From: Gelria sp. Kuro-4
GTDB taxonomy: Bacteria; Bacillota; DTU030; DUMP01
Direction of reading: 5' to 3'
Assembly: GCF_019668485.1 (NCBI RefSeq)
Contig: NZ_AP024619.1
Coordinates: 495,001-559,000, forward strand
DNA length: 64,000 nucleotides
Below the pieces are notes generated by a model that saw nothing but the letters and a program-made list of their open reading frames with translations, made no database searches and was not told the origin of the DNA. Position numbers and translations under genes: made by a program. Positions within the stretch are counted from its first letter, which is position 1. Every line of letters begins with the position of its first letter. This document shows positions 1-64,000 of this stretch, one piece after another.

Positions 1-211
1 CCTTAACCGCAAACAGGAAATTCTCCGGTGTCTCCGCGAGCATCCGGTCGAACATGGCCGCCCGGGGTTGCCCGTAGTAGGTGGCGTTAATCTCGGTGAA
101 AGGAAACTCCTGCGCGTAAAAGGCGAGCCGCTTGGCGCTGGGCAGCCCCGGCGGGTAAAACACCCCTTCCCAGTCTTTATAGTAATAGCCTGAAGTGGCG
201 ATGTAGATCAC
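1..211 (-). CDS. DUF72 (YecE-like) protein, N-terminal part only
   Basis: The reading frame enters from the left edge on the minus strand, so only the first ~70 codons are visible. Translation from a GTG at 211-209 gives IYIATSGYYYKDWEGVFYPP, then a stretch with INATYYGQP. This is the characteristic start of DUF72 (YecE) TIM-barrel proteins, whose biochemical role is not established. A GGAGG at 224-220 lies 8 nt upstream of that GTG and decides the start over the GTG at 220. It is divergent from the aminotransferase that begins at 409. Confidence 0.8.
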   Translation of the reverse strand, partial: MIYIATSGYYYKDWEGVFYPPGLPSAKRLAFYAQEFPFTEINATYYGQPRAAMFDRMLAETPENFLFAVK

Positions 212-408
212 CAGCCGCACCTCCCACTCTTTCCCTCCTGCAGTAATTCGGCATCCACGGCATTCTTCCCTGTAAGTGCGCTTTTTTTCTGATGGCAAGT
301 TATCATCTTAAAGGTCTCCCCGGAAGGAATCCCGGCGCCGGGAGGGCGAATATAGTAGGTAAGGTTGAGTGTGCGCACGTTTTGTGCGAATAAAGGGGGT
401 ACAGTATC

Positions 409-1575
409 TTGCAACTCGCCGACCGCATGACGCCGCTGGCCTCAGCGATTTTCGCCGAGCTCACCCAGCGCAAAAGGGAACTGCAGGCGGCCGGGCGCCC
501 GGTTTTCGACTTTTCCGTGGGTTCGCCCGACCGGGCGCCGGCCCTGCACGTCCGCCGGGCGCTGGCTGAAGCGGCCCTGGATCCGGCCAGTTACCGGTAC
601 GCCATCAAAGATGAACCCGAGCTCCTGGCGGCCGCCGCTGCCTGGTATAGAAGGCGTTTCGCCGTAGAACTCGACCCGGCGACGGAAATCATTTCTCTGC
701 TCGGCTCGCAGGACGGCCTGGCCCACCTGGCACTGGCCCTCATCAACCCGGGCGACACGGTGCTGGTTCCCGACCCGGGTTACCCGGTGTTCAGCGAGGG
801 ACCGCTTTTGGCCGAAGCCCGCTTGGTACGCCTGCCCCTCCTGCCGGAGAACGACTACCTGGTTGACTTTGCAGCCATCGACCCGGAGGAGGCGCGGCGC
901 GCCAAACTGATGATCGTCTCTTACCCCAACAACCCCACCACCGCCCTGGCCCCACCCGCGTTTTACCGGGATCTCATCGCCTTCGCCAAGGAGTACGACA
1001 TCCTGGTTCTGCACGATAACGCGTACTGTGAGCTCACCTTCGACGGCCGCCGTACAGAGAGCTTTCTCTCTTACCCGGGCGCCAAAGAGGTCGGCATTGA
1101 GTTCAACTCTCTCTCCAAGACCTATGGTCTGGCCGGGGCCCGCATCGGCTTCGCCTTGGGCAACCGGGACATGATCGCCGCCCTGGCCGCCCTCAAGGCA
1201 CACGTGGACTACGGGATGTTCATCCCCATCCAAAGGGCCGCCTGCGCGGCTTTAAACGGCCCGCAGGATGAGGTGGCTGCGACGCGCGCCGCCTATGAGC
1301 GCCGGCGGGACCTCTTGGTGGAGGGACTCGCCGCCTTAGGCTGGGCGGTGCCGAAACCACCAGGCACCATGTTCGTCTGGGCGCCCATTCCGGAGCGCTT
1401 TTCCTCCTCGAGGGAGTTTACCCTGGAGCTCATGGAAAAAAGCGGGGTTATCGTGGTGCCAGGCGCCGCTTTCGGCCCCGCCGGCGACCGGCACGTGCGC
1501 CTCGCCCTGGTACAGCCGGAGGATACGATCCGGGACGCTCTCACCAGCCTCAAGGCAAGCCGCCTTTTCAGTTAA
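409..1575 (+). CDS. class I/II PLP-dependent aminotransferase
   Basis: A 388-residue fold-type I aminotransferase. PLP-site signatures are visible: the SYPNNPT motif, the HDNAYCELTF strand, and SLSKTYGLAGARIG, whose lysine (about residue 237) should form the Schiff base with PLP. Overall the protein most resembles the LL-diaminopimelate/aspartate aminotransferase-like branch (DapL/AspC-like), but the substrate cannot be fixed from sequence. The start is a TTG with a GGGGGT ribosome-binding site 8 nt upstream; no ATG fits better. It is followed by an MtnX-like phosphatase about 100 nt downstream on the same strand, so cotranscription is possible. Confidence 0.85.
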   Translation: MQLADRMTPLASAIFAELTQRKRELQAAGRPVFDFSVGSPDRAPALHVRRALAEAALDPASYRYAIKDEPELLAAAAAWYRRRFAVELDPATEIISLLGSQDGLAHLALALINPGDTVLVPDPGYPVFSEGPLLAEARLVRLPLLPENDYLVDFAAIDPEEARRAKLMIVSYPNNPTTALAPPAFYRDLIAFAKEYDILVLHDNAYCELTFDGRRTESFLSYPGAKEVGIEFNSLSKTYGLAGARIGFALGNRDMIAALAALKAHVDYGMFIPIQRAACAALNGPQDEVAATRAAYERRRDLLVEGLAALGWAVPKPPGTMFVWAPIPERFSSSREFTLELMEKSGVIVVPGAAFGPAGDRHVRLALVQPEDTIRDALTSLKASRLFS

Positions 1576-1679
1576 ACTTCCATGCTGCCAGGGCGGTACC
1601 GGGGGGAAAAGCTTCTCAGCCCCTCGGACCGGTCCCATTTCACGCTGAAATCGGCCGAGAACGTACTGGAGGTTATCGC

Positions 1680-2375
1680 GTGGCAAAATGGGCTTTGGTT
1701 TCTGACTTTGACGGTACGGCCAGCCTTACCGACGTGGGCGACGCCATCGTACGTACCTACGCCGGACCTAAAGCCTGGCGGGAGGTGGACGGCGCCATTC
1801 GTCGGGGCGAACTCACCACCAAGGGCGCCTATGAGGTGGTGTACGACCGCATCCGGGTGAGCGCTGCAGAGCTGGGGGAGTTCGTCCTGCGCTTTCCGCT
1901 TGACCCCCACTTTGCAGCCGCCGCCGAGCTCTTTGCCCGTTACGGACTACCGGCCGTCATCGTGAGCGACGGCTTCGACTTTTACATCGACCGCCTGCTG
2001 GCGCGCGCCGCGCTCACCTGGCTGCCCCGCTTCTGTAACCACCTGGAAATTGCCGGCACCCGGCCCCAGGTGTCCTTCCCCTATCACGGCGCCCTGGCCT
2101 GTCACCGCTGCGCCAACTGCAAAACCTACCACTTGGAACGGCTTAAGGCCCAGGGCTACAGCATCGTCTACCTGGGCGACGGCCATACCGACCGCTGCGC
2201 CGCCCGGCAGGCAGACCTGGTGTTCGCCAAAGGGTACCTGGCTTCCTTCCTGGCCCAACGGGGCGTCCCCTTTCATCCCTTCCAGCACTTCGCCGACACC
2301 CTGCCCCGCCTGCGGGCCCTTTTGACCTGGAGCAAGGAGTCACCCGCCGACGGCGCCTGCGCCACCGGGGAATAA
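1680..2375 (+). CDS. MtnX-like HAD-IB phosphatase
   Basis: A 231-residue haloacid-dehalogenase phosphatase. The nucleophile motif is near the N terminus (SDFDGTAS, first Asp nucleophile and second Asp acid/base). A VIVSDGFDFYI motif II and a YLGDGHTDRCAA motif IV follow. The CHRCANC cysteine cluster near residue 140 is typical of the family that includes 2-hydroxy-3-keto-5-methylthiopentenyl-1-phosphate phosphatase (MtnX) and related phosphatases. The GTG start has a GGAGG about 8 nt upstream. No other methionine-salvage gene is nearby, so the MtnX reaction itself is only a family-level guess. Confidence 0.8.
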   Translation: MAKWALVSDFDGTASLTDVGDAIVRTYAGPKAWREVDGAIRRGELTTKGAYEVVYDRIRVSAAELGEFVLRFPLDPHFAAAAELFARYGLPAVIVSDGFDFYIDRLLARAALTWLPRFCNHLEIAGTRPQVSFPYHGALACHRCANCKTYHLERLKAQGYSIVYLGDGHTDRCAARQADLVFAKGYLASFLAQRGVPFHPFQHFADTLPRLRALLTWSKESPADGACATGE

Positions 2376-2380
2376 AAAAG

Positions 2381-2406
2381 GCCCGGGAGTCATTGTTCTC
2401 CCGGGC
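2381..2406. terminator. bidirectional intrinsic terminator
   Basis: A perfect 9-bp stem GCCCGGGAG/CTCCCGGGC with an 8-nt loop lies between convergent genes. An A-run precedes it (serving the minus strand) and a short T-rich run follows, so it can end both the phosphatase gene and the PepSY gene. Confidence 0.8.
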
Positions 2407-2416
2407 CGCAGTTTCT

Positions 2417-3358
2417 TTACCCGATATACACCCTCAGGTGCTGCAGTACCTTACCGTCAGCTGCACTCAGTACGAAAATGTGCCAGCAGGTCGGCTGCTC
2501 TTTTTCGTAGAGGGTGACTACCCATTTTCCCTGGCCCCCAGCGGTATCGAGCCGGGCGTTCGCGACTTCGGCCGGAACGCCCAGCTGCTCCTTCGCCAGG
2601 GCCACAGCGCGGTCCTGACTCAGGGGGACGGGCGCTGGGTTCTCGGTTCCGCTGTGGGCCAGGACGCTGCCGGTGTGCGCATCAATGTAGAACACATCGC
2701 TGTTGGGGATGCCCAGGCCGCTGCGGCTGAGCTTCACCTGCCAAACCAGTTTCCCGCGGTAGGTGGTAAGGGCGGCGGCATCCACTTGGGCCGGGTAGGA
2801 CACCTGAGCTCGGGCAATGGCCACGGCTGCGGCCCGGCTGAGGAGCACCGGCTCTTCATCCGCAGGCGGCGTGTTCCGACCGATGAGCTTGCCGGTGAAA
2901 GCATCCAGCGTCACCTGGTAGCGAGACCCGGAGCGCGCCAGGGTCACCTCCCAGGTGAGGGTATCCGGTGTAAGAACCAGGCCGGCCGAGAGCGGGTGAT
3001 ACCCGTAGCCGGCGAAGTTCTTGGCCAGGGTGAGCGCCTGGGCCTTGGAGATGGCGGCCGGCTTCAGTTTGCCGGCATCCAGCCAGCCCCACTCCACCGC
3101 CCGGCCGCTGCCGTCCACGGCGATATACACCCGGTCCTCGGGCCGGGCGCCTTCCTGGCGCAGCGATACGGTCCAGCGGTCGGAGCCGGTTACGTGCGAG
3201 GTAGCGGCAACTTCGGTGGGCCGGGCCACCTCTTTTTGGGCGACCTCAATGGCAGCGCTCCGGGAGAGCGCTCGGGCCGGCGCGGCCGCCACAGCGAGTC
3301 CGGAAAGAAGCAGCAGGCTGACGAGCAATGAGACGGTGGCTGTGATCCGTCGTATCAT
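2417..3358 (-). CDS. exported PepSY-domain protein
   Basis: A 313-residue protein read from an ATG at 3358 with AAGGAGG upstream; the open frame extends further upstream but without a ribosome-binding site. The N terminus (MIRRITATVSLLVSLLLLSG, ending AVAAAPA) is a signal peptide. The rest shows three or more PepSY-like repeats of the pattern SRxxAxxIAxxxV...W.V.L...G.....YIDAxTGxVL. PepSY domains often act as inhibitors or chaperones of secreted peptidases, but many stand-alone proteins like this have no assigned role. It is probably exported or membrane anchored. Confidence 0.8.
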   Translation of the reverse strand: MIRRITATVSLLVSLLLLSGLAVAAAPARALSRSAAIEVAQKEVARPTEVAATSHVTGSDRWTVSLRQEGARPEDRVYIAVDGSGRAVEWGWLDAGKLKPAAISKAQALTLAKNFAGYGYHPLSAGLVLTPDTLTWEVTLARSGSRYQVTLDAFTGKLIGRNTPPADEEPVLLSRAAAVAIARAQVSYPAQVDAAALTTYRGKLVWQVKLSRSGLGIPNSDVFYIDAHTGSVLAHSGTENPAPVPLSQDRAVALAKEQLGVPAEVANARLDTAGGQGKWVVTLYEKEQPTCWHIFVLSAADGKVLQHLRVYIG

Positions 3359-3542
3359 GGTAAACCTCCTTGGCTTATGGTGCGGCCCCAGAGCGTTCTT
3401 CCGCTCGGCCGCTCGTATCCTATAGACGCCGGCTTGTCCGAAAAAGTTGCTGGTACTTTCTGGTCCCGCCGCCACCCCTTCCCGTAAACAAAAACAAGCG
3501 CACCCTGTATGGGATGCGCTCACCACAGGCTGTCTGGGTAGG

Positions 3543-4061
3543 TTAACGGTCAAAGTAGATGTTCTTACCCGTTCCCGAGATCGGGATACCCACCACGATT
3601 TCTCCGCTCAGGAGCCCCAGCCGCCGTGCCGCCACACCGATCCGGTACATGATGCGGTTGTCGGCGTTAAGAAGGCTGGCCGTTTTGGCGGCGGAGCCCA
3701 GGGCGATGCCCAGGTCCAGGAGGCGCCAGGCGCACATGGGACCGGCGAATTCGGGTCCTTCGTGGAGCTTGGCCAGCTCCGCGCAAGAGGGGTAGCCGCA
3801 GGCGCCGCAGTTCAGCCCGGCCACCTGGGGCCGGTCGAGCGACAGGAGCAACACCGCATCCGAGCGGCGCACGTTCTCGCCGTCACGGTCAAAGTTCTTC
3901 TTCCCGCTCTCTTTCCCGTAGGCGACCATGGCATCCGCCAGCCGGGCCAGATCGCCCCCTTCGAGGATTCTCATCCCCACGTAGTCCTTACCCCCGGCCT
4001 TGGGCGCGGTGCGCGCCGCGAGGGCCATCAGTTCCGCCACCAGGTGCATGGCTTCCGACAT
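3543..4061 (-). CDS. DUF2148 ferredoxin-like domain protein
   Basis: A 172-residue protein starting at an ATG with AAAGGAGG upstream. It contains a cysteine cluster GLNCGACGYPSCAEL plus a further Cys (GPMCAW), typical of the DUF2148 family, which is thought to bind an Fe-S cluster. Function is unknown. It lies 13 nt downstream of the GDSL hydrolase stop on the same strand, so the two form an operon. Confidence 0.8.
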   Translation of the reverse strand: MSEAMHLVAELMALAARTAPKAGGKDYVGMRILEGGDLARLADAMVAYGKESGKKNFDRDGENVRRSDAVLLLSLDRPQVAGLNCGACGYPSCAELAKLHEGPEFAGPMCAWRLLDLGIALGSAAKTASLLNADNRIMYRIGVAARRLGLLSGEIVVGIPISGTGKNIYFDR

Positions 4062-4074
4062 CTTGCTTCCTCCT

Positions 4075-4662
4075 TTACGCTTTACCTTTCTGCGCTTCGC
4101 TGGAGCCGAACCCCAGGCCGGCCAACACCTCGGCCGCCGCCTGCCCCATGCGCCGGTACCCTTCCCTGGTAGGATGGACACCGTCGACGGTGAGCTGGGA
4201 GTGGATCCGGCCCGTGGCCGGGTCGAGAAGCGGCGTAAAAAAGTCGATGAGCGTCCAGCCGCGCCGCGGGGCTTCTTCCTTGAGCCAGGCCCGCTGGCGC
4301 TTGAGCCGCTCTTCCGCCGCCGGATCGTCCAGGGCCGGCGGCAGCCCGAAGACCACCTGCGCGCCGACCTCCTCGACCGCCGCAGCCAGGGCGAGCAGGC
4401 TGGTCTCGGTCTCCGCCCAGCGCACGCCGCCGCGCAGGGCGTCGTTGCTGCCGGCCAGGATCACCACGCAGGCCGGCTGAAGGCTGAGCACGTCCTCTTT
4501 AACCCGGGCCACCATATCGAAGCTGGCCTCGCCGTTGACACCCCGGTTCACGATCGGCCGCCCCAGGAGCGCCTCGGCCTCCGCCACCCAGGAGCTGCCC
4601 GGGCTGTAAGGGAAGCCGAAGGTGAGCGAATCGCCGAGAGCGACAATGACGCCTTCCGCCAA
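4075..4662 (-). CDS. SGNH/GDSL-family hydrolase
   Basis: A 195-residue esterase/lipase-type SGNH hydrolase. The four blocks are visible: ALGDSLTFG (nucleophile Ser), the Gly of NRGVNG, the Asn of LAGSND, and DGVHPT carrying the Asp/His pair. I take the TTG at 4662 as start because an AGGAGG lies exactly 7 nt upstream; the ATG 36 nt further upstream lacks a site. There is no signal peptide, so it probably acts in the cytoplasm as a thioesterase, lysophospholipase or deacylase. It is the first gene of a two-gene operon with DUF2148. Confidence 0.85.
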   Translation of the reverse strand: MAEGVIVALGDSLTFGFPYSPGSSWVAEAEALLGRPIVNRGVNGEASFDMVARVKEDVLSLQPACVVILAGSNDALRGGVRWAETETSLLALAAAVEEVGAQVVFGLPPALDDPAAEERLKRQRAWLKEEAPRRGWTLIDFFTPLLDPATGRIHSQLTVDGVHPTREGYRRMGQAAAEVLAGLGFGSSEAQKGKA

Positions 4663-4810
4663 GCTGCTCCCTCCTGTTCCCGTATTCACTTGGTGCAAAG
4701 AGGCGCTGTTGCCTCATTTTTCCCTTATCATACCCCAGGGGGCGGCAAACCGCAAGCACACTACCCGGCCCGGGTAACCGGAAGCGAGGCGCCGGCCCGC
4801 CGGTAAGGCT

Positions 4811-4838
4811 TTCCCTGGGGCCGCCGCGGCAGTATAAT
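4811..4838 (+). promoter_or_regulatory. putative promoter for lysE-like gene
   Basis: A perfect -10 TATAAT at 4833-4838 lies 50 nt before the LysE-type gene. The -35 is poor (TTCCCT, 16-nt spacing), so activity depends mainly on the -10. Confidence 0.45.
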
Positions 4839-4887
4839 AAAGCTGTGGTCCGACATTGACGGCCGCATCACGGAAGGAGGAAAGGGC

Positions 4888-5529
4888 GTGCTCAAGTTGC
4901 TCCTCAGCGGGGCCCTGCTGGGCCTTTCCATCGCCGCTCCTTTGGGACCGGTGAACATTCAGCAGATCCGGCAGGGGCTGGCCGGCGGCTTCTGGCCGTC
5001 GTTTGTGGTGGCCCTGGGGGCGGTTACCGCCGACACGTTTTATTTTTCGCTCGTTGCCTTCGGCCTGGCCCCTTTCGTCTTCCGCTTTCCAGTGGTTAAA
5101 ACAGCCCTCTGGGCGGCGGGCACGCTCTTACTCCTGCACCTGGCCTTCAGCAGCCTGCGTGGCGCGCGCCGGCTGGACTTACGCCCCTCTGAGCAGGCCC
5201 TGAGCCGCCGTGGCGCTTATTTCAGCGGCCTTTATATCTGCCTGACCAATCCGATGTCCATCCTCCTTTGGAGTTCCATCGGTACCGCCGCCTTCGCCAG
5301 TGCCGGCCTGGCTGCCGAGGTTGAACCCTCAGCGGAACTCTTTACGCTTTACTTTGGGGTGCTGGCCGGCATCCTCTCCTGGGCCACCGGGCTTTCGCTC
5401 CTCCTGGCCTGGGGCCGCCGCTTCGTCACACCTGCCGCCTTCCGTTTTATCAACCTGGCCTGCGGCCTGGTCCTGGCGGGCTTCGCCCTGCACTTCGGCC
5501 GGCAGGCCCTGCGTTCGCTGGGATTTTGA
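4888..5529 (+). CDS. LysE family translocator
   Basis: A 213-residue integral membrane protein with about six hydrophobic segments. It opens with the family signature GALLGLSIAAPLGPVNIQQI, as in LysE/RhtB amino-acid exporters. LTNPMSILLWSS matches the conserved NPK/P motif in the middle of the family. It should export an amino acid or a similar small solute; the substrate is unknown. The start GTG has GGAAGGAGG just upstream. The stop lies 19 nt before the MFS gene, so both are probably expressed together as an export pair. Confidence 0.85.
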   Translation: MLKLLLSGALLGLSIAAPLGPVNIQQIRQGLAGGFWPSFVVALGAVTADTFYFSLVAFGLAPFVFRFPVVKTALWAAGTLLLLHLAFSSLRGARRLDLRPSEQALSRRGAYFSGLYICLTNPMSILLWSSIGTAAFASAGLAAEVEPSAELFTLYFGVLAGILSWATGLSLLLAWGRRFVTPAAFRFINLACGLVLAGFALHFGRQALRSLGF

Positions 5530-5548
5530 CAAAGAAAGGGGCTCCTTT

Positions 5549-6997
5549 ATGCCGGAAACACTTGAGATGCGCGGGGTGCGCCGCGATCGCTGGTACATAC
5601 TGGCCGCCGTTCTGGCCGGCACCATCATGGGTCCGGTGGATGGCAGCGTAGTGAACATCGCGCTGCCCACCATCGCCACCATCTTCGGCGCCGACCTGGG
5701 CCTGGTGGCCTGGGTCTCCATGTCGTATCTTCTGGTCGCCAGCAGCCTGCTCCTCACCTACGGCCGCCTGGGAGACATGTACGGCTACCGCCCTGTTTAC
5801 CTGACGGGACTCATGGCCTTCGTGCTAACCTCCGCCCTGTGCGGGCTTTCCTGGAACATCCACGCCCTCATCTTTTTCCGGGCCCTGCAGGCGGTGGGCG
5901 CCGGCATGACCTTGGCCGTGGCGCCGGCCATTATCACCCATGCCTTTCCGGCCAGCGAGCGCGGCCGCGCCCTCGGCATCAACGCCATGAGCGTAGCCGT
6001 GGGCTTGGCGCTGGGCCCCAGCCTGGGCGGGTTCCTGGTGGACGCTGTAGGCTGGCGCTCTATCTTTTACATCAACCTGCCCATCGGTTTAGTCGCCTTT
6101 TACTTCGGCTGGCGGCTGATTCCGCGCCACCCCGGTCAGCGCGGGCAGGCGTTTGACCTTACCGGTGCGGCCCTAGCTTTTTTTGCCCTCACCGGCATCC
6201 TGGTGGCCGTGAGCCGCGGGCAGACCTGGGGCTGGCTCTCCCCCTTCGTTTTGGGCTCCTTGGGGGCGGGCCTGGTTTTTCTTGTCCTTTTCCTTTACAC
6301 GGAACAGCGCGTACCCCAGCCCATGCTTAACCTGGGCCTCTTTTCCAACCGTCTCTTCAGCGCCGCCAACCTGGCCGCCCTGTGCAACTTCAGCGCGCAG
6401 TACGTGATGCTGTTTCTGACACCCTTTTACCTGCAGAACCTCCTTAACTACTCACCACGGGCCGCCGGCGTGGTTATGACGGCGTTTCCCCTGGTAACCC
6501 TGTTCGTTGCCCCGGTGAGCGGCACCCTCTCCGACCGTTTCGGCACCCGCCTCCTCAGTACCATGGGGGCCGCCATCTGTACCTTGGCCCTCTGGTTTAT
6601 GCGCGGGCTGGGGCCGGGCCTCTCCGGCCGCGACGTAGCCTGGCGCCTGGCTATCTTCGGGCTGGGCACCGGCCTCTTCCAGTCGCCCAACAACAGCGCC
6701 GTCATGGGCAGCGTCACCCGTAGCCACCTGGGAATCGCCTCGGGTACCTTGGCCACGGTGCGCAACGTGGGCATGGTGCTCGGAATCGCTCTGGCCCAGT
6801 CGTCTTTCGCCGGCGCCCTGGTTTACCACCTGGCCCGGCTGGCCGGCACCCTGAGCGGGCAGGTCCTGCAGCAGGCGGCCTACGCTGCGGCGCTGCACTC
6901 CGCCTACCTGGTGGGTGCGGCCGTCTCCCTGGCGGGTACGCTGGCTTCCTGGACCCGGCCGGGAGGGCGGCAGGCGGCGGCACAGGAGACCCTCTGA
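5549..6997 (+). CDS. MFS transporter, DHA2 (EmrB/QacA) type
   Basis: A 482-residue, 14-segment-type drug:H+ antiporter. GPVDGSVVNIALPTIA near the N terminus is motif D1, and YGRLGDMYGYRPVY is motif A in the loop between helices 2 and 3. GLALGPSLGGFLVD is the motif C antiporter signature. The ATG start at 5549 follows AAAGAAAGGGGC. Typical substrates are lipophilic cations or metabolites; the real one is unknown. It follows the LysE-like gene in the same transcription unit. Confidence 0.85.
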   Translation: MPETLEMRGVRRDRWYILAAVLAGTIMGPVDGSVVNIALPTIATIFGADLGLVAWVSMSYLLVASSLLLTYGRLGDMYGYRPVYLTGLMAFVLTSALCGLSWNIHALIFFRALQAVGAGMTLAVAPAIITHAFPASERGRALGINAMSVAVGLALGPSLGGFLVDAVGWRSIFYINLPIGLVAFYFGWRLIPRHPGQRGQAFDLTGAALAFFALTGILVAVSRGQTWGWLSPFVLGSLGAGLVFLVLFLYTEQRVPQPMLNLGLFSNRLFSAANLAALCNFSAQYVMLFLTPFYLQNLLNYSPRAAGVVMTAFPLVTLFVAPVSGTLSDRFGTRLLSTMGAAICTLALWFMRGLGPGLSGRDVAWRLAIFGLGTGLFQSPNNSAVMGSVTRSHLGIASGTLATVRNVGMVLGIALAQSSFAGALVYHLARLAGTLSGQVLQQAAYAAALHSAYLVGAAVSLAGTLASWTRPGGRQAAAQETL

Positions 6998-7027
6998 GGT
7001 GAGAAAGAGGGCGGGGTGGAACCCAAG

Positions 7028-7174
7028 CTAAGCGCCGGTGGCGACAACCTCCCCCTCTTCCAGCGTGAGGCGCAGGCGGGCCCGGCAGTACGGGCAAAGC
7101 ACAACGTCGCCTACCCCTTTGTCCTCGGGAACCTCAAAATCGACGCCGCAAACGGGGCAGGTTACCTCCAGCAC
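7028..7174 (-). CDS. small LysW-like zinc-ribbon protein
   Basis: A 48-residue protein starting at a GTG with AGGAGG 8 nt upstream. It carries two CxxC knuckles, TCPVCGVDFEVPEDKGVGDV then LCPYCRARL, the pattern of LysW-type zinc ribbons. It lacks the C-terminal EDWGE tail used by true LysW amino-carrier proteins (it ends VVATGA). It is therefore a LysW-like zinc ribbon of unknown role rather than a carrier. It lies on the minus strand between two plus-strand transporters. Confidence 0.7.
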   Translation of the reverse strand: MLEVTCPVCGVDFEVPEDKGVGDVVLCPYCRARLRLTLEEGEVVATGA

Positions 7175-7271
7175 TCATGGTCCCTCCTTAGAGAAAACTT
7201 TCTTTGTCTTCATTATACGGCAAATTACCAGGCTGGTCCAACGCAAAAGCGGGCTGAGGAGGCTGAAGAAC

Positions 7272-8693
7272 ATGCTCAAATCGCCGCGCCGGTTGATCCT
7301 GGGCTTTGCCCTGGCCATTCTCATCGTATCCTTCGCGCTTTCCTCCCGCACGCTGGCCGGGCTTTCTCCCAGCGGTATACGCACGTTGGGCCTTTTGGCC
7401 TTTACCGTTATCCTCTGGGCCAGTGAGGCCATTCAGCCGGCGGCCACTTCGCTTTTGGTGTTCGTGCTGTTGCCGCTTCTCGGCATCTTACCCCTTAATG
7501 TTGCCCTGGCCACCCTGGGCACTGAGACGGTGTGGCAGCTCATCGGCATCTACATCATCGCAGGAGCCATCACCAAGTGGCAGCTTGACCGGCGCCTGGC
7601 CTACAACCTGCTCTTTCTCTCCGCCGGCCGGCCGGCCCTGGTAAGCCTGGTCTTTCTCCTCTGCGGCGTCTTTTTCACCTTTCTGGTGCCGGCACCGGTG
7701 GGCAAGGTGGCTCTCCTGCTGCCGCTGGCCGCCCAGAGCCTGGATGTGCTGGGCCTTCCCTCGGGCGGCAACACCGGCCGCGCCACACACTTTGCCCTGG
7801 GCAGCATTTCGCTCTTTGCCGGGGTGGGCCTCCTTACCGGCTGCCCGGCCAGCCTGTACGCCGCCCAGCTCATGGCGCGCGAAGCAGGGGCAACCTGGAC
7901 GTACGGGCGCTGGTTCCTGGTCTTTTTCCCGCCCGTGCTGCTCACCAGCCTGCTTCTCTGGCCGCTGCTCCTGCTCCTTTACCCGCCCGAGGGGCGGGGC
8001 GGCGCGGAAAGGGCGGCCTTTCTTGCCTTCCTCGGCTCTCAGGTCCAGTCCCTGGGGCGGATGAACAGCGCCGAAAAAAAACTGGCCCTCATCTTGGGGC
8101 TTATGATCGGGCTTTGGGCCACGGGCGGCTACCTGCACACCCTCCCGGTGACGCTGGTCTGCTTGATGGCGGCGGCCGCCCTCTTTCTCCCTGGAATTGA
8201 ACTTATTTCCTGGCGGGAGGCGGCAGATTCCATCAGCTGGTCCATCATCCTGGTGTTTTCCGCCGGGCTGGCGCTCACCGGCGGTCTTACCGAGACCGGC
8301 GCCGCTGCCTGGCTGGGGGCACAGCTGGGGCACCTCTTGGGCGGTTTTACCCCGGCGCAGGCAGGGACCGCGGCGTTTCTTTTCCTCGTGATCGTGCGCC
8401 TGGGTTTCACCACACCGACCGCCTACGCGGCGGCGCTGCTGCCGGTGGCGTTTGCAGCCGCGGAAAGCCTGTCGCTTAACCCCGTCTGGCTGGGAGCGCT
8501 TACGGCCGTCGCCGCCCACACTGCTTTTCTCTACCCCATGGAGTCCATGACGCTCATGACGGCCTATGCTGCCAGTTCCCTTACGCCCTGCGACGTGCTC
8601 CGCGCCGGCGGTGCCTCCACCCTGCTGGCGGGTGCCGTCACCCTGCTGGCCGCCTATCTTTACTGGCCGCTTCTCGGCCTGGCCATTAAATGA
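7272..8693 (+). CDS. DASS (SLC13/CitT-type) anion:sodium symporter
   Basis: A 473-residue, strongly hydrophobic protein with 11-13 membrane segments. It belongs to the divalent anion:Na+ symporter family: ILWASEAIQPAATSLLVFVL near the N terminus matches the family pattern ILWxTEAIPxxxT. The second half repeats the topology, with LGFTTPTAYAAALLP in the region where family members have the SNT motif. Likely substrates are di- or tricarboxylates or sulfate. The ATG at 7272 is chosen because GAGGAGG lies 9 nt upstream; the open frame continues upstream through the antisense zinc-ribbon gene. Confidence 0.8.
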   Translation: MLKSPRRLILGFALAILIVSFALSSRTLAGLSPSGIRTLGLLAFTVILWASEAIQPAATSLLVFVLLPLLGILPLNVALATLGTETVWQLIGIYIIAGAITKWQLDRRLAYNLLFLSAGRPALVSLVFLLCGVFFTFLVPAPVGKVALLLPLAAQSLDVLGLPSGGNTGRATHFALGSISLFAGVGLLTGCPASLYAAQLMAREAGATWTYGRWFLVFFPPVLLTSLLLWPLLLLLYPPEGRGGAERAAFLAFLGSQVQSLGRMNSAEKKLALILGLMIGLWATGGYLHTLPVTLVCLMAAAALFLPGIELISWREAADSISWSIILVFSAGLALTGGLTETGAAAWLGAQLGHLLGGFTPAQAGTAAFLFLVIVRLGFTTPTAYAAALLPVAFAAAESLSLNPVWLGALTAVAAHTAFLYPMESMTLMTAYAASSLTPCDVLRAGGASTLLAGAVTLLAAYLYWPLLGLAIK

Positions 8694-8709
8694 CCCCCCG
8701 GCCGTCCGC

Positions 8710-10173
8710 CTAGACGAAAGGGGTGTAGTCGACCGCGTTCTCCTTTCCCAGAAGGCGGCGACAGGCCTTCCCCAGGCGGGCCGTGCCCTGCCGTATTTCC
8801 TCCGGTGTCAGCGAGGCATAGGTAAGGCGGAACCAAGGACTGGGCCCCGGTGCAGGGACAAAGAGGGCCCCCGGGCTGATCACCACCCCTTCCTTGAGTG
8901 CCTCTTGATAGAGCGCGGCTGCGTCCTGCTTTCCCGGCAGGCGCAACCAGAAGTTGAGACCGCCGGGCGGAGGGGTGAAGATTATCTCCGGGGGCAGGGT
9001 GTCGCGTAGGGCGGCAATCATCGTCCGGTAGCGCTCTTCGTACACAGCCCGAATCCGCCCCAGTTGCTCTTCCCAGGTACGCTCGCGCAAGAAGAGTTCG
9101 AAAACGCGCTGGAAAAGCCCGGAGGTGAAGATGTCCGAGGTGTGTTTGGCGGCCAGAACCTCACCGCCGAGCGCAGGCGGCACCACGAGAAACGCCAGGC
9201 GCAGGCCGGGGAGAAGCACCTTGGAGAAGCTTTTGAGGTAGAGGACCGGCACTTCCGGCGGGGCCAGTGCGGCCAGCGGTGTGAGGTCTGTCTCGGTGAA
9301 GTTGAGTTCCCGCAGGTAATCATCCTCGAGCAAAGTCAAGCCGAAGCGCTGCGCCAGGGCTAGGAGCGCTTCTTTTTTCTTGCGGCTGTAGACCACCCCG
9401 GTGGGGTTTTGGAAGGTGGGCATCACGTAAAAAATGCGCGGTCGCACTGTAGCAAGAAGCCGTTCCAGGGCCGTAAGGTCCGGCCCGTCCGCTTCCAGCG
9501 GCACGGAAAGTATCCGTGCGCCGCGCGAACGGAACGCCGCCATGGCCCCCGGGTAGGTAGGGCACTCCACCAGCACGGCATCTCCCGGCCCGAGCAGACT
9601 CTTGGCCACCACATCGATCCCCTGTTGCCCCCCGGAGATAACCTGGATAGCGCCGGCGGCGGCACAGATACCCAGTGTACCGAGCGCCGACGCTACCGCT
9701 TCCCGGAGCGGCAGGTAACCCCGGCTGTCCTGGTAGGCAAAGGCCTGACCGCCATCCCGTTCAATGACCCGGTTCAGCAGGCGCTGTACCGCGGCTACCG
9801 GCAAAAGACCCGGATCCGGGGTGGCGCTGGCGAAGTTGATGGCCCCCGGCGGTATTTCCACCTGGCCCTGGCCGAGGAGGTCTGCCTCCTTCCCGCCACC
9901 CGGTGCCCCCACATTGACTCTGCCCCCGGGCACAACAAAAGTGCCGCTCCCGGTGCGGGCGCGGACCAGCCCGAGCTGCTCGAGCTCCCGGTATGCCTTG
10001 ACCACGGTGATCGTGTTCACCTGAAGGGTGCGGGCCAAGGTTCGGACAGCCGGCAGCCGCTCACCGGGTGCCAGTTCGCCGGTCCGAATGCGCTCGGACA
10101 GCGCCTGAGCAATTTGCCGGTAAATGGGGAGCTTACCGTGGCGGTCAAATTGTATCGATACATTGCTGGCCAT
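8710..10173 (-). CDS. pdxR: PdxR-type MocR regulator (GntR-HTH / aminotransferase fusion)
   Basis: A 487-residue fusion of an N-terminal winged helix (GntR type; [20 protein letters not shown], then [14 protein letters not shown]) with a class I aminotransferase-fold domain. The PLP lysine motif is [17 protein letters not shown]. MocR proteins of this type sense pyridoxal phosphate. Its divergent position next to pdxS-pdxT identifies it as PdxR, the activator of PLP synthesis. The start ATG at 10173 has AAGGAG upstream. Expected action: bind between the two genes, switch on pdxST when PLP is low, and repress its own gene. Confidence 0.88.
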
Positions 10174-10191
10174 ATAAACACAAACTCCTTC

Positions 10192-10221
10192 TTGACCAAT
10201 ACGATTTGTCAATGCTATACT
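10192..10221 (+). promoter_or_regulatory. pdxST promoter in the pdxR-pdxS intergenic region
   Basis: A -35 TTGACC (10192-10197) and a -10 TATACT (10216-10221) are separated by 18 nt, facing pdxS. The leader to the pdxS GTG is about 105 nt. The promoter starts only about 20 nt upstream of the pdxR start codon, so a PdxR dimer bound here could control both directions. Confidence 0.65.
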
Positions 10222-10331
10222 ACGCTTGTGACGAATTGGGCGCAGCTGTATACTCCGGTTTCCGTTCCCCTTGTTGTACTACTACACTCAGTGTATCAGG
10301 CGGCGCCGCGCAAGTAAAGGAGGGTTTACCC

Positions 10332-11213
10332 GTGTCCGAAGACCGCTACGCTCTGAACAAGAACCTGGCACAGATGCTCAAGGGCGGCGTGATCATGGAC
10401 GTGACCACGCCCGAGCAGGCCCGTATTGCAGAGGAAGCAGGCGCCTGCGCCGTAATGGCCCTGGAACGCGTGCCGGCCGACATCCGCCGGGACGGCGGAG
10501 TGGCCCGCATGTCCGACCCCAAGATCATCAAGGCCATCAAGGCGGCCGTCTCCATCCCGGTGATGGCCAAGGTGCGCATCGGTCACTTTGTCGAAGCCCA
10601 GATACTGGAGGCGCTGGGCATCGACTTTGTGGATGAAAGCGAGGTGCTGACGCCGGCCGACGAGTCCTACCATATCGATAAGACCAGGTTTAAGATCCCG
10701 TTCGTCTGCGGCGCCCGCGACCTGGGTGAGGCGCTGCGGCGCATCGCGGAAGGAGCAGCGATGATTCGCACCAAAGGCGAAGCCGGCACAGGGAACATAG
10801 TTGAGGCGGTGCGGCACCTCCGGGCGGTAAACGAAGGGATCGCCGGCCTGCGAGGCCGCGGGCGGGCCGAACTGGTTGCCCGGGCGAAAGAGCTCGGTGC
10901 GCCGCTGGAGCTGGTGGAGCAGGTCGCCCGCGAGGGACGCCTCCCGGTGGTGAACTTCGCCGCCGGCGGCGTCGCCACTCCTGCGGATGCCGCCCTTATG
11001 ATGCAATTGGGTGCAGACGGCGTCTTCGTTGGTTCCGGTATCTTCAAGTCCGGAAATCCGGCGAAGCGGGCGCAGGCCATCGTTAAAGCGGTAACCTACT
11101 ACAACAATCCGGCCATCCTGGCCCAGGTTTCGGAAGACCTGGGCGATCCGATGCCCGGTGTGGACGTAGCTGCTCTGGCGACCGAGGAACGTTACGCCGC
11201 CCGGGGGTGGTAG
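10332..11213 (+). CDS. pdxS: pyridoxal 5'-phosphate synthase, synthase subunit PdxS
   Basis: A 293-residue TIM-barrel synthase (DXP-independent route). It builds PLP from ribose 5-phosphate, glyceraldehyde 3-phosphate and ammonia supplied by PdxT. Nearly every conserved block is present: [13 protein letters not shown], the two active-site lysines in [13 protein letters not shown] and [24 protein letters not shown], and [16 protein letters not shown]. The start GTG has AAAGGAGG upstream. The stop lies one base before pdxT, so the two are translationally linked. Confidence 0.97.
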
Positions 11214-11214
11214 C

Positions 11215-11796
11215 ATGGGGCCGGTGGGAGTTCTTGCCTTGCAGGGCGCCTTCCGCGAGCACCGGGCGGCCCTGGAGCGCCTGGGTGTGCCCGTGCGCGA
11301 GGTGCGCCTCCCGGCGGATTTGAACGGGCTTTCCGGTCTGATCCTTCCCGGTGGGGAGAGTACAGCCATGGGCCGCCTGCTCCGGGAGTTCGGGCTCCGG
11401 GAACCATTGTGCCGCCTAGGTAAGGAGGGTTTGCCGATGTGGGGCACATGCGCCGGCATGATCCTCCTGGCCGAGCGAATCGTCGGCGAGGATACGGTGC
11501 ACCTGGGTCTCATGGACATAGCCGTACGGCGCAATGCCTATGGCGGGCAACTGGATAGCTTTCGTACCGAGCTCACCATTCCCGCGGTTTCTCCCGCACC
11601 GTTCCCCCTGGTTTTCATCCGGGCCCCTTATGTGGAGGAAGCGGGGCCACAGGCCTGCGTGCTGGCAATGCTGAACGGCAAGATCGTCGCTGTCCAACAA
11701 AGGAATCTCCTGGCCACAGCCTTTCACCCGGAGCTTACGGACGATCTTCGTTTTCACCGCTACTTCCTGCACGCAATCGAGCGATACCACCACTAA
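11215..11796 (+). CDS. pdxT: pyridoxal 5'-phosphate synthase, glutaminase subunit PdxT
   Basis: A 193-residue class I glutamine amidotransferase that hydrolyses glutamine and channels ammonia to PdxS. The nucleophile cysteine lies in MWGTCAGMILLA, the oxyanion/glutamine motif is LPGGESTAMGRLL, and the His/Glu pair is in TAFHPELTDD. Full length for the family. It is the second gene of the pdxST operon and is followed at once by a strong terminator. Confidence 0.96.
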   Translation: MGPVGVLALQGAFREHRAALERLGVPVREVRLPADLNGLSGLILPGGESTAMGRLLREFGLREPLCRLGKEGLPMWGTCAGMILLAERIVGEDTVHLGLMDIAVRRNAYGGQLDSFRTELTIPAVSPAPFPLVFIRAPYVEEAGPQACVLAMLNGKIVAVQQRNLLATAFHPELTDDLRFHRYFLHAIERYHH

Positions 11797-11797
11797 G

Positions 11798-11832
11798 AAA
11801 GAGGGCGCGTTTTCGCGCGCCCTCTTTCTTTT
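11798..11832 (+). terminator. intrinsic terminator after pdxT
   Basis: A 12-bp perfect stem AAAGAGGGCGCG/CGCGCCCTCTTT with a 6-nt loop is followed by CTTTTT. It closes the pdxST operon. Confidence 0.9.
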
Positions 11833-11871
11833 TGCTGCCGCCTCGGCCTGCCTTGGGGTGCCGGGTGGTCC

Positions 11872-12207
11872 TCAGGCACGGGCGTGCTCCAGGTAGGGAA
11901 GCCAGCGCTCCAACTCGTTTTCCGCCTCCGGCCCTACGTACGCCTGAAAGACGTCTGCGGGACCGGTTTGCTGATAATCCTCGGGTGGGAAGGCGAAGAA
12001 CCAGGCATTACCCTCCTGGTAAACCCAGTAAGGGTAGTAGCCCTCGCGGTCGTAGCCGCGCCCCCAGCCTTGGGAGGTGCCTTCACCGTTTTCGTCGCGG
12101 ACGTAATACCCGGCCTCCATGAGCGCCCGGGTCAAGTGCGGCAGGTCCACCGCAAACGGTAACTGTACCTGAACCATCTGCCGGCTCAGCCTCATGTCGT
12201 ACGCCAC
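11872..12207 (-). CDS. hypothetical protein
   Basis: A 111-residue acidic, aromatic-rich soluble protein (WVYQEGNAWFFAFPPEDY). It has no signal peptide or membrane segment and belongs to no family I recognise. The GTG start has AGGAGGGG upstream, which supports real translation. It sits 62 nt downstream of the aminotransferase gene on the same strand and may be cotranscribed with it. Confidence 0.6.
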   Translation of the reverse strand: MAYDMRLSRQMVQVQLPFAVDLPHLTRALMEAGYYVRDENGEGTSQGWGRGYDREGYYPYWVYQEGNAWFFAFPPEDYQQTGPADVFQAYVGPEAENELERWLPYLEHARA

Positions 12208-12269
12208 GCGCGCCCCTCCTGGCAGCTTTTCCCTTAATCTGCCCGGCGGGGCGCCTTTCTATTCCTGAA

Positions 12270-13493
12270 CTAGGCGCCGGCCGCCAGCGCCTGCTGGAAG
12301 AAGCGGCCCAGTCGTTTCGTTCCCTCTTCAATGTCCGCCGGTGAAGGGTAGGAGAAGGAAAGCCGCAGCTGGTTGGCCCCCTGGCCGTGGGCATAAAAGG
12401 AGCGCCCCGCCACGTACGCCACCTTTTCCTCGGCAACCGCCTGCTTCAAGAGGCGGGCGGTGTCGAGGCCGGGCGCGTCCGGCAGGGTAACCCAGGTGAA
12501 GAAACCGCCCTGAGGTTCCACCCAGTGCGTACCGGCCGGGAAATGCCGCTTGAGCCCGGCCGACATGGCAGCAGCCCTTTCCTTAAGGAGGGCGCAGCTG
12601 GCCTTCACCTGTCGCTCGATGATCCCCCGGCGCCCGCACTCCAGCGCCAGGAGCTGGCTTAGGCTGCTGGAACACTGGTCGCTGGTCTGTTTGACAGCAA
12701 TGAGCTTGGCGGTGAACGTTTCCGGAGCCACCACCCAGCCCAGGCGCAGGCCGGGCGACAGGATCTTGGAGAAGGTCCCGAGGAAGAGCACCGCACCGCT
12801 TTTATCCAGGGACTTCAAGGTCGGCACTTCGCTGCCGGCGAAGCGCAGCTCGGCGTAGGCGCTGTCCTCCACCAGCGGCACGCCGTACGCAGCCGCCAGG
12901 TCTACCAGGAGGCGGCGCCGGGCAGAGCTGAGGGTGGCGCCGCTCGGGTTCTGGAAGGTGGGGACGGTGTAGATGAACTTGGGCCGCCGAGCGGATGTAC
13001 TCAGGGCCGCCAGGCGTTCCGCCAGAAGGTCCACCTGCATGCCCTCCTCGTCCGTGGGTATCTCTTCCACGCGGGCACCGTAGGCAATGATGGTCTGCAG
13101 CGCCCCCACATAAGAAGGCGCCTCGCTGATGACCACGTCTCCCGGCTCCAGCAGCACCCGGCAAATGAGGTCGAGCCCCTGCAGGGCACCGCTCGTGATG
13201 GTGACCTCCGCCGGGCTGATCGCCACGCCAAAGCGCGCGCGCATCCTGTCCGCCAGGTACTCCCGCAGAGCGCTGAAACCCGCCGTAGGCCCGTACTGCA
13301 GGGCGGCGGCGCCGTTTTCGGCCAGAATCCGTGCACCCACTTCGCTGACCTCGGGCAGGCGGAACATGTCCGCGCCCGGGAAACCGCCGGCGAAGGAAAT
13401 GACCCCCTCCGTCTCGCTGAGCCGCATGATTTCAGCGATGTCGGTGTTAGCCTCGCCCCGCCAGGCCGGCACAAGAATCTCATTCCACTCCAT
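12270..13493 (-). CDS. PLP-dependent aminotransferase (LysN / 2-aminoadipate type)
   Basis: A 407-residue class I/II aminotransferase of the ARO8/LysN-like branch that also includes the catalytic half of MocR regulators. Signatures are SFAGGFPGADMF near residue 34, TVPTFQNPSGATLS, VEDSAYAELRF, and LGTFSKILSPGLRLGW carrying the PLP lysine. Members act on 2-aminoadipate, kynurenine, or branched or aromatic amino acids. Specificity is not visible here. It is divergent from an IclR regulator, which may control it. Confidence 0.82.
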   Translation of the reverse strand: MEWNEILVPAWRGEANTDIAEIMRLSETEGVISFAGGFPGADMFRLPEVSEVGARILAENGAAALQYGPTAGFSALREYLADRMRARFGVAISPAEVTITSGALQGLDLICRVLLEPGDVVISEAPSYVGALQTIIAYGARVEEIPTDEEGMQVDLLAERLAALSTSARRPKFIYTVPTFQNPSGATLSSARRRLLVDLAAAYGVPLVEDSAYAELRFAGSEVPTLKSLDKSGAVLFLGTFSKILSPGLRLGWVVAPETFTAKLIAVKQTSDQCSSSLSQLLALECGRRGIIERQVKASCALLKERAAAMSAGLKRHFPAGTHWVEPQGGFFTWVTLPDAPGLDTARLLKQAVAEEKVAYVAGRSFYAHGQGANQLRLSFSYPSPADIEEGTKRLGRFFQQALAAGA

Positions 13494-13620
13494 GTTGACG
13501 GCCGGTTGCCTTCCCTCCTCTCGGACTACGGAACCATTACTTTATACCAAAAAAATGTTCTCGGGGCCACAAGGAATTTCCTGCTGAATGACGAATTGTT
13601 ATGATGTTAAATGAAACTTT

Positions 13621-13637
13621 GTCTTACAGTACAAGAC
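13621..13637. repeat. short inverted repeat upstream of the iclR gene (possible operator)
   Basis: GTCTT and AAGAC are separated by 7 nt, 14 nt before the regulator start codon. The position and size suit a dimeric repressor site, but 5-bp arms are weak evidence. Confidence 0.25.
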
Positions 13638-13650
13638 GGGGGCTGAGGCT

Positions 13651-14457
13651 ATGCGTTCTTCACCTGCTTCCGGTCCCGGCTACAATGTGCGCGCCGTGGA
13701 ACGGGCCATGGAGCTCCTCTCGGCCCTGGCCGGCGGCGACCCCGCCCTGGGAGTGACGGAACTGGCGGAGCGGCTCGGCCTGCACAAGAGCACCGTGCAC
13801 CGCCTGCTGGTCACCCTGGAGGGAGGGGGGTTTGTGGAGCAGGACCAGGTCAGCGGCCGCTACCGCCTGGGCCTGAAGCTGTTTGAGCTGGGGGCCGTCG
13901 TCGGCGCGCGCCAGGAGCTGAGGTGCGAGGCGCTGCCTTACATGCGCGACCTTTCTGCCAAAAGCGGTCACACCGTCCACCTGGTGCTCCTCTCCGGTTA
14001 TGACCCCATCTACGTGGAAAAGGTGGAAAACCCGCATTCGGTGGTAAGTTACTCGCAGATCGGCAAAAAGCTGCCGCTGCACGCCACCGCCGCCGGCAAG
14101 GTGCTCCTGGCCCACCTACCGCCGGCTGACCAGGAGGAAGTCCTGCGCGGCCCACTGGCGGCTTACACACCCAATACGATCACCGATCCGGCCGTCCTGC
14201 GCGAGCACCTGGCCCGCATCGTCAAGCAAGGTTACGCCCTCGACAACGAGGAACTGGAGCTGGGGCTGCGCTGCGTGGCAGCACCCATCCGGGGGGCGCG
14301 CGGCCACGTGGTGGCTTCCCTTTCTCTCTCCGGGCTCTCCGCCACACTCACGCCCGAGCGGCTGCCCGGGCTCACCGCCGCAGCCCGGGAAACAGCCCTC
14401 GCCATCTCCCACCGCCTGGGTTACAGCGAGGCCCTGAGCCTGCTGCGGCAGGGGTAG
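13651..14457 (+). CDS. IclR family transcriptional regulator
   Basis: A 268-residue protein with an N-terminal winged helix (VTELAERLGLHKSTVHRLLV, about residues 38-57) and a C-terminal IclR effector domain (LPLHATAAGKVLLAHLP and CVAAPIRGARGHVVASLSLS). Regulators of this family respond to small organic acids. It lies 40 nt upstream of panB in the same direction and is divergent from an aminotransferase; either could be its target. Confidence 0.88.
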   Translation: MRSSPASGPGYNVRAVERAMELLSALAGGDPALGVTELAERLGLHKSTVHRLLVTLEGGGFVEQDQVSGRYRLGLKLFELGAVVGARQELRCEALPYMRDLSAKSGHTVHLVLLSGYDPIYVEKVENPHSVVSYSQIGKKLPLHATAAGKVLLAHLPPADQEEVLRGPLAAYTPNTITDPAVLREHLARIVKQGYALDNEELELGLRCVAAPIRGARGHVVASLSLSGLSATLTPERLPGLTAAARETALAISHRLGYSEALSLLRQG

Positions 14458-14497
14458 GCTTTGTTTTCCCATACAAAACTCACGGGAGGTATGCTTG

Positions 14498-15349
14498 ATG
14501 CGCGCCAAGGTTACCATCACTACCCTGCGGGAGAAGGTCGCCCGCGGCGAAAAGATCACCATGCTCACCGGCTATGATTATCCGTTGGCCCTGGCCGAGG
14601 AAAAGGCCGGGGTGGACATCATCCTGGTGGGCGATTCCCTGGGCATGACAGTGCTGGGTTACGAGTCCACACTGCCGGTACGCATGGACACCATGATCGA
14701 CCACGCGCAGGCCGTGCGCCGCGCCGCCCCCACCGCCTATGTCATCGGTGACATGCCGTACCTCTCTTACCAGGTAAGCGTGGAGCAGGCCGTGGCCAAC
14801 GCCGGCCGCTTTATGAAAGAGGCCGGCTGTGACGCGGTGAAGCTCGAGGGCGGGCGCAACGTGGTCGACGTGGTGGCGGCCCTCACCAAGGCCACCATTC
14901 CAGTGATGGGCCATATCGGCCTTACGCCCCAGTCCATCGCCATGCTGGGCGGCTTCAAGTCCCAGGGGCGGAGTCTGGCTGCGGCCGAGACCTTGATCGA
15001 AGACGCCAAGGCGCTCGAGGAAGCCGGCGCGGTGGCCATCCTGCTCGAGGCCATGCCGCCCGAGGTCGCCCGGATCATCACCGCCCGGGCCAATATCCCC
15101 GTCATCGGCATCGGCGCCGGCCCGTACGTCCACGGCCAGCTCCTCATCGTGCACGACATGCTGGGCTTCTTCGAGGCCTTCACCCCCAAGTTCGTGAAAA
15201 AGTACGCCGACCTCAACGGTGCCATCCGCGCGGCGCTGGCCGAGTATATCGCCGACGTCACAAGCGGCGCCTTCCCGGCCGCCGAACACTGCTATAAGAT
15301 GCAGCCGGGCGAGGCCGAGGCCCTGCTGGCCAAGTACAACATCGGCTGA
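14498..15349 (+). CDS. panB: 3-methyl-2-oxobutanoate hydroxymethyltransferase
   Basis: A 283-residue PanB, a TIM-barrel enzyme that adds a hydroxymethyl group from 5,10-methylene-THF to alpha-ketoisovalerate, the first step of pantothenate synthesis. Conserved blocks are MLTGYDYPLA, ILVGDSLGMTVLGY, AVKLEGG, MGHIGLTPQS, PVIGIGAGPYVHGQLL and HDMLGFF. The ATG at 14498 is preferred to the adjacent TTG because GGGAGG lies 8 nt upstream. panC and panD are not in the window, so panB stands alone here behind an IclR regulator. Confidence 0.95.
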   Translation: MRAKVTITTLREKVARGEKITMLTGYDYPLALAEEKAGVDIILVGDSLGMTVLGYESTLPVRMDTMIDHAQAVRRAAPTAYVIGDMPYLSYQVSVEQAVANAGRFMKEAGCDAVKLEGGRNVVDVVAALTKATIPVMGHIGLTPQSIAMLGGFKSQGRSLAAAETLIEDAKALEEAGAVAILLEAMPPEVARIITARANIPVIGIGAGPYVHGQLLIVHDMLGFFEAFTPKFVKKYADLNGAIRAALAEYIADVTSGAFPAAEHCYKMQPGEAEALLAKYNIG

Positions 15350-15419
15350 GCCGGCCCGGCTTCCGCGCCGCCCCGGGCAAAAGGTCCCCCAGGGTGAATG
15401 CCCACGGAAACCTGGCAAA

Positions 15420-15448
15420 GGCCCCGTCGCCTACCCGGCGACGGGGCC
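15420..15448. terminator. bidirectional terminator between panB and gyrA
   Basis: A 12-bp GC-rich stem GGCCCCGTCGCC/GGCGACGGGGCC with a 5-nt loop lies between convergent panB and gyrA. TTCCCTTTTCC follows on the plus strand. Confidence 0.85.
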
Positions 15449-15472
15449 TTCCCTTTTCCTTCGACCTTTCTT

Positions 15473-17896
15473 CTACTCTGTCACCCGCGCCAGCGCCATG
15501 ACGCTGTCGCCTTCCTCGAGCCGCATCAGGGTTACGCCCTGGGTGTCGCGCCCCTTCTCGGGGATGCCGTCCACCTCCAAGCGGATGAGGACACCGGCGG
15601 CGGTGATCAGCATCAGGTCGTCGCTGGGGCGCACCACCTTCATGTCCACCACCGGGCCGTTGCGTTCCGAGATGCGGATGGCCTTCATCCCTTTCCCCCC
15701 GCGGCTGTGGCGGGTAAACTGGCCGAGCGGCGTGCGTTTGCCGAAGCCCTTGGCCGTAACCACCAAAAGGTCGGCGCCCTTTTGCACCACATCCAGGCTC
15801 ACCACGGCATCGTCCGGGGCCAGGTTGATGCCGCGCACCCCCCGCGCCGCCCGCCCCATGGAGCGGATCTCGGCCTCGGCGAAGCGGATGGCCTTGCCGC
15901 CCCGCGTCCCCAGGAGCAGCTCGCGCTCGCCGTCGGTACGGCGTACGTAGATCAGCTCGTCCCCTTCCTCCAGGGTAATGGTCACCAGGCCGGCCCGGCG
16001 CACCGAGTCGAAGTCGGCCAGCGGCGTCTTTTTCACGTAGCCGCGCCGCGTCGCCATCACCAGGTACTGGCCGTCGCTGAACTCGCGCACGCTCAGGACG
16101 GCGGTCACCTTCTCCCCGGCGCCCAGCGAGATGAGGTTGACCAGGGGGGTGCCCTTGGCCTGGCGGCTGGCTTCGGGGATCTCGTGGCCCTTCACGCGGT
16201 AGGCGCGCCCGCTGTTGGTGAAGAAGAGGACGTAGTCGTGGGTGGAGAGGGTGATAAGGTGCTCCACCACGTCCTCTTCCTTGGTGCCGGTGCCCAGGAT
16301 ACCCCGGCCGCCGCGGCGCTGGCTGCGGTAGGCAGCCAGGGGCTGGCGCTTCACGTAGCCTTCGGCGGTAAGCGTCACCACAACGCGCTCCTCTGGGATC
16401 AGGTCCTCCGGCGCCAGCGTCCCCACGTCGCTGGTGATACGGGTGCGCCGCTCGTCGCCGTACGTGTTTTTGATCTCGAGAAGTTCGCTGCGGATAATCT
16501 GGTAGACCATGGCTTCGCTGCCCAAGATGGCGCGCAGGCGCTCGATGGCGGTTAAAAGTTCCCGGTACTCCTCTTCGATTTTTTCCCGCTCCAGGCCGGT
16601 GAGGCGCTGCAGGCGCATGTCGAGGATGGCCTGGGCCTGTTTTTCGCTGAGGCCGAACTTTTCCATGAGGCCGCTTCGCGCCTCCGCCACCGTGCGGGAA
16701 GCACGGATCAAGGCGATAATGGCATCGATGTGGTCGAGGGCGATGCGCAGCCCCTCGAGAACGTGGGCCCGCTCCTCCGCCCGCGCCAGGTCAAAGCGCG
16801 TCCGGCGCACCACCACTTCTTTCTGGTGGTCCAGGTACTCGGTGAGCATCTCTTTGAGGCTGAGGATACGCGGCTCGCCCTTCACCAGCGCCAGCATGAT
16901 GACGCCGAAGCTCACCTGCAGCTGCGTGTGGTGGTAGAGCTGGTTGAGCAGCACGTCGGCGTTGACGTCGCGCCTCAGCTCGATGACGACGCGAATCCCT
17001 TCGCGCCCGGATTCATCCCGCAGGTCGGTGATGCCCTCGATGCGCTTTTCGCGCACCAGGTCGGCGATGGTCTCCACCAGCCGGGCTTTATTGACCATGT
17101 AAGGCAGCTGCGTTACCACAATCTGCTGCTTGCCGCCCTTTACTGTTTCAATGCGGGCGGCGGCGCGCACCTTGATGGTCCCCCGGCCGGTGCTATAGGC
17201 CGCCCGGATGCCTTCGCGCCCGAGGATGAGCCCGCCGGTGGGAAAGTCCGGCCCCTTGACAGCCAGCATCAGGTCGGCTACGCTGGCCGCGGGGTTGTCG
17301 ATGAGCATCACCAGGGCATCCACCACTTCGCCCAGGTTATGGGGCGGAATGTTGGTGGCCATGCCCACGGCGATACCGGAAGAGCCGTTGATGAGGAGGT
17401 TCGGCACCCGCGCCGGCAGGACCACCGGCTCCTTGAAGTGCTCGTCAAAGTTCGGGATGAAGTCCACCGTTTCTTTGTCGATGTCGCGCAGCATCTCCAC
17501 CGCCAGCGGCGCCAGGCGCACCTCAGTGTACCGCATGGCCGCCGGGGCGTCGCCGTCGACCGAGCCGAAGTTGCCGTGCCCGTCCACCAGCGGGTAGCGG
17601 CAGACAAAGTCCTGCGCCAGGCGCACCATGGCGTCATAAATCGCCACGTCGCCGTGGGGGTGGTACTTACCGAGCACCTCGCCCACCAGGCGGGCGGATT
17701 TTTTGTAAGGCTTATCCGGCCCCATGCCCACCTCGTTCATGGCGTAGAGGATACGGCGCTGCACCGGTTTGAGCCCGTCGCGCACGTCCGGCAGCGCCCT
17801 ACCGATGATCACGCTCATGGCGTAATCGAGGTAGGAGTGCTTCATCTCCTCTTCAATTCGCACGGGAACGATGCGATCGGCCACTTGATCTGCCAC
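15473..17896 (-). CDS. gyrA: DNA gyrase subunit A
   Basis: An 807-residue full-length GyrA, the breakage-reunion subunit that with GyrB introduces negative supercoils. The active-site tyrosine is Tyr123 in [10 protein letters not shown]. The GyrA box is present as QRRGGRG in the C-terminal beta-pinwheel, which also shows repeated blade motifs ([24 protein letters not shown]). The quinolone-pocket position equivalent to E. coli Ser83 is Val ([10 protein letters not shown]); the Asp87 equivalent is kept. The GTG start is preceded by GGGAAGAG. It lies 17 nt downstream of gyrB in the same operon. Confidence 0.98.
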
Positions 17897-17913
17897 TTTT
17901 CTCTTCCCTTCCC

Positions 17914-19868
<1,955 letters not shown>

Positions 19869-19890
19869 CCATAGCGCCGGGAAAAGCCAC

Positions 19891-19925
19891 AAGAAGAGGC
19901 GGCCAGGCCTCAGCCTTCAGCCGCC
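19891..19925 (-). terminator. intrinsic terminator downstream of remB
   Basis: On the minus strand GGCGGC/GCCGCC flanks a nested AGGC/GCCT hairpin and is followed by TCTTCTT. It should end the dnaA-dnaN-recF-remB unit before gyrB. Confidence 0.6.
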
Positions 19926-19931
19926 CCGCGC

Positions 19932-20180
19932 TTAACCGGCGAGGAGGGATTTGCTCCGGCCGGCCAGGGTGAGAGAAGAGATCGGTGTCAGGTAACCCCG
20001 TTCGCCGGTAAGAACCAGCGCTTTGGGTTCCCCCTCTCCCACCTTGGTCAGGTAGCCCTCATCGCGGCTGATTTCCATGAACTCGCGGGTGGCCACGCCC
20101 TCGCCGGCGGTTCTAAGGTCGAGGATCATGATCACGTCCCGGGTTGGGACCACCACATCGTCGCCGATGTGAAGGAACAT
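19932..20180 (-). CDS. remB: extracellular matrix regulator RemB (DUF370)
   Basis: An 82-residue DUF370 protein (MFLHIGDDVVVPTRDVIMIL start). In Bacillus subtilis the orthologue YaaB/RemB lies between recF and gyrB and is linked to control of biofilm-matrix genes together with RemA. Position and sequence both match here. The start lies about 125 nt after the recF stop. Confidence 0.85.
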   Translation of the reverse strand: MFLHIGDDVVVPTRDVIMILDLRTAGEGVATREFMEISRDEGYLTKVGEGEPKALVLTGERGYLTPISSLTLAGRSKSLLAG

Positions 20181-20306
20181 GGGCTGTCACTCCTTTTCAT
20201 GCTGTACCTCTACGCCGCCACGGCGGCACTGCACAGGTAAAAGCTTCTTGCCCGGGATGGCCCCGGGAACGGCCTAAGCCCCAGCCTCTTTTCCTTCTGG
20301 AACAGC

Positions 20307-21413
20307 TCACAGGGCCGTCAGTTCGCCCCCCGCCACCTGCCAGCGCACGGCGCCGGGCAGGCGGGCCGCGGCCGTCTCTTCGGTAGCGGTGAGAAAGGTT
20401 TGGCCCCCCTGGGCGGCGTGGCGGGTGAGGTAGGTGCGGCGTTCCGGGTCCAGCTCCGAGTAAACGTCGTCCAGAAGAAGCAGCGGGCTTTCCCCGGTGG
20501 CAGCCTTGATGTACTCCACCTCGGCCAGCTTCCAGGCCAGGGCCGCCGTGCGCTGCTCGCCCTGCGAGCCATAGCTTCTGAGCTCACGCCCCGCCACGCT
20601 GAAGGCGATCTCGTCGCGCTGGGGACCGCTCAGGGTGATCCCGCGGCGCAGCTCCTCGCGGCGGCGCTGGGCCAGTTCGGCCGCCAGGGCCGCTGCAATC
20701 GCCGGTAGAGCGGCGCCGGCCGGGAAGGGTACGTTCGGCAGGTAGCTTACGCTGAGCGGCTGCCCGCCGCTCAGCTCCCGGTGCCGCGCGTCCGCCCAGC
20801 GCGCCAGCTCGGCCAGCGCCCGTGCGCGCCTGAGAATCACTTCGGCCCCGTGGCCGGCCAGCTCTTCCTCCCAAGCGGCCAGGGCAAGTTCGCTCCCGGC
20901 CGTCGGCGGAAGGTGCTTTAAGGCGGCGTTGCGCTGGCTGAGGGCGCGGTTGTACTCGCGTAGGTGGTGGTAGTAAGCGCGGCTGGTTTGCAGAAGCAGC
21001 AGGTTCAGCGTGTGGCGGCGCACCTGGGGCGGGCCTTTCACCAGGGCCAGGTCTTCAGGGGAAAAGATCACGGCGGTAACCTCCCCGAAGAGCTCCGCCA
21101 GGCGCAGGTGCTCCGTGCGGTCCAGGGTGAGGGTTTTGCCGCGCGGCGCTTCCCAGCGCACCACCAGGGAGGTTTCACCGCTCGCCTTAACGATGCGCCC
21201 GCCCACGGCAAAGGCAGCAGTGCCGAAGCGGGCCAGCTCGGCGTCGCGCGGGGTACGAAACGACTTGCCCGTCGCGAGAAAGAAGATGGCCTCCAAGAGG
21301 TTGCTTTTGCCTTGGGCGTTGGCGCCGCTCAAGATGTTGAGCCCGGGCGCCGGCTCCCACTCCAGCGCTGCCCAATTGCGGAAGTCGGCCAGCCGCAGTT
21401 GCTTAAGAAACAC
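20307..21413 (-). CDS. recF: DNA replication/repair protein RecF
   Basis: A 368-residue SMC-like ATPase that loads RecA at single-strand gaps. Walker A is SGANAQGKSNLLEAI (about residues 30-44), the ABC signature region is LSGPQRDEI, and Walker B is LLLLDDVYSELDPERR. It starts with the family hallmark MFLKQLRLADFRNW. It begins 11 nt after dnaN ends. The small S4-domain gene yaaA that usually lies between dnaN and recF is absent. Confidence 0.96.
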   Translation of the reverse strand: MFLKQLRLADFRNWAALEWEPAPGLNILSGANAQGKSNLLEAIFFLATGKSFRTPRDAELARFGTAAFAVGGRIVKASGETSLVVRWEAPRGKTLTLDRTEHLRLAELFGEVTAVIFSPEDLALVKGPPQVRRHTLNLLLLQTSRAYYHHLREYNRALSQRNAALKHLPPTAGSELALAAWEEELAGHGAEVILRRARALAELARWADARHRELSGGQPLSVSYLPNVPFPAGAALPAIAAALAAELAQRRREELRRGITLSGPQRDEIAFSVAGRELRSYGSQGEQRTAALAWKLAEVEYIKAATGESPLLLLDDVYSELDPERRTYLTRHAAQGGQTFLTATEETAAARLPGAVRWQVAGGELTAL

Positions 21414-21424
21414 GCGTACCTCCC

Positions 21425-22534
21425 CTACACCGCAGCGCGCACGGTGACCGGCATCACCAGATAGCGGTAGCTGGAGCTGCCCGGGAGCGAAATAACCGCA
21501 GCACTCTCGGGGCCGGTAAACTCAAAGAGGACTTCCTCCGCCGCCAAGATCCGGAGCGGCTCGATCAGGTAACGCCCGTTAAAGGCGACGTCCAGCTCTT
21601 CGCCCTCGACCGCCGCCGGCAGCTCTTCTTCCAGGCGGCCCACATCCGCACTCTGCGCCAGAACCTTGATGCCGCCCGGGTAAACGTGAAGGTGCACCGC
21701 GCTCATTTTTTCCGCCGACAGGAGCTCCGCCCGTTCCAGCGCCGCCAGGAGCTCCAGGCGTTTCACCCGGGCGCGGAGAGAAAACTGCCGCGGCAGCACG
21801 CTCTCGTAGGGCAGGTATTTGCCCTCCACCAAGCGCGAGATGAGGGCCCAGTTCTCGCTGTGAAAAAGGAGCTGGCTCGACGCCGCCGCGATGGTGATCT
21901 CCCCGGCTCCTCCCGCCAGCCGGGCCAGCTCCTCCAGGCTGCGCGCCGGAACCAGGTACTCGCCCTCCGCGCCGGCGCCGGGAAAGGCCCCTTCAGCGAT
22001 GGCCAGCCGGTGGCCGTCGGTGGCCACCAGGCGCAGCGTATCGCCCCGCAGGGAGAAGAGCACCGCCGTAAGCAGCTGGCGCAATCCGTCGCGCGCCGCC
22101 GCAAAGCTCACCTGTTGAATCAAGGTGCGCAGCGCCGGCTCCGGCACGCGCGCCAGCTCCGCCGCTTCTGCCGGCACCACGGCCGGAAAATCGGCGGCCG
22201 GCAGGGTCAAGAGTTCAAAACGGGACGCTCCGGCGGTCACCAGGACGCGCTCTTCGCCCTGGTTTTCCGCCAGGGTCAGCTCGCCTTCGGGCAGGCTGCG
22301 CAGGATGCCCACCAAGTAGCGCGCCGGCAGGAGCACCTGCCCTTCTTCCCTAATCTGCGCGGGGAAGCGCGCCTCTATCCCGAGCTCCAGGTCGGTACCG
22401 CTTACGGTCACGCCTTCCGGTGTCGTAGTGATGAGGAGGCCGGTCAGCGCCGGAATGGTACTTTTGGGAAGGACCGCCCGGAGTGTGGCCTGGGCGGCGT
22501 TGTAGAAGGGATCGCGCGCACAGGTAAGATTCAT
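21425..22534 (-). CDS. dnaN: DNA polymerase III beta subunit (sliding clamp)
   Basis: A 369-residue three-domain clamp. Conserved stretches include LRLVATDGHRLAIAEG in the middle domain and the C-terminal YRYLVMPVTVR, which forms part of the peptide-binding pocket. The ATG at 22534 has GGAGGAGAGGAAG upstream. The dnaA-dnaN gap of about 250 nt holds five DnaA boxes. Confidence 0.97.
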   Translation of the reverse strand: MNLTCARDPFYNAAQATLRAVLPKSTIPALTGLLITTTPEGVTVSGTDLELGIEARFPAQIREEGQVLLPARYLVGILRSLPEGELTLAENQGEERVLVTAGASRFELLTLPAADFPAVVPAEAAELARVPEPALRTLIQQVSFAAARDGLRQLLTAVLFSLRGDTLRLVATDGHRLAIAEGAFPGAGAEGEYLVPARSLEELARLAGGAGEITIAAASSQLLFHSENWALISRLVEGKYLPYESVLPRQFSLRARVKRLELLAALERAELLSAEKMSAVHLHVYPGGIKVLAQSADVGRLEEELPAAVEGEELDVAFNGRYLIEPLRILAAEEVLFEFTGPESAAVISLPGSSSYRYLVMPVTVRAAV

Positions 22535-22564
22535 CTTCCTCTCCTCCACCTAAGGCTTTGCGCT

Positions 22565-22778
22565 TTATCCACAGGGCGTGTTACTACGAAGGTGGTAGTA
22601 AGACAGAGGTTAAAAAGACAGCGTAGCATTAGTAGAGGCCTGTGGAAAAAGCAGAGAAAACGGGAAAAAAGCTTGTCCACAGGTATCATGCAGTGGAAAA
22701 AAGCGTCGCAGGTGTGGACAAGCAGTGAAAAATATGGGGAAAAAAGTAGAGCGGCGGCGAAGAAAAAGGTTATCCACA
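22565..22778. other. oriC, DnaA-box cluster between dnaA and dnaN
   Basis: Five good DnaA boxes lie in the dnaA-dnaN gap: TTATCCACA at 22565-22573 and 22770-22778, TTGTCCACA at 22673-22681, and on the opposite strand TTTTCCACA at 22649-22641 and TTGTCCACA at 22721-22713. The stretch between them is A-rich (runs of 4-6 A), unusual in this GC-rich DNA and suitable for unwinding. With the second cluster upstream of dnaA this makes a bipartite origin of the Bacillus type. Confidence 0.9.
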
Positions 22779-22782
22779 GCGT

Positions 22783-24123
<1,341 letters not shown>

Positions 24124-24157
24124 AGGAACACCCTCCTTCAAAGGGTTGCTGCACAAG

Positions 24158-24270
24158 TTATACACAGGTTTATCCACAAGGTGTGCATAAACCTGCGGAT
24201 AACGGTAACACTGAAGGTAGAAACCGACAGATTTGCTAAGCTCAGGATCATAATAGCACAGATATCCACA
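24158..24270. other. oriC, DnaA-box cluster upstream of dnaA
   Basis: Boxes TTATACACA (24158-24166), TTATCCACA (24170-24178), TTATGCACA on the minus strand (24190-24182), a weaker TTATCCGCA on the minus strand (24202-24194), and ATATCCACA (24262-24270). They lie between dnaA and rpmH, where transcription and strand bias diverge. Confidence 0.85.
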
Positions 24271-24315
24271 GGTCGGCAACCGGGACAAAGGTACTGGGGT
24301 AGGCGGGGGAAAAGC

Positions 24316-24344
24316 TTGACAGGGGAAGAGGCCTCAAGTATAAT
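24316..24344 (+). promoter_or_regulatory. rpmH promoter, full consensus
   Basis: TTGACA (24316-24321), 17 nt, TATAAT (24339-24344): an exact sigma-A consensus with ideal spacing. It drives rpmH and the rightward cluster. Confidence 0.92.
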
Positions 24345-24390
24345 TTTTCTAAAGCGCTATGGGAAAAAGAGCGGAAGGAGAAACTCCATC

Positions 24391-24525
24391 GTGAAGAGAA
24401 CATACCAACCCAATCGCAGACACCGGCAGAAAACCCACGGGTTTTTGGTGCGTATGAGCACAAGAGGCGGTCGGAGGGTTTTGGCCCGGCGGCGCGCTAA
24501 GGGCCGCAAGAGGATTTCCGCCTGA
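24391..24525 (+). CDS. rpmH: 50S ribosomal protein L34
   Basis: A 44-residue, very basic L34 with the complete family sequence ([18 protein letters not shown], then [14 protein letters not shown]). The GTG start has AAGGAG 10 nt upstream. It is the first gene to the right of the origin, under a consensus promoter. Confidence 0.98.
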
Positions 24526-24549
24526 GGTGAGGAGATCGCGGGGCTAGGC

Positions 24550-24580
24550 GGGGCAGGACCTGAAACCTGGCCCCTTTTCT
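24550..24580 (+). terminator. possible attenuating terminator between rpmH and rnpA
   Basis: GGGGCAGG pairs with CCTGGCCCC (one bulged base) across an 8-nt loop and is followed by TTTTCTTG. It could lower rnpA expression relative to rpmH. Confidence 0.5.
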
Positions 24581-24619
24581 TGTCAGGGGCGGGCCGGCCC
24601 GGGGTAAGGAGGGGCGGCG

Positions 24620-24970
24620 GTGCGTGCGGAAACGCTGCAGCGCAATGAGGAGTTCCAGGAACTTTACCGGCACGGGCGCTCCTACGTCGGAAGGTGCGTG
24701 GTGGTGTATGCCCTCGCGCGGGGGGCGGGAGGCACCCGGGTCGGTTTTACGGTGGGTAAAAAGGTCGGGCACGCGGTGGAGCGAAACCGCGTGCGCCGGC
24801 GCTTGCGCGAGATCTACCGCCTGCTCTACCCGGAGCTCGCTTCCGGTTTCGACCTCGTGATTGTGGCGCGGGGACGCGCCAAGGCGGCGCCGCACGGTGT
24901 GCTGGCGGGCGAGCTGAAGGGGCTTCTGCGGCGGGCCGGTGTACTGGCGGGGGAAGAGAAGAATGCTTAA
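24620..24970 (+). CDS. rnpA: ribonuclease P protein component
   Basis: A 116-residue basic protein that assists RNase P RNA in 5' tRNA maturation. The family signature is present as [19 protein letters not shown]. The GTG start has AAGGAGGGG upstream. Its last codons overlap the yidD start. Confidence 0.95.
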
Positions 24971-25223
24971 GACGGCGCTCCTGCTGCTGATCCGCTGTTA
25001 CCAGCGCTTTATCTCCCCGCTTTTGGGACCCCACTGCCGGTACCGGCCCACCTGCTCGGCGTACGCCTACGAGGCGGTGCGGCGGTACGGGCCGCGGCGG
25101 GGAGGTTGGCTGGCGGTGCGGCGCATCCTGCGGTGCCACCCGTGGGCGGCGGGCGGTTATGACCCGGTGCCTGAGGAACTGGTCCGCAAAGCAGGCCCTG
25201 CTGGCCGGAGCAACTGCTCTTGA
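24963..25223 (+). CDS. yidD: membrane protein insertion efficiency factor YidD
   Basis: An 86-residue YidD with the family pattern [20 protein letters not shown], then [10 protein letters not shown] and RILRCHPW. It begins with an amphipathic helix and is thought to help YidC-dependent insertion. The ATG overlaps the rnpA stop by 8 nt, the arrangement seen in many Firmicutes. Confidence 0.93.
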
Positions 25224-25238
25224 GAAGGAGGGGATGAG

Positions 25239-25877
25239 GTGAAGGCCCTCGGTGATGCCATGTTCTGGGTGCTGGAGTTCTTATACGGTTATCTACACAA
25301 TTACGGGTGGGCGATCATCGGGCTCACTGTTCTGGTGCAGCTTGTTGTGTGGCCCCTGACGCGGCGCCAGACCAGAAGCATGCTGGCGATGAAGGAGCTG
25401 ACACCTAAGCTTCAGGAGCTACAGAAGAAGTATAAGAACCAGCCGGAGAAGCTCAACAAAGAGATGCTCGCCCTGTACAAAGAGCACGGGGTCAACCCGC
25501 TCAGCGGTTGTCTGCCGCTCCTGCTGCAGTTTCCCATTCTGATCGCACTCTTTAACGTGCTGAGGGCTTACCCTTATCCGGTGGACGCAGCCGGCTTTCT
25601 CTGGATCGCAGACCTGGGCAAGGCCGATCCTTGGTACATTCTCCCTCTACTTACGGTGATCACCACCTACATCTCGCAAAAGCAGGTCACCAGCGATCCG
25701 AAGCAGGCGCAGATGCTGGTGGCCATGCCGCTTGTCATTGGTTGGATGGCGACGCGTTTTCCCGCCGGGCTGGCGCTTTACTGGGTGGTGCAGAACGCTG
25801 TGCGCATCGCGCAGCAATGGTGGGATGCGCGCACGCTCGTGGTGAAGGGGGAGTTGGCGCGAAGTGAAGAGCGTTGA
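25239..25877 (+). CDS. yidC: membrane protein insertase YidC/SpoIIIJ
   Basis: A 212-residue short-form YidC/Oxa1 insertase with five membrane segments. The conserved core has IIGLTVLVQLVVWPLTRRQT, with the groove arginine in the RRQT region. PKLQELQKKYKNQPEKLNKE forms the cytoplasmic helical hairpin, and GCLPLLLQFPILIALFNVLR follows. No lipobox is seen at the N terminus. The GTG start has AAGGAGGGG upstream. jag overlaps its 3' end by 14 nt. Confidence 0.95.
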   Translation: MKALGDAMFWVLEFLYGYLHNYGWAIIGLTVLVQLVVWPLTRRQTRSMLAMKELTPKLQELQKKYKNQPEKLNKEMLALYKEHGVNPLSGCLPLLLQFPILIALFNVLRAYPYPVDAAGFLWIADLGKADPWYILPLLTVITTYISQKQVTSDPKQAQMLVAMPLVIGWMATRFPAGLALYWVVQNAVRIAQQWWDARTLVVKGELARSEER

Positions 25878-26529
25878 AGAAACAGGGCGCACGGTGGACG
25901 AAGCGGTGGCACAGGCGCTGCGAAAACTGGAACTGCCGAGAGACAGAGTGGAAGTGGAAGTGCTGGAGGAAGGTAGCCGCGGCCTCCTCGGTATCCTGGG
26001 GAGCCGGCCGGCGCGGGTGCGCGTGAGCGTGCGGCCGCAGGCGGCGGAGCAGGCCCGGGAGTTTATGGAAAACGTTGTGCGCGTCCTCGGCATTGCGGCC
26101 AAGGTGAGTGCCGTTCAGGGGGCGGAAGCGCTCGAGGTGGAGGTTGAAGGCGAAGACGTCGGGGCGCTCATTGGGCGGCGCGGGCACAGCCTGGACGCCT
26201 GGCAGTACCTGGTGAACCTGGCGGCCAACAAAGGAGTGGAGCGGCCGGTGCGCGTGCTGCTGGATGTCGCCGGCTACCGCAGGCGGCGCAAGGCGGCGCT
26301 GGAAAACCTGGCGCGGCGCACCGCCGAGCGCGTGAAGACGAGAAAGCGCAGCGTCGTTTTAGAAGCGATGCCGCCGGCCGAGCGGCGCATCATCCACCTG
26401 GCCCTGCAGGACGATCCTGACGTGATCACGCTGAGCGAGGGCCGGGATCCATACCGCCGTGTGGTGATCAGCCTGCGCGGCAGGGAGCGCGAGGCGCGCG
26501 GGCCGCAGGCCGGAGAAGAAAAGGAATAG
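25864..26529 (+). CDS. jag: Jag/KhpB RNA-binding protein
   Basis: A 221-residue protein with the three Jag parts: an N-terminal Jag-N region (SVEETGRTVDEAVAQAL), a KH domain (GEDVGALIGRRGHSLDAWQY), and an R3H domain (MPPAERRIIHLALQDDPDV). It is an RNA-binding partner linked to YidC and cell elongation. It is translationally coupled to yidC and followed by a terminator. Confidence 0.95.
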   Translation: MKSVEETGRTVDEAVAQALRKLELPRDRVEVEVLEEGSRGLLGILGSRPARVRVSVRPQAAEQAREFMENVVRVLGIAAKVSAVQGAEALEVEVEGEDVGALIGRRGHSLDAWQYLVNLAANKGVERPVRVLLDVAGYRRRRKAALENLARRTAERVKTRKRSVVLEAMPPAERRIIHLALQDDPDVITLSEGRDPYRRVVISLRGREREARGPQAGEEKE

Positions 26530-26538
26530 CAGGCAACG

Positions 26539-26570
26539 AACCCAGTGAAGCTTTCGCTGGGTTTTTCGTT
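26539..26570 (+). terminator. intrinsic terminator between jag and mnmE
   Basis: AACCCAGTGAA and TTCGCTGGGTT form an 11-bp stem (one G-U) with a 3-nt loop followed by TTTCGTT. Confidence 0.75.
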
Positions 26571-26586
26571 AGGGGGATGGAGGTCG

Positions 26587-27966
26587 ATGAAGGAAGACAC
26601 CATCGCCGCCATCGCCACCGCGGTGGGGGTAGGTGGGATTGGTATCGTGCGCGTGAGCGGTCCGGAGGCGCTGGGGGTGGGCGACCGGGTTTTTCGCGCC
26701 CGCCGCGGCGGTAAGGTGAGCGAGCAGCGCACGTATACGGCGCGTTACGGCCGGGTGGTAGACCCGCGGACGGGGGAAGCCATCGACGAGGCCCTGGCGC
26801 TGGTGATGCGCGCACCGGCTTCCTACACCCGCGAGGATGTGGTGGAGCTGCACTGCCATGGCGGGCCCGTGGCGCTCAGGCTGGCCTTAGAGGCGGTCTT
26901 GGCCGCCGGGGCGCGGCTGGCGGCCCCCGGCGAGTTCACGGAGCGGGCTTTTTTGCACGGGCGCATTGACCTCGCCCAGGCGGAGGCGGTGGCGGATATC
27001 ATCCGCGCCCAAACCGATGCCGGCCTGGCGGTGGCACGGCGGCAGCTGGAGGGGCGGCTCTCGGCGGCGGTGCGGCGCGTGAGCGAAGAGCTCCTGGCGC
27101 TCGCGGCGCAGCTGGAGGTGGGCATCGACTTCCCGGAGGACGACATCCCGGAGCTTGCGCCGGCGGAGCTGGCAAAGCGCCTGGAAGGGGCCGCTCGGGA
27201 GCTCGAGCGGCTCTTGGCCGGCGGTAGGCGGGGCCGGGTGCTGCGCGAGGGCCTGCCGACGGTGATCGTGGGCAAGCCCAATGTGGGAAAGTCGAGCCTC
27301 CTCAACGCCCTGGTGGGGGCGCGGCGGGCCCTGGTGACGGAGGTGCCGGGGACCACCCGGGATGTTATTGAAGAGGTGGTGGACATCCGGGGCGTACCGG
27401 TGCGGCTCCTCGATACGGCCGGCATCCGCGAGACCAGCGACCGGGTGGAAAAACTGGGCGTGGCGGCGACGAAGGAGCGCTTGGCAGAAGCGGCCCTGGC
27501 GCTTTTTGTGCTGGACGCCGCGCGCGGCTGGGAGAAGGAGGACGAGGCGATCTGGTCGCTCTGCGCCGGGCGCAGCAGCTTGGTGCTGCTCAATAAGATG
27601 GACGTGGGCGGGCGGCTCACGCCGGAAGAGGCCCAGAGGCACTGCCCGGGGGCGAAGGTGATCCCGCTGTCGGTGAAAGCGGGCTGGGGACTGGAGGCGG
27701 TGGAAGAGGCCATCGCCGACTTGGTGTACGGCGGCACCGCCGAAATGGAGCATGCCGGGGTGAGCAACATCCGCCACCTGGAGGCCCTGGAAGAGGCACG
27801 TCAGAACCTCAGGGAGGCGCTGGCGGCGGTTTCCGGCGGCCTGACGCTCGACGTGGTGAGCACGCTCGTGCGCGCGGCGCGGCTGGAGTTGGGCAAGATC
27901 ACCGGGGAGACGGCCGATGAGGCGCTCCTTGAGCGGATATTCAGCGACTTTTGCGTGGGAAAATAG
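26587..27966 (+). CDS. mnmE: tRNA uridine-5-carboxymethylaminomethyl modification GTPase
   Basis: A 459-residue GTPase that with MnmG modifies U34 of tRNAs. It starts KEDTIAAIATAVGVGGIGIV. The G motifs are GKPNVGKSSLLNAL (G1), PGTTRDVI (G2), DTAGIRET (G3) and NKMD (G4). The C-terminal formyl-THF-linked cysteine motif is FCVGK. The ATG at 26587 with GGAGG upstream is preferred over an upstream in-frame ATG. Confidence 0.97.
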   Translation: MKEDTIAAIATAVGVGGIGIVRVSGPEALGVGDRVFRARRGGKVSEQRTYTARYGRVVDPRTGEAIDEALALVMRAPASYTREDVVELHCHGGPVALRLALEAVLAAGARLAAPGEFTERAFLHGRIDLAQAEAVADIIRAQTDAGLAVARRQLEGRLSAAVRRVSEELLALAAQLEVGIDFPEDDIPELAPAELAKRLEGAARELERLLAGGRRGRVLREGLPTVIVGKPNVGKSSLLNALVGARRALVTEVPGTTRDVIEEVVDIRGVPVRLLDTAGIRETSDRVEKLGVAATKERLAEAALALFVLDAARGWEKEDEAIWSLCAGRSSLVLLNKMDVGGRLTPEEAQRHCPGAKVIPLSVKAGWGLEAVEEAIADLVYGGTAEMEHAGVSNIRHLEALEEARQNLREALAAVSGGLTLDVVSTLVRAARLELGKITGETADEALLERIFSDFCVGK

Positions 27967-27986
27967 GGCAAAGCGAGGCGGCTTGA

Positions 27987-29861
27987 ATGGATGGCGGGAA
28001 GTACGATGTCATTGTGGTGGGGGCGGGCCACGCCGGCTGCGAGGCGGCGCTGGCGGCGGCGCGCATGGGTTGCCGGACGCTGCTTGTGACGCTGAGCCTG
28101 GAACACATCGCCCTGATGCCCTGCAACCCCTCGGTGGGGGGGCCGGCCAAGGGCCACCTGGTACGGGAAATTGATGCGCTGGGGGGCGAGATGGCGCGCA
28201 ACACGGACCGGTCGTACCTGCAGCTGCGGGTGCTTAACACGAGTAAGGGCCCGGCGGTGCGGGCGCTCCGGGCGGTGTGTGACAAGGAACTCTACCGGCG
28301 CCGCATGCGCCAGACGCTTTACCGGACGGCGGGGCTCGACGTCAAAGAAGCGGCGGTGGCGGAGCTTTTGGCCCCGGGCGGGCGGGTGGCCGGCGTCCGG
28401 ACGCGCACCGGGGTGGTTTACCGGGCCCCGGCGGTGGTACTGACCACCGGGGTGTACCTGCGCAGCGAGATCTTCATCGGCGAGCTGAAGTACGAAGGGG
28501 GACCGCAGGGGCAGCCGGCGGCGCAGGAGCTCACCGCTTCGCTGACGCGCCTGGGCCTGGAGACGGGGCGCTTCCGCACCACCACGCCGCCGCGCGTTGC
28601 GGGGCATACCGTGGATTACAGCCGGCTCAGCCAGCAGCCGGGCAGCGAGGAGCCGCTGGCTTTTTCCTTCTGGGACGAGCCGCGGCGCCGCCGCCAGCTG
28701 CCCTGCTGGCTCACCTACACCAATGAGCGGGCGCATGCCTTGATCCGGGAAAACGTCCGGCGCTCCCCCTTCTCTGTGGATACCTGGGAGGGCGCCGAGC
28801 CGCGTTACTGCCCTTCCATCGAAGGGAAGGTGATGAACTTCCCGGAGCGGCAGGCGCATCAGATCTTCCTCGAGCCGGAGGGTTGGAACACGGACGAGGT
28901 GTATGTAATGGGGCTGTTCACCAGCCTGCCGGAGGAGGTGCAGCTTAAGGTGCTGCGCGCACTGCCGGGACTGGAACAGGTGGAACTCATCCGGCCGGGG
29001 TACGGTATCGAGTACGATTACCTGCCGCCCACACAGCTCAAGGCGAACTTAGAAGCCAAGGCGGTGCAGGGGCTCTTTTGCGCCGGACAGCTCAACGGCA
29101 CCTCCGGCTACGAGGAGGCAGCGGCGCAGGGGATCATGGCCGGCATCAACGCCGTGCGCTACGTTAGGGGAGAGGAGCCGTTCGTGCTGGGCCGGAGCGA
29201 GGCATACATCGGCGTCCTCATCGACGATCTGGTGACCAAGGGCCCGAAAGAGCCGTACCGCATGCTCACCTCGCGGGCGGAGTACCGGCTGCTGCTGCGC
29301 TCCGATAACGCGGACCTCAGGCTCTCTGACTACGGGCACGCGCTGGGGCTGCTCCCGGAGGAGCTGTACGGGCGCTTTTGCGCCAAGCGGGCCGCCATCG
29401 CGGCGGAGAAGGAGCGGCTGGAGAAGGTGCGCCTGGTGCCGGGCAGCGAGGTGAACGCGGCCCTGGCGCGCCTGGGGAGCGCACCTTTGGAGCGCCCTGC
29501 GACGCTGGCGGAGCTCTTGAAGCGGCCGGAGCTCGGCTATCAGGACGTGGCGAGCCTGGCCCCGCCGCCGGTGCCGGTGGCGCCGGCGGTGGCACAAGAG
29601 GTGGCGGTGGAGATTAAGTACGCCGGGTACATCGCCAAGGAGGAGCAGCAGGTGCGGCAGTTCGCGCGGCTCGAGGGGCGGCGGCTGCCGGAGGAAATAG
29701 ATTATGCTGAAATCCGGGCCCTTTCGGCGGAGGCGCGTGAGAAACTGGCGCGCACTCGACCGGCCACCCTGGGGCAGGCGGCGCGGATTCCGGGGGTTTC
29801 GCCGGCGGACATCAGCGTGCTGCTGGTGTATCTCAAGGGTAAGGGGCAGGCGGGGCAATGA
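27987..29861 (+). CDS. mnmG: tRNA modification enzyme MnmG (GidA)
   Basis: A 624-residue FAD protein, partner of MnmE. FAD site: YDVIVVGAGHAGCEAALAAA. Also present are the family stretches MPCNPSVGGPAKGHLVREID, AGQLNGTSGYEEAAAQG, and the C-terminal AEYRLLLRSDNADLRL. It starts 20 nt after mnmE and its stop overlaps the rsmG start as ATGA. Confidence 0.97.
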   Translation: MDGGKYDVIVVGAGHAGCEAALAAARMGCRTLLVTLSLEHIALMPCNPSVGGPAKGHLVREIDALGGEMARNTDRSYLQLRVLNTSKGPAVRALRAVCDKELYRRRMRQTLYRTAGLDVKEAAVAELLAPGGRVAGVRTRTGVVYRAPAVVLTTGVYLRSEIFIGELKYEGGPQGQPAAQELTASLTRLGLETGRFRTTTPPRVAGHTVDYSRLSQQPGSEEPLAFSFWDEPRRRRQLPCWLTYTNERAHALIRENVRRSPFSVDTWEGAEPRYCPSIEGKVMNFPERQAHQIFLEPEGWNTDEVYVMGLFTSLPEEVQLKVLRALPGLEQVELIRPGYGIEYDYLPPTQLKANLEAKAVQGLFCAGQLNGTSGYEEAAAQGIMAGINAVRYVRGEEPFVLGRSEAYIGVLIDDLVTKGPKEPYRMLTSRAEYRLLLRSDNADLRLSDYGHALGLLPEELYGRFCAKRAAIAAEKERLEKVRLVPGSEVNAALARLGSAPLERPATLAELLKRPELGYQDVASLAPPPVPVAPAVAQEVAVEIKYAGYIAKEEQQVRQFARLEGRRLPEEIDYAEIRALSAEAREKLARTRPATLGQAARIPGVSPADISVLLVYLKGKGQAGQ

Positions 29862-30604
29862 CGACGGGCGCAGGAGATGTGTGGGGCAAACCGGGATTAC
29901 GGGCGCTCGTGAAAACGGGGGCGGCGGCGCTGGGGGCGGATCTGAGCGACGCGGCGGTGGAGCTGTTGCTGTGCTACGGCCGAGAGCTGACGCGCTGGAA
30001 CGAGCGGGTGAACCTGACGGCGATCACGGAGCCGCAGGCGGTGATAACAAAGCACTTCCTCGATGCCTTGAGCGCTCTGCCTTACCTGCCGGCGGGAGCG
30101 GTGCCCTTGGTGGATGTAGGAACGGGGGGCGGGCTGCCGGGGCTGGCGCTCAAGCTTGCGCGGCCGGAGCTCAAGCTCGTGCTGCTGGAGAGCGTCGGCA
30201 AGAAGGCCGAGTTCCTGCGCCGCGCGGTGGAGGCGCTGGGGCTGAGCGGGGTGCGCGTGTATCAGGGACGGGCCGAGGAGGCAGGTCGGGACCCGGAGCT
30301 CCGGGAAGGCTTCGCTGTGGGCACGGCGCGGGCCGTGGCGGCTCTCCCCGTTTCGGCCGAGCTGGTGCTGCCGCTGGTTCAGGTCGGGGGGCTGTTCATC
30401 GCCTTCAAGGGGCCGGCGGTGCAGGAAGAGGTGGAAGCCGCTGCCCGGGCCTTTTCCGTGCTGGGCGGTAAGGTGGAAGCGGTGCGGGAGCTGGCGCTGC
30501 CGGGCGGGGCCGGGCGGCGCGCGCTGGTGCTGGTACGCAAGGTAGCTCCCACCCCAGCGGCCTACCCGCGGGCGGCGGGGAGGCCGGCCAAGCGACCGTT
30601 GTAG
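29858..30604 (+). CDS. rsmG: 16S rRNA (guanine527-N7)-methyltransferase RsmG
   Basis: A 248-residue SAM-dependent methyltransferase. It shows LTRWNERVNLTAITEP, KHFLDALSAL, and the SAM motif VDVGTGGGLPGLALKLA. It is coupled to mnmG by a 4-nt ATGA overlap. Confidence 0.96.
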   Translation: MTTGAGDVWGKPGLRALVKTGAAALGADLSDAAVELLLCYGRELTRWNERVNLTAITEPQAVITKHFLDALSALPYLPAGAVPLVDVGTGGGLPGLALKLARPELKLVLLESVGKKAEFLRRAVEALGLSGVRVYQGRAEEAGRDPELREGFAVGTARAVAALPVSAELVLPLVQVGGLFIAFKGPAVQEEVEAAARAFSVLGGKVEAVRELALPGGAGRRALVLVRKVAPTPAAYPRAAGRPAKRPL

Positions 30605-30612
30605 TGCGGCGC

Positions 30613-30640
30613 GGGAGCTGCCTCCCCGGGTCCATTTTTT
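30613..30640 (+). terminator. weak terminator-like hairpin after rsmG
   Basis: GGGAG/CTCCC hairpin followed a few bases later by a run of six T. The distance between stem and T-run makes it a weak candidate. Confidence 0.3.
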
Positions 30641-30710
30641 GTTAAGCGGGAGGAATTTTCTACCACCCGGCGAATTAAAGTACAGAAAGACCTGAAGAGG
30701 CGGTGCCGCG

Positions 30711-31613
30711 GTGAAGGAGCGCTTGGCCAAGCTTTTGGGGCTGGGGGAACAGAGCCGCAGCGAGGTGCGCGAGATCCCGCTGGGGAACATCCGGGCTAAT
30801 CCCTTTCAGCCCCGGCGCGAGTTTAGCGAAGATGAACTCTTGGAGCTGGCGGCCAGCATCGAGGCCTACGGCGTGTTGCAGCCGGTGCTGGTACGCCCGG
30901 TGGGGTCAAACTATGAGCTTATCGCCGGCGAGCGGCGCGTGCGGGCCTGCCGCTTGCTGCACCGGGCCACCATTCCGGCCATGGTGCGGGAGCTGAGCGA
31001 CCAGGACGTGGCCCTCTTGGCGCTCCTGGAGAACCTGCAGCGGCAGGATCTATCCTTCTGGGAGGAGGCCGAGGGTTACGCGCGCCTTCTGAGCGAGTTT
31101 GGCCTGACGCAGGAAGAGTTGGCGCGGCGCCTGGGTAAGAGCCAGTCCACCATCGCGAATAAGCTGCGGCTTTTGCGGCTGCCCGACAGCATTCGCAACC
31201 ATATTTCCCGGGAAATACTCACGGAACGACACGCCCGGGCGCTGCTTAGACTGCCCGATGCGGCGAGCCAGGAGAAACTGGCCCGGAAGATTGTCGCCGA
31301 GCGGCTTACGGTGCAGCAGACGGAAGAATTGGTGGCGAGCACCCTGTCGGGCCGGGAGGAACGCGCGCCGCGGCCGCGGGTGGTGCGGGTTTACAAGGAC
31401 ATCCGCCTCTTTTTGAACAGCGTCCGGAAGGCCGCCGGGGAGCTCGAGAAGGCGGGGCTTCAGGTGGCGGTGAGCGCGCGGGAAAGCGAGGATGGCTGGG
31501 AGGTGCGGGTGGTTATCCCGAAGTGGCGGCAGGAAAAAGAGCCTTCGGGAGCGAAAGGGAGGGAGAGGGCCCCGGAAGGGGCGGGGGATCAGGGAGGCGG
31601 CGGCACACGCTGA
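30711..31613 (+). CDS. noc: nucleoid occlusion protein Noc (ParB family)
   Basis: A 300-residue ParB/Spo0J-family DNA-binding CTPase. The N-terminal ParB box reads ANPFQPRREF, then ELIAGERRVRACRLL and LLALLENLQRQDLSFWEEAE. The HTH is LTQEELARRLGKSQSTIANK. Its place right after rsmG and a separate parB elsewhere identify it as Noc, which blocks FtsZ assembly over the nucleoid. A perfect Noc-binding palindrome lies inside the gene. The C-terminal tail is Gly/Glu-rich and low in complexity. Confidence 0.88.
   Translation: MKERLAKLLGLGEQSRSEVREIPLGNIRANPFQPRREFSEDELLELAASIEAYGVLQPVLVRPVGSNYELIAGERRVRACRLLHRATIPAMVRELSDQDVALLALLENLQRQDLSFWEEAEGYARLLSEFGLTQEELARRLGKSQSTIANKLRLLRLPDSIRNHISREILTERHARALLRLPDAASQEKLARKIVAERLTVQQTEELVASTLSGREERAPRPRVVRVYKDIRLFLNSVRKAAGELEKAGLQVAVSARESEDGWEVRVVIPKWRQEKEPSGAKGRERAPEGAGDQGGGGTR
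31202..31217. promoter_or_regulatory. Noc-binding site inside noc
   Basis: The 16-bp perfect palindrome TATTTCCCGGGAAATA contains the Noc consensus ATTTCCCGGGAAAT published for Bacillus subtilis. Confidence 0.85.
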
Positions 31614-31668
31614 CGCGCCGGCGCCGGCCGGCGAAACCCGGGCCCCCGAAGAAGAGGAGGCGTAATGC

Positions 31669-32193
31669 GTGGAGCTGATGGAGGTTATTGCGGGACGGCG
31701 CAGCGTGCGGCACTTCCGGCCGGATCCGGTACCACCGGAAAAGGTAGAGCTTTTGGTGCAGGCGGCGAACTGGGCGCCGTCCTGGCGCAACCTGCAGGGC
31801 TGGCGGCTGTTTGTACTGCAGGGAGAACGAAAGCGCGAGCTTTTGGCAGCGGTGCCCGAGACGAACCGGGGCCGCAGCGGCCTGGAGGAGGCGCCGCTGG
31901 CGCTGGTACTGGTGGCCGATCCGGAACAGTCCGGCACGCGGGAGCATAAGCCGTACTACCTGTTCGATGCCGGTCTGGCCTTCGCGCACCTGGCTTTGGC
32001 GGCGTGGAATGAAGGACTGGGGACGTGCTGTATCACCTGGTTCCAAGAGGAGAAGGTGCGTTCGCTTCTCAAGCTGCCGGCCCACCTGGCAGTGGTGGCG
32101 CTTTCCCCGCTCGGCTACCCGGCGGAGACGCCGGCGGCCCCGGCGCGCCGGCCCTGGAAGGAGCAGGTGATTTTTCTTGACGAAGGAAATTAG
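31669..32193 (+). CDS. nitroreductase family protein
   Basis: A 174-residue FMN-dependent nitroreductase-fold protein. It has the N-terminal FMN motif MEVIAGRRSVRHF, the NWAPSWRNLQGW block, and LGTCCITWFQEEKVR near the C terminus. It probably uses NAD(P)H to reduce a nitro, quinone or enone substrate; the physiological substrate is unknown. The GTG start follows GAGGAGG. Its last 17 nt overlap the threonine ammonia-lyase start. It is the first gene of the block that separates noc from soj. Confidence 0.82.
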   Translation: MELMEVIAGRRSVRHFRPDPVPPEKVELLVQAANWAPSWRNLQGWRLFVLQGERKRELLAAVPETNRGRSGLEEAPLALVLVADPEQSGTREHKPYYLFDAGLAFAHLALAAWNEGLGTCCITWFQEEKVRSLLKLPAHLAVVALSPLGYPAETPAAPARRPWKEQVIFLDEGN

Positions 32194-33163
32194 GCCGGCC
32201 GATGTCTTTGCGGCCGCGCGGCGTATCGGGCCGTACGTAAGGCGTACGCCCCTGGAGCGCTGCTGGGCGCTGGAGGAGGAGTGCGGCCGGCCGGAGGTAT
32301 ATCTTAAGCTGGAGAACCAGCAGCGAACGCGCTCCTTCAAGCTGCGGGGGGCGCTGAACCGGGTGCTGGCGCTGAGCCCGGCGGAACGCAGGCGGGGGAT
32401 TGTGGCTGCTTCTTCAGGCAACCACGGGCAGGGCGTGGCCTTAGCCGCGGCGCTTACGGGTGTTAAGGCTACAGTGGTGGTGCCGGAGGTAACCCCGCGG
32501 GTTAAGGTACGGGCGGCGGAGCGCTGGGGTGCGGAGGTGATCTGCCGGGGGAGCAACTTCGATTTGGCGGAAGAAGCGGCCTGGGAGCTCAGGGGCGAAC
32601 GCGACGCCACCTTCGTTCACCCCTGTACTGACCCGGAAGTGATGGCCGGCCAGGGCACGGTGGGGCTGGAGATCATGGAGGAGCTTCCCGAGGCCGGTAC
32701 CGTGGTGGTGCCGGTGGGCGGCGGCGGGCTCATCGGCGGGATCGGGGTGCTGCTTAAGGCGGTGCGGCCTGCAGCTAAGCTCGTCGGCGTCCAGGCTGCG
32801 GCCTCGCCGGCGGTATACGAGGCCTTCAAGGCCGGACGGGTGGTGCCCAGTCCCGTGGGTGAGACGCTGGCCGAAGGGCTGGCCGGGAACGCCTATGAGG
32901 AGACCTTTCCCCTGCTCCAGAGGCTGGTTGACGAGCTGGTGCTCGTCTCCGAGGCGGAGATTGCCCGGGCGATGGCCTGGTTGGTCCTCAAGGCCGGCCA
33001 GGTGGTGGAGGGCTCCGGGGCTGTGGGCGTCGCTGCGCTCCTGGCCGGAAAGCTTTCCCTGGGGGCGGGGCCGGCGGTTTTCGTGTTGAGCGGCGGCAAC
33101 GTGGATGCGGCGACGCTCCAGCGGATTGTGGCCCGGGAGGGCAGGGCCGACGCAGCCGGGTGA
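32177..33163 (+). CDS. threonine/serine ammonia-lyase, catabolic short form
   Basis: A 328-residue fold-type II PLP enzyme. The PLP lysine lies in RTRSFKLRGALNR. The phosphate-binding glycine loop is PVGGGGLIGGIG, and ASSGNHGQGVALAA is also typical. It lacks the C-terminal ACT regulatory domain of biosynthetic IlvA, so it resembles catabolic TdcB (threonine to 2-oxobutyrate and ammonia). Serine dehydratase or racemase activity cannot be excluded. The TTG start overlaps the nitroreductase gene. Confidence 0.85.
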   Translation: MTKEIRPADVFAAARRIGPYVRRTPLERCWALEEECGRPEVYLKLENQQRTRSFKLRGALNRVLALSPAERRRGIVAASSGNHGQGVALAAALTGVKATVVVPEVTPRVKVRAAERWGAEVICRGSNFDLAEEAAWELRGERDATFVHPCTDPEVMAGQGTVGLEIMEELPEAGTVVVPVGGGGLIGGIGVLLKAVRPAAKLVGVQAAASPAVYEAFKAGRVVPSPVGETLAEGLAGNAYEETFPLLQRLVDELVLVSEAEIARAMAWLVLKAGQVVEGSGAVGVAALLAGKLSLGAGPAVFVLSGGNVDAATLQRIVAREGRADAAG

Positions 33164-33241
33164 GGCAGGGCATAAAGAGAAGGGCGCACGCGCCCTGGCT
33201 GCACAGGTAAGTGTCGCAATAGTCAAAAAGGGGTGTCAGCG

Positions 33242-33910
33242 GTGCTGAAGGCGCTGAAGCGGAAAGCGTTGTGCTGGTTGGTCCTGACGTTGGCGCTGTT
33301 GGAGGCGGCGGTGCCCGCCCGGGCGGATGATGCTGTGCTGGGCCGGGTGGGCGCAGGAGAGACTCCTGCACCGAAAGAAGCGCACTGGGCGTGGGCGCCG
33401 GCCAAGGCCCTGCTGGATGCAGGGATCGGCGGCGCGGAGCTGCGCGCGGCCCTGGAGTCCGAGACGGGCCTGAACCGGGCGATCACACCGCTGGAGTGGA
33501 ACGCGTACGTGGCGCGGGCGGTAGGCGAAGAACCGGGAGCGGGGGAGACAGGCGGGCGGCGCTACTGGCTGTATGCTTACACGGCGGACGAAGCCGGAGG
33601 CGGGCGCTCGGTGGTGTCGCGCGGCTATGCGGCGGCCGGGCTCGCGAAGATCGGTAATATGTACGGCTTTATTTCCGGCTCCGGCGGAGCGCTCGAGCAC
33701 TTGAGGCGCTTTAAGGACTGGGGCTGGCTGGAGGAAAAGGGCTACGCCGGCCCCTGTGAGGAGATGGCGGCGGCCGGGATCCTCACGGGGTACCCGGATG
33801 GGACCCTCCGCCCAGAGGCCCCGCTGACGCGCGGCGAGGCAGCGGCGCTCCTGAAGGGCTGGTTTGAGTATTGGGAAAAGCTGCAGGGAAAAAAGCGGGG
33901 GCGGCACTGA
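33242..33910 (+). CDS. exported protein with SLH domain
   Basis: A 222-residue protein starting at a GTG with AAGGGG upstream. A signal peptide is visible (KRKALCWLVLTLALLEAAVP, cleavage near PARA). The C-terminal half has an S-layer homology motif, AAAGILTGYPDGTLRPEAPL followed by TRGEAAALLKGW, which anchors proteins to secondary cell-wall polymer. The remainder has no domain I recognise. Confidence 0.75.
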   Translation: MLKALKRKALCWLVLTLALLEAAVPARADDAVLGRVGAGETPAPKEAHWAWAPAKALLDAGIGGAELRAALESETGLNRAITPLEWNAYVARAVGEEPGAGETGGRRYWLYAYTADEAGGGRSVVSRGYAAAGLAKIGNMYGFISGSGGALEHLRRFKDWGWLEEKGYAGPCEEMAAAGILTGYPDGTLRPEAPLTRGEAAALLKGWFEYWEKLQGKKRGRH

Positions 33911-33911
33911 G

Positions 33912-33941
33912 CCTGTCCCTTTCTCCATCGGGAAGGACAGG
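33912..33941. repeat. short inverted repeat after the SLH gene
   Basis: CCTGTCC and GGACAGG are separated by 16 nt. No T-run follows, so it is not an obvious terminator. A related GGACAGG-type hairpin lies at 62,635-62,686. Confidence 0.4.
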
Positions 33942-34082
33942 TGCGCCCGAACGCTGAGCGAGGCGGGTGCGTTCGGCCCGGCGGTGGTCCGGGGCGCAGG
34001 GGAATCCCCCCGCGGGCGGAAAACCTTTGCAGTTTCCACGGTGCGTGGCGGCGGTTTTAGAGAAGCGCGGGCGGGAAATGGG

Positions 34083-34964
34083 TCAGCGCCTCTGCAGCGC
34101 CACAGCCGCCAGAATGAGGAGACCGCCCAGGAGCTGGCGGGGTGAGAGGTGCTCGGCCAGGAGAAGGTACCCGAGTAGAGCCGTGAAGAGAGGCTCCAGG
34201 GTGGCAATGATGGCGGTACGGCTGGGGCCGATGTGGGAGATGGCGCCTAGGAGGCTGGCCAGGGCGAAGACGGTGGGAACGAGCGCCAGGAAAAACAGGA
34301 GGAAAAGCACGGCCGGCACGGCGGGGGCCACAGGGAGCTGGTGGCGGGCGAGCGCCGGGACAAGAAAGATCAGGGCTGCTGTGCCGGTGGTCCAGGTGCT
34401 TACGGTATAGACCGGCACTTCTTCCAGGAAACGGCTGCTGAGGAGCACGAAGGCGGCGTTGCCCAGGGCCGCGGCGAGAGCGTAGGCGGCGCCGGAGAAA
34501 GAAAAGGCAGTGCCGGGCGCGGCGGTGATTATGCTGAGGCCGCTCACGGTGAGAAGGAGCCCCAGGAAGCGCGCGGCGGTAAGTCGCTCTCTGAAGAAGA
34601 TGGCGCCGGCGGTGACGAAGGCCGGGTAAAGGTAAAAGAGGAGGATCGCCAGCGCGGCCGGGAGGGCGGCGAAGGCGTAGAAGAGAAAGAGCACGGTGAG
34701 CGCCTGGATGCAGCCGGCGGTGAGAAGCGGCAGGCGCCGGGTGCGGGGCGGTATTAGGGCGTGGCGGAGAGCGGCGGCAGCCGCAAAGAGAGCGGCGGCG
34801 AGGAGAAAGCGCCACACCAGCACGGTGAGAGGGGCAAGGCCGCGGGCGTAGAGCAGCTTGGCGGCCACGCCCTCTGTGCTGTAGGCGAGGGCGGAGAGGA
34901 GGGCGAGGAGAAAACCGGCGGCTTCGCCGGCGCAGGGAGCTGGGCGTACACGGCTCGATTGCAT
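34083..34964 (-). CDS. EamA/DMT family transporter
   Basis: A 293-residue protein with ten hydrophobic segments arranged as two EamA repeats (FLLALLSALAYSTEGVAAKL for the first; AAYALAAALGNAAFVLLSSR for the second). EPLFTALLGYLLLAE is the typical end of the second repeat. It probably exports or imports amino acids or other metabolites. The ATG start has CAGGAGG upstream. Confidence 0.85.
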   Translation of the reverse strand: MQSSRVRPAPCAGEAAGFLLALLSALAYSTEGVAAKLLYARGLAPLTVLVWRFLLAAALFAAAAALRHALIPPRTRRLPLLTAGCIQALTVLFLFYAFAALPAALAILLFYLYPAFVTAGAIFFRERLTAARFLGLLLTVSGLSIITAAPGTAFSFSGAAYALAAALGNAAFVLLSSRFLEEVPVYTVSTWTTGTAALIFLVPALARHQLPVAPAVPAVLFLLFFLALVPTVFALASLLGAISHIGPSRTAIIATLEPLFTALLGYLLLAEHLSPRQLLGGLLILAAVALQRR

Positions 34965-35111
34965 TTAGTGTCCTCCTGGACGGCCGGGGGAGGCATAGGG
35001 GGGACCCGGCGTGTATAGTCGCTGAGTTGAGTGACCCTGTGAATAGGTGTAAAAGGGGGAGGAAGCCGTACTTCCTCCCCTCTTCGCTGTTGGGTGGATG
35101 GCCTGTCACAA

Positions 35112-35140
35112 GGCAGGGACGTGGCGGACTGTCCCCTGCC
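35112..35140 (-). terminator. terminator downstream of the stnA-like gene
   Basis: On the minus strand GGCAGGGGAC and GTCCCTGCC (one bulge) form a hairpin just after the stop codon. The following sequence TTGTG is only weakly T-rich. Confidence 0.5.
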
Positions 35141-35144
35141 CTAT

Positions 35145-38100
35145 TTAGCGGAGCCCCAATTCCGCCAGCTGGGCCTCGGCGGCGGCCACGCGGGCCGTGC
35201 GCCAGGAGGCGGCGGCCCCGTGCGGCCAGAGGAGCCTAGGTGCATGCGCGGCCTGCGCGAGGGCCTGCCAGGTGAGGGGGGGCGTAAAACGCGGGGCCAG
35301 GGCGTCCATTTCCGCCTGGAGGTCGGCTGCGCCCGCGATGTCCTGCTTGTAGCCCAGGGCGCGGCTCACGCTGAGGAGCGTCCGCCAGCCGGGAGGCGCC
35401 GCCGCCGGGAGCGCCGGGTTGAGCGCCGTGCGGCGGCCGTCGGTGGAGGTCACCGTACCTTCGGTGGCAGCGAATTCAGGAAGAGGCAGGACCAGGTGCG
35501 CCAGGTCGGTGGTGGCGCTGCGGCGATCGCTGGCCACAACCAGGAGCTTCAGGCTGCGCAGGGCCGGGACCAACTCGGGTGCCAGGGACGCGGGATCCTC
35601 GCCCCACACGAACAAGGTAGCGATCCGGCCGGCCTTGAGGGCGGACACGAGTTGAGAGCCGGCGAGACCCGGTTCTTCCGGGAGTGCGCGGCCCCAGGCG
35701 GCGGCCAGGCGGGTGCGGGCGGCGGCGTCGCCGCTGTCCTTTCCTCCCGGGAGGAGGTAGGGCGTTGCGCCGAACTCCAGGAGCCCTTGGCTGTTGCCGT
35801 AGGGGCGCAGGGCCACCAGCCCCTGGCGCGGGCGGCCCAGCCGGCCGGTGACAAGCGCCAGGTCGGCGGCCAGGGCGAGGGCGCCGGGAAGGGCTCCATC
35901 CACGACGAGGAGCGGGTTCTTGGCCTTCAGGTAGTCCGCCAGGAGGGCCTGCGCTGCGCCGAGGCTGAGGCCGGCGGCCGCAGCGAGTTCCTCGGGGTCC
36001 AGCGCCGCCAGGGCAGCCTTAAGCTCAGGCAGGCCGGCGAGCGGCCCCACCGGCAGGCGCGCCGGGTCGTGGTCTTTGAGGTAGAGGCTGAGGAGGAGTT
36101 CGAGCAGGGCGCGCGGCCGGGAGACGGTGTAGGCGGCCGGGAGTTCGGCGCTGAAGCTGCTGCTTTCCTGTTCAACCAGCGTCACGTGGGCGCCGTGGCG
36201 GAAGGCGCGGTGCAGCAGCACCGGAACTGCCGGGTAATCCGCCTGCAGGTTACGGGCGATGCCGAGGATGAAATCGGCCTGGGGCAGCTCCGCCAGCGTG
36301 TTGGGCGCGGCTGTCACCCCGAGGGTCGCGAAGAGTTCGTCCGGCCCGGCCTCGCTCAGGGTGGTGATGCTGTTCGTCCCCAGCGCCGCGCGCGCCACCT
36401 TGGCTGCCAGGTAGGCCTCTTCGTTGGTGCTGGTGGGCGCCAGCAGGAAGGCCGCGCCCTGGCCGCCGCTGCGGGCGGCGACGCCGGCGCGGGTGAGGTA
36501 GGCCCAGGCTTCATCCCAGGTGGCGCTCTGGCCGTGAAGCAGCGGCGCCGTCAGCGGGTCGGCCGGGCGCGTAAGCAGCGTGAAACGGCCGCGGGCGCAG
36601 AGGTTACCTGCCGCCGGCGGGGTGTCCGGCAGCGGCGTCGCCCGTACCAGAAGATCGCCGCGCGTCTCGAGATTCAGCTGGCAGTCGAGGCCGCACAGGA
36701 TGCAGGCGCTGAGGGTGGCGGTGAGCTCCCAGGGACCCTGTTTGGGAAGGGGCGCCTTTTCGGTAAGGGCCCCGGTGGGACAGGCGGCCGCGCACTGGCC
36801 GCAGGCGTCGCAGCCGCTTTGGGCCAGCGGCAGGTCGAAGGCCGGCTTGATGACGGCGTCAAAGCCGCGGTGCACAAAGCCGAGGGCCCCCAGGCCGCGC
36901 ACCTCGTCGCAGACGCGCACGCACTGAGCGCAGAGGATGCACTTATTGGGGTCGCGCTTAAGGAACGGGTGTTCCTGCACGGGATAGTCGTGGGTTTCAC
37001 CGGCGAAGCGCTCGGCATTGGCGCCGTACTCCTCGGCGTAGCGCCTCAGCTGGCACTCGAAGTAGTCCTGACAGCCGCAAGCCAGGCAGCGCTCCGCTTC
37101 GGCCCGCACTGCCTCCGGGGTGAGGGGTTGCTCGATCTCGCGGAAGTCCTTGACCCGGATCTCTGGCGGGAGGACCGGGACGGGGACGCGGGCCTTTTTC
37201 TCGTGGTGGGCAAAATCCTCCGGCTTAAGATCGGTGCGTTTCACGGCGAAGGGTTCGCGGTGCGGGGTGAGGCGGCCGGCCAGGTAGGAGTTGATCACGG
37301 TGGCGGCCTTTTTGCCGCCGGCCACTGCCTGGATGGCGATGTCGGGGCCGGTGACGGCGTCACCGGCGGCAAAGACGCCGGGCAGCGACGTCTGGCAGGT
37401 GTCGGCGTCAACGCTGAGGGTGCCGCGGGGCGTGGTGCTGAGCTCGTTGAGGCCCTCAAGGTCCACGCGCTGGCCGATGGCGGCGATGACGGTGTCCACC
37501 GTAAGCTCGAACTCAGAGCCGGGGACGGGCTCGGGGCGCTGGCGGCCGGACGCATCGGGCGCGCCCAGGCGCATGCGCTGGCAGGTGAGGCCGGTGACGT
37601 GGCCGTTCGCACCGCGCACGGCGACGGGGGCGGCCAGGTAGGTGAAGCGGACGCCTTCTTGCTCGGCCTCTTCAATTTCACTGGCGCGGGCCGGCATCTC
37701 GGCGCGGGAGCGGCGGTAAAGGACGGTGACCTCGGCGGCGCCCAGGCGCAGGGCCGTGCGCGCTGCGTCCATGGCGGTGTTGCCGCCGCCCACCACGGCC
37801 ACCCGACCGAGTGGGACGCGCCGGCCCAGGGTGACGGCGCGCAGGAACTCGGTGCCGCCCAGCACCTCAGGGAGGTCCTCGCCCGGGACGCGGAGCGAAC
37901 TGCTCTTTTGCGCGCCCAGGGCCAGGAGCACAGCGTGGAAGCCCTGGTTGAAGAGGCCCGGCAGTGTGAAGTCGCGTCCCAAGGCCTGGCCGGTCCGAAG
38001 CTTTACGCCCAGCTTGAGGATCGAGGCGATCTCCGCGTCGAGAACCGCCTTGGGCAGGCGGTACTGGGGGATGCCGTAACGCAGCATACCCCCCGGCTCA

Positions 38101-38783
38101 GGCAGCGCTTCGAAGACGGTCACCGCGTGGCCGGCCAAGGCCAGGAAGTAGGCGGCGGAAAGGCCGGCCGGACCGGAGCCGACGATGGCGACGCGCTTGC
38201 CGCTCGCCGGTGCCGGCTGAGGCTGGTAAGGATCCCGGGCGGCCAGGTCGAAGTCGCCCACGAAACGCTTCAGCGCCGCGATGGCGATGGGCTCGTCCAC
38301 GTACTTACCGCGGCGGCAGGCGTCCTCACACGGGTGCGGGCAGATGCGGCCGATGGAAGCCGGGAGAGGCAGGACCTCTTTAATGAGTCGCACTGCCTCT
38401 TGGTAACGCCCGTTGGCGATGAGGGCCACATACCCCTGGCAGTCGGTGTGCGCCGGGCATTCCTGGACGCAGGGGGGCCGGCAGTCGCCGCGGTGGTCGG
38501 AGAGCAGAAGCTCCAGGGCCAGGCGCCGGGCGGCGTCGATTTTGGACGAGCGGGTGCGGATGATCATGCCGTCGGCTGCCTCGGTGGCGCAGGCGCGCAG
38601 AAGCTTGGGCGTGCCTTCAACCTCGACCACGCAGAGGCCGCAGGAGCCGAAGGGTTCCAGATACTCCGCATAGCAGAGGGTGGGGATGTGGATCCCGTTT
38701 GCCTGGGCCGCTTGGAGGATGGTCTGGCCGCGCGGTACGGTGAGCTCGCGGCCGTCGATGTTGATGCTGATGGTGTAGCCCAT
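35145..38783 (-). CDS. stnA: StnA-like NuoG/NfnB fusion, electron-bifurcating transhydrogenase large subunit
   Basis: A 1212-residue multidomain protein. Residues 1-75: a [2Fe-2S] ferredoxin with Cys37, 48, 51 and 65. Then a DHRGDCRPPCVQECPAHTDC block that begins a GltD/NfnB-type insertion with two dinucleotide-binding folds (VAIVGSGPAGLSAAYFLALA near 198; VAVVGGGNTAMDAART near 340). At about 612-660 are two [4Fe-4S] ferredoxin motifs (CILCAQCVRVC; CDACGQCAAACP). At about 694-735 comes the Fe4S4 domain of molybdopterin enzymes (ACILCGLDC), followed by a molybdopterin-oxidoreductase fold to the C terminus. The usual Cys/Sec ligand region after LGTNS is replaced by ITTLSEAG, so catalysis at molybdenum is unlikely, as in NuoG. 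This architecture matches StnA of the Sporomusa-type Nfn, which couples NADPH, NAD and ferredoxin. Confidence 0.75.
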   Translation of the reverse strand: MGYTISINIDGRELTVPRGQTILQAAQANGIHIPTLCYAEYLEPFGSCGLCVVEVEGTPKLLRACATEAADGMIIRTRSSKIDAARRLALELLLSDHRGDCRPPCVQECPAHTDCQGYVALIANGRYQEAVRLIKEVLPLPASIGRICPHPCEDACRRGKYVDEPIAIAALKRFVGDFDLAARDPYQPQPAPASGKRVAIVGSGPAGLSAAYFLALAGHAVTVFEALPEPGGMLRYGIPQYRLPKAVLDAEIASILKLGVKLRTGQALGRDFTLPGLFNQGFHAVLLALGAQKSSSLRVPGEDLPEVLGGTEFLRAVTLGRRVPLGRVAVVGGGNTAMDAARTALRLGAAEVTVLYRRSRAEMPARASEIEEAEQEGVRFTYLAAPVAVRGANGHVTGLTCQRMRLGAPDASGRQRPEPVPGSEFELTVDTVIAAIGQRVDLEGLNELSTTPRGTLSVDADTCQTSLPGVFAAGDAVTGPDIAIQAVAGGKKAATVINSYLAGRLTPHREPFAVKRTDLKPEDFAHHEKKARVPVPVLPPEIRVKDFREIEQPLTPEAVRAEAERCLACGCQDYFECQLRRYAEEYGANAERFAGETHDYPVQEHPFLKRDPNKCILCAQCVRVCDEVRGLGALGFVHRGFDAVIKPAFDLPLAQSGCDACGQCAAACPTGALTEKAPLPKQGPWELTATLSACILCGLDCQLNLETRGDLLVRATPLPDTPPAAGNLCARGRFTLLTRPADPLTAPLLHGQSATWDEAWAYLTRAGVAARSGGQGAAFLLAPTSTNEEAYLAAKVARAALGTNSITTLSEAGPDELFATLGVTAAPNTLAELPQADFILGIARNLQADYPAVPVLLHRAFRHGAHVTLVEQESSSFSAELPAAYTVSRPRALLELLLSLYLKDHDPARLPVGPLAGLPELKAALAALDPEELAAAAGLSLGAAQALLADYLKAKNPLLVVDGALPGALALAADLALVTGRLGRPRQGLVALRPYGNSQGLLEFGATPYLLPGGKDSGDAAARTRLAAAWGRALPEEPGLAGSQLVSALKAGRIATLFVWGEDPASLAPELVPALRSLKLLVVASDRRSATTDLAHLVLPLPEFAATEGTVTSTDGRRTALNPALPAAAPPGWRTLLSVSRALGYKQDIAGAADLQAEMDALAPRFTPPLTWQALAQAAHAPRLLWPHGAAASWRTARVAAAEAQLAELGLR

Positions 38784-38795
38784 GGTTTCTACCCC

Positions 38796-40586
38796 CTAGT
38801 CGATCTCGATGGCGTGGAAGCGGCACGCCTCGTAGCAGCTGCGGCAGCGGATGCACTTCTTGGGATCGATGCCGTGCGGCTGCCGGCGTTCCCCGCTCAC
38901 GGCGCCGGCCGGGCAGACGCGGGCACAGAGGCCGCAGCCGGTGCAGGCATCGGGGTTGATACGGAAGGTGATGAGCGCCTGGCAGTGGTGGGCCGGGCAC
39001 TTCTTATCGCGGATATGGGCCTCGTACTCGTGGCGGAAGTAGCGCAGGGTGGTGAGGACTGGGTTGGGCGCCGTCTGGCCCAGGCCGCAGAGGGCAGTCT
39101 CCTTGACGCGCGTGGCCACTTCCTCAAGGGTGGTGAGATCCTCTTCGCGGCCCTCGCCGGAGGTGATGCGCTCCAGGATCTCCAGCATGCGCTTGGTGCC
39201 CAGGCGGCAGGCGATGCACTTACCGCAGGACTCCTTCTGGACGAAGTCGAGGAAGAAGCGGGCCATGTCCACCATGCAGGTATCCTCGTCCATGACCACC
39301 ATGCCGCCCGAGCCCATGATGGCGCCCGTGGCGGTGATGGACTCGTAGTCCACAGGGGTGTCGAGGAGGCTCTCCGGAATGCAGCCGCCCGACGGCCCGC
39401 CCAGCTGCACGGCTTTAAATTTTTTGCCGCCGCGGATGCCACCGCCGATGTCGAAGATGACCTCGCGCAGCGGGATGCCCATGGGGACTTCCACCAGGCC
39501 GCCGCGCGCGATTTTGCCGGCGAGGGCAAAAACCTTGGTGCCTTTGCTCTTGGCTGTGCCCAGGGCGGCGAAGGCGGCGCCGCCGTTTAAGATGATCCAG
39601 GGCACATTGGCGAAGGTCTCGACGTTATTGATGCAGGTGGGTTTCTGCCAGAGGCCGGAGTTGGCCGGGAAGGGGGGCTTGAGGCGGGGCATGCCGCGGC
39701 GCCCTTCGATGGACGCGAGGAGCGCCGTCTCCTCGCCGCAGACAAAGGCGCCGGCCCCCTGCTTGATCTCAAGCGTAAAGGAAAAGTCCGAGCCGAGGAT
39801 GTGCTCGCCCAGGTAGCCGGCGGCGCGCGCCTGCTCGAGCGCGATGCCGAGGCGCTTCACGGCGAGCGGGTACTCGGCGCGCACGTAGATGTAGCCGGCG
39901 CTGGCACCAATGGCGTAGGCAGCGATGAGCATACCTTCGATGACGGCGTGGGGATCTCCCTCGAGGACGCTGCGGTCCATGAAGGCCCCAGGGTCGCCCT
40001 CGTCGGCGTTGCAGACGATATACTTGGGCTGCCCGCCGGCCTGCCGCGTGAACTTCCACTTGAGACCTGTTGGGAAGCCGGCACCACCGCGCCCGCGGAG
40101 GCCCGAGGTCAGAACCTCCTGAATCACGGCCTCGGGGGTGAGCTCGGTGAGCGCGCGCCGCAGGGCGCTGTAGCCGGCGCGGGCCTCGTACTCAGCCAGT
40201 ACCTCCGGGTCGATGTGCCCGCAGTTGCGGAGCGCAATGCGCCGCTGTTTACCGAGAAAGGCGGCGGTCGAGGCGGTGGTGCTGCCCGCACCGGCGACCA
40301 ACCACTCGGTGATGGGCTCACCGCCCAGGGCGTGCTGTTTTAAGATGGCAAGCGCCCGTTCGGGTGTGACGTGGCCGTAGGTGTAGACGGCGTCGCCGGG
40401 GCCGAGGACGTCGACGAGCGGTTCTTCGTAGCAGAGGCCGATGCAGCCGGTTTTTTTCAGGTCCACCGGCAGGTTCTCCCGGGCAATGGCCGCTTTGAGG
40501 TCCTCGTATACTTTGAGCCCGCCGGCGGCGGTGCCGCAGCTGCCGAGGCCGACGCGCAGAGTGACTCGCTGTGGTTGTTGCGCCAT
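38796..40586 (-). CDS. stnB: StnB / NuoF-like NADH-binding flavoprotein subunit
   Basis: A 596-residue HydB/NuoF-type subunit. The N terminus is a thioredoxin-like [2Fe-2S] domain (GLGSCGTAAGG, then TGCIGLCYEEPLVDV). The FMN/NADH core has RGRGGAGFPTGLKWKFT, CNADEGDPGAFMDRSVLEGD and GAGAFVCGEETALLASIEG. An SLBB domain and a [4Fe-4S] motif (ESCGKCIACRLGTKRM) follow. The C terminus adds a two-cluster ferredoxin (CTGCGLCARVCPAGAV; CIRCRSCYEACRFHAI), as in bifurcating HydB. The ATG at 40586 has AGGAGG upstream; the frame continues upstream but has no start signal. It lies between stnC and stnA with gaps of 12-17 nt. Confidence 0.85.
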   Translation of the reverse strand: MAQQPQRVTLRVGLGSCGTAAGGLKVYEDLKAAIARENLPVDLKKTGCIGLCYEEPLVDVLGPGDAVYTYGHVTPERALAILKQHALGGEPITEWLVAGAGSTTASTAAFLGKQRRIALRNCGHIDPEVLAEYEARAGYSALRRALTELTPEAVIQEVLTSGLRGRGGAGFPTGLKWKFTRQAGGQPKYIVCNADEGDPGAFMDRSVLEGDPHAVIEGMLIAAYAIGASAGYIYVRAEYPLAVKRLGIALEQARAAGYLGEHILGSDFSFTLEIKQGAGAFVCGEETALLASIEGRRGMPRLKPPFPANSGLWQKPTCINNVETFANVPWIILNGGAAFAALGTAKSKGTKVFALAGKIARGGLVEVPMGIPLREVIFDIGGGIRGGKKFKAVQLGGPSGGCIPESLLDTPVDYESITATGAIMGSGGMVVMDEDTCMVDMARFFLDFVQKESCGKCIACRLGTKRMLEILERITSGEGREEDLTTLEEVATRVKETALCGLGQTAPNPVLTTLRYFRHEYEAHIRDKKCPAHHCQALITFRINPDACTGCGLCARVCPAGAVSGERRQPHGIDPKKCIRCRSCYEACRFHAIEID

Positions 40587-40603
40587 GCTGGACACCTCCT
40601 GGT

Positions 40604-41131
40604 TTAGTCGGCGGGGGCAGCGGGTGTAGCCGCCGTGCCCCGGAGTTCGCGGATGATGCGCCGGGCCTTGTCCGGTGTGAGCTGTCCGTAGGCTTCGCCG
40701 TTTACCATCATCACGGGGGCCAGGCTGCAGCAGCCTAGGCAGGCCACCGTCTGGAGGGTGAACTCGCCGTCGGGGGTGGTCTCCCCTTCTTGCACGCCGA
40801 GTTCTTCTGTCAGGGCCTGGAGAATGGTTTTGCCGCCGTTGACGTGGCAGGCGGTACCCTGGCACACCATGACGACCCGTTTGCCCACCGGGCGCAGGCG
40901 GAACTGGGTGTAGAAGGTGGCGACGCCGTAGACGTGCGCCGGGCGCAGCCGCGTGCGGGCTGCGATGTAGCGCAGGGCGGCCGGAGGAAGGTAGCCGTAG
41001 GTTTCTTGGGTTTCCTGTAAAATAGCGATCAGGGCGCCGGGGTTGTAGCTGTGGCGGGCCAGGATGGAATCCACCTCGGGGAACGAGGCGGGAGCAGGTT
41101 CCGCGGCCCGGGCAGCCGTGGATGGGGTCAC
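40604..41131 (-). CDS. stnC: StnC / NuoE-like [2Fe-2S] subunit
   Basis: A 175-residue NuoE/HydC-type subunit with a four-cysteine [2Fe-2S] site: CQGTACHVNGG and, about 35 residues on, ACLGCCSLAPVMMVN. The helical N-terminal part contains LIAILQETQETYGYLP. A GTG at 41131 with AGGAGTGA upstream is chosen. It is the first gene of the three-gene operon and should pass electrons with StnB. The first 15 residues are Ala/Pro-rich. Confidence 0.85.
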   Translation of the reverse strand: MTPSTAARAAEPAPASFPEVDSILARHSYNPGALIAILQETQETYGYLPPAALRYIAARTRLRPAHVYGVATFYTQFRLRPVGKRVVMVCQGTACHVNGGKTILQALTEELGVQEGETTPDGEFTLQTVACLGCCSLAPVMMVNGEAYGQLTPDKARRIIRELRGTAATPAAPAD

Positions 41132-41476
41132 GCAGGTCACTCCTCTCTCATGTGGTCGGCTGTACCGCGCTGGCCGTACCGCCGGGTGGGGGCATGCAGC
41201 AGCGGGAAGAAGGTGCCGGACCCGGCGGCTTAAACTTACACGGCAACGCGTGGCTTCGCTGGGGCGTCTCCCCTCGCTTCTTGCTGACGGCTTCATTATA
41301 ACAGAAATAAGTGCAATTAGGCTAGAGATGATTGTTATAACGATAACAAAGATTGTGCATGGCCCGCGCTGGGTGAAGGAGCGGGATCTAAAAAGCGGGG
41401 CTGATTTTGGCGGGTGCGGCAGGAAGATCCAGGGGCGCGTGGAATTACTAAGCGAAGACGATTTGAGGTGAGCCTT
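41132..41476. other. intergenic region between stnC and soj (divergent promoters)
   Basis: 345 nt without a gene, flanked by divergent starts. It is markedly more AT-rich near 41,290-41,360 than its surroundings. It contains an extended -10 for stnCBA (TGTTATAAT reading leftward, -10 at 41300-41295) and an 18-bp palindrome at 41332-41349. I see no clear -35 for soj. Confidence 0.6.
41332..41349. promoter_or_regulatory. Rex-like operator palindrome
   Basis: TTGTTATAACGATAACAA has perfect 7-bp arms and a 4-bp centre. It matches the architecture of the clostridial Rex site (TTGTTAAnnnnTTAACAA) with one symmetrical change per arm. Rex senses the NADH/NAD+ ratio, which would suit control of the stnCBA redox operon. 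The centre is about 40 nt upstream of that operon's -10. Confidence 0.5.
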
Positions 41477-42268
41477 ATGGGTAGAGTGATCGCCGTGGCC
41501 AATCAAAAAGGCGGAGTGGGAAAAACCACCACGGCCGTCAATCTGGGTGCGGCCCTGGCCCAGGAGGGCCGGCGGGTGCTGCTTATTGACATCGATCCGC
41601 AGGGGAACGCCACGAGCGGGCTGGGCGTGGATAAGCGTCGGGTGGGCGCCTGCATTTACGAGGTGCTCCTGGGAACAAAGAGCATCCGGGCGGTGCGGGT
41701 GCCGACGCTGGTGCGCGGACTGGAGCTGGTGCCTTCGGCGGTGCAGCTGGCGGGGGCGGAGGTCGAGCTGGTAGGCATGGAGGCGCGCGAGCACCGGCTG
41801 CGGCTGGCTTTGAACGGGGAACGGGAGCGGTATGATTACATCTTTGTGGACTGCCCGCCCTCGCTGGGGCTCCTCACGGTGAATGCGCTCACGGCGGCGG
41901 ATTCCGTACTGGTGCCCATCCAGTGTGAGTACTACGCCCTGGAAGGCCTGGGGCAGCTGATGGCTACGGTGCAGCTGGTGCAGAAGTCGCTTAACCCGGG
42001 GCTCGAGGTGGAGGGCGTGCTGTTGACCATGTTTGATGCCCGCACCAACCTGGCCATCCAGGTGGTGGATGAGGTTAAGAAATACTTCCGGGACAAGGTC
42101 TACCGAAGCATTGTGCCGCGGAACGTGCGCCTCTCGGAGGCGCCGAGCCACGGCAAGCCGGTGATGATGTACGACCGGCGCTCGCGGGGGGCCGAGGTGT
42201 ACCAGGAACTGGCCAAGGAAGTGATGGAACGTGACGCAGAAAAAAGACGTCCGGCACGGGCTCGGTAG
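41477..42268 (+). CDS. soj: chromosome partitioning ATPase Soj/ParA
   Basis: A 263-residue ParA ATPase. The deviant Walker A is ANQKGGVGKTTTAVNL, Walker A' is LLIDIDPQGNATSGL, and Walker B is YIFVDCPPSLGLLTVNAL. It works with ParB/Spo0J on origin segregation and DnaA control. The ATG start follows GAGGTGA. It overlaps parB by 38 nt. Confidence 0.96.
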   Translation: MGRVIAVANQKGGVGKTTTAVNLGAALAQEGRRVLLIDIDPQGNATSGLGVDKRRVGACIYEVLLGTKSIRAVRVPTLVRGLELVPSAVQLAGAEVELVGMEAREHRLRLALNGERERYDYIFVDCPPSLGLLTVNALTAADSVLVPIQCEYYALEGLGQLMATVQLVQKSLNPGLEVEGVLLTMFDARTNLAIQVVDEVKKYFRDKVYRSIVPRNVRLSEAPSHGKPVMMYDRRSRGAEVYQELAKEVMERDAEKRRPARAR

Positions 42269-43103
42269 GGGCCTGGCGGCGCTTTTGCCGGCGGTGGAGG
42301 CGCAGGGGGACGAGCCGGTGCGCGAGGTGCCGGTTAAGGAGATCCGGCCGAACAGCTTTCAACCGCGGCGGGTTTTCGACGAGGAGAAGCTGGCGGAACT
42401 GGCCGAATCGGTGCGGGCGCACGGGGTGCTGCAGCCCGTGGTGGTGCGGGCGGTGATCGGCGGCTTTGAACTGGTGGCCGGCGAGCGGCGCTGGCGGGCG
42501 GCCCAGCTGGCCGGGCTGGAACGGGTACCGGTGGTGGTGCGGGAACTGAGCGACGCTGAAATGATGGAAATCGCGCTCATCGAAAACCTGCAGCGTGAGG
42601 ATCTCAATCCCCTGGAGGAGGCCACGGCTTACCAGCGCCTGCTGCAGGAGTTCGGGCTGACGCAGGAGGAATTGGCGCGCCGGTTAGGCAAGAGCCGCTC
42701 CCACATCGCCAACATCATCCGCCTGCTCAACCTGCCGGCCGGCGTACAGGAGTATGTTTCACGTGGAACAATCAGCATGGGGCATGCACGTGCCCTCCTC
42801 GCACTGGAGGATGCTGAACTCCAAAACCAGGTCTGCCGCCAGGTGGTAACCAAGAACCTATCGGTGCGGGAGACGGAGAACCTGATCCGTTCCCTGCTGA
42901 CGCGCAAAAAGCAGCAGAAAAAGAAAAAGCCCGCCGCCCTCGACCCCTGGATGGTGGAAGTGGAGACGAATCTCAAGCACGCCCTGGCGACCCAGGTGCG
43001 CATCAAACCCGGCCGCCGGGGAGGCCGCATCGAGATTGAATACTACTCGACCGAAGACCTGGAACGGCTCACCGGCCTCTTGGCGCGGGAGGCCGGCCTA
43101 TAA
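42231..43103 (+). CDS. parB: chromosome partitioning protein ParB/Spo0J
   Basis: A 290-residue ParB CTPase. It starts MTQKKDVRHGLGRGLAALLP, has the ParB box PNSFQPRRVF, the GERRWRAAQLAGL motif, ENLQREDLNPLEEA, and the HTH LTQEELARRLGKSRSHIANI. A parS site lies within the gene. It is translationally coupled to soj. Confidence 0.96.
   Translation: MTQKKDVRHGLGRGLAALLPAVEAQGDEPVREVPVKEIRPNSFQPRRVFDEEKLAELAESVRAHGVLQPVVVRAVIGGFELVAGERRWRAAQLAGLERVPVVVRELSDAEMMEIALIENLQREDLNPLEEATAYQRLLQEFGLTQEELARRLGKSRSHIANIIRLLNLPAGVQEYVSRGTISMGHARALLALEDAELQNQVCRQVVTKNLSVRETENLIRSLLTRKKQQKKKKPAALDPWMVEVETNLKHALATQVRIKPGRRGGRIEIEYYSTEDLERLTGLLAREAGL
42755..42770. promoter_or_regulatory. parS site inside parB
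   Basis: TGTTTCACGTGGAACA differs by one base from the consensus palindrome TGTTTCACGTGAAACA. The Bacillus subtilis spo0J gene also contains a parS within its coding sequence. Confidence 0.92.
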
Positions 43104-43142
43104 CCTCAGGCTGCAAGCTACAAAAGGAGCGAACCTTTCTCT

Positions 43143-43649
43143 ATGGACAGCACTTACCTCTCTTCTCTGCTCGGCACGGGGGCCGTTCCCGTGCTCCTCG
43201 TCCTCCTCACGGCGGTTGCCATTCTGCTCATACTGGTGGTGTTGCTCTGGCTGCGGGTGGGGGTGCTTACCAGGCGTTACCGGGCTTTCATGGCGGGGAA
43301 TGCCGCCGCCTCCCTCGAAGACCTCCTCAATGAAACCTTAAGCCGGGCGCGTGAGCAGAACGAGGCGCTGCGGGACCTGCGTTTCGCCTTGCGGGAACTG
43401 GAAACGGCACAACAACGCGCGGTACAGCACGTGGGGATCGTGCGGTTCAACGCGTTCCCCGATACGGGCAGCGATCTCAGCTTTGCCGTTGCCATCTTAG
43501 ATGGGCACGGGGACGGCGTGGTACTGAGCAGCCTCTTCGGTCGCGATGAATCGCGGGTGTATGCCAAACCGGTCCAGGGCGGAAAGTCCACCTACCACCT
43601 CACCGCAGAAGAAGAACAGGCCATCGCTACTACGGCACAGGCACATTAA
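43143..43649 (+). CDS. DUF4446 family membrane-anchored protein
   Basis: A 168-residue protein with one N-terminal membrane helix (VPVLLVLLTAVAILLILVVL), a coiled-coil-like middle (NETLSRAREQNEALRDLRFA), and a C-terminal domain with VGIVRFNAFPDTGSDLSFAV. This pattern is DUF4446, commonly found after parB in Clostridia; its function is unknown. Start ATG about 40 nt after parB. Confidence 0.85.
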   Translation: MDSTYLSSLLGTGAVPVLLVLLTAVAILLILVVLLWLRVGVLTRRYRAFMAGNAAASLEDLLNETLSRAREQNEALRDLRFALRELETAQQRAVQHVGIVRFNAFPDTGSDLSFAVAILDGHGDGVVLSSLFGRDESRVYAKPVQGGKSTYHLTAEEEQAIATTAQAH

Positions 43650-43668
43650 AAGGCCTGTACCCTTTTTA
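43648..43668 (+). terminator. weak terminator after the DUF4446 gene
   Basis: AAAAGG/CCTTTT stem with a 7-nt loop and a T-run. The stem is short and AT-rich, so it may be only partly effective. Confidence 0.4.
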
Positions 43669-43761
43669 TACTCCCATGAGCAGGAATTTCCAGCGAGGGC
43701 GGAGAATGATTAAACAAAGGGCAATCGAACATCAATAGCGCTTTTGCTTGAGGTGGTTCCA

Positions 43762-44682
43762 TTGCGACTTCCGCACAATTTGGTCCGCCGGCGTCGCCCC
43801 GCACCGCCACCTCCCGCCTTCACCGTTATCATCGCGCCTCATTCCGGTGAGCAGTGCCGCAACCTGCGCATACCCACTGTGCTCCTGCGCCTGGGTGCCT
43901 TGTGCACCGTCCTGGCCGCCCTCAGCCTGGCCTGGTTGGGCTACGACTACCTGCGCCTGCGTTCGGCGGCGGCCGAAATAAACGCCCTGCGCAGCGTCAA
44001 CCGCGAGCAGGCCCGCCAGCTGGAGGCATTGGCCGCGCGGGCGGCGGATGTGGAAGAGCGCCTGAATGAGCTCAACACGCTGGACAGCCAGGTGCGGGAG
44101 ATGCTGGACCTGCCCCGGGGGCCTGAGGGAGCCGCGCAGCCGGCGAAGAGCGCACCGCGCGGGGGAGCGTCCCGCGGTGTGCACCCCGCGGATATCGACG
44201 CGGTGCTGGGCAGCGCAGCCGGGGCGCTGGAACCCACCCGGGCGCGCCTGGCGGATCTGAAGGCCAGGGTCGCCCAGTACCGGCAGCGTCTGGAACATGT
44301 ACCAAACGCTTGGCCGGTACGCGGCTCGGTAACCTCCCGTTTCGGCCTCCGGCGCTCACCCTTCGGCCCGGGCGTAGAGTTCCACGAAGGCCTGGACATC
44401 GCCGCCCCGTACGGCGCACCGGTGCGGGCCACCGGCGCAGGCCGCGTGGTGTTCGCCGGGTGGAAGAGCGGTTACGGGCGCTTCGTCATCATCGATCACG
44501 GCTACGGCTACCAGACCGCTTACGGGCACAACTCCAAGCTCAATGTGCGCGCCGGTCAAACCGTAAAACGGGGCGAGGTCATCGCTTACGTGGGCAACAC
44601 CGGGCGCAGCACCGGGCCGCACGTTCACTACGAGGTCATTTACCAGGGCCGCAAGGAAAACCCGCTGGACTTCCTGCTGTAA
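43762..44682 (+). CDS. M23 family metallopeptidase with coiled coil
   Basis: A 306-residue cell-wall endopeptidase. One membrane helix lies near residues 42-62 (LLRLGALCTVLAALSLAWLG). A coiled coil follows (ALRSVNREQARQLEALAARA). The C-terminal LytM/M23 domain has zinc-binding FHEGLDIAAPYGAPV and GPHVHYEVIYQG, with YGHNSKL between. All zinc and catalytic residues appear present, so it is probably active on peptidoglycan cross-bridges. I choose the TTG at 43762 because GAGGTGG lies 5 nt upstream; the TTG at 43744 has no site. Confidence 0.85.
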   Translation: MRLPHNLVRRRRPAPPPPAFTVIIAPHSGEQCRNLRIPTVLLRLGALCTVLAALSLAWLGYDYLRLRSAAAEINALRSVNREQARQLEALAARAADVEERLNELNTLDSQVREMLDLPRGPEGAAQPAKSAPRGGASRGVHPADIDAVLGSAAGALEPTRARLADLKARVAQYRQRLEHVPNAWPVRGSVTSRFGLRRSPFGPGVEFHEGLDIAAPYGAPVRATGAGRVVFAGWKSGYGRFVIIDHGYGYQTAYGHNSKLNVRAGQTVKRGEVIAYVGNTGRSTGPHVHYEVIYQGRKENPLDFLL

Positions 44683-44775
44683 CGGAAGACACCCTCTGCT
44701 CCCCGGCGCGGGAGGCCGGGGGCGGTGGTTCCGGCGCTTCCCCGGGCTGGAGGGCCGAAGGAGGATGCACGCTGC

Positions 44776-45201
44776 ATGTTTGCTGTAAAAAAGAAGGACG
44801 AGATCAATTACGACCAGGTGGATACCATCCTGGGGCGGGGCACCGAGTTTAAAGGCAACATCACGGCGCACGGTACGCTGCGCATCGAGGGCCGGGTGGA
44901 AGGTGACATCGCCGTAAAGGGCGATGTCGTCATCAGCGAAAGCGGGCGCGCCACCGCCAACATCAAGGCCCGCCATGCGACCGTGGCCGGGGAGGTGGAG
45001 GGGGAACTCGACCTGGAGGGCCGCCTTGAAATCACGGCTACCGGCAAGGTGCGGGGCAAGATCCATGTGACCAACCTAGCGGTAAGCGATGGCGGGTTCT
45101 TTCTCGGCACCTGCGAGATGCGCGGGGCGGAAGAAGGCGCCCGCAAGAGCACGGCGGCGGCTCCCGAAATGGAGAACGCCTTCGCTAACGCCTCCTCTTA
45201 A
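44776..45201 (+). CDS. bactofilin
   Basis: A 141-residue bactofilin (DUF583) cytoskeletal protein. The repetitive beta-helix core reads ILGRGTEFKGNITAHGTLRI, then EGRVEGDIAVKGDVVI and further copies. It lies just after an M23 peptidase, a pairing known in other bacteria where bactofilins position peptidoglycan hydrolases. The ATG start is preceded by AAGGAGG about 11 nt upstream. Confidence 0.92.
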   Translation: MFAVKKKDEINYDQVDTILGRGTEFKGNITAHGTLRIEGRVEGDIAVKGDVVISESGRATANIKARHATVAGEVEGELDLEGRLEITATGKVRGKIHVTNLAVSDGGFFLGTCEMRGAEEGARKSTAAAPEMENAFANASS

Positions 45202-45588
45202 GAGGGAAAGGCATCAGACCACGCGGCCCGAGCCCATGGCCCGTGAGGTGGAAGTTTCGCCTGCAGCGTAAGTTTGTCTTGACACGTGTGATCAACGGGG
45301 CAAAGAAACGGCCCCGTGGATGTCGCCTTCATAGTGGATTCTGCCGCCGGCCGCGGTCGCGCCCGGCGTTGAGGTCTTCACGGACCAGAAGGTGAAAGCG
45401 CCGGCGGAACGCCCCCTTCCCGTGGAAGCGGCAGGGGAACTTGGGGACAACGCCCGTTCCTGGTTGAAACCGAAGAGCATATCCCCGGCGGCGGCCGCGT
45501 GAGGGCCGCCGGCCGTACATAACGCGTTTTCTGTCCGCCCATACTGGTAAGGACGACGTACGAGCAGAACGACAGGTAGGGGTGGCTC
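45202..45588. other. intergenic region of 387 nt, no gene found
   Basis: No convincing reading frame or known RNA on either strand. It has a TTGACA at 45279-45284 without a matching -10, a hairpin ACGGGGC/GCCCCGT (45295-45317) with an A-rich loop, and a strong hairpin CCGGCGGC/GCCGCCGG (45485-45512). Neither has a T-run. It could hold a leader RNA for the phosphoribosyltransferase gene, but I see no known riboswitch signature. Confidence 0.4.
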
Positions 45589-46251
45589 ATGTTCAGCGAC
45601 CGCCGCGCAGCCGGCGAACAGCTGGCCGTCGCTCTCGCCGAGGTGGCGAAGCCGGATCCGCTCATCCTGGCCGTTCCACGGGGCGGGGTGCCGGTGGCCT
45701 TCCCCGTGTGGCGGCGCCTGGGCGGCGACCTCGACATCATCCAACCGCGCAAAATAGGCAGCCCCTTTAATCCCGAGCTGGCCATCGGCGCCGTGGCCCC
45801 CGACGGTACCGAGCTCAGGGACGCTGCCCTCATTGCCCGTCTGGGCGTCGGCGAGGATTACCTGCGGCGCGAAGCGGCGCGCCAGGCGGCCGAGGCTGCG
45901 CGCCGCCTGCGCTTTTACCGCGGTGACCGTCCCCCGCCCCGTGTCGGCGGCCGGCATGTCATCCTCGTGGATGACGGCGTGGCCACCGGGATCACAGACC
46001 TGTTGGCCTTGCGTCTTCTGCGCCGGGACGGGCCGGCCAGCCTTACTCTGGCCGTCCCCGTGGGCCCCGCCGAGAGCATTGCGCGCCTTCGGGCTGTGGC
46101 CGATGAGGTGCTCTGCCTCGAGGAGCCGCCCGCCTTTCAGGCTGTGGGGGAGTACTACGCCGCTTTCCCACCGGTAAGTGACGACGAGGTGATCCGTCTC
46201 CTTAAGGCCGCCTGGGAAGACCCCGGCTCGCTCCCCGGGAATCCCCCTTGA
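45589..46251 (+). CDS. phosphoribosyltransferase domain protein
   Basis: A 220-residue type I PRTase-fold protein. The PRPP loop motif is VILVDDGVATGIT and the N-terminal block LILAVPRGGVPVAFPV is typical of this stand-alone subgroup. These proteins have no firm substrate; related ones are found next to erythromycin esterase or hydrolase domains, which are absent here. The start ATG follows AGGGGTGG. Its stop codon overlaps the -35 of the downstream lysine-riboswitch promoter. Confidence 0.8.
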   Translation: MFSDRRAAGEQLAVALAEVAKPDPLILAVPRGGVPVAFPVWRRLGGDLDIIQPRKIGSPFNPELAIGAVAPDGTELRDAALIARLGVGEDYLRREAARQAAEAARRLRFYRGDRPPPRVGGRHVILVDDGVATGITDLLALRLLRRDGPASLTLAVPVGPAESIARLRAVADEVLCLEEPPAFQAVGEYYAAFPPVSDDEVIRLLKAAWEDPGSLPGNPP

Positions 46252-46277
46252 CACCCCCGGATAATGAGCGGTAAGAT
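46248..46277 (+). promoter_or_regulatory. promoter of the lysine-riboswitch operon
   Basis: TTGACA (46248-46253), 18 nt, TAAGAT (46272-46277). Transcription would start about 55 nt before the riboswitch aptamer. Confidence 0.7.
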
Positions 46278-46338
46278 ATGAATTAAAAGAATAGTTGCCT
46301 CATCTCAGTCCTTGCTTGCGACGCGCTGTAGCGCTGAG

Positions 46339-46520
46339 GTGGGGTAGAGGCGCGGCAGGCCATGAGTAGCCGCCCAGAGCAGGGCAGCGGAGAAGGGCGG
46401 GGAAAGGGGCCGCCGCCGAAGCCGGGCGACCGCTCCAGGCGCCTGAGCTGGGTCGGCAGTTAAGAGCTGCCGGACTGTCACCTGCGGCCACCCCGGACCG
46501 CAGGTGGTGAGCTATCTCAC
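46339..46520 (+). promoter_or_regulatory. lysine riboswitch (L-box) aptamer
   Basis: The conserved lysine-aptamer core is present in order: GTAGAGGCGC at the 5' side, GAGTA (46364-46368), GGGGAAAGG (46399-46407), GCCGAAG (46415-46421), GCTGGG (46447-46452) and ACTGTCAC (46474-46481). The closing helix P1 is GTGGGGTAG (46339-46347) pairing with CTATCTCAC (46512-46520), and the 3' end GAGCTATCTC resembles the Bacillus subtilis lysC element. It precedes an oxidoreductase operon rather than the usual lysine biosynthesis or transport genes. Confidence 0.9.
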
Positions 46521-46557
46521 AGCTGGGGAGGGAGAGATGGGCTCAAGCGCCTATACG

Positions 46558-46584
46558 GCCAGGCCTGTCTGCCTGGCTGTTTTT
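46558..46584 (+). terminator. riboswitch-controlled terminator
   Basis: GCCAGGC/GCCTGGC stem with a 6-nt loop followed by TGTTTTT, 37 nt after the lysine aptamer and 60 nt before the first gene. It is the probable expression platform. Confidence 0.85.
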
Positions 46585-46645
46585 GCGTCTTTACGGCGGG
46601 AACCCCCCCGCGCGGAGCGCAGAAATGGTAAAGGGGGAGGAAGAG

Positions 46646-46963
46646 TTGCGCATAGAAGAACACCCCATCCTGGGCCCGCTGCCCGCGGCCCCGGTGGTTT
46701 GGATTGAGGTGGACGGCAAAAAGGTACCGGCCCGCGCCGGCGAACCCATCGCCGCCGCGCTTTTCGCCGCAGGCATCCGCGCCTTCCGCACCACCAAGCG
46801 GCGCGGCGAGCCGCGCGGCCCCTTCTGCGGCATCGGGCGCTGCACCGACTGCGTGATGACGGTGGACGGCGTCCCCAACGTCCGTACCTGCGTCACCCCG
46901 GTTCGGGCGGGCATGAAGGTGGAGACGCAAAGGGGGCTGGGGCAGTGGCCGGAGCGGAAGTGA
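46646..46963 (+). CDS. (2Fe-2S)-binding subunit of amino-acid dehydrogenase complex
   Basis: A 105-residue ferredoxin-like protein with CGIGRCTDCVMTVDGVPNVR followed by TCVTPV, the C-x4-C-x2-C-x11-C pattern of small [2Fe-2S] subunits found with HcnA/OoxA/SoxA-type flavin dehydrogenases. The TTG at 46646 is preferred over the ATG at 46625 because GGGGGAGG lies 5 nt upstream. It is the first gene after the lysine riboswitch and overlaps the next gene. Confidence 0.8.
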   Translation: MRIEEHPILGPLPAAPVVWIEVDGKKVPARAGEPIAAALFAAGIRAFRTTKRRGEPRGPFCGIGRCTDCVMTVDGVPNVRTCVTPVRAGMKVETQRGLGQWPERK

Positions 46964-48057
46964 CGGAGGTGGCCGTGGTGGGCGGCGGGCCCGCCGGGCT
47001 GTCGGCGGCCCTGGCCGCCCGCCGAGCCGGAGCGGACGTGGTGCTTATCGACGAAAACGCCGTGCCCGGCGGGCAGCTGCGCAAACAGATCCATAAATTT
47101 TTCGGTTCCCGGGCGCACCATGCCGGGGTGCGCGGCTTCCGCATCGCGGCCGAGTTGGGGGCCGCCTGCAGGGCCCAGGGCGTGGCCTTGTGGATGGATA
47201 CAGTGGCCTACGGCCTTTTTGACCACACCCTGGGCGTGGCCCGGGAGGGTACCACCTCCACCCTTACGGCGCGTTCCATTGTACTGGCCACCGGCGCCGG
47301 CGAAAACGCCCTGGCCTTTCCCGGCTGCACCCTGCCCGGGGTGATGGGCGCCGGGGCGGTGCAGACGTTCGTGAACCTCCACCGCGTGCTGCCGGGGCGG
47401 CGGGCGCTTATGGTGGGGGCCGGCAACGTCGGGCTGATCGTTTCTTACCAGCTCCTGCAGGCGGGGGCTGAGGTGCTGGGAGTGGTGGAGGCGGCGCCGC
47501 ACATCGGCGGCTACGCCGTCCATGCGGCGAAGCTCCGGCGCGCGGGCGTTCCCATCTGGACGCGGCACACGGTGCTGGCTGCCGCCGGCGGCCGAGAGCT
47601 CGAGGCGGTCACCATTGCGGCCCTGGATGACAACGGGCGGCCGGTGCGGGGCAGCGAACAGACGTTTGCGGTGGACCTCATCTGCCTGGCGGTAGGCTTA
47701 ACTCCGCTCACGGAGCTGGCGTGGCAGGCCGGGTGCCGCTTTGCATACTCCGGCCCCCTGGGCGGGCATGTACCGCTCCACAACGCCGACATGGAAACCA
47801 CCGTACCCGGCCTCTTTGTCGCCGGGGATGCGGCCGGCGTAGAGGAGGCCTCCACGGCCCTGGAGGAGGGGTGCCTGGCCGGCCTGGCGGCGGCGGCCTT
47901 CGCCGGCCGGGGCGGCCCGGAGCTGGAAGCGGAAAAGGAAGCGGCGCGCCGCAGGCTCGAAGCCCTGCGCAGCGGGCCCTTCGGCGGCGGGCGCCGGCGC
48001 GCCCAGGAGGAAATCGTGAAAGGGTGGCTCAAATGCAGCGGCGGCCGGTGGCAGTGA
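46945..48057 (+). CDS. FAD/NAD(P) oxidoreductase subunit (alpha) of amino-acid dehydrogenase complex
   Basis: A 370-residue pyridine-nucleotide-disulfide-oxidoreductase-fold protein: FAD motif VAVVGGGPAGLSAALAARRA at the N terminus, a second dinucleotide fold GRRALMVGAGNVGLIVSYQL near residue 150, and VPGLFVAGDAAGVEEA near the end. It resembles the alpha subunits of HcnABC, opine/D-hydroxyproline dehydrogenases and archaeal dye-linked L-proline dehydrogenase, where this subunit passes electrons on. The GTG start overlaps the preceding gene by 19 nt. Confidence 0.8.
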   Translation: MAGAEVTEVAVVGGGPAGLSAALAARRAGADVVLIDENAVPGGQLRKQIHKFFGSRAHHAGVRGFRIAAELGAACRAQGVALWMDTVAYGLFDHTLGVAREGTTSTLTARSIVLATGAGENALAFPGCTLPGVMGAGAVQTFVNLHRVLPGRRALMVGAGNVGLIVSYQLLQAGAEVLGVVEAAPHIGGYAVHAAKLRRAGVPIWTRHTVLAAAGGRELEAVTIAALDDNGRPVRGSEQTFAVDLICLAVGLTPLTELAWQAGCRFAYSGPLGGHVPLHNADMETTVPGLFVAGDAAGVEEASTALEEGCLAGLAAAAFAGRGGPELEAEKEAARRRLEALRSGPFGGGRRRAQEEIVKGWLKCSGGRWQ

Positions 48058-48458
48058 TCGAGTGTCCCGAGGAGATTCCCTGCAACCCTTGCGAGACGGC
48101 CTGTCCCCAGGGGGCCATCCAGGTGGGCGAGCCTATCACGGCCCGCCCGCGCCTGGACCCAGCCAAGTGCAGCGGCTGCGGCCTGTGCGTCGCCGCCTGC
48201 CCGGGCCTGGCCATTTTCCTGGTGAAGGAAGAGGGCGAGGCGGCCGAGGTGACCTTCCCCTACGAGTTCCTGCCGCTGCCTAAGGTGGGCGCTGTGGTGA
48301 CCGCCGTAGACCGTGAAGGCAGGGCGGTGGCGGCCGCTCCCGTGACGGCGGTGCGCCAGGTGCGCACCTCGGACGGCACCTGGCTGGTTACCCTGGCCGT
48401 ACCCAGTGCCCTGGCCGCGGAAGTGCGGGGGATGAGGAGGCTGAGCGATGAGAAATGA
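48033..48458 (+). CDS. 4Fe-4S ferredoxin-type subunit (delta-like)
   Basis: A 141-residue protein with two cysteine clusters, IPCNPCETACPQGAI and CSGCGLCVAACPGLAI, enough for one or two [4Fe-4S] clusters, plus a C-terminal beta-rich region without cysteines. It overlaps both neighbouring genes, so it is part of the same complex. Comparable small iron-sulfur subunits occur in four-subunit archaeal proline dehydrogenase. Confidence 0.8.
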   Translation: MQRRPVAVIECPEEIPCNPCETACPQGAIQVGEPITARPRLDPAKCSGCGLCVAACPGLAIFLVKEEGEAAEVTFPYEFLPLPKVGAVVTAVDREGRAVAAAPVTAVRQVRTSDGTWLVTLAVPSALAAEVRGMRRLSDEK

Positions 48459-48723
48459 CGACGATGTGATCATCTGCCGCTGCGAGGAGGTAACCAAGGG
48501 CGACATCCGGCGTGCCATCCGCGCCGGAGCGACCACGGTGAAAGCCATCAAAAAATTCACCCGGGCCGGCATGGGCCTCTGCCAGGGATGCACCTGCCGT
48601 CGCCTGATCATCCAGCTTCTCGCCCAGGAGACAGGCCAGAGCCCGGCCCAGATCCCCCCCGGCACTTACCGCCCGCCGACGCGCCCGCTGATGCTGGCCG
48701 GCCTGAAGGGGGAGAAGGCATGA
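48448..48723 (+). CDS. BFD-like [2Fe-2S] subunit (gamma-like)
   Basis: A 91-residue protein with the bacterioferritin-associated-ferredoxin pattern CRCEEVTKGDIRRAIRAGA and, about 35 residues on, GLCQGCTCRRLI. In related complexes this domain is a separate subunit, or is fused to the C terminus of the alpha subunit. The start overlaps the previous gene, and the stop overlaps the next start as ATGA. Confidence 0.85.
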   Translation: MRNDDDVIICRCEEVTKGDIRRAIRAGATTVKAIKKFTRAGMGLCQGCTCRRLIIQLLAQETGQSPAQIPPGTYRPPTRPLMLAGLKGEKA

Positions 48724-49922
48724 AGGCTCCGGATGTGGTGGTGGTGGGCGGCGGCGTTATTGGCACCGCCGTCACCTACTACCTGGCCAAGCAGGGCGCG
48801 GATGTTCTTCTTGTGGAGCGGGCGGAACTGGGCGCCGAGACGTCTTCCGCCTGCGACGGCTTTGTGATCCTCCAGTCGAAAAGCCCGGGGGTACACCTGT
48901 CGCTGGCCCTGGCGTCCGCGGAGCTGTATCGGGGCCTGGCGGACGAGCTGGAGTGGGATATTGAGTACAACAACTGCGGCGGGCTCATCGTCATTGAGCG
49001 CGAAGAAGAACTTCCGGCCATGCGCACCTTTATGGCCAAGCAACAGGCCATCGGCTTGGACGTGCGCCTCCTTTCCGGCGACGAGGCCCGCCGCTTGGAA
49101 CCCGCCCTGGCACCGCACATCGTGGGTGCCACCTACAGCCCCCAGGACAGCCAGGTGAATCCCTTGCAGGTGGTGCTGGGGTTCGCTCAGGCCGCAGCGC
49201 GGCTGGGGGCGACGCTGCGCCAGGGGACGCCGCTCGAGAGGCTGCGCCGCGCCGGCGGGCGCCTCAGCGCCGTGGTGGCGGGGGGAGAAGAGATCGCCGC
49301 GGGGGCGGTGGTGTTCGCCACGGGCGTTTTCACCCCGCAGCTCGTCGCCCCGCTCGGCTTGGAGCTGCCGCTGCGGCCGCGCCGCGGCCAGCTGGTGGTA
49401 ACGGAGCCGGCTCCGCCCTTGGTGCACCACATTTTCCTCTGTGCCCGCTACATCGCCGCCAAGTACCACCCGGAGCTGCTGGCGGCGGCGGAGGACGAGG
49501 CGCTGCGCCTGGGGGTGGGGCTGGCCCTGGAGCAAACGCAGAGCGGGGGCTTTCTCATCGGCAGCACGCGGGAATTTGTGGATTGGGATAAGGGGACCAC
49601 GCCGCTCGGCATCAGGGCAGTCGTCCGCCACGCCACCCGTATCATGCCGGCGCTGGCGAGGCTCCACGCCGTCCGCACTTTTGCCGGGCTCCGCCCGTAC
49701 ACCCCCGACGGCCTGCCCTTCCTCGGCAAAGCGCCGGGGTGGGAGAATCTCTACATTGCGGCGGGGCACGAGGGTGACGGGATCGCCCTGGCCCCCATCA
49801 CCGGCCGGCTGCTGGCGGAGCTCATCCTCAGCGGCCGAACGTCGTTTCCCCTGGCCGAGTTCGCCGTGGACCGCTTTGCCCGCGGCAAAGACCAGGGCGG
49901 GCAGCTGAAGGTCACGCCTTGA
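48720..49922 (+). CDS. DAO-family FAD amino-acid dehydrogenase subunit (beta, catalytic)
   Basis: A 400-residue D-amino-acid-oxidase-fold flavoprotein: FAD motif DVVVVGGGVIGTAVTYYLAK, ETSSACDGFVIL, and the C-terminal FAGLRPYTPDGLPFLGKAPG with GHEGDGIALAPITGRLLAEL. It belongs with the catalytic beta subunits of HcnC, OoxB, proline and D-hydroxyproline dehydrogenases, which oxidise the C-N bond of an amino acid and feed electrons to the partner subunits. The substrate is not visible; the lysine riboswitch upstream suggests lysine or a derivative. Last gene of the tightly overlapping five-gene set. Confidence 0.82.
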   Translation: MKAPDVVVVGGGVIGTAVTYYLAKQGADVLLVERAELGAETSSACDGFVILQSKSPGVHLSLALASAELYRGLADELEWDIEYNNCGGLIVIEREEELPAMRTFMAKQQAIGLDVRLLSGDEARRLEPALAPHIVGATYSPQDSQVNPLQVVLGFAQAAARLGATLRQGTPLERLRRAGGRLSAVVAGGEEIAAGAVVFATGVFTPQLVAPLGLELPLRPRRGQLVVTEPAPPLVHHIFLCARYIAAKYHPELLAAAEDEALRLGVGLALEQTQSGGFLIGSTREFVDWDKGTTPLGIRAVVRHATRIMPALARLHAVRTFAGLRPYTPDGLPFLGKAPGWENLYIAAGHEGDGIALAPITGRLLAELILSGRTSFPLAEFAVDRFARGKDQGGQLKVTP

Positions 49923-49962
49923 GCACCCAGCCGACGAAAGAAGATACTCTTTCGGCGCCGGT

Positions 49963-50024
49963 GATGCAGCGAAAGTTGTATCGCCCGTCGTTCGCGATCG
50001 GGGTCGGATCTCGCGCCCGACGGG
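49963..50024. repeat. repeat element copy A (hairpin) before the transporter gene
   Basis: A compound hairpin: CCCGTCG/CGACGGG outer stem, symmetric TT/CC internal loop, CGCGA/TCGCG inner stem, 13-nt loop. About 60 nt is clearly similar to a second copy near 55,349-55,410, including the CGCGATCnGGGTCGG core and the GCGCCC that follows. Both copies lie in 5' leaders of membrane transport genes. Confidence 0.6.
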
Positions 50025-50092
50025 AGAACCCTTTGTGCCGCCCGCACTTTTTATTCAAACGAGACCTGCAGTGGCGAGGAGGTGGTTGGCCC

Positions 50093-51439
50093 GTGTTGAG
50101 CGTCCTCATCCCGGTGGCGGCCCTGTTCCTGATTATCCTGATACCCCTTCCCAAAATCGGCGGGGAAGTGCGCCTGGGGCTTCTCACCGCCGCCTTCCTG
50201 GCTTTCCTCTTCGGCGGCGTGGCCCCGGGCGCGGCCCTCCTGGCGGCCATCGACGGCATCGACCGCATCGCCTGGGTGATCGGCCTTTCCATCTTCGGGA
50301 GCATTTATGCCCAGTCCCAGGTTAGCCTCGGCACCATGGACACTGTGCTCAACACCTTCCGCGCCCTCTTCGGCCGCTCGCCCAAGGGGCTCATCGCGGC
50401 GGTGCTCCTCACCCTGGTGCTGGCGGGGTCCCTCCTGGGTGACGCCATCGCCGCCGTCACGGTCATCGGGGTGCTGGTGGTGCTCTCCCTGGCGGAGCTG
50501 GGCCTCAGCCCCGAGGAGACAAGTGTCATCATCCTCCTGGGCGGTATCCTCGGTTCCATCATGCCGCCCATCACCCAGGCCTTCTTTCTAGCCGCCGGCC
50601 TGGTAGGTACGCCGGTCGACCCGGTGGTGAACACCGGCTACGTAACCGTGAGCCTCGGCGTCATCGTGGGCCTCTTCACCGTCTGGCGCTACGTGCGCAT
50701 CAAAGAATTGCCCGCCGAGCTTATCCCGGACCGGACGGCCGGCCGGATTCTGGCGCAGGAATGGCTGCGCCTTTTGCCCCTCGCCGTCCTGGCGGGCATT
50801 GTCGTGCTGCGGTCCGGCTTCAAGGTGGAACTGCTTAAGGTGCTGGACCCGCTGCTTCCTTTCGCGGGAGTCCCCATCGCCAAGGCTCTGACCAACCGCA
50901 TCATCCAGGCCATCATCGTGGCCACCCTGGTGGCCTTCACCTTCCGGCGCGTGCGCCGCGACGCGGGGACCATCTTCCGCAAGGGTCTGGCCGCCGTCTC
51001 TAAAACCGTACAGATCCAGCTCTGCGCCGGCGTCATGATCGGTGCCTTTTACGCCTCGGGCATGATCGACCAGGTGGTGGCCTTCACCAAGGGCCTCACA
51101 CCGGCGGCGCTTAAGCTGGGCGGCGGCGCAGCCATGCTCCTCCTGGGCATGCTCACCGGGTCGCAGACCACCGCGCAAAACACGCTGGTGCCCTTTCTAG
51201 GTCCCATCCTCACTCAAAACCTGGGTGTCGCCCCGGCCAAGGCGGCGCTCGGCGCGGCCCACCTGGCCATGGCCGGGCAGTCCATGCCGCCGGTGTGCCT
51301 GACCACCTTTGTGGTGGTAGGGATTGTCGGCGGTATCCTGGCCAAGAAGGTGGACCCGGTGCGGGTGATGCTGATGGCCCTCCCGGTTACCCTCTACTTC
51401 GCCCTGACGGGCCTGGCGGCCTGGTTCCAGCTGTTCTAG
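50093..51439 (+). CDS. DctM-like (IT superfamily) membrane transporter
   Basis: A 448-residue protein with 11-12 hydrophobic segments. Two related re-entrant motifs, GSIMPPITQAFFLAAGLVG and, in the second half, GSQTTAQNTLVPFLGP with AGQSMPPVCLTT, place it in the ion-transporter superfamily that includes TRAP large subunits (DctM). No small TRAP subunit or binding protein is nearby. A GTG at 50093 with GAGGAGGTGG upstream is chosen. By position it should move the substrate of the preceding dehydrogenase. Confidence 0.7.
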   Translation: MLSVLIPVAALFLIILIPLPKIGGEVRLGLLTAAFLAFLFGGVAPGAALLAAIDGIDRIAWVIGLSIFGSIYAQSQVSLGTMDTVLNTFRALFGRSPKGLIAAVLLTLVLAGSLLGDAIAAVTVIGVLVVLSLAELGLSPEETSVIILLGGILGSIMPPITQAFFLAAGLVGTPVDPVVNTGYVTVSLGVIVGLFTVWRYVRIKELPAELIPDRTAGRILAQEWLRLLPLAVLAGIVVLRSGFKVELLKVLDPLLPFAGVPIAKALTNRIIQAIIVATLVAFTFRRVRRDAGTIFRKGLAAVSKTVQIQLCAGVMIGAFYASGMIDQVVAFTKGLTPAALKLGGGAAMLLLGMLTGSQTTAQNTLVPFLGPILTQNLGVAPAKAALGAAHLAMAGQSMPPVCLTTFVVVGIVGGILAKKVDPVRVMLMALPVTLYFALTGLAAWFQLF

Positions 51440-51478
51440 CCGGCGGGCCGGCGCGCGGCAGGCGAAAGGAGAAGCGGC

Positions 51479-52225
51479 ATGGCACTGATTGAGGGCGGTT
51501 ACACCAACTACGGCCAGGTCCTGGGAATCATCATGCTGGATACGCGTTTCCCGCGCCTCCCGGGCGATGTGGGCAACGCCGCCACCTTCCCATTTCCGGT
51601 GCGTTACCAGGTGGTTAAGGGTGCCTCACCGCTTAAGGTGGTTGAAGAGGCGGACCCGGCCCTGCTCACGCCCTTCATCGCGGCGGCGCAGGAACTTGAG
51701 GCCGCTGGGGTGCGCACCATCACCACGAGCTGCGGCTTTCTTGCCCTTTGGCAGGCGGAGCTTGCCGCCAGTGTGAAGGTCCCGCTCTTTACATCGAGCC
51801 TGCTGCAGGTGCCGCTGGCCTGGCGCCTCACCGGCGGGCGGCCGGTAGGCATCATCACCGCCCACGCACCGAGCCTCTCACCGCGCCACCTGGCCGCGGT
51901 GGGTGCAGAAGAAGTGCCGCACGTGATCTACGGGCTGGAGGAGGCCCCGGAGTTCACCCGCACGTTTATTCGGGGCGAAGCAACGCTGGATCCGGCGGCT
52001 GTCGAAAACGAGGTGCGCCACGCCGCCCGCCGGTTGGCTTCCGCTCACCCGGAGATCGGCTCCATCGTCCTCGAGTGCACCAACCTGCCGCCCTTTGCAC
52101 GCGCGGTGCAGGAGGAAAGCCGCCTTCCCGTGTTCGATATCGTGAGCCTGTGCCACCTGGTGGCGCGCGCCGGCGCGTGCTCTACCTACCCTCCCTTCGC
52201 CGGGTGGGCGGCTGTTTCCGGATAA
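51479..52225 (+). CDS. aspartate/glutamate racemase family protein
   Basis: A 248-residue Asp/Glu/hydantoin-racemase-superfamily protein. Both catalytic cysteines appear conserved: TTSCGFLALWQ and IVLECTNLPPFA. Such enzymes racemise amino acids without PLP, and some members have other lyase or isomerase roles. The ATG start has AAAGGAG upstream. It lies 39 nt after the transporter and could interconvert L- and D-forms of the substrate of the upstream dehydrogenase. Confidence 0.78.
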   Translation: MALIEGGYTNYGQVLGIIMLDTRFPRLPGDVGNAATFPFPVRYQVVKGASPLKVVEEADPALLTPFIAAAQELEAAGVRTITTSCGFLALWQAELAASVKVPLFTSSLLQVPLAWRLTGGRPVGIITAHAPSLSPRHLAAVGAEEVPHVIYGLEEAPEFTRTFIRGEATLDPAAVENEVRHAARRLASAHPEIGSIVLECTNLPPFARAVQEESRLPVFDIVSLCHLVARAGACSTYPPFAGWAAVSG

Positions 52226-52276
52226 AGCCGCGGGAGCGCGGAAAAGCTATCAGCAAGAACTGCGGGAGGTGGCTGT

Positions 52277-52525
52277 GTGGCAGAGAGGATCGCCGTCGAG
52301 GCCGGGCTGGACTACGTCAAAAAGTACCTGACCCGGCAAGGGTACGACGTGGTGGATCTCAGCGGCAGACAGGAAGACGCCGCGGCCGTGGTGATAAGCG
52401 GGCAGGATGACTCCTTCTTGGGCATGGCCGACCGCACCACGGCCGTCCCGGTGATTTCCGCCGAAGGGCGGACCCCGGAGGAGGTCCTGACAGACATCAA
52501 AGAACGCCTGGACAAGGCCAGATGA
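52277..52525 (+). CDS. UPF0180 (YkuS-like) protein
   Basis: An 82-residue small soluble protein with AGLDYVKKYLTRQGYDVVDL and VVISGQDDSFLGMADRTTAV, matching the UPF0180/YkuS family of unknown function. The GTG start has GGGAGGTGG upstream. It ends the segment before a strong terminator. Confidence 0.75.
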   Translation: MAERIAVEAGLDYVKKYLTRQGYDVVDLSGRQEDAAAVVISGQDDSFLGMADRTTAVPVISAEGRTPEEVLTDIKERLDKAR

Positions 52526-52556
52526 GGCAGGAAAAGCCCTGCCTCATCGCTTTTTT
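52522..52556 (+). terminator. intrinsic terminator after the YkuS-like gene
   Basis: ATGAGGCAGG/CCTGCCTCAT, 10-bp perfect stem with a 6-nt loop, followed by CGCTTTTTT. It ends the 46,646-52,525 unit. Confidence 0.9.
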
Positions 52557-52625
52557 CCCGCCCCGGTGCGCCGGGAGCAGGAAAGCCGGGCCGGGCGCCG
52601 AAAGGGAAATTTAGGGGGGATTGCC

Positions 52626-53741
52626 GTGCTTATTGCTGTACCCCGGGAAAGGGTGCCGGGGGAACTCAGGGTGGCCGTGGTGCCGAACGGGGCGGCGGCA
52701 CTTACGCGCCTGGGACACCGCGTCCTGGTGGAGGAAGGCGCCGGTGCCGGGAGCGGCTGGAGCGACGCCGAGTATGCCGCGGCCGGTGCGGAGGTGGTGA
52801 GCGACCTGGCCGCACTTTACCGGGCGGCCGAGGTGATCGTTAAGGTAAAGGAGCCGGTGGAGGAGGAAGTGGAACTTCTCCGGGCCGGGCAGGTGCTGCT
52901 CGCTTTCCTCATGTTCAGCAAAAACCGCCCGCTCCTGAAGGCGCTCCTTCAAAAACAGGCGGTGGGGCTGGGCTGGGAAAAGGTTCAGGGCGCAGGCGGC
53001 GTCCGCCCGGTGCTGGCTGCCATGAGCGAGATCTCGGGGCAGGCCGCTGTCCTCGTGGCCGCCGACCTTTTGCGCACGGACCGCGGTGGCCCCGGCCTGC
53101 TGCTCGGCGGGGTGAGCGGCCTGCTGTCGCCCCGCGTGGTCATCCTTGGCCCGGGCCGGGTGGGGCGGGCGGCCGCGCGCGCCGCCGCGGGGCTGGGGGC
53201 TCAGGTCGTCCTGGTAGGGCACAGCCTGGAGCAGGCGCGGGCGCTCCAAGGGGAGCTGCCGCCCGGCGTCGCCACCGTGGTGGCGCAGGGTGACGCGCTG
53301 GCGCGCTGCCTGGCCGGCTGTCAGGTGCTCATCAACACCGTCACCCTGGGCCCGGGGGAGCGGGGGGAACACCTGGTTGCCCGCGCTGACCTGAAGCTCC
53401 TGGCGCCGGGCGCCGTCATCATCGATGTGGCCGTGGACGAGGGCGGCGCTGTCGAGACCAGCCGTCTCACCACCTGGGACGATCCCATCTATGTGGAAGA
53501 GGGCGTGCGGCACCTGGCCGTTCCCAACCTGCCGGCGCGCTTTCCGCGCACCGCCACCACCGCGCTCGCCACGGTGGTCTTACCCTATCTCAAGGCCATC
53601 GCCGCCGCCGGCTGGCGCGCGGCCCTGCGGGCCGATGCCGGCCTTAGGGCGGGCCTCGCCTGCGTGGACGGGCGCCTCACCGATGAACGGGCCGCCCGCC
53701 TCTACGGGCTTACCTTTCACCCGGCCGAGGATGAGGTGTAA
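52626..53741 (+). CDS. alanine-dehydrogenase-family protein with altered active site
   Basis: A 371-residue member of the alanine dehydrogenase/PNT family: IAVPRERVPGELRVAVVP, the substrate lysine block EVIVKVKEPVEEEV, LLLGGVSGLLSPRVVILGPG for NAD binding, and VIIDVAVDEGGAVETS. The block that normally reads FTYLHLA reads LAFLMFSKN here, so Met96 occupies the position of the catalytic His. The substrate or activity may therefore differ from L-alanine deamination. The GTG start has GGGGGG 6 nt upstream. Confidence 0.75.
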   Translation: MLIAVPRERVPGELRVAVVPNGAAALTRLGHRVLVEEGAGAGSGWSDAEYAAAGAEVVSDLAALYRAAEVIVKVKEPVEEEVELLRAGQVLLAFLMFSKNRPLLKALLQKQAVGLGWEKVQGAGGVRPVLAAMSEISGQAAVLVAADLLRTDRGGPGLLLGGVSGLLSPRVVILGPGRVGRAAARAAAGLGAQVVLVGHSLEQARALQGELPPGVATVVAQGDALARCLAGCQVLINTVTLGPGERGEHLVARADLKLLAPGAVIIDVAVDEGGAVETSRLTTWDDPIYVEEGVRHLAVPNLPARFPRTATTALATVVLPYLKAIAAAGWRAALRADAGLRAGLACVDGRLTDERAARLYGLTFHPAEDEV

Positions 53742-53742
53742 A

Positions 53743-53901
53743 ATGGCGGCCGTTTTCCCGGCGCTGCTTATCCTGACGGCCACCGGCCTCCTTCTTAGCT
53801 TGGGCCGGCGGCGCCTGGATGGCCTGCGCCGCCGTGCCCCGCAGGGCGCTTCCCGCCTGACGGCGCGCCGGCACGCAGGAAGAAACAGAGACCGGGCCTG
53901 A
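53743..53901 (+). CDS. small hypothetical membrane peptide
   Basis: A possible 52-residue peptide starting one base after the preceding stop codon: one hydrophobic segment (VFPALLILTATGLLLSLG) followed by an Arg-rich tail. The ribosome-binding site is weak (GAGGTG very close to the ATG). It may not be real. Confidence 0.35.
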   Translation: MAAVFPALLILTATGLLLSLGRRRLDGLRRRAPQGASRLTARRHAGRNRDRA

Positions 53902-53984
53902 GAGGGCAGCAGCTTGGTACGCTGGTTTTCGTTGCGCGGGAAAAAGCACGGCTCCTGGGCCGGGTCTCCCAGCGCGCGAGCGCC

Positions 53985-55085
53985 CTAGAACGGGGCGCGG
54001 GGGTCGATGACGGCCTTAATCACCCTCTGGGCCTCGACGTCCGCCAGGGCCAGGTTGGCCTCGCCGAGGGCGTAGCGGCGGGTGATGAAGCGCTGCCAGC
54101 CGATGCGGTCGTTATGCTTGGCCAACACCTTAAGGGCGCGGTAGAAGTGGCTGAAGTCGATGCCCCAGGTGCCGCGGATGTCCACGTGTTTCTTGTTGAT
54201 GTCCCAGTGCGGGTTAAGGGTTACCTCGCCGTGGTCGGTGTACTGCCCGACCACCACGTAGGTACCGCAGTCGCGCGTCATGGCGAGCCCTTCTTTCAGC
54301 GCCGCGGGAACGCCGGTGGCCTCGATGACGACGTCGGCACCGCGTCCGCCGGTGAGCGCCTTTACGCGTGCTACGCGCTCGGCGGCCGGGACCTCCTCGA
54401 TGTCGATCACTTCATCGACGCCGAGCGAGCGGGCAAAATCCAGCCGCAGCCGAGGTGCCCCCACCAGGATCACCCGGCAGGCACCGGCGAGAACACTAAG
54501 GAGGGCCGCGTTAAGGCCCACCGGGCCGCTTCCCTGTACCACCACGCTGGCGGCCAGGCCTACGCCGCCGCGCTCCACGGCGTGAAAGGCGGTCGGCAGG
54601 CCGCAGCCGCCGCCGATGACGGCCTCGGGCGGCACATGCGCCGGTACTTTCACGATGCGCACGCCCGGCTTAAGGTAGATTTTTTCACTCCAGCCGCCCA
54701 AGAGGCCCTCGCTGGCCGAATAGGTGATGCCGTACACGCGCCGCTTGGGGCAGCGCGTGGAGGCCTTGGCCACCTCACAGTACCAGCAGCTGTGGCAGGT
54801 GCCGTGGACGTCAAGAAACGTCACTACGTCGCCGGGCTTGAGGACCTCGCCGTCCCCGTCGCGCACCTCACCGCCGGTTGCTTCCACCTCTCCCACGTTG
54901 ATGTGCCCCGGGATGATGGGGTAAGGAACCTCGGCCAGCCGGCCGTGCCAGAGGTGCACGTCGGTGCCGCAAACCTCGGAAAAGAGGGTTTTAAGGACCA
55001 CGCCGCCGGGCTCGAGCACCGGTTCGGGGAATTCTCTCACCTGAACGGGCTGCTCCGGCGCTTCCATAACCGCCGCCTTGACCAT
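53985..55085 (-). CDS. zinc-dependent MDR alcohol/threonine dehydrogenase-like
   Basis: A 366-residue medium-chain dehydrogenase. Catalytic zinc ligands: Cys in SEVCGTDVHLWHG and His in IIPGHINVGEVEA. The structural-zinc cysteines appear in GTCHSCWYCEVAKASTRCPK. The NAD(P) motif is VVQGSGPVGLNAALLSVLAG. Substrate unknown. The ATG at 55085 is taken over an upstream GTG because of the GGAAGG just before it. It is convergent with the preceding genes. Confidence 0.82.
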   Translation of the reverse strand: MVKAAVMEAPEQPVQVREFPEPVLEPGGVVLKTLFSEVCGTDVHLWHGRLAEVPYPIIPGHINVGEVEATGGEVRDGDGEVLKPGDVVTFLDVHGTCHSCWYCEVAKASTRCPKRRVYGITYSASEGLLGGWSEKIYLKPGVRIVKVPAHVPPEAVIGGGCGLPTAFHAVERGGVGLAASVVVQGSGPVGLNAALLSVLAGACRVILVGAPRLRLDFARSLGVDEVIDIEEVPAAERVARVKALTGGRGADVVIEATGVPAALKEGLAMTRDCGTYVVVGQYTDHGEVTLNPHWDINKKHVDIRGTWGIDFSHFYRALKVLAKHNDRIGWQRFITRRYALGEANLALADVEAQRVIKAVIDPRAPF

Positions 55086-55186
55086 GCCTGCACTTCCTTC
55101 CACGTGAGCTCCGGCGCTAAGCGCGCTTGCCACTTTATTCGCGCCGCAGGCGCAAAATCCCTCTAGTCAGACCGCGAGAAATGGGG

Positions 55187-55192
55187 TATAAT
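55187..55192 (+). promoter_or_regulatory. -10 of the manganese-riboswitch transcript
   Basis: TATAAT about 14 nt before the riboswitch aptamer, with a weak TAGTCA -35 at 17-nt spacing. Confidence 0.6.
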
Positions 55193-55202
55193 GAACCTGG
55201 AT

Positions 55203-55296
55203 TAAGGGGAGTAGCTTGGGAAACCCCGGGCAGGTCAACAACACCGGACGCGCGTCCTGGCCTGTCCTCTGGCACCCGGCAGAAAGCGAGACCTTA
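55203..55296 (+). promoter_or_regulatory. manganese (yybP-ykoY) riboswitch
   Basis: The hallmark pieces are in order: GGGGAGTAGC (55206-55215), GTCAACA (55234-55240), and AGCGAGACC (55285-55293). The 3' part of the aptamer is the same sequence as the 5' arm of the terminator, so Mn2+ binding should prevent termination and switch expression on. The gene downstream is a P-type cation ATPase, as for the Lactococcus yoaB example. Confidence 0.92.
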
Positions 55297-55330
55297 AACG
55301 CATGTTTAAGGTCTCGCTTCTTTACGTTTT
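55286..55330 (+). terminator. terminator of the manganese riboswitch
   Basis: A 14-bp perfect stem GCGAGACCTTAAAC/GTTTAAGGTCTCGC with a 4-nt loop, followed by TTCTTTACGTTTT. Its 5' arm overlaps the aptamer 3' end. Confidence 0.9.
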
Positions 55331-55348
55331 GCGCCACGCTGCGACGCC

Positions 55349-55410
55349 GATGTGCAACGGAAAAAGCTCAACCCATCGTCCGCGATCCGGGTCGGCTCGC
55401 GCCCAACGCG
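55349..55410. repeat. repeat element copy B before the P-type ATPase gene
   Basis: Related to copy A at 49,963-50,024. The shared core reads CGCGATCnGGGTCGG, then TCGCGCCC. The inner CGCGA/TCGCG stem is kept (55381-55385 with 55397-55401); the outer stem is largely lost. It lies between the riboswitch terminator and the ATPase start. Confidence 0.55.
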
Positions 55411-55520
55411 TCAAGGAAAGCTCGTACAATCGCTTCGCAAAGCGGGCGCTGGAGTGGCGGACCTGTTCACGCGCAGATCTGGCTTCCTTTTTACCGTAGA
55501 CTGCAGAAGGAGGAAGTTAA

Positions 55521-58268
55521 GTGCAAGCCTGGCATTCACTGTCGGTGGCCGCCGCCGGCCGGGAACTGGGGACGGACACCGAGTGCGGCCTTACCCCGCA
55601 GGAAGCCGCCGCCCGCTTGGAGCGCTACGGGCCCAATGAACTGGGCGGCAAGGAAGGAGAGCCCCTGTGGCGCAAGCTCCTGGCGCAGTTTCAGGATTAT
55701 CTCGTCATCATCCTCTTGGCCGCCGGGGCCGTATCCTTCGCCGTGGGGGAACGCACCGATGCTGCTCTTATCCTGCTCATCGTGGTCCTCAACGCCGTCC
55801 TGGGCGTCATCCAGGAAGGCCGGGCGGAGCGCGCCCTGCAGGCCCTAAAACAGCTCGCCGCCCCCCAGGCCCGGGTGCTGCGGGGCGGGCGCGTGTTCGA
55901 AGTGCCGGCGGCGACCATCGTACCGGGCGATGTGGTGCTCCTGGAGGCCGGCAGCGTGGTGCCGTGCGACCTGCGCCTCACCCGGACGGCCAGCCTGAAA
56001 ATCGAAGAGGCGGCGCTCACCGGAGAGTCGGTGCCGGTGGAAAAGGATGCCGGCGCGGTGCTGGCTGCCGGAGCGCCCCTGGCAGAGCGCTGTAACCTGG
56101 CTTACATGGGCACCACGGTGGTGTACGGGCGCGGTGAGGGCGTGGCCTGCGCCACCGGCATGGCCACGGAGATGGGCCGCATCGCCGGCCTTTTGGCAGC
56201 GGCGCCGGAGGAGCTCACCCCGCTCCAGCAAAAGCTCAATGCCCTGGGTAAATCCCTGGGCACCATCACCCTGGTCATCTGCGGCGTGGTTTTTCTCACG
56301 GGCTTCCTGCGCGGCGCGCACACCGGCGCGCGCCTCCTGGAAATGTTTCTGGTGGCTGTGAGCTTGGCGGTGGCGGCCATTCCCGAGGGCCTGCCGGCGG
56401 TGGTGACCATCGTCCTGGCCCTGGGCATGCAGCGCATGGTGGAGCGCAATGCCATTGTGAAACGCCTGCATGCGGTGGAGACGCTGGGTTCGACCACTGT
56501 TATTTGTACGGATAAAACGGGTACCCTCACCCAGAACAAAATGGCGGCGGTGGAGCTTTGGTGCGGTGCTGCCGCCTACAGCGTGTCCGGCGCAGCCTAC
56601 GGGCGGGAAGGCGCCATCTGCCGCGCCGGGGAAAAGGTGGAACCGGCCGGTGATCCCGACCTGGCCCGGGCGCTCCTCATCGCCGCCCTCTGCAACGATG
56701 CGCGGGTGGAGCAAGAAGCGGACGGCGGCGTCCACCTCGCCGGTGACCCCACCGAGGGGGCGCTCCTGGGCCTGGCGGCCAAGGGCGGCCTTTTTCCTGC
56801 GGACCTGGCCGGCACCTACCCGCGCGTGGCTGAGGTGCCCTTTGATTCGCGGCGGAAACTGATGAGCACCATCCACCCGGCTCCCGCGGGCGGTTACCTG
56901 GTACTCACCAAAGGCGCTCCCGACGTGGTGCTGGGGCGCGCAACGCGCCTTTTGGTAAACGGGCGGGAAGAGGAGCTCACACCGGCCCGCCGCCGGGAGA
57001 TTCTGGCCGCGAACGCAGCTCTGGCCGGACAAGCCCTGCGCGTTCTGGCCCTGGCTTACCGGCACCTGCCTCAACTCCCGGCGGAGGCCGACCTGAGCGC
57101 GGTAGAAGAAGAGCTCACCTTCGTGGCCCTGGCGGGTCTGAAAGACCCGCTGCGCGCCGAGGCACAGGCGGCCGTACAGCGCTGCCGCAGCGCCGGCATC
57201 CGCACGGTAATGATCACGGGCGATCACCCCGACACGGCCGCTGCCATCGGCCGGGAGCTGGGGCTGGTGGAAGCCGGGGGGGTTCTCTCCGGCGTTGAGC
57301 TCGATAAGCTCAGCCCGACCGCACTGGGGGAGCGGGTGCGCACGGTGAACGTTTACGCCCGCGTGGCACCGGAACACAAGAGCGCGATCGTCAAGGCCCT
57401 GAAGGAACAAGGCGAGGTCGTTGCCGTGACCGGCGACGGTGTCAACGATGCCCCGGCCCTCAAGACGGCCGACATCGGCGTGGCCATGGGCATCACCGGG
57501 ACAGACGTGGCCAAGGGCGCGGCCGACATGATCCTGACCGACGACAACTTCGCCAGCATTGTGGCGGCGGTGGAGGAAGGCCGCGTCATCTACAGCAACA
57601 TCCGCAAGTTCGTCTACTTCCTCCTCTCCTGCAATGTAGGCGAGGTACTCATCGTCTTTCTGGCGGAGCTCTTCGGGCTGCCGCTGCCGCTCTTACCGGT
57701 GCAGCTCCTCTGGCTGAACCTGCTGACCGATGCCTTCCCGGCGCTCGCCCTGGGGGTGGAAAAGGCAGAGCCGGGTATTATGGACCGGCCGCCCCGTTCG
57801 CCGCGGGAGCCTATTTTAGACCGGCCCATGACGCTGGGGATCATCGTCCAGAGTGCGGCGCTCACGGCGGCCGCCTTGGGCGTGTTCACCGTGGCCCTGG
57901 GGCGCTACGATGTTACCGGCGCCCGTGCCCTGGCCTTTACCACCTTGGTGCTGGCGGAGCTGCTGCGCGCCTACACCTCGCGCTCCGAGCGCATTCCGGT
58001 GCTGCGCCTGGGGCTTTTCAGCAACCCGAGCCTTTTCCTCGGCACCGGCTTCTCCCTGCTGCTTTTCCTCAGCACCATTTACGTCCCGGCCCTGCAGCCC
58101 GTTTTCCGTACTATTCCTCTCTCCTGGAACGAGTGGCGGCTTATCCTGCCGGCTGCCTTCCTGCCGGCTGCTGCGGCCGAGGCCTGGAAGCAGCTGCGGC
58201 CGCTGCTTACGGGCAACGGGGACAAAAGAAAGGCGGTCGCCCCAGCAGGCGACCACCGTGCCTCCTAG
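55521..58268 (+). CDS. P2A-type cation-transporting ATPase (Mn2+/Ca2+ type)
   Basis: A 915-residue P-type ATPase. The phosphorylation motif is [13 protein letters not shown]. The membrane-4 site is [18 protein letters not shown], with PEGL as in Ca2+/Mn2+ pumps. TGES is present as [10 protein letters not shown], and the hinge is [20 protein letters not shown]. It should export or transport divalent cations; the Mn riboswitch upstream points to Mn2+ efflux. The GTG start has AGAAGGAGG upstream. Its 3' end meets convergent yyaC with a 4-nt overlap. Confidence 0.92.
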
Positions 58269-58891
58269 GTTTTGCAGAGCTCTTCCTCGCCGGCCGCGGC
58301 CTGGCGCGCCCCCACGGCCCGGCAGGCGATGGCGATGCTGGAAGCGATAACCTGGGCCATGCGATAAACCAGGTGCAGGCGGGTGTTCTGCAGCACCATG
58401 TACTCCATGAACCCGCCCACGTTGACGATGCCGGTGATGTGGAGGTCGCCCACCGCCGGCAGGTTTTTATTTACCCCCGCCCCGGGGCGGAGTGCACCGC
58501 GGGCGAGCGTAATGGAACCGACGCTCTCCAGGCGCCCCAGGCACGCGTCCACGGCGACAACCACCGGAGCCTGTGGGCACTCCCTCAGCCGCATCAAGGC
58601 CTCCTCGAGGTTGGTGGCGTGCACCGGCTCAGCCAGGGTGCCCAGCACCGTAAGATCCGGGCAGCCTAGTTCCACCAGGCGGCTGCCGGTGAGCGGCCCC
58701 AGGGCGTCGCCGGTGGAGCGGTCAGTGCCGACGCAGAGGGCAGCCAGCGGGCGGCGGCCGCCGGCGAGGAGACGCAGCTGCCGTCCCAGCGCAACCGCCA
58801 GCTTATGTACGGCCAGGGCGTCGTCCACCGTCACCCGGAACTCCGGTTCGGCAAAGAAGCGTTCTCCTCTGCCGCTGAACAGGCCGGCCAC
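58265..58891 (-). CDS. yyaC: spore protease YyaC
   Basis: A 208-residue YyaC/DUF1256 family protein: LAALCVGTDRSTGDALGPLT near residue 50, VVVAVDACLGRLESVGSITL, and NVGGFMEYMVLQNTRL. In Bacillus it is a sporulation gene next to parB; here it is about 15 kb away from parB. This supports a spore-forming host. The GTG start has AGGAGGG upstream. It follows a small zinc-ribbon gene with a 3-nt gap. Confidence 0.9.
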   Translation of the reverse strand: MAGLFSGRGERFFAEPEFRVTVDDALAVHKLAVALGRQLRLLAGGRRPLAALCVGTDRSTGDALGPLTGSRLVELGCPDLTVLGTLAEPVHATNLEEALMRLRECPQAPVVVAVDACLGRLESVGSITLARGALRPGAGVNKNLPAVGDLHITGIVNVGGFMEYMVLQNTRLHLVYRMAQVIASSIAIACRAVGARQAAAGEEELCKT

Positions 58892-58894
58892 GGC

Positions 58895-59035
58895 TCAGCC
58901 CTCCTGCGCCTGCTTCTCCCGGGCCGCCAGTTTGCGGTAACAGGCGTAGCAGAGGGCCCCTTCGTCGCCAGGCAGGTCGAGGTCGAGGATCTTGTTGCCG
59001 CAGAGCGGGCAGCTTTTCTCCTTCAGCCCTAGCAC
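58895..59035 (-). CDS. small zinc-ribbon protein upstream of yyaC
   Basis: A 46-residue protein with two CxxC pairs (KSCPLCGNKIL and LCYACYRKLAA), a likely zinc ribbon. The GTG at 59035 has GGGGGG about 7 nt upstream. Function unknown; it is arranged as an operon with yyaC. Confidence 0.65.
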   Translation of the reverse strand: MLGLKEKSCPLCGNKILDLDLPGDEGALCYACYRKLAAREKQAQEG

Positions 59036-59164
59036 CTTCTCGCCCCCCTTGTCTAACCTTCCCAGTTCTGTCAAAGGGAGTATATGAAGAAGGACAAGAA
59101 ATTATGCAGGGCGTTGGGCGTTTCTCGTTTTTCTAACAAACCCCTGGCCAAGGGCGCCGTCCTA

Positions 59165-59173
59165 TGGTATAAT
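59165..59173 (+). promoter_or_regulatory. extended -10 promoter of the glycine reductase operon
   Basis: TGGTATAAT (TGn plus TATAAT) about 50 nt before the glycine riboswitch. There is no good -35, which is acceptable for an extended -10. Confidence 0.6.
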
Positions 59174-59222
59174 GAAACCGGTGGCAAAGCTTGGACAATA
59201 AGGAATACTTATACCGGATGAA

Positions 59223-59411
59223 CTGCGGGGGAGAGTCCGCAAGGCGCCGAAGGAGCAAGGCCGGTAGCGCTACTTACCCGGCTGAACCTCTCAGGTACAA
59301 GTACCTCGCAGGGAAGGTTCCCTGGAGAGACCCATAAGCAGCAGGATGCCACGGGCTCGGGCGCCGAAGGGGTAACCTCGGGCGAGGAAATCTCTCAGGC
59401 CAAAGGACAGG
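59223..59411 (+). promoter_or_regulatory. tandem glycine riboswitch
   Basis: Two consecutive glycine aptamers. The first: GGGGGAGAGTCCGC, GCGCCGAAGGAGCAAG, then AACCTCTCAGGTACAAGTAC. The second: CTGGAGAGACCC, GGGCGCCGAAGGGGTAACC, then AATCTCTCAGGCCAAAGGAC. The end of the second aptamer overlaps the 5' arm of the terminator at 59406, so glycine binding should prevent termination (an ON switch), matching glycine reductase induction. Confidence 0.96.
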
Positions 59412-59457
59412 GAGTAAGTAGCGGGGGTAGCCTCGCGACTTGCTTCCTGTCTTTTTT
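59406..59457 (+). terminator. terminator of the glycine riboswitch
   Basis: GACAGGGAGTAAGT pairs with ACTTGCTTCCTGTC (two wobble positions) across an 18-nt loop and is followed by TTTTTT. Confidence 0.9.
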
Positions 59458-59517
59458 GGTAGCCAGGGACCGAACCCGGGCGAAGGGTGCGGGCGCGCGA
59501 AAGGGAGTGACCCCGGC

Positions 59518-59901
59518 GTGGAGTTTCTCGCTGTTACCAATAACCCCGCTGTTAAAGAAAAATACCCCCACCTAAACCTTGTGCGGGTGGAGGGAGGTGT
59601 AGAGGAGGTGTTTCGCCGCGCGCGCGACTTGGTCCACCAGGGTTACCGCCTGCTCACGCATCCTCTCGCCAGCAGCCTGAAACCGGGGCGCATACCCTTT
59701 AAAACGGTGGTGCTCACCGCTGCACCGGAGCAGGCGGTGGACCTCGAGTCGCTGGAGCTTATGGCGGCGGCCGCGGAGGCCCTGGCCAAAACCAGGCCCG
59801 CCTGGGCCCTTACCATCCCAGACCAGGTGGCGGCCGACTATGCGCTGGTGGACCTGTCCATCTTTGAGAGCGCGCTCGAGAGCCTAAGAGACGCGCCCTG
59901 A
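59518..59901 (+). CDS. grdX: GrdX family protein
   Basis: A 127-residue GrdX protein (MEFLAVTNNPAVKEKYPHLN start; GYRLLTHPLASSLKPGRIPF in the middle). GrdX is regularly the first gene of glycine reductase operons; its exact role is unknown. The GTG at 59518 with AAAGGGAGTGA upstream fits the homologous start. It is directly controlled by the tandem glycine riboswitch. Confidence 0.9.
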   Translation: MEFLAVTNNPAVKEKYPHLNLVRVEGGVEEVFRRARDLVHQGYRLLTHPLASSLKPGRIPFKTVVLTAAPEQAVDLESLELMAAAAEALAKTRPAWALTIPDQVAADYALVDLSIFESALESLRDAP

Positions 59902-60032
59902 CGGCCTGTAGGGGCCGCCGGCGGTATAAAACGGTGGACGAAGGGTAAACCTGATCCCGATTGAGACAGGAAGCCGCGGCACTCGTTACCGGACTGATTA
60001 AGCCGACGCCGAAAGAGCAAGGAGGGAAGTTT

Positions 60033-60953
60033 GTGAGTACATACGACGTACTCATCATCGGGGGCGGTCCGGCGGGCCTGACGGCCGGCCTCTACGCCGG
60101 TCGCGCCAAACTGAGGACCCTGCTCCTCGAGCAGATGCTGGCGGGCGGGCAGGCCGCCACCACCGACCTCATCGAGAACTACCCCGGGGCGCCGGAAGGG
60201 GCCACCGGCCCCGAACTCACCGAGCGCATGGAGGAACAGGCGAAAAAGTTCGGGGTGGAATTCCGCATGGCCCAGGTTACCGGCGTGGACTTCAGCGGGC
60301 GCGAGAAAAAGGTGCTGACCAGCGAAGGGGAGTACACGGCCAAGGCGGTCATCATCGCCAGCGGGGCCACCCACAAGAAGCTCGGCTGCCCGGGCGAAGC
60401 AGAGTTCACCGGCCGGGGCGTTTCCTACTGCGCTACCTGTGACGGGGCCTTTTACGAGGACCTGCCGGTGGCGGTGGTGGGCGGCGGCGACTCGGCCATC
60501 ACCGAGGCGCTCTTTCTCACCAAGTTTGCCAGCCGCGTCTATGTGATCCACCGGCGCGACGCCCTGCGCGCCACCAAGGTGGTCCAGGACAAAGCCTTTG
60601 CCGAACCGAAGATCGAGTTTGTCTGGAACAGCGTGGTGGCCGAGGTTAAAGGGAGCGATATGGTGGAGGCCGTGCGGGTAAAGAACGTCAAGACTGGCGC
60701 GCTCCAGGACCTTCCCGTAAAGGGCGTCTTCATCTACGTCGGGCTGGTGCCCAACACCGACTTTCTCAAAGGCCAGGTGCGCCTCGATGAGCGCGGTTAC
60801 ATCCCCGTGACGGCCAATATGGAAACGAATGTGCCCGGGGTGTTCGCCGCCGGCGACGTCACGGTGAAGCTCCTGCGCCAGGCGGTCACCGCGGTGGGCG
60901 ACGGCGCCACCGCCGCCGTCGCCGCCGAGCGCTACATCGAGGAAAACTTCTGA
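60033..60953 (+). CDS. trxB: thioredoxin reductase
   Basis: A 306-residue low-Mr thioredoxin reductase. FAD motif YDVLIIGGGPAGLTAGLYAG, redox pair in SYCATCDGAFYE, NADPH-type motif VAVVGGGDSAITEALFL, and NVPGVFAAGDVTVKLLRQ near the C terminus. The GTG start has AAGGAGG 7 nt upstream. In this operon it reduces the thioredoxin that drives glycine reductase. Confidence 0.96.
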   Translation: MSTYDVLIIGGGPAGLTAGLYAGRAKLRTLLLEQMLAGGQAATTDLIENYPGAPEGATGPELTERMEEQAKKFGVEFRMAQVTGVDFSGREKKVLTSEGEYTAKAVIIASGATHKKLGCPGEAEFTGRGVSYCATCDGAFYEDLPVAVVGGGDSAITEALFLTKFASRVYVIHRRDALRATKVVQDKAFAEPKIEFVWNSVVAEVKGSDMVEAVRVKNVKTGALQDLPVKGVFIYVGLVPNTDFLKGQVRLDERGYIPVTANMETNVPGVFAAGDVTVKLLRQAVTAVGDGATAAVAAERYIEENF

Positions 60954-60965
60954 GGAGGGCTGGTT

Positions 60966-61298
60966 GTGTCCGATTTCGTTACTGAACTTACCCGGGAGAC
61001 GTACGAGGAGGAAGTGAAAGGCGCCGAACTGCCGGTGCTGGTGGATTTCTGGGGGCCGCGCTGCGCGCCCTGCCTGGCGCTCCTTCCCGAGGTGGAGAAA
61101 CTGGCGCAGGAGTACAGCGGCCGCGTTAAGTTCTGCAAGGTGAACTGCAACCAGAACCGGCGCCTGGTGGTGGAACTTAAGGTGATGGCCCTGCCGACAT
61201 TCCTCTTCTACAAAGGGGGTGAGGTGGTAGCCCAACTGTCAGGTCCCGAGGCCACCAAGGAAAACATCAAGGCCAAGCTCGATGAGCTGGCCGGGTAA
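60966..61298 (+). CDS. trxA: thioredoxin
   Basis: A 110-residue thioredoxin. The active site reads FWGPRCAPC: CAPC replaces the usual CGPC, and the residue before the first Cys is Arg instead of Trp. The cis-proline region MALPTFLFYKGG is normal. It should be dedicated to glycine reductase, where grd-linked thioredoxins often have unusual active sites. Start GTG at 60966, 12 nt after trxB. Confidence 0.92.
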   Translation: MSDFVTELTRETYEEEVKGAELPVLVDFWGPRCAPCLALLPEVEKLAQEYSGRVKFCKVNCNQNRRLVVELKVMALPTFLFYKGGEVVAQLSGPEATKENIKAKLDELAG

Positions 61299-61341
61299 GG
61301 CCCGGGGCGGTCACCGAAAACGGAGAGGAGGGTTGCACAAC

Positions 61342-62628
61342 ATGCGTTTGGAGCTAGGTAAGATCACCATCCGCAACGTGGCGTTCGGTCCAGAGACCAA
61401 GGTGGAAGGCGGCACCTTGTATGTTAACAAGGACGAGCTTACCGCCCTGGTCCTAGAGGACAAAACCCTGAAGTCCTGTACGGTGGATCTGGCGCGTCCG
61501 GGCGAAGAGGTGCGCATCATCCCCGTTAAGGACGTTATCGAGCCGCGCTGCAAAGTGAGCGGGCCGGGCGGCATCTTTCCCGGGTTCGTCGGCAAGGTGG
61601 AGACGGTCGGGAGCGGGCGCACCCACGTCCTCAAGGGCGCCGCGGTGGTGACCACCGGGAAGATCGTGGGCTTCCAGGAGGGCATCATCGATATGACCGG
61701 TCCCGGCGCCCGGTACACCCCGTTCTCCCAGACGTATAATGTGGTCCTGAGCATCCAGCCGATCGACGGCCTGCCTCAGCACGATCACGAGCGCGCCGTG
61801 CGGCTGGCCGGGCTCAAGGCGGCCGCCTACCTGGGCGAGGCCGGCAAGAACCTGGAGCCCGAGACGGTGGAGGTGTACGAGCTGGGCTCCTACCTGGAGA
61901 CGGCGGCGCAGTACCCGAGCCTCCCCAAGGTGCTTTACGTCTATATGCTGCAGTCCCAGGGGCTGCTGCACGACACGTGGGTCTACGGCGTGGACGCCAA
62001 GCGTACCCTGCCCAGCCTTATCCATCCCAACGAGACCATGGACGGGGCCATTGTCAGCGGCAACTGCGTTTCCGCCTGCGACAAGAACACCACCTACCAC
62101 CACCTCAACAACCCGGTTATCGCCGAACTCTACAAGCGCCACGGCAAGGACCTCTGCTTCCTGGGTTGCGTTATTACCAATGAGAACGTGACGCTGGCCG
62201 ACAAGCAGCGCTCCTCCAGCTACGCCGCCAAACTGGCGCACCTCGTCGGCGCCGATGCCGCCATCGTCACCGAAGAGGGCTTCGGCAACCCGGACGCCGA
62301 CCTCATCATGAATTGCAACAAGCTCGAGGACTACGGTATTAAGACCGTGCTCATCACCGACGAGTATGCCGGCCGCGACGGCGCTTCCCAGTCCCTGGCG
62401 GACGTGAGCGCCAAGGCTGATGCCGTGGTGAGCACCGGCAACGCCAACGAGCTCATCGACCTGCCGCCTATGAAAAAGGTTATCGGCGATGCCGCCGCCG
62501 CCAACGTCATCGCCGGCGGATTCGCCGGGGCCCTGCATGCGGACGGCAGCATCACCGCCGAACTGCAGGTGATCACCGGCGTTAACTGCGAGCTCGGCTA
62601 CAGCAACCTAAGGGCGAGGGGGTATTAA
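61342..62628 (+). CDS. grdE: glycine reductase complex component B, GrdE proprotein
   Basis: A 428-residue GrdE. The proprotein is cut within IVSGNCVSACDKNTTYHH to give a Cys-derived pyruvoyl group that binds glycine as a Schiff base in component B; that motif is intact. GPGARYTPFSQTYNVVL is another family block. The ATG at 61342 has GAGGAGG upstream. It lies 43 nt after trxA. Confidence 0.96.
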   Translation: MRLELGKITIRNVAFGPETKVEGGTLYVNKDELTALVLEDKTLKSCTVDLARPGEEVRIIPVKDVIEPRCKVSGPGGIFPGFVGKVETVGSGRTHVLKGAAVVTTGKIVGFQEGIIDMTGPGARYTPFSQTYNVVLSIQPIDGLPQHDHERAVRLAGLKAAAYLGEAGKNLEPETVEVYELGSYLETAAQYPSLPKVLYVYMLQSQGLLHDTWVYGVDAKRTLPSLIHPNETMDGAIVSGNCVSACDKNTTYHHLNNPVIAELYKRHGKDLCFLGCVITNENVTLADKQRSSSYAAKLAHLVGADAAIVTEEGFGNPDADLIMNCNKLEDYGIKTVLITDEYAGRDGASQSLADVSAKADAVVSTGNANELIDLPPMKKVIGDAAAANVIAGGFAGALHADGSITAELQVITGVNCELGYSNLRARGY

Positions 62629-62634
62629 TAGGTG

Positions 62635-62686
62635 TGGGGACAGGTCGGCAATTCGGGGTTGATGTTGAGGGCCCGACCTGTCCCCA
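62635..62686. repeat. inverted repeat between grdE and grdA
   Basis: A perfect 14-bp inverted repeat, TGGGGACAGGTCGG with its complement, around a 24-nt loop. No T-run follows, so it is not a standard terminator. It may be an RNA-processing or stability hairpin, or a small mobile-type repeat, inside the grd operon. Confidence 0.7.
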
Positions 62687-62766
62687 GGGCAACCGAGAAT
62701 GCGTTTCTCACGGTGCTGGGGTGTGCCGTGTAAGCTTAAGGGGATTTTGCGGAAGGAGGCTTAAAC

Positions 62767-63234
62767 ATGGAGCTCAAGGGCAAGAAGGTCATTGCCCTGG
62801 GTGACCGGGACGGGGTTCCCGGACCGGCCATTGAGGAGTGCCTGAAGTCGGCCGGCGCGGAACTCGCCTTCGTAACCACCGAGTGCTTCGTCTGAACGGC
62901 GGCCGGGACCATGGACCTGGAGAATCAGGCGCGGATCAAAGAGCTGGGCGAGAAGTACGGGCCCAAGGAGCTGGTGGTTATCCTGGGCTCCTCCGACCCG
63001 GACAGCGCCGAGCTCGCCGCGGAGACCGTCACCGCAGGCGATCCCACCTACGCCGGTCCACTGGCCGGAGTCCCGTTGGGACTCCCCGTGTATCACATCC
63101 TGGAGGCGGAGATCAAAGAGCAGATTGACCCCAAGGTCTACGAAGAGCAGGTCGCCATGATGGAGATGGTGCTCGACGTGGAGGCCTTAACGGCGGCCGT
63201 GAAGAAGATGCGGGAAGAACACAGCCAGCTTTAG
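62767..63234 (+). CDS. grdA: glycine reductase selenoprotein A (UGA = selenocysteine)
   Basis: A 155-residue GrdA. An in-frame TGA at 62893-62895 (codon 43) lies in the motif [15 protein letters not shown], which is the known selenocysteine position of the family, so it is not a stop or frameshift. GrdA carries the selenoether intermediate and releases acetyl-phosphate via GrdCD. The ATG start is preceded by GGAAGGAGG. Homologous sequence continues without interruption to the TAG at 63232. Confidence 0.97.
62893..62895 (+). other. selenocysteine recoding codon (UGA) in grdA
   Basis: UGA between TTCGTC and ACGGCG within the conserved CFV-U-TAAG context. A SECIS hairpin should lie in the next ~40 nt (GGCGGCCGGGACCATGG region); I could not assign its fold with confidence. 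Confidence 0.9.
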
Positions 63235-63249
63235 GGGGGAGGGAGAACT

Positions 63250-64000
63250 ATGGCCCAGGGAAAGATCAGGGTTGTGCACTACCTGAACCAGTTCTTCGGG
63301 CAGATCGGCGGCGAGGAGAAGGCGAACATCCCGCCCGAGGCGCGCGAGGGTGCGGTGGGCCCCGGGATGGGCCTGAAGGCCGCCCTGGGGGCGGACGCTG
63401 AGATCGTCGGCACCGTCATCTGCGGCGACAGCTACTTCGGCGAACACCTGGACGAGGCCGCGCGCACGGTGCTCGAGCTCATCAAGAAGTTCCAGCCCGA
63501 TGTGGTGGTGGCCGGCCCGGCCTTCAACGCGGGCCGCTACGGCACGGCCTGCGGCGCGGTGTGCCAGGCCGTGGTCAAGGAGCTTCACATCCCGGCCGTC
63601 ACCGCCATGTTCCCGGAGAACCCGGGCGTGGACCTGTACAAAAAGGACGTCTACATCCTGCCCAGTGCCGACTCTGCCGCCGGCATGCGCGAGGCGCTGC
63701 CCAAGCTGGCGGCCTTCGCCCTGAAGCTGGCGCGCGGCGCGGCCATTGGTACTCCGGAAGAAGAGGGGTACATCCCGCGCGGCATCCGCAAGAACTTCTT
63801 CGCGGAAGAAAGCGGCGCCGCCCGGGCGGTGGAGATGCTGGTGGCCAAGCTCCAGGGGAAACCGTTCACCACAGAGCTTCCCATGCCCCAGTTCGACCGG
63901 GTGCCGCCCAACCCGCCGGTGAAGGACATGGCGCACGCCACCGTCGCCCTCGTTACCTCCGGCGGCATCGTACCCAAGGGCAACCCGGATCACATCGAGT
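63250..64000 (+). CDS. grdB: glycine reductase component B gamma, GrdB (5' part)
   Basis: The first 250 codons of GrdB, cut by the right edge. It starts KIRVVHYLNQFFGQIGGEEK and contains GPGMGLKAALG, AGPAFNAGRYGTACGAVCQA, and PEEEGYIPRGIRKNFF. This is the selenoprotein substrate-binding subunit for glycine. The selenocysteine UGA, expected near codon 350, lies beyond this window. The ATG start follows GGGGGGAGG. Confidence 0.95.
   Translation, partial: MAQGKIRVVHYLNQFFGQIGGEEKANIPPEAREGAVGPGMGLKAALGADAEIVGTVICGDSYFGEHLDEAARTVLELIKKFQPDVVVAGPAFNAGRYGTACGAVCQAVVKELHIPAVTAMFPENPGVDLYKKDVYILPSADSAAGMREALPKLAAFALKLARGAAIGTPEEEGYIPRGIRKNFFAEESGAARAVEMLVAKLQGKPFTTELPMPQFDRVPPNPPVKDMAHATVALVTSGGIVPKGNPDHIE

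Follow-up and report, generated by a model that had tools for sequence, protein, structure and literature searches.

The window, by which we mean the whole stretch of 64,000 nucleotides that was analysed, carries on its forward strand an operon that is preceded by a lysine riboswitch. The first gene encodes a [2Fe-2S] Fer2_4 subunit (gamma, HcnA/OdhC-like; 46646-46963), for which TTG 46646 is the likely start and ATG 46625 an alternative. It is followed on the same strand by genes for an FAD/NAD-binding subunit (alpha; HcnB, SoxA N-terminal-like; 46945-48057), a 4Fe-4S ferredoxin-like subunit (delta; 48033-48458), a small cysteine-cluster protein (ICRCEE...CQG; 48448-48723) to which we assigned a BFD-type [2Fe-2S] domain by eye, a DAO-family FAD subunit (beta; glycine oxidase, opine or D-amino-acid dehydrogenase-like; 48720-49922), a DctM-like membrane transporter (49919-51439) and a protein of the Asp/Glu racemase superfamily (PRK07475 subfamily; 51479-52225). 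Judging from the encoded proteins, the operon is predicted to combine a heteromeric flavin dehydrogenase of the amino-acid or opine type with a racemase and a transporter. The genes for the racemase and for an alanine-dehydrogenase-like protein (52566-53741) are separated by one for a small UPF0180 protein (52274-52512), which may or may not be part of the operon.

Upstream of the operon, we found a sigma-70-type promoter on the forward strand (TTGACA-18-TAAGAT, 46248-46277) that has 10 of 12 matches, where 0.0 are expected in shuffles; transcription is expected to start at about 46285. The aptamer follows on the same strand at 46337-46522 as a full-length match to RF00168 (model positions 1-182), with 90.8 bits compared to a gathering score of 30 and an E-value of 1.4e-22. 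Its P1 helix pairs 46342-46347 with 46512-46517 and can lengthen to 46339-46347 with 46512-46520. An intrinsic terminator of -18.7 kcal/mol lies on the forward strand at 46555-46584, consisting of a 10-bp stem (46555-46580) and a U tract (46580-46584). A preliminary description of this locus had reported both the aptamer and the terminator; both are present, but the terminator starts at 46555 and not at 46558. The promoter, the lysine aptamer and the strong terminator are real, and they occur together in one leader 5' of the first gene, as in a transcription-terminating riboswitch. The window leader adds a new member to the family of lysine riboswitches, and we found no precedent for this association of riboswitch and operon in the papers that we consulted.

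The genome (2.88 Mb, one contig) contains five lysine riboswitches, every one of them above the cut-off. Apart from that of the window, one each lies before lysA, before an NhaC-type transporter, before a YfcC-type transporter that is followed by an M20 peptidase-like ORF, and before the pair of an APC permease and an amidohydrolase. The association between the window leader and its operon extends to at least three further genomes (G001, G002 and G005); it is conserved and therefore not due to chance. In G007 and G004, the leaders of the orthologous operons (L069, ~nt 300-560, and L070, ~nt 3090-3250, both in reverse complement) keep the promoter and the terminator and have no lysine aptamer, which may reflect loss, gain or another form of control.

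Competing strands in the leader

We agree with the preliminary description that the sign of regulation is not readable from the aptamer alone, and that the sequence which separates the aptamer from the terminator (GAGGGAGAGATGGGCTC) takes part in an alternative fold. This sequence provides a purine stretch (the A' strand, 46528-46543, forward strand) that acts as the output selector in the predicted folds and for which three partners compete: the P1 3' strand, the terminator 5' arm with its loop, and an A box that precedes the aptamer (GCCUCAUCUCAGUCCUU with the core CCUCAUCUC, 46297-46313, forward strand), which was absent from the preliminary description. There are four strands in competition in the window leader, and the P1 3' strand is similar to the A box. 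According to the predicted folds, the A box pairs with the P1 5' strand (46334-46344) as long as the leader is free, and in the lysine-bound state its partner is the purine stretch (46528-46542). The predicted antiterminator (46535-46570, forward strand) comprises an outer helix of 46535-46543 with 46562-46570 and an inner pairing of GCC (46549-46551) with GGC (46557-46559), and it is mutually exclusive with the terminator.

Based on these elements, we infer lysine binding, an order of folding and an output sign: the window leader is probably an OFF switch that acts by transcription termination. When lysine is absent, the A box would be held by the P1 5' strand. The antiterminator would then arise by pairing of 46535-46543 and the GCC with the 5' arm and loop of the terminator, which would lead to read-through into the operon. 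When lysine is present, formation of P1 would displace the A box, and the freed A box would capture the purine stretch, so that the antiterminator would be blocked and the terminator would end transcription. This sign is a bioinformatic call for the window leader and not a measurement.

The strands involved are conserved. We found the A box in 46 leaders from 26 genomes, with many Bacillota among them, and four genomes from two genera have conserved the aptamer together with the A box, the purine stretch and the strands of the antiterminator. In five of the six leaders of the window type, the outer helix of the antiterminator pairs GGAUGGGCU (AGAUGGGCU in the window) with GGCCUGUCU; the sixth, in G005, has a variant helix of UGGGCC with GGCCUA. 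Furthermore, the A box and the purine stretch covary across the group. In a permutation test that drew on the 46 leaders and used one leader for each of the 26 genomes, the cognate pairing was better than permuted pairings (62 of 10,000 permutations were as good), whereas covariation between the P1 3' strand and the purine stretch was absent in the same 26 genomes (2211 of 10,000 permutations as good). When only the 27 closest leaders were used, the pairing of A box and purine stretch showed a weak trend (328 of 5000 permutations), and within family f1 the pairing of P1 3' strand and purine stretch scored better (113 of 5000 permutations). The duplex of A box and purine stretch is the stronger of the two in all 27 close leaders, with -23.2 compared to -15.5 kcal/mol in the window. 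In the NhaC-type leaders of the same group, a U tract directly follows the helix of A box and purine stretch, whereas the window leader has a separate terminator hairpin; in the NhaC-type leaders the helix therefore reads as a repressing structure.

The duplex of P1 3' strand and purine stretch could also produce the opposite output through a relay, which we consider unlikely. The P1 3' strand and J5/1 would then pair with the purine stretch and the GCC when lysine is absent, so that no antiterminator forms and transcription terminates. When lysine is present, P1 would release the purine stretch and the GCC, and the antiterminator would form and the operon would be expressed. The hairpin of P1 3' strand and purine stretch is dominant in the unbound full-length fold of the window leader (8.9 pairs), where it would itself block the antiterminator, and in the window it is stronger than in shuffled sequences (z -3.2). 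By eye, a J5/1 of GGUG accompanies a downstream CGCC or UGCC in six leaders, and GAUG accompanies CAUU. However, the A box that is freed in the bound state should capture the purine stretch in the stronger duplex and again block the antiterminator, and the lack of covariation reported above also argues against such a relayed ON switch.

Folding models of the switch

To compare the free and the bound state, we used constrained folds with a forced neutral hairpin. The Langdon energy parameters yielded the same figures as those of Andronescu and were set aside. At 37 C and just before closure of the terminator, the probability of the antiterminator in the unbound and bound state was 0.79 and 0.04 in the window, 0.76 and 0.18 in G001, 0.98 and 0.00 in G002, and 0.92 and 0.01 in G005. 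Imposing P1 thus lowers this probability in all four window-type leaders at 37 C, by a metric that misjudges some presumed OFF controls. For the full-length window leader, the probability is at most 0.33 unbound and 0.03 bound. At 50-60 C, the preference of the antiterminator for the unbound state fades or reverses at some lengths; at early lengths, the antiterminator is slightly more probable in the bound state in the window and in G001, as a relayed ON switch would predict.

We calibrated a similar sign metric on control leaders. Eleven distant control leaders precede lysA or dapB according to their downstream reading frames, and repression by lysine is expected there. The metric had the positive sign of an OFF switch for 10 of 11 lysA controls and for all four window-type leaders, and it was wrong in four of seven dapB controls, which are presumed to be OFF. 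It was negative in one of two permease leaders: the permease leader of the window's genome (G000) shows almost no difference in the antiterminator between the unbound and bound states and has the opposite sign in the control-calibrated metric, which is a further point for the relayed ON switch. We consider the metric imperfect, supportive of the OFF sign rather than decisive.

The preliminary description had proposed to fold the leader with and without P1. Such folds do reveal alternative structures, but the complete terminator of the full-length leader has an equilibrium probability of 1.0 in both states, so that the fold gives no sign. We thus rejected the equilibrium fold of the complete leader as a sign test. 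With a complete terminator that is stable either way, only a kinetic switch would work. In the window as well as in G001 and G002, the local minimum free energy structure before the terminator is the antiterminator, and its conversion into the terminator faces a path barrier of 15-21 kcal/mol. This modelled barrier is consistent with an antiterminator that persists through the termination decision, which would be its only route of action. Compared to shuffles, the antiterminator is weakly supported in single sequences (z -0.2 to -2.0). We also rejected the terminator loop as a copy of the A box, which was not significant for the window (p 0.37), and an antiterminator of 46519-46527 with the terminator 3' arm, which is present in the window and unconserved in the orthologues.

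The same equilibrium result would fit a leader that does not switch effectively, where the terminator forms whether lysine is present or not, expression stays at a nearly constant low level and control lies elsewhere. The orthologous operons of G004 and G007, which keep the terminator without the aptamer, point in the same direction. Nevertheless, joint conservation of the aptamer and the switching strands in four genomes from two genera is not what one expects of a dead switch, and we consider this explanation highly improbable.

Comparison to leaders of known layout

ON lysine riboswitches before lysine degradation genes have been published as predictions (PMC5584792, PMC2258182). The preliminary description had referred to such cases, and they lend some plausibility to an ON switch in the window. 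One genome in our data set, G041, contains the only true degradation leader that we found (L109). It lies before kal, kce and kdd, all three of which score above the NCBIfam cut-offs. There, the P1 3' strand forms the terminator 5' arm, and the probability of the terminator is 0.98 without P1 and 0.00 with P1; by these folds, the leader has a true, textbook ON layout. Both this leader and the window leader combine a lysine aptamer with an intrinsic terminator. However, the G041 leader has no A box and includes the P1 3' strand in its terminator, whereas the window leader has an A box, its P1 3' strand ends at 46517-46520, and its terminator begins at 46555, ~33 nt past P1. The genuine lysine-fermentation leader thus uses a different and direct layout, which speaks against a relayed ON switch in the window.

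A second leader in G041 (L110) precedes an APC permease and an amidohydrolase. Here, the probability of the terminator is 0.13 without P1 and 0.95 with P1, so that the folds describe a clear OFF switch. The permease and the amidohydrolase are 50% and 36% identical to their homologues downstream of one of the leaders in the window's genome (L002/L087, G000:C1:975604-975789, 5' of genes for an APC amino-acid permease and a protein of the Amidohydro_3 type), and this leader has a platform that is nearly identical to that of the window leader. The OFF output of the homologous permease operon in G041 is a further argument against the relayed ON switch. The two G041 leaders lie ~16 kb apart on contig C9 and form a good calibration pair of an ON and an OFF lysine leader. 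The gene content behind L002 suggests uptake of N-acyl-lysine or a lysine derivative.

The window leader also resembles the OFF-type L boxes of lysA and dapB leaders in Bacillota, with which it shares the aptamer family, the upstream A box and the downstream purine stretch. Those leaders control biosynthesis, whereas the window leader controls an operon of oxidoreductase, transporter and racemase genes. The preliminary description had leaned towards an ON switch. We come to the opposite view, as the window leader does not have the direct ON layout of G041, and its layout of A box, antiterminator and terminator is that of biosynthetic leaders and is common to a permease operon whose G041 homologue is predicted to be OFF. 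In C. difficile, lysine riboswitches are found before NhaC-type and YfcC transporters, the latter followed by an M20 peptidase-like ORF (PMC11477304). The window's genome has the same types of leaders and the same order of YfcC and M20 peptidase-like ORF, and both leaders contain the A box of the window. The A-box platform is common to many leaders in Bacillota and allows the sign to be judged from the sequence in a simple way: a terminator that overlaps P1, compared to a purine stretch that is common to the A box and the antiterminator.

Possible substrates of the operon

The operon resembles the OdhABC-type opine and D-hydroxyproline dehydrogenases, in which a DAO subunit (beta), an FAD subunit (alpha) and a [2Fe-2S] subunit (gamma) likewise occur in tandem and for which lysopine was proposed by the authors as a possible substrate (PMC4575208). 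Beyond these subunits, the window operon includes the 4Fe-4S protein, the small cysteine-cluster protein, the DctM-like transporter and the Asp/Glu-type racemase. Dethiosulfatibacter has a similar operon that lacks a lysine riboswitch. In G090, a related DAO gene adjoins a gene of the DHDPS family, a context that would be expected of a hydroxyproline pathway.

The preliminary description had presumed that the operon is lysine-catabolic. The lysine degradation genes kal, kce, kdd and kamA are not in the window operon, and BKACE/Kce was not found in the window's genome. Two KamA-like genes that lie near each other (G000:C1:880039-885686) score as glutamate 2,3-aminomutase, just under the cut-off of that family. 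Because Kce is absent and both KamA-like genes score in this way, lysine catabolism by the operon is possible but unproven. In particular, an indirect relayed ON switch that activates lysine breakdown by racemase and D-amino-acid dehydrogenase, a route not previously tied to a riboswitch, seems to us quite doubtful. If the switch were ON, the operon would represent a new route of lysine degradation, controlled by a relay of an unusual kind. If it is OFF, as we prefer, the operon more likely obtains lysine, for instance from a lysine-derived opine or D-lysine, than burns it, which would provide a concrete substrate hypothesis for a conserved, uncharacterised operon of dehydrogenase, racemase and transporter.

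Lastly, the same window contains a tandem glycine riboswitch (59218-59414) before genes for GrdX (59440-59901) and a thioredoxin reductase (59961-60953). This context fits the expectation for a glycine reductase (Stickland) operon, and the riboswitch is likely an ON switch.
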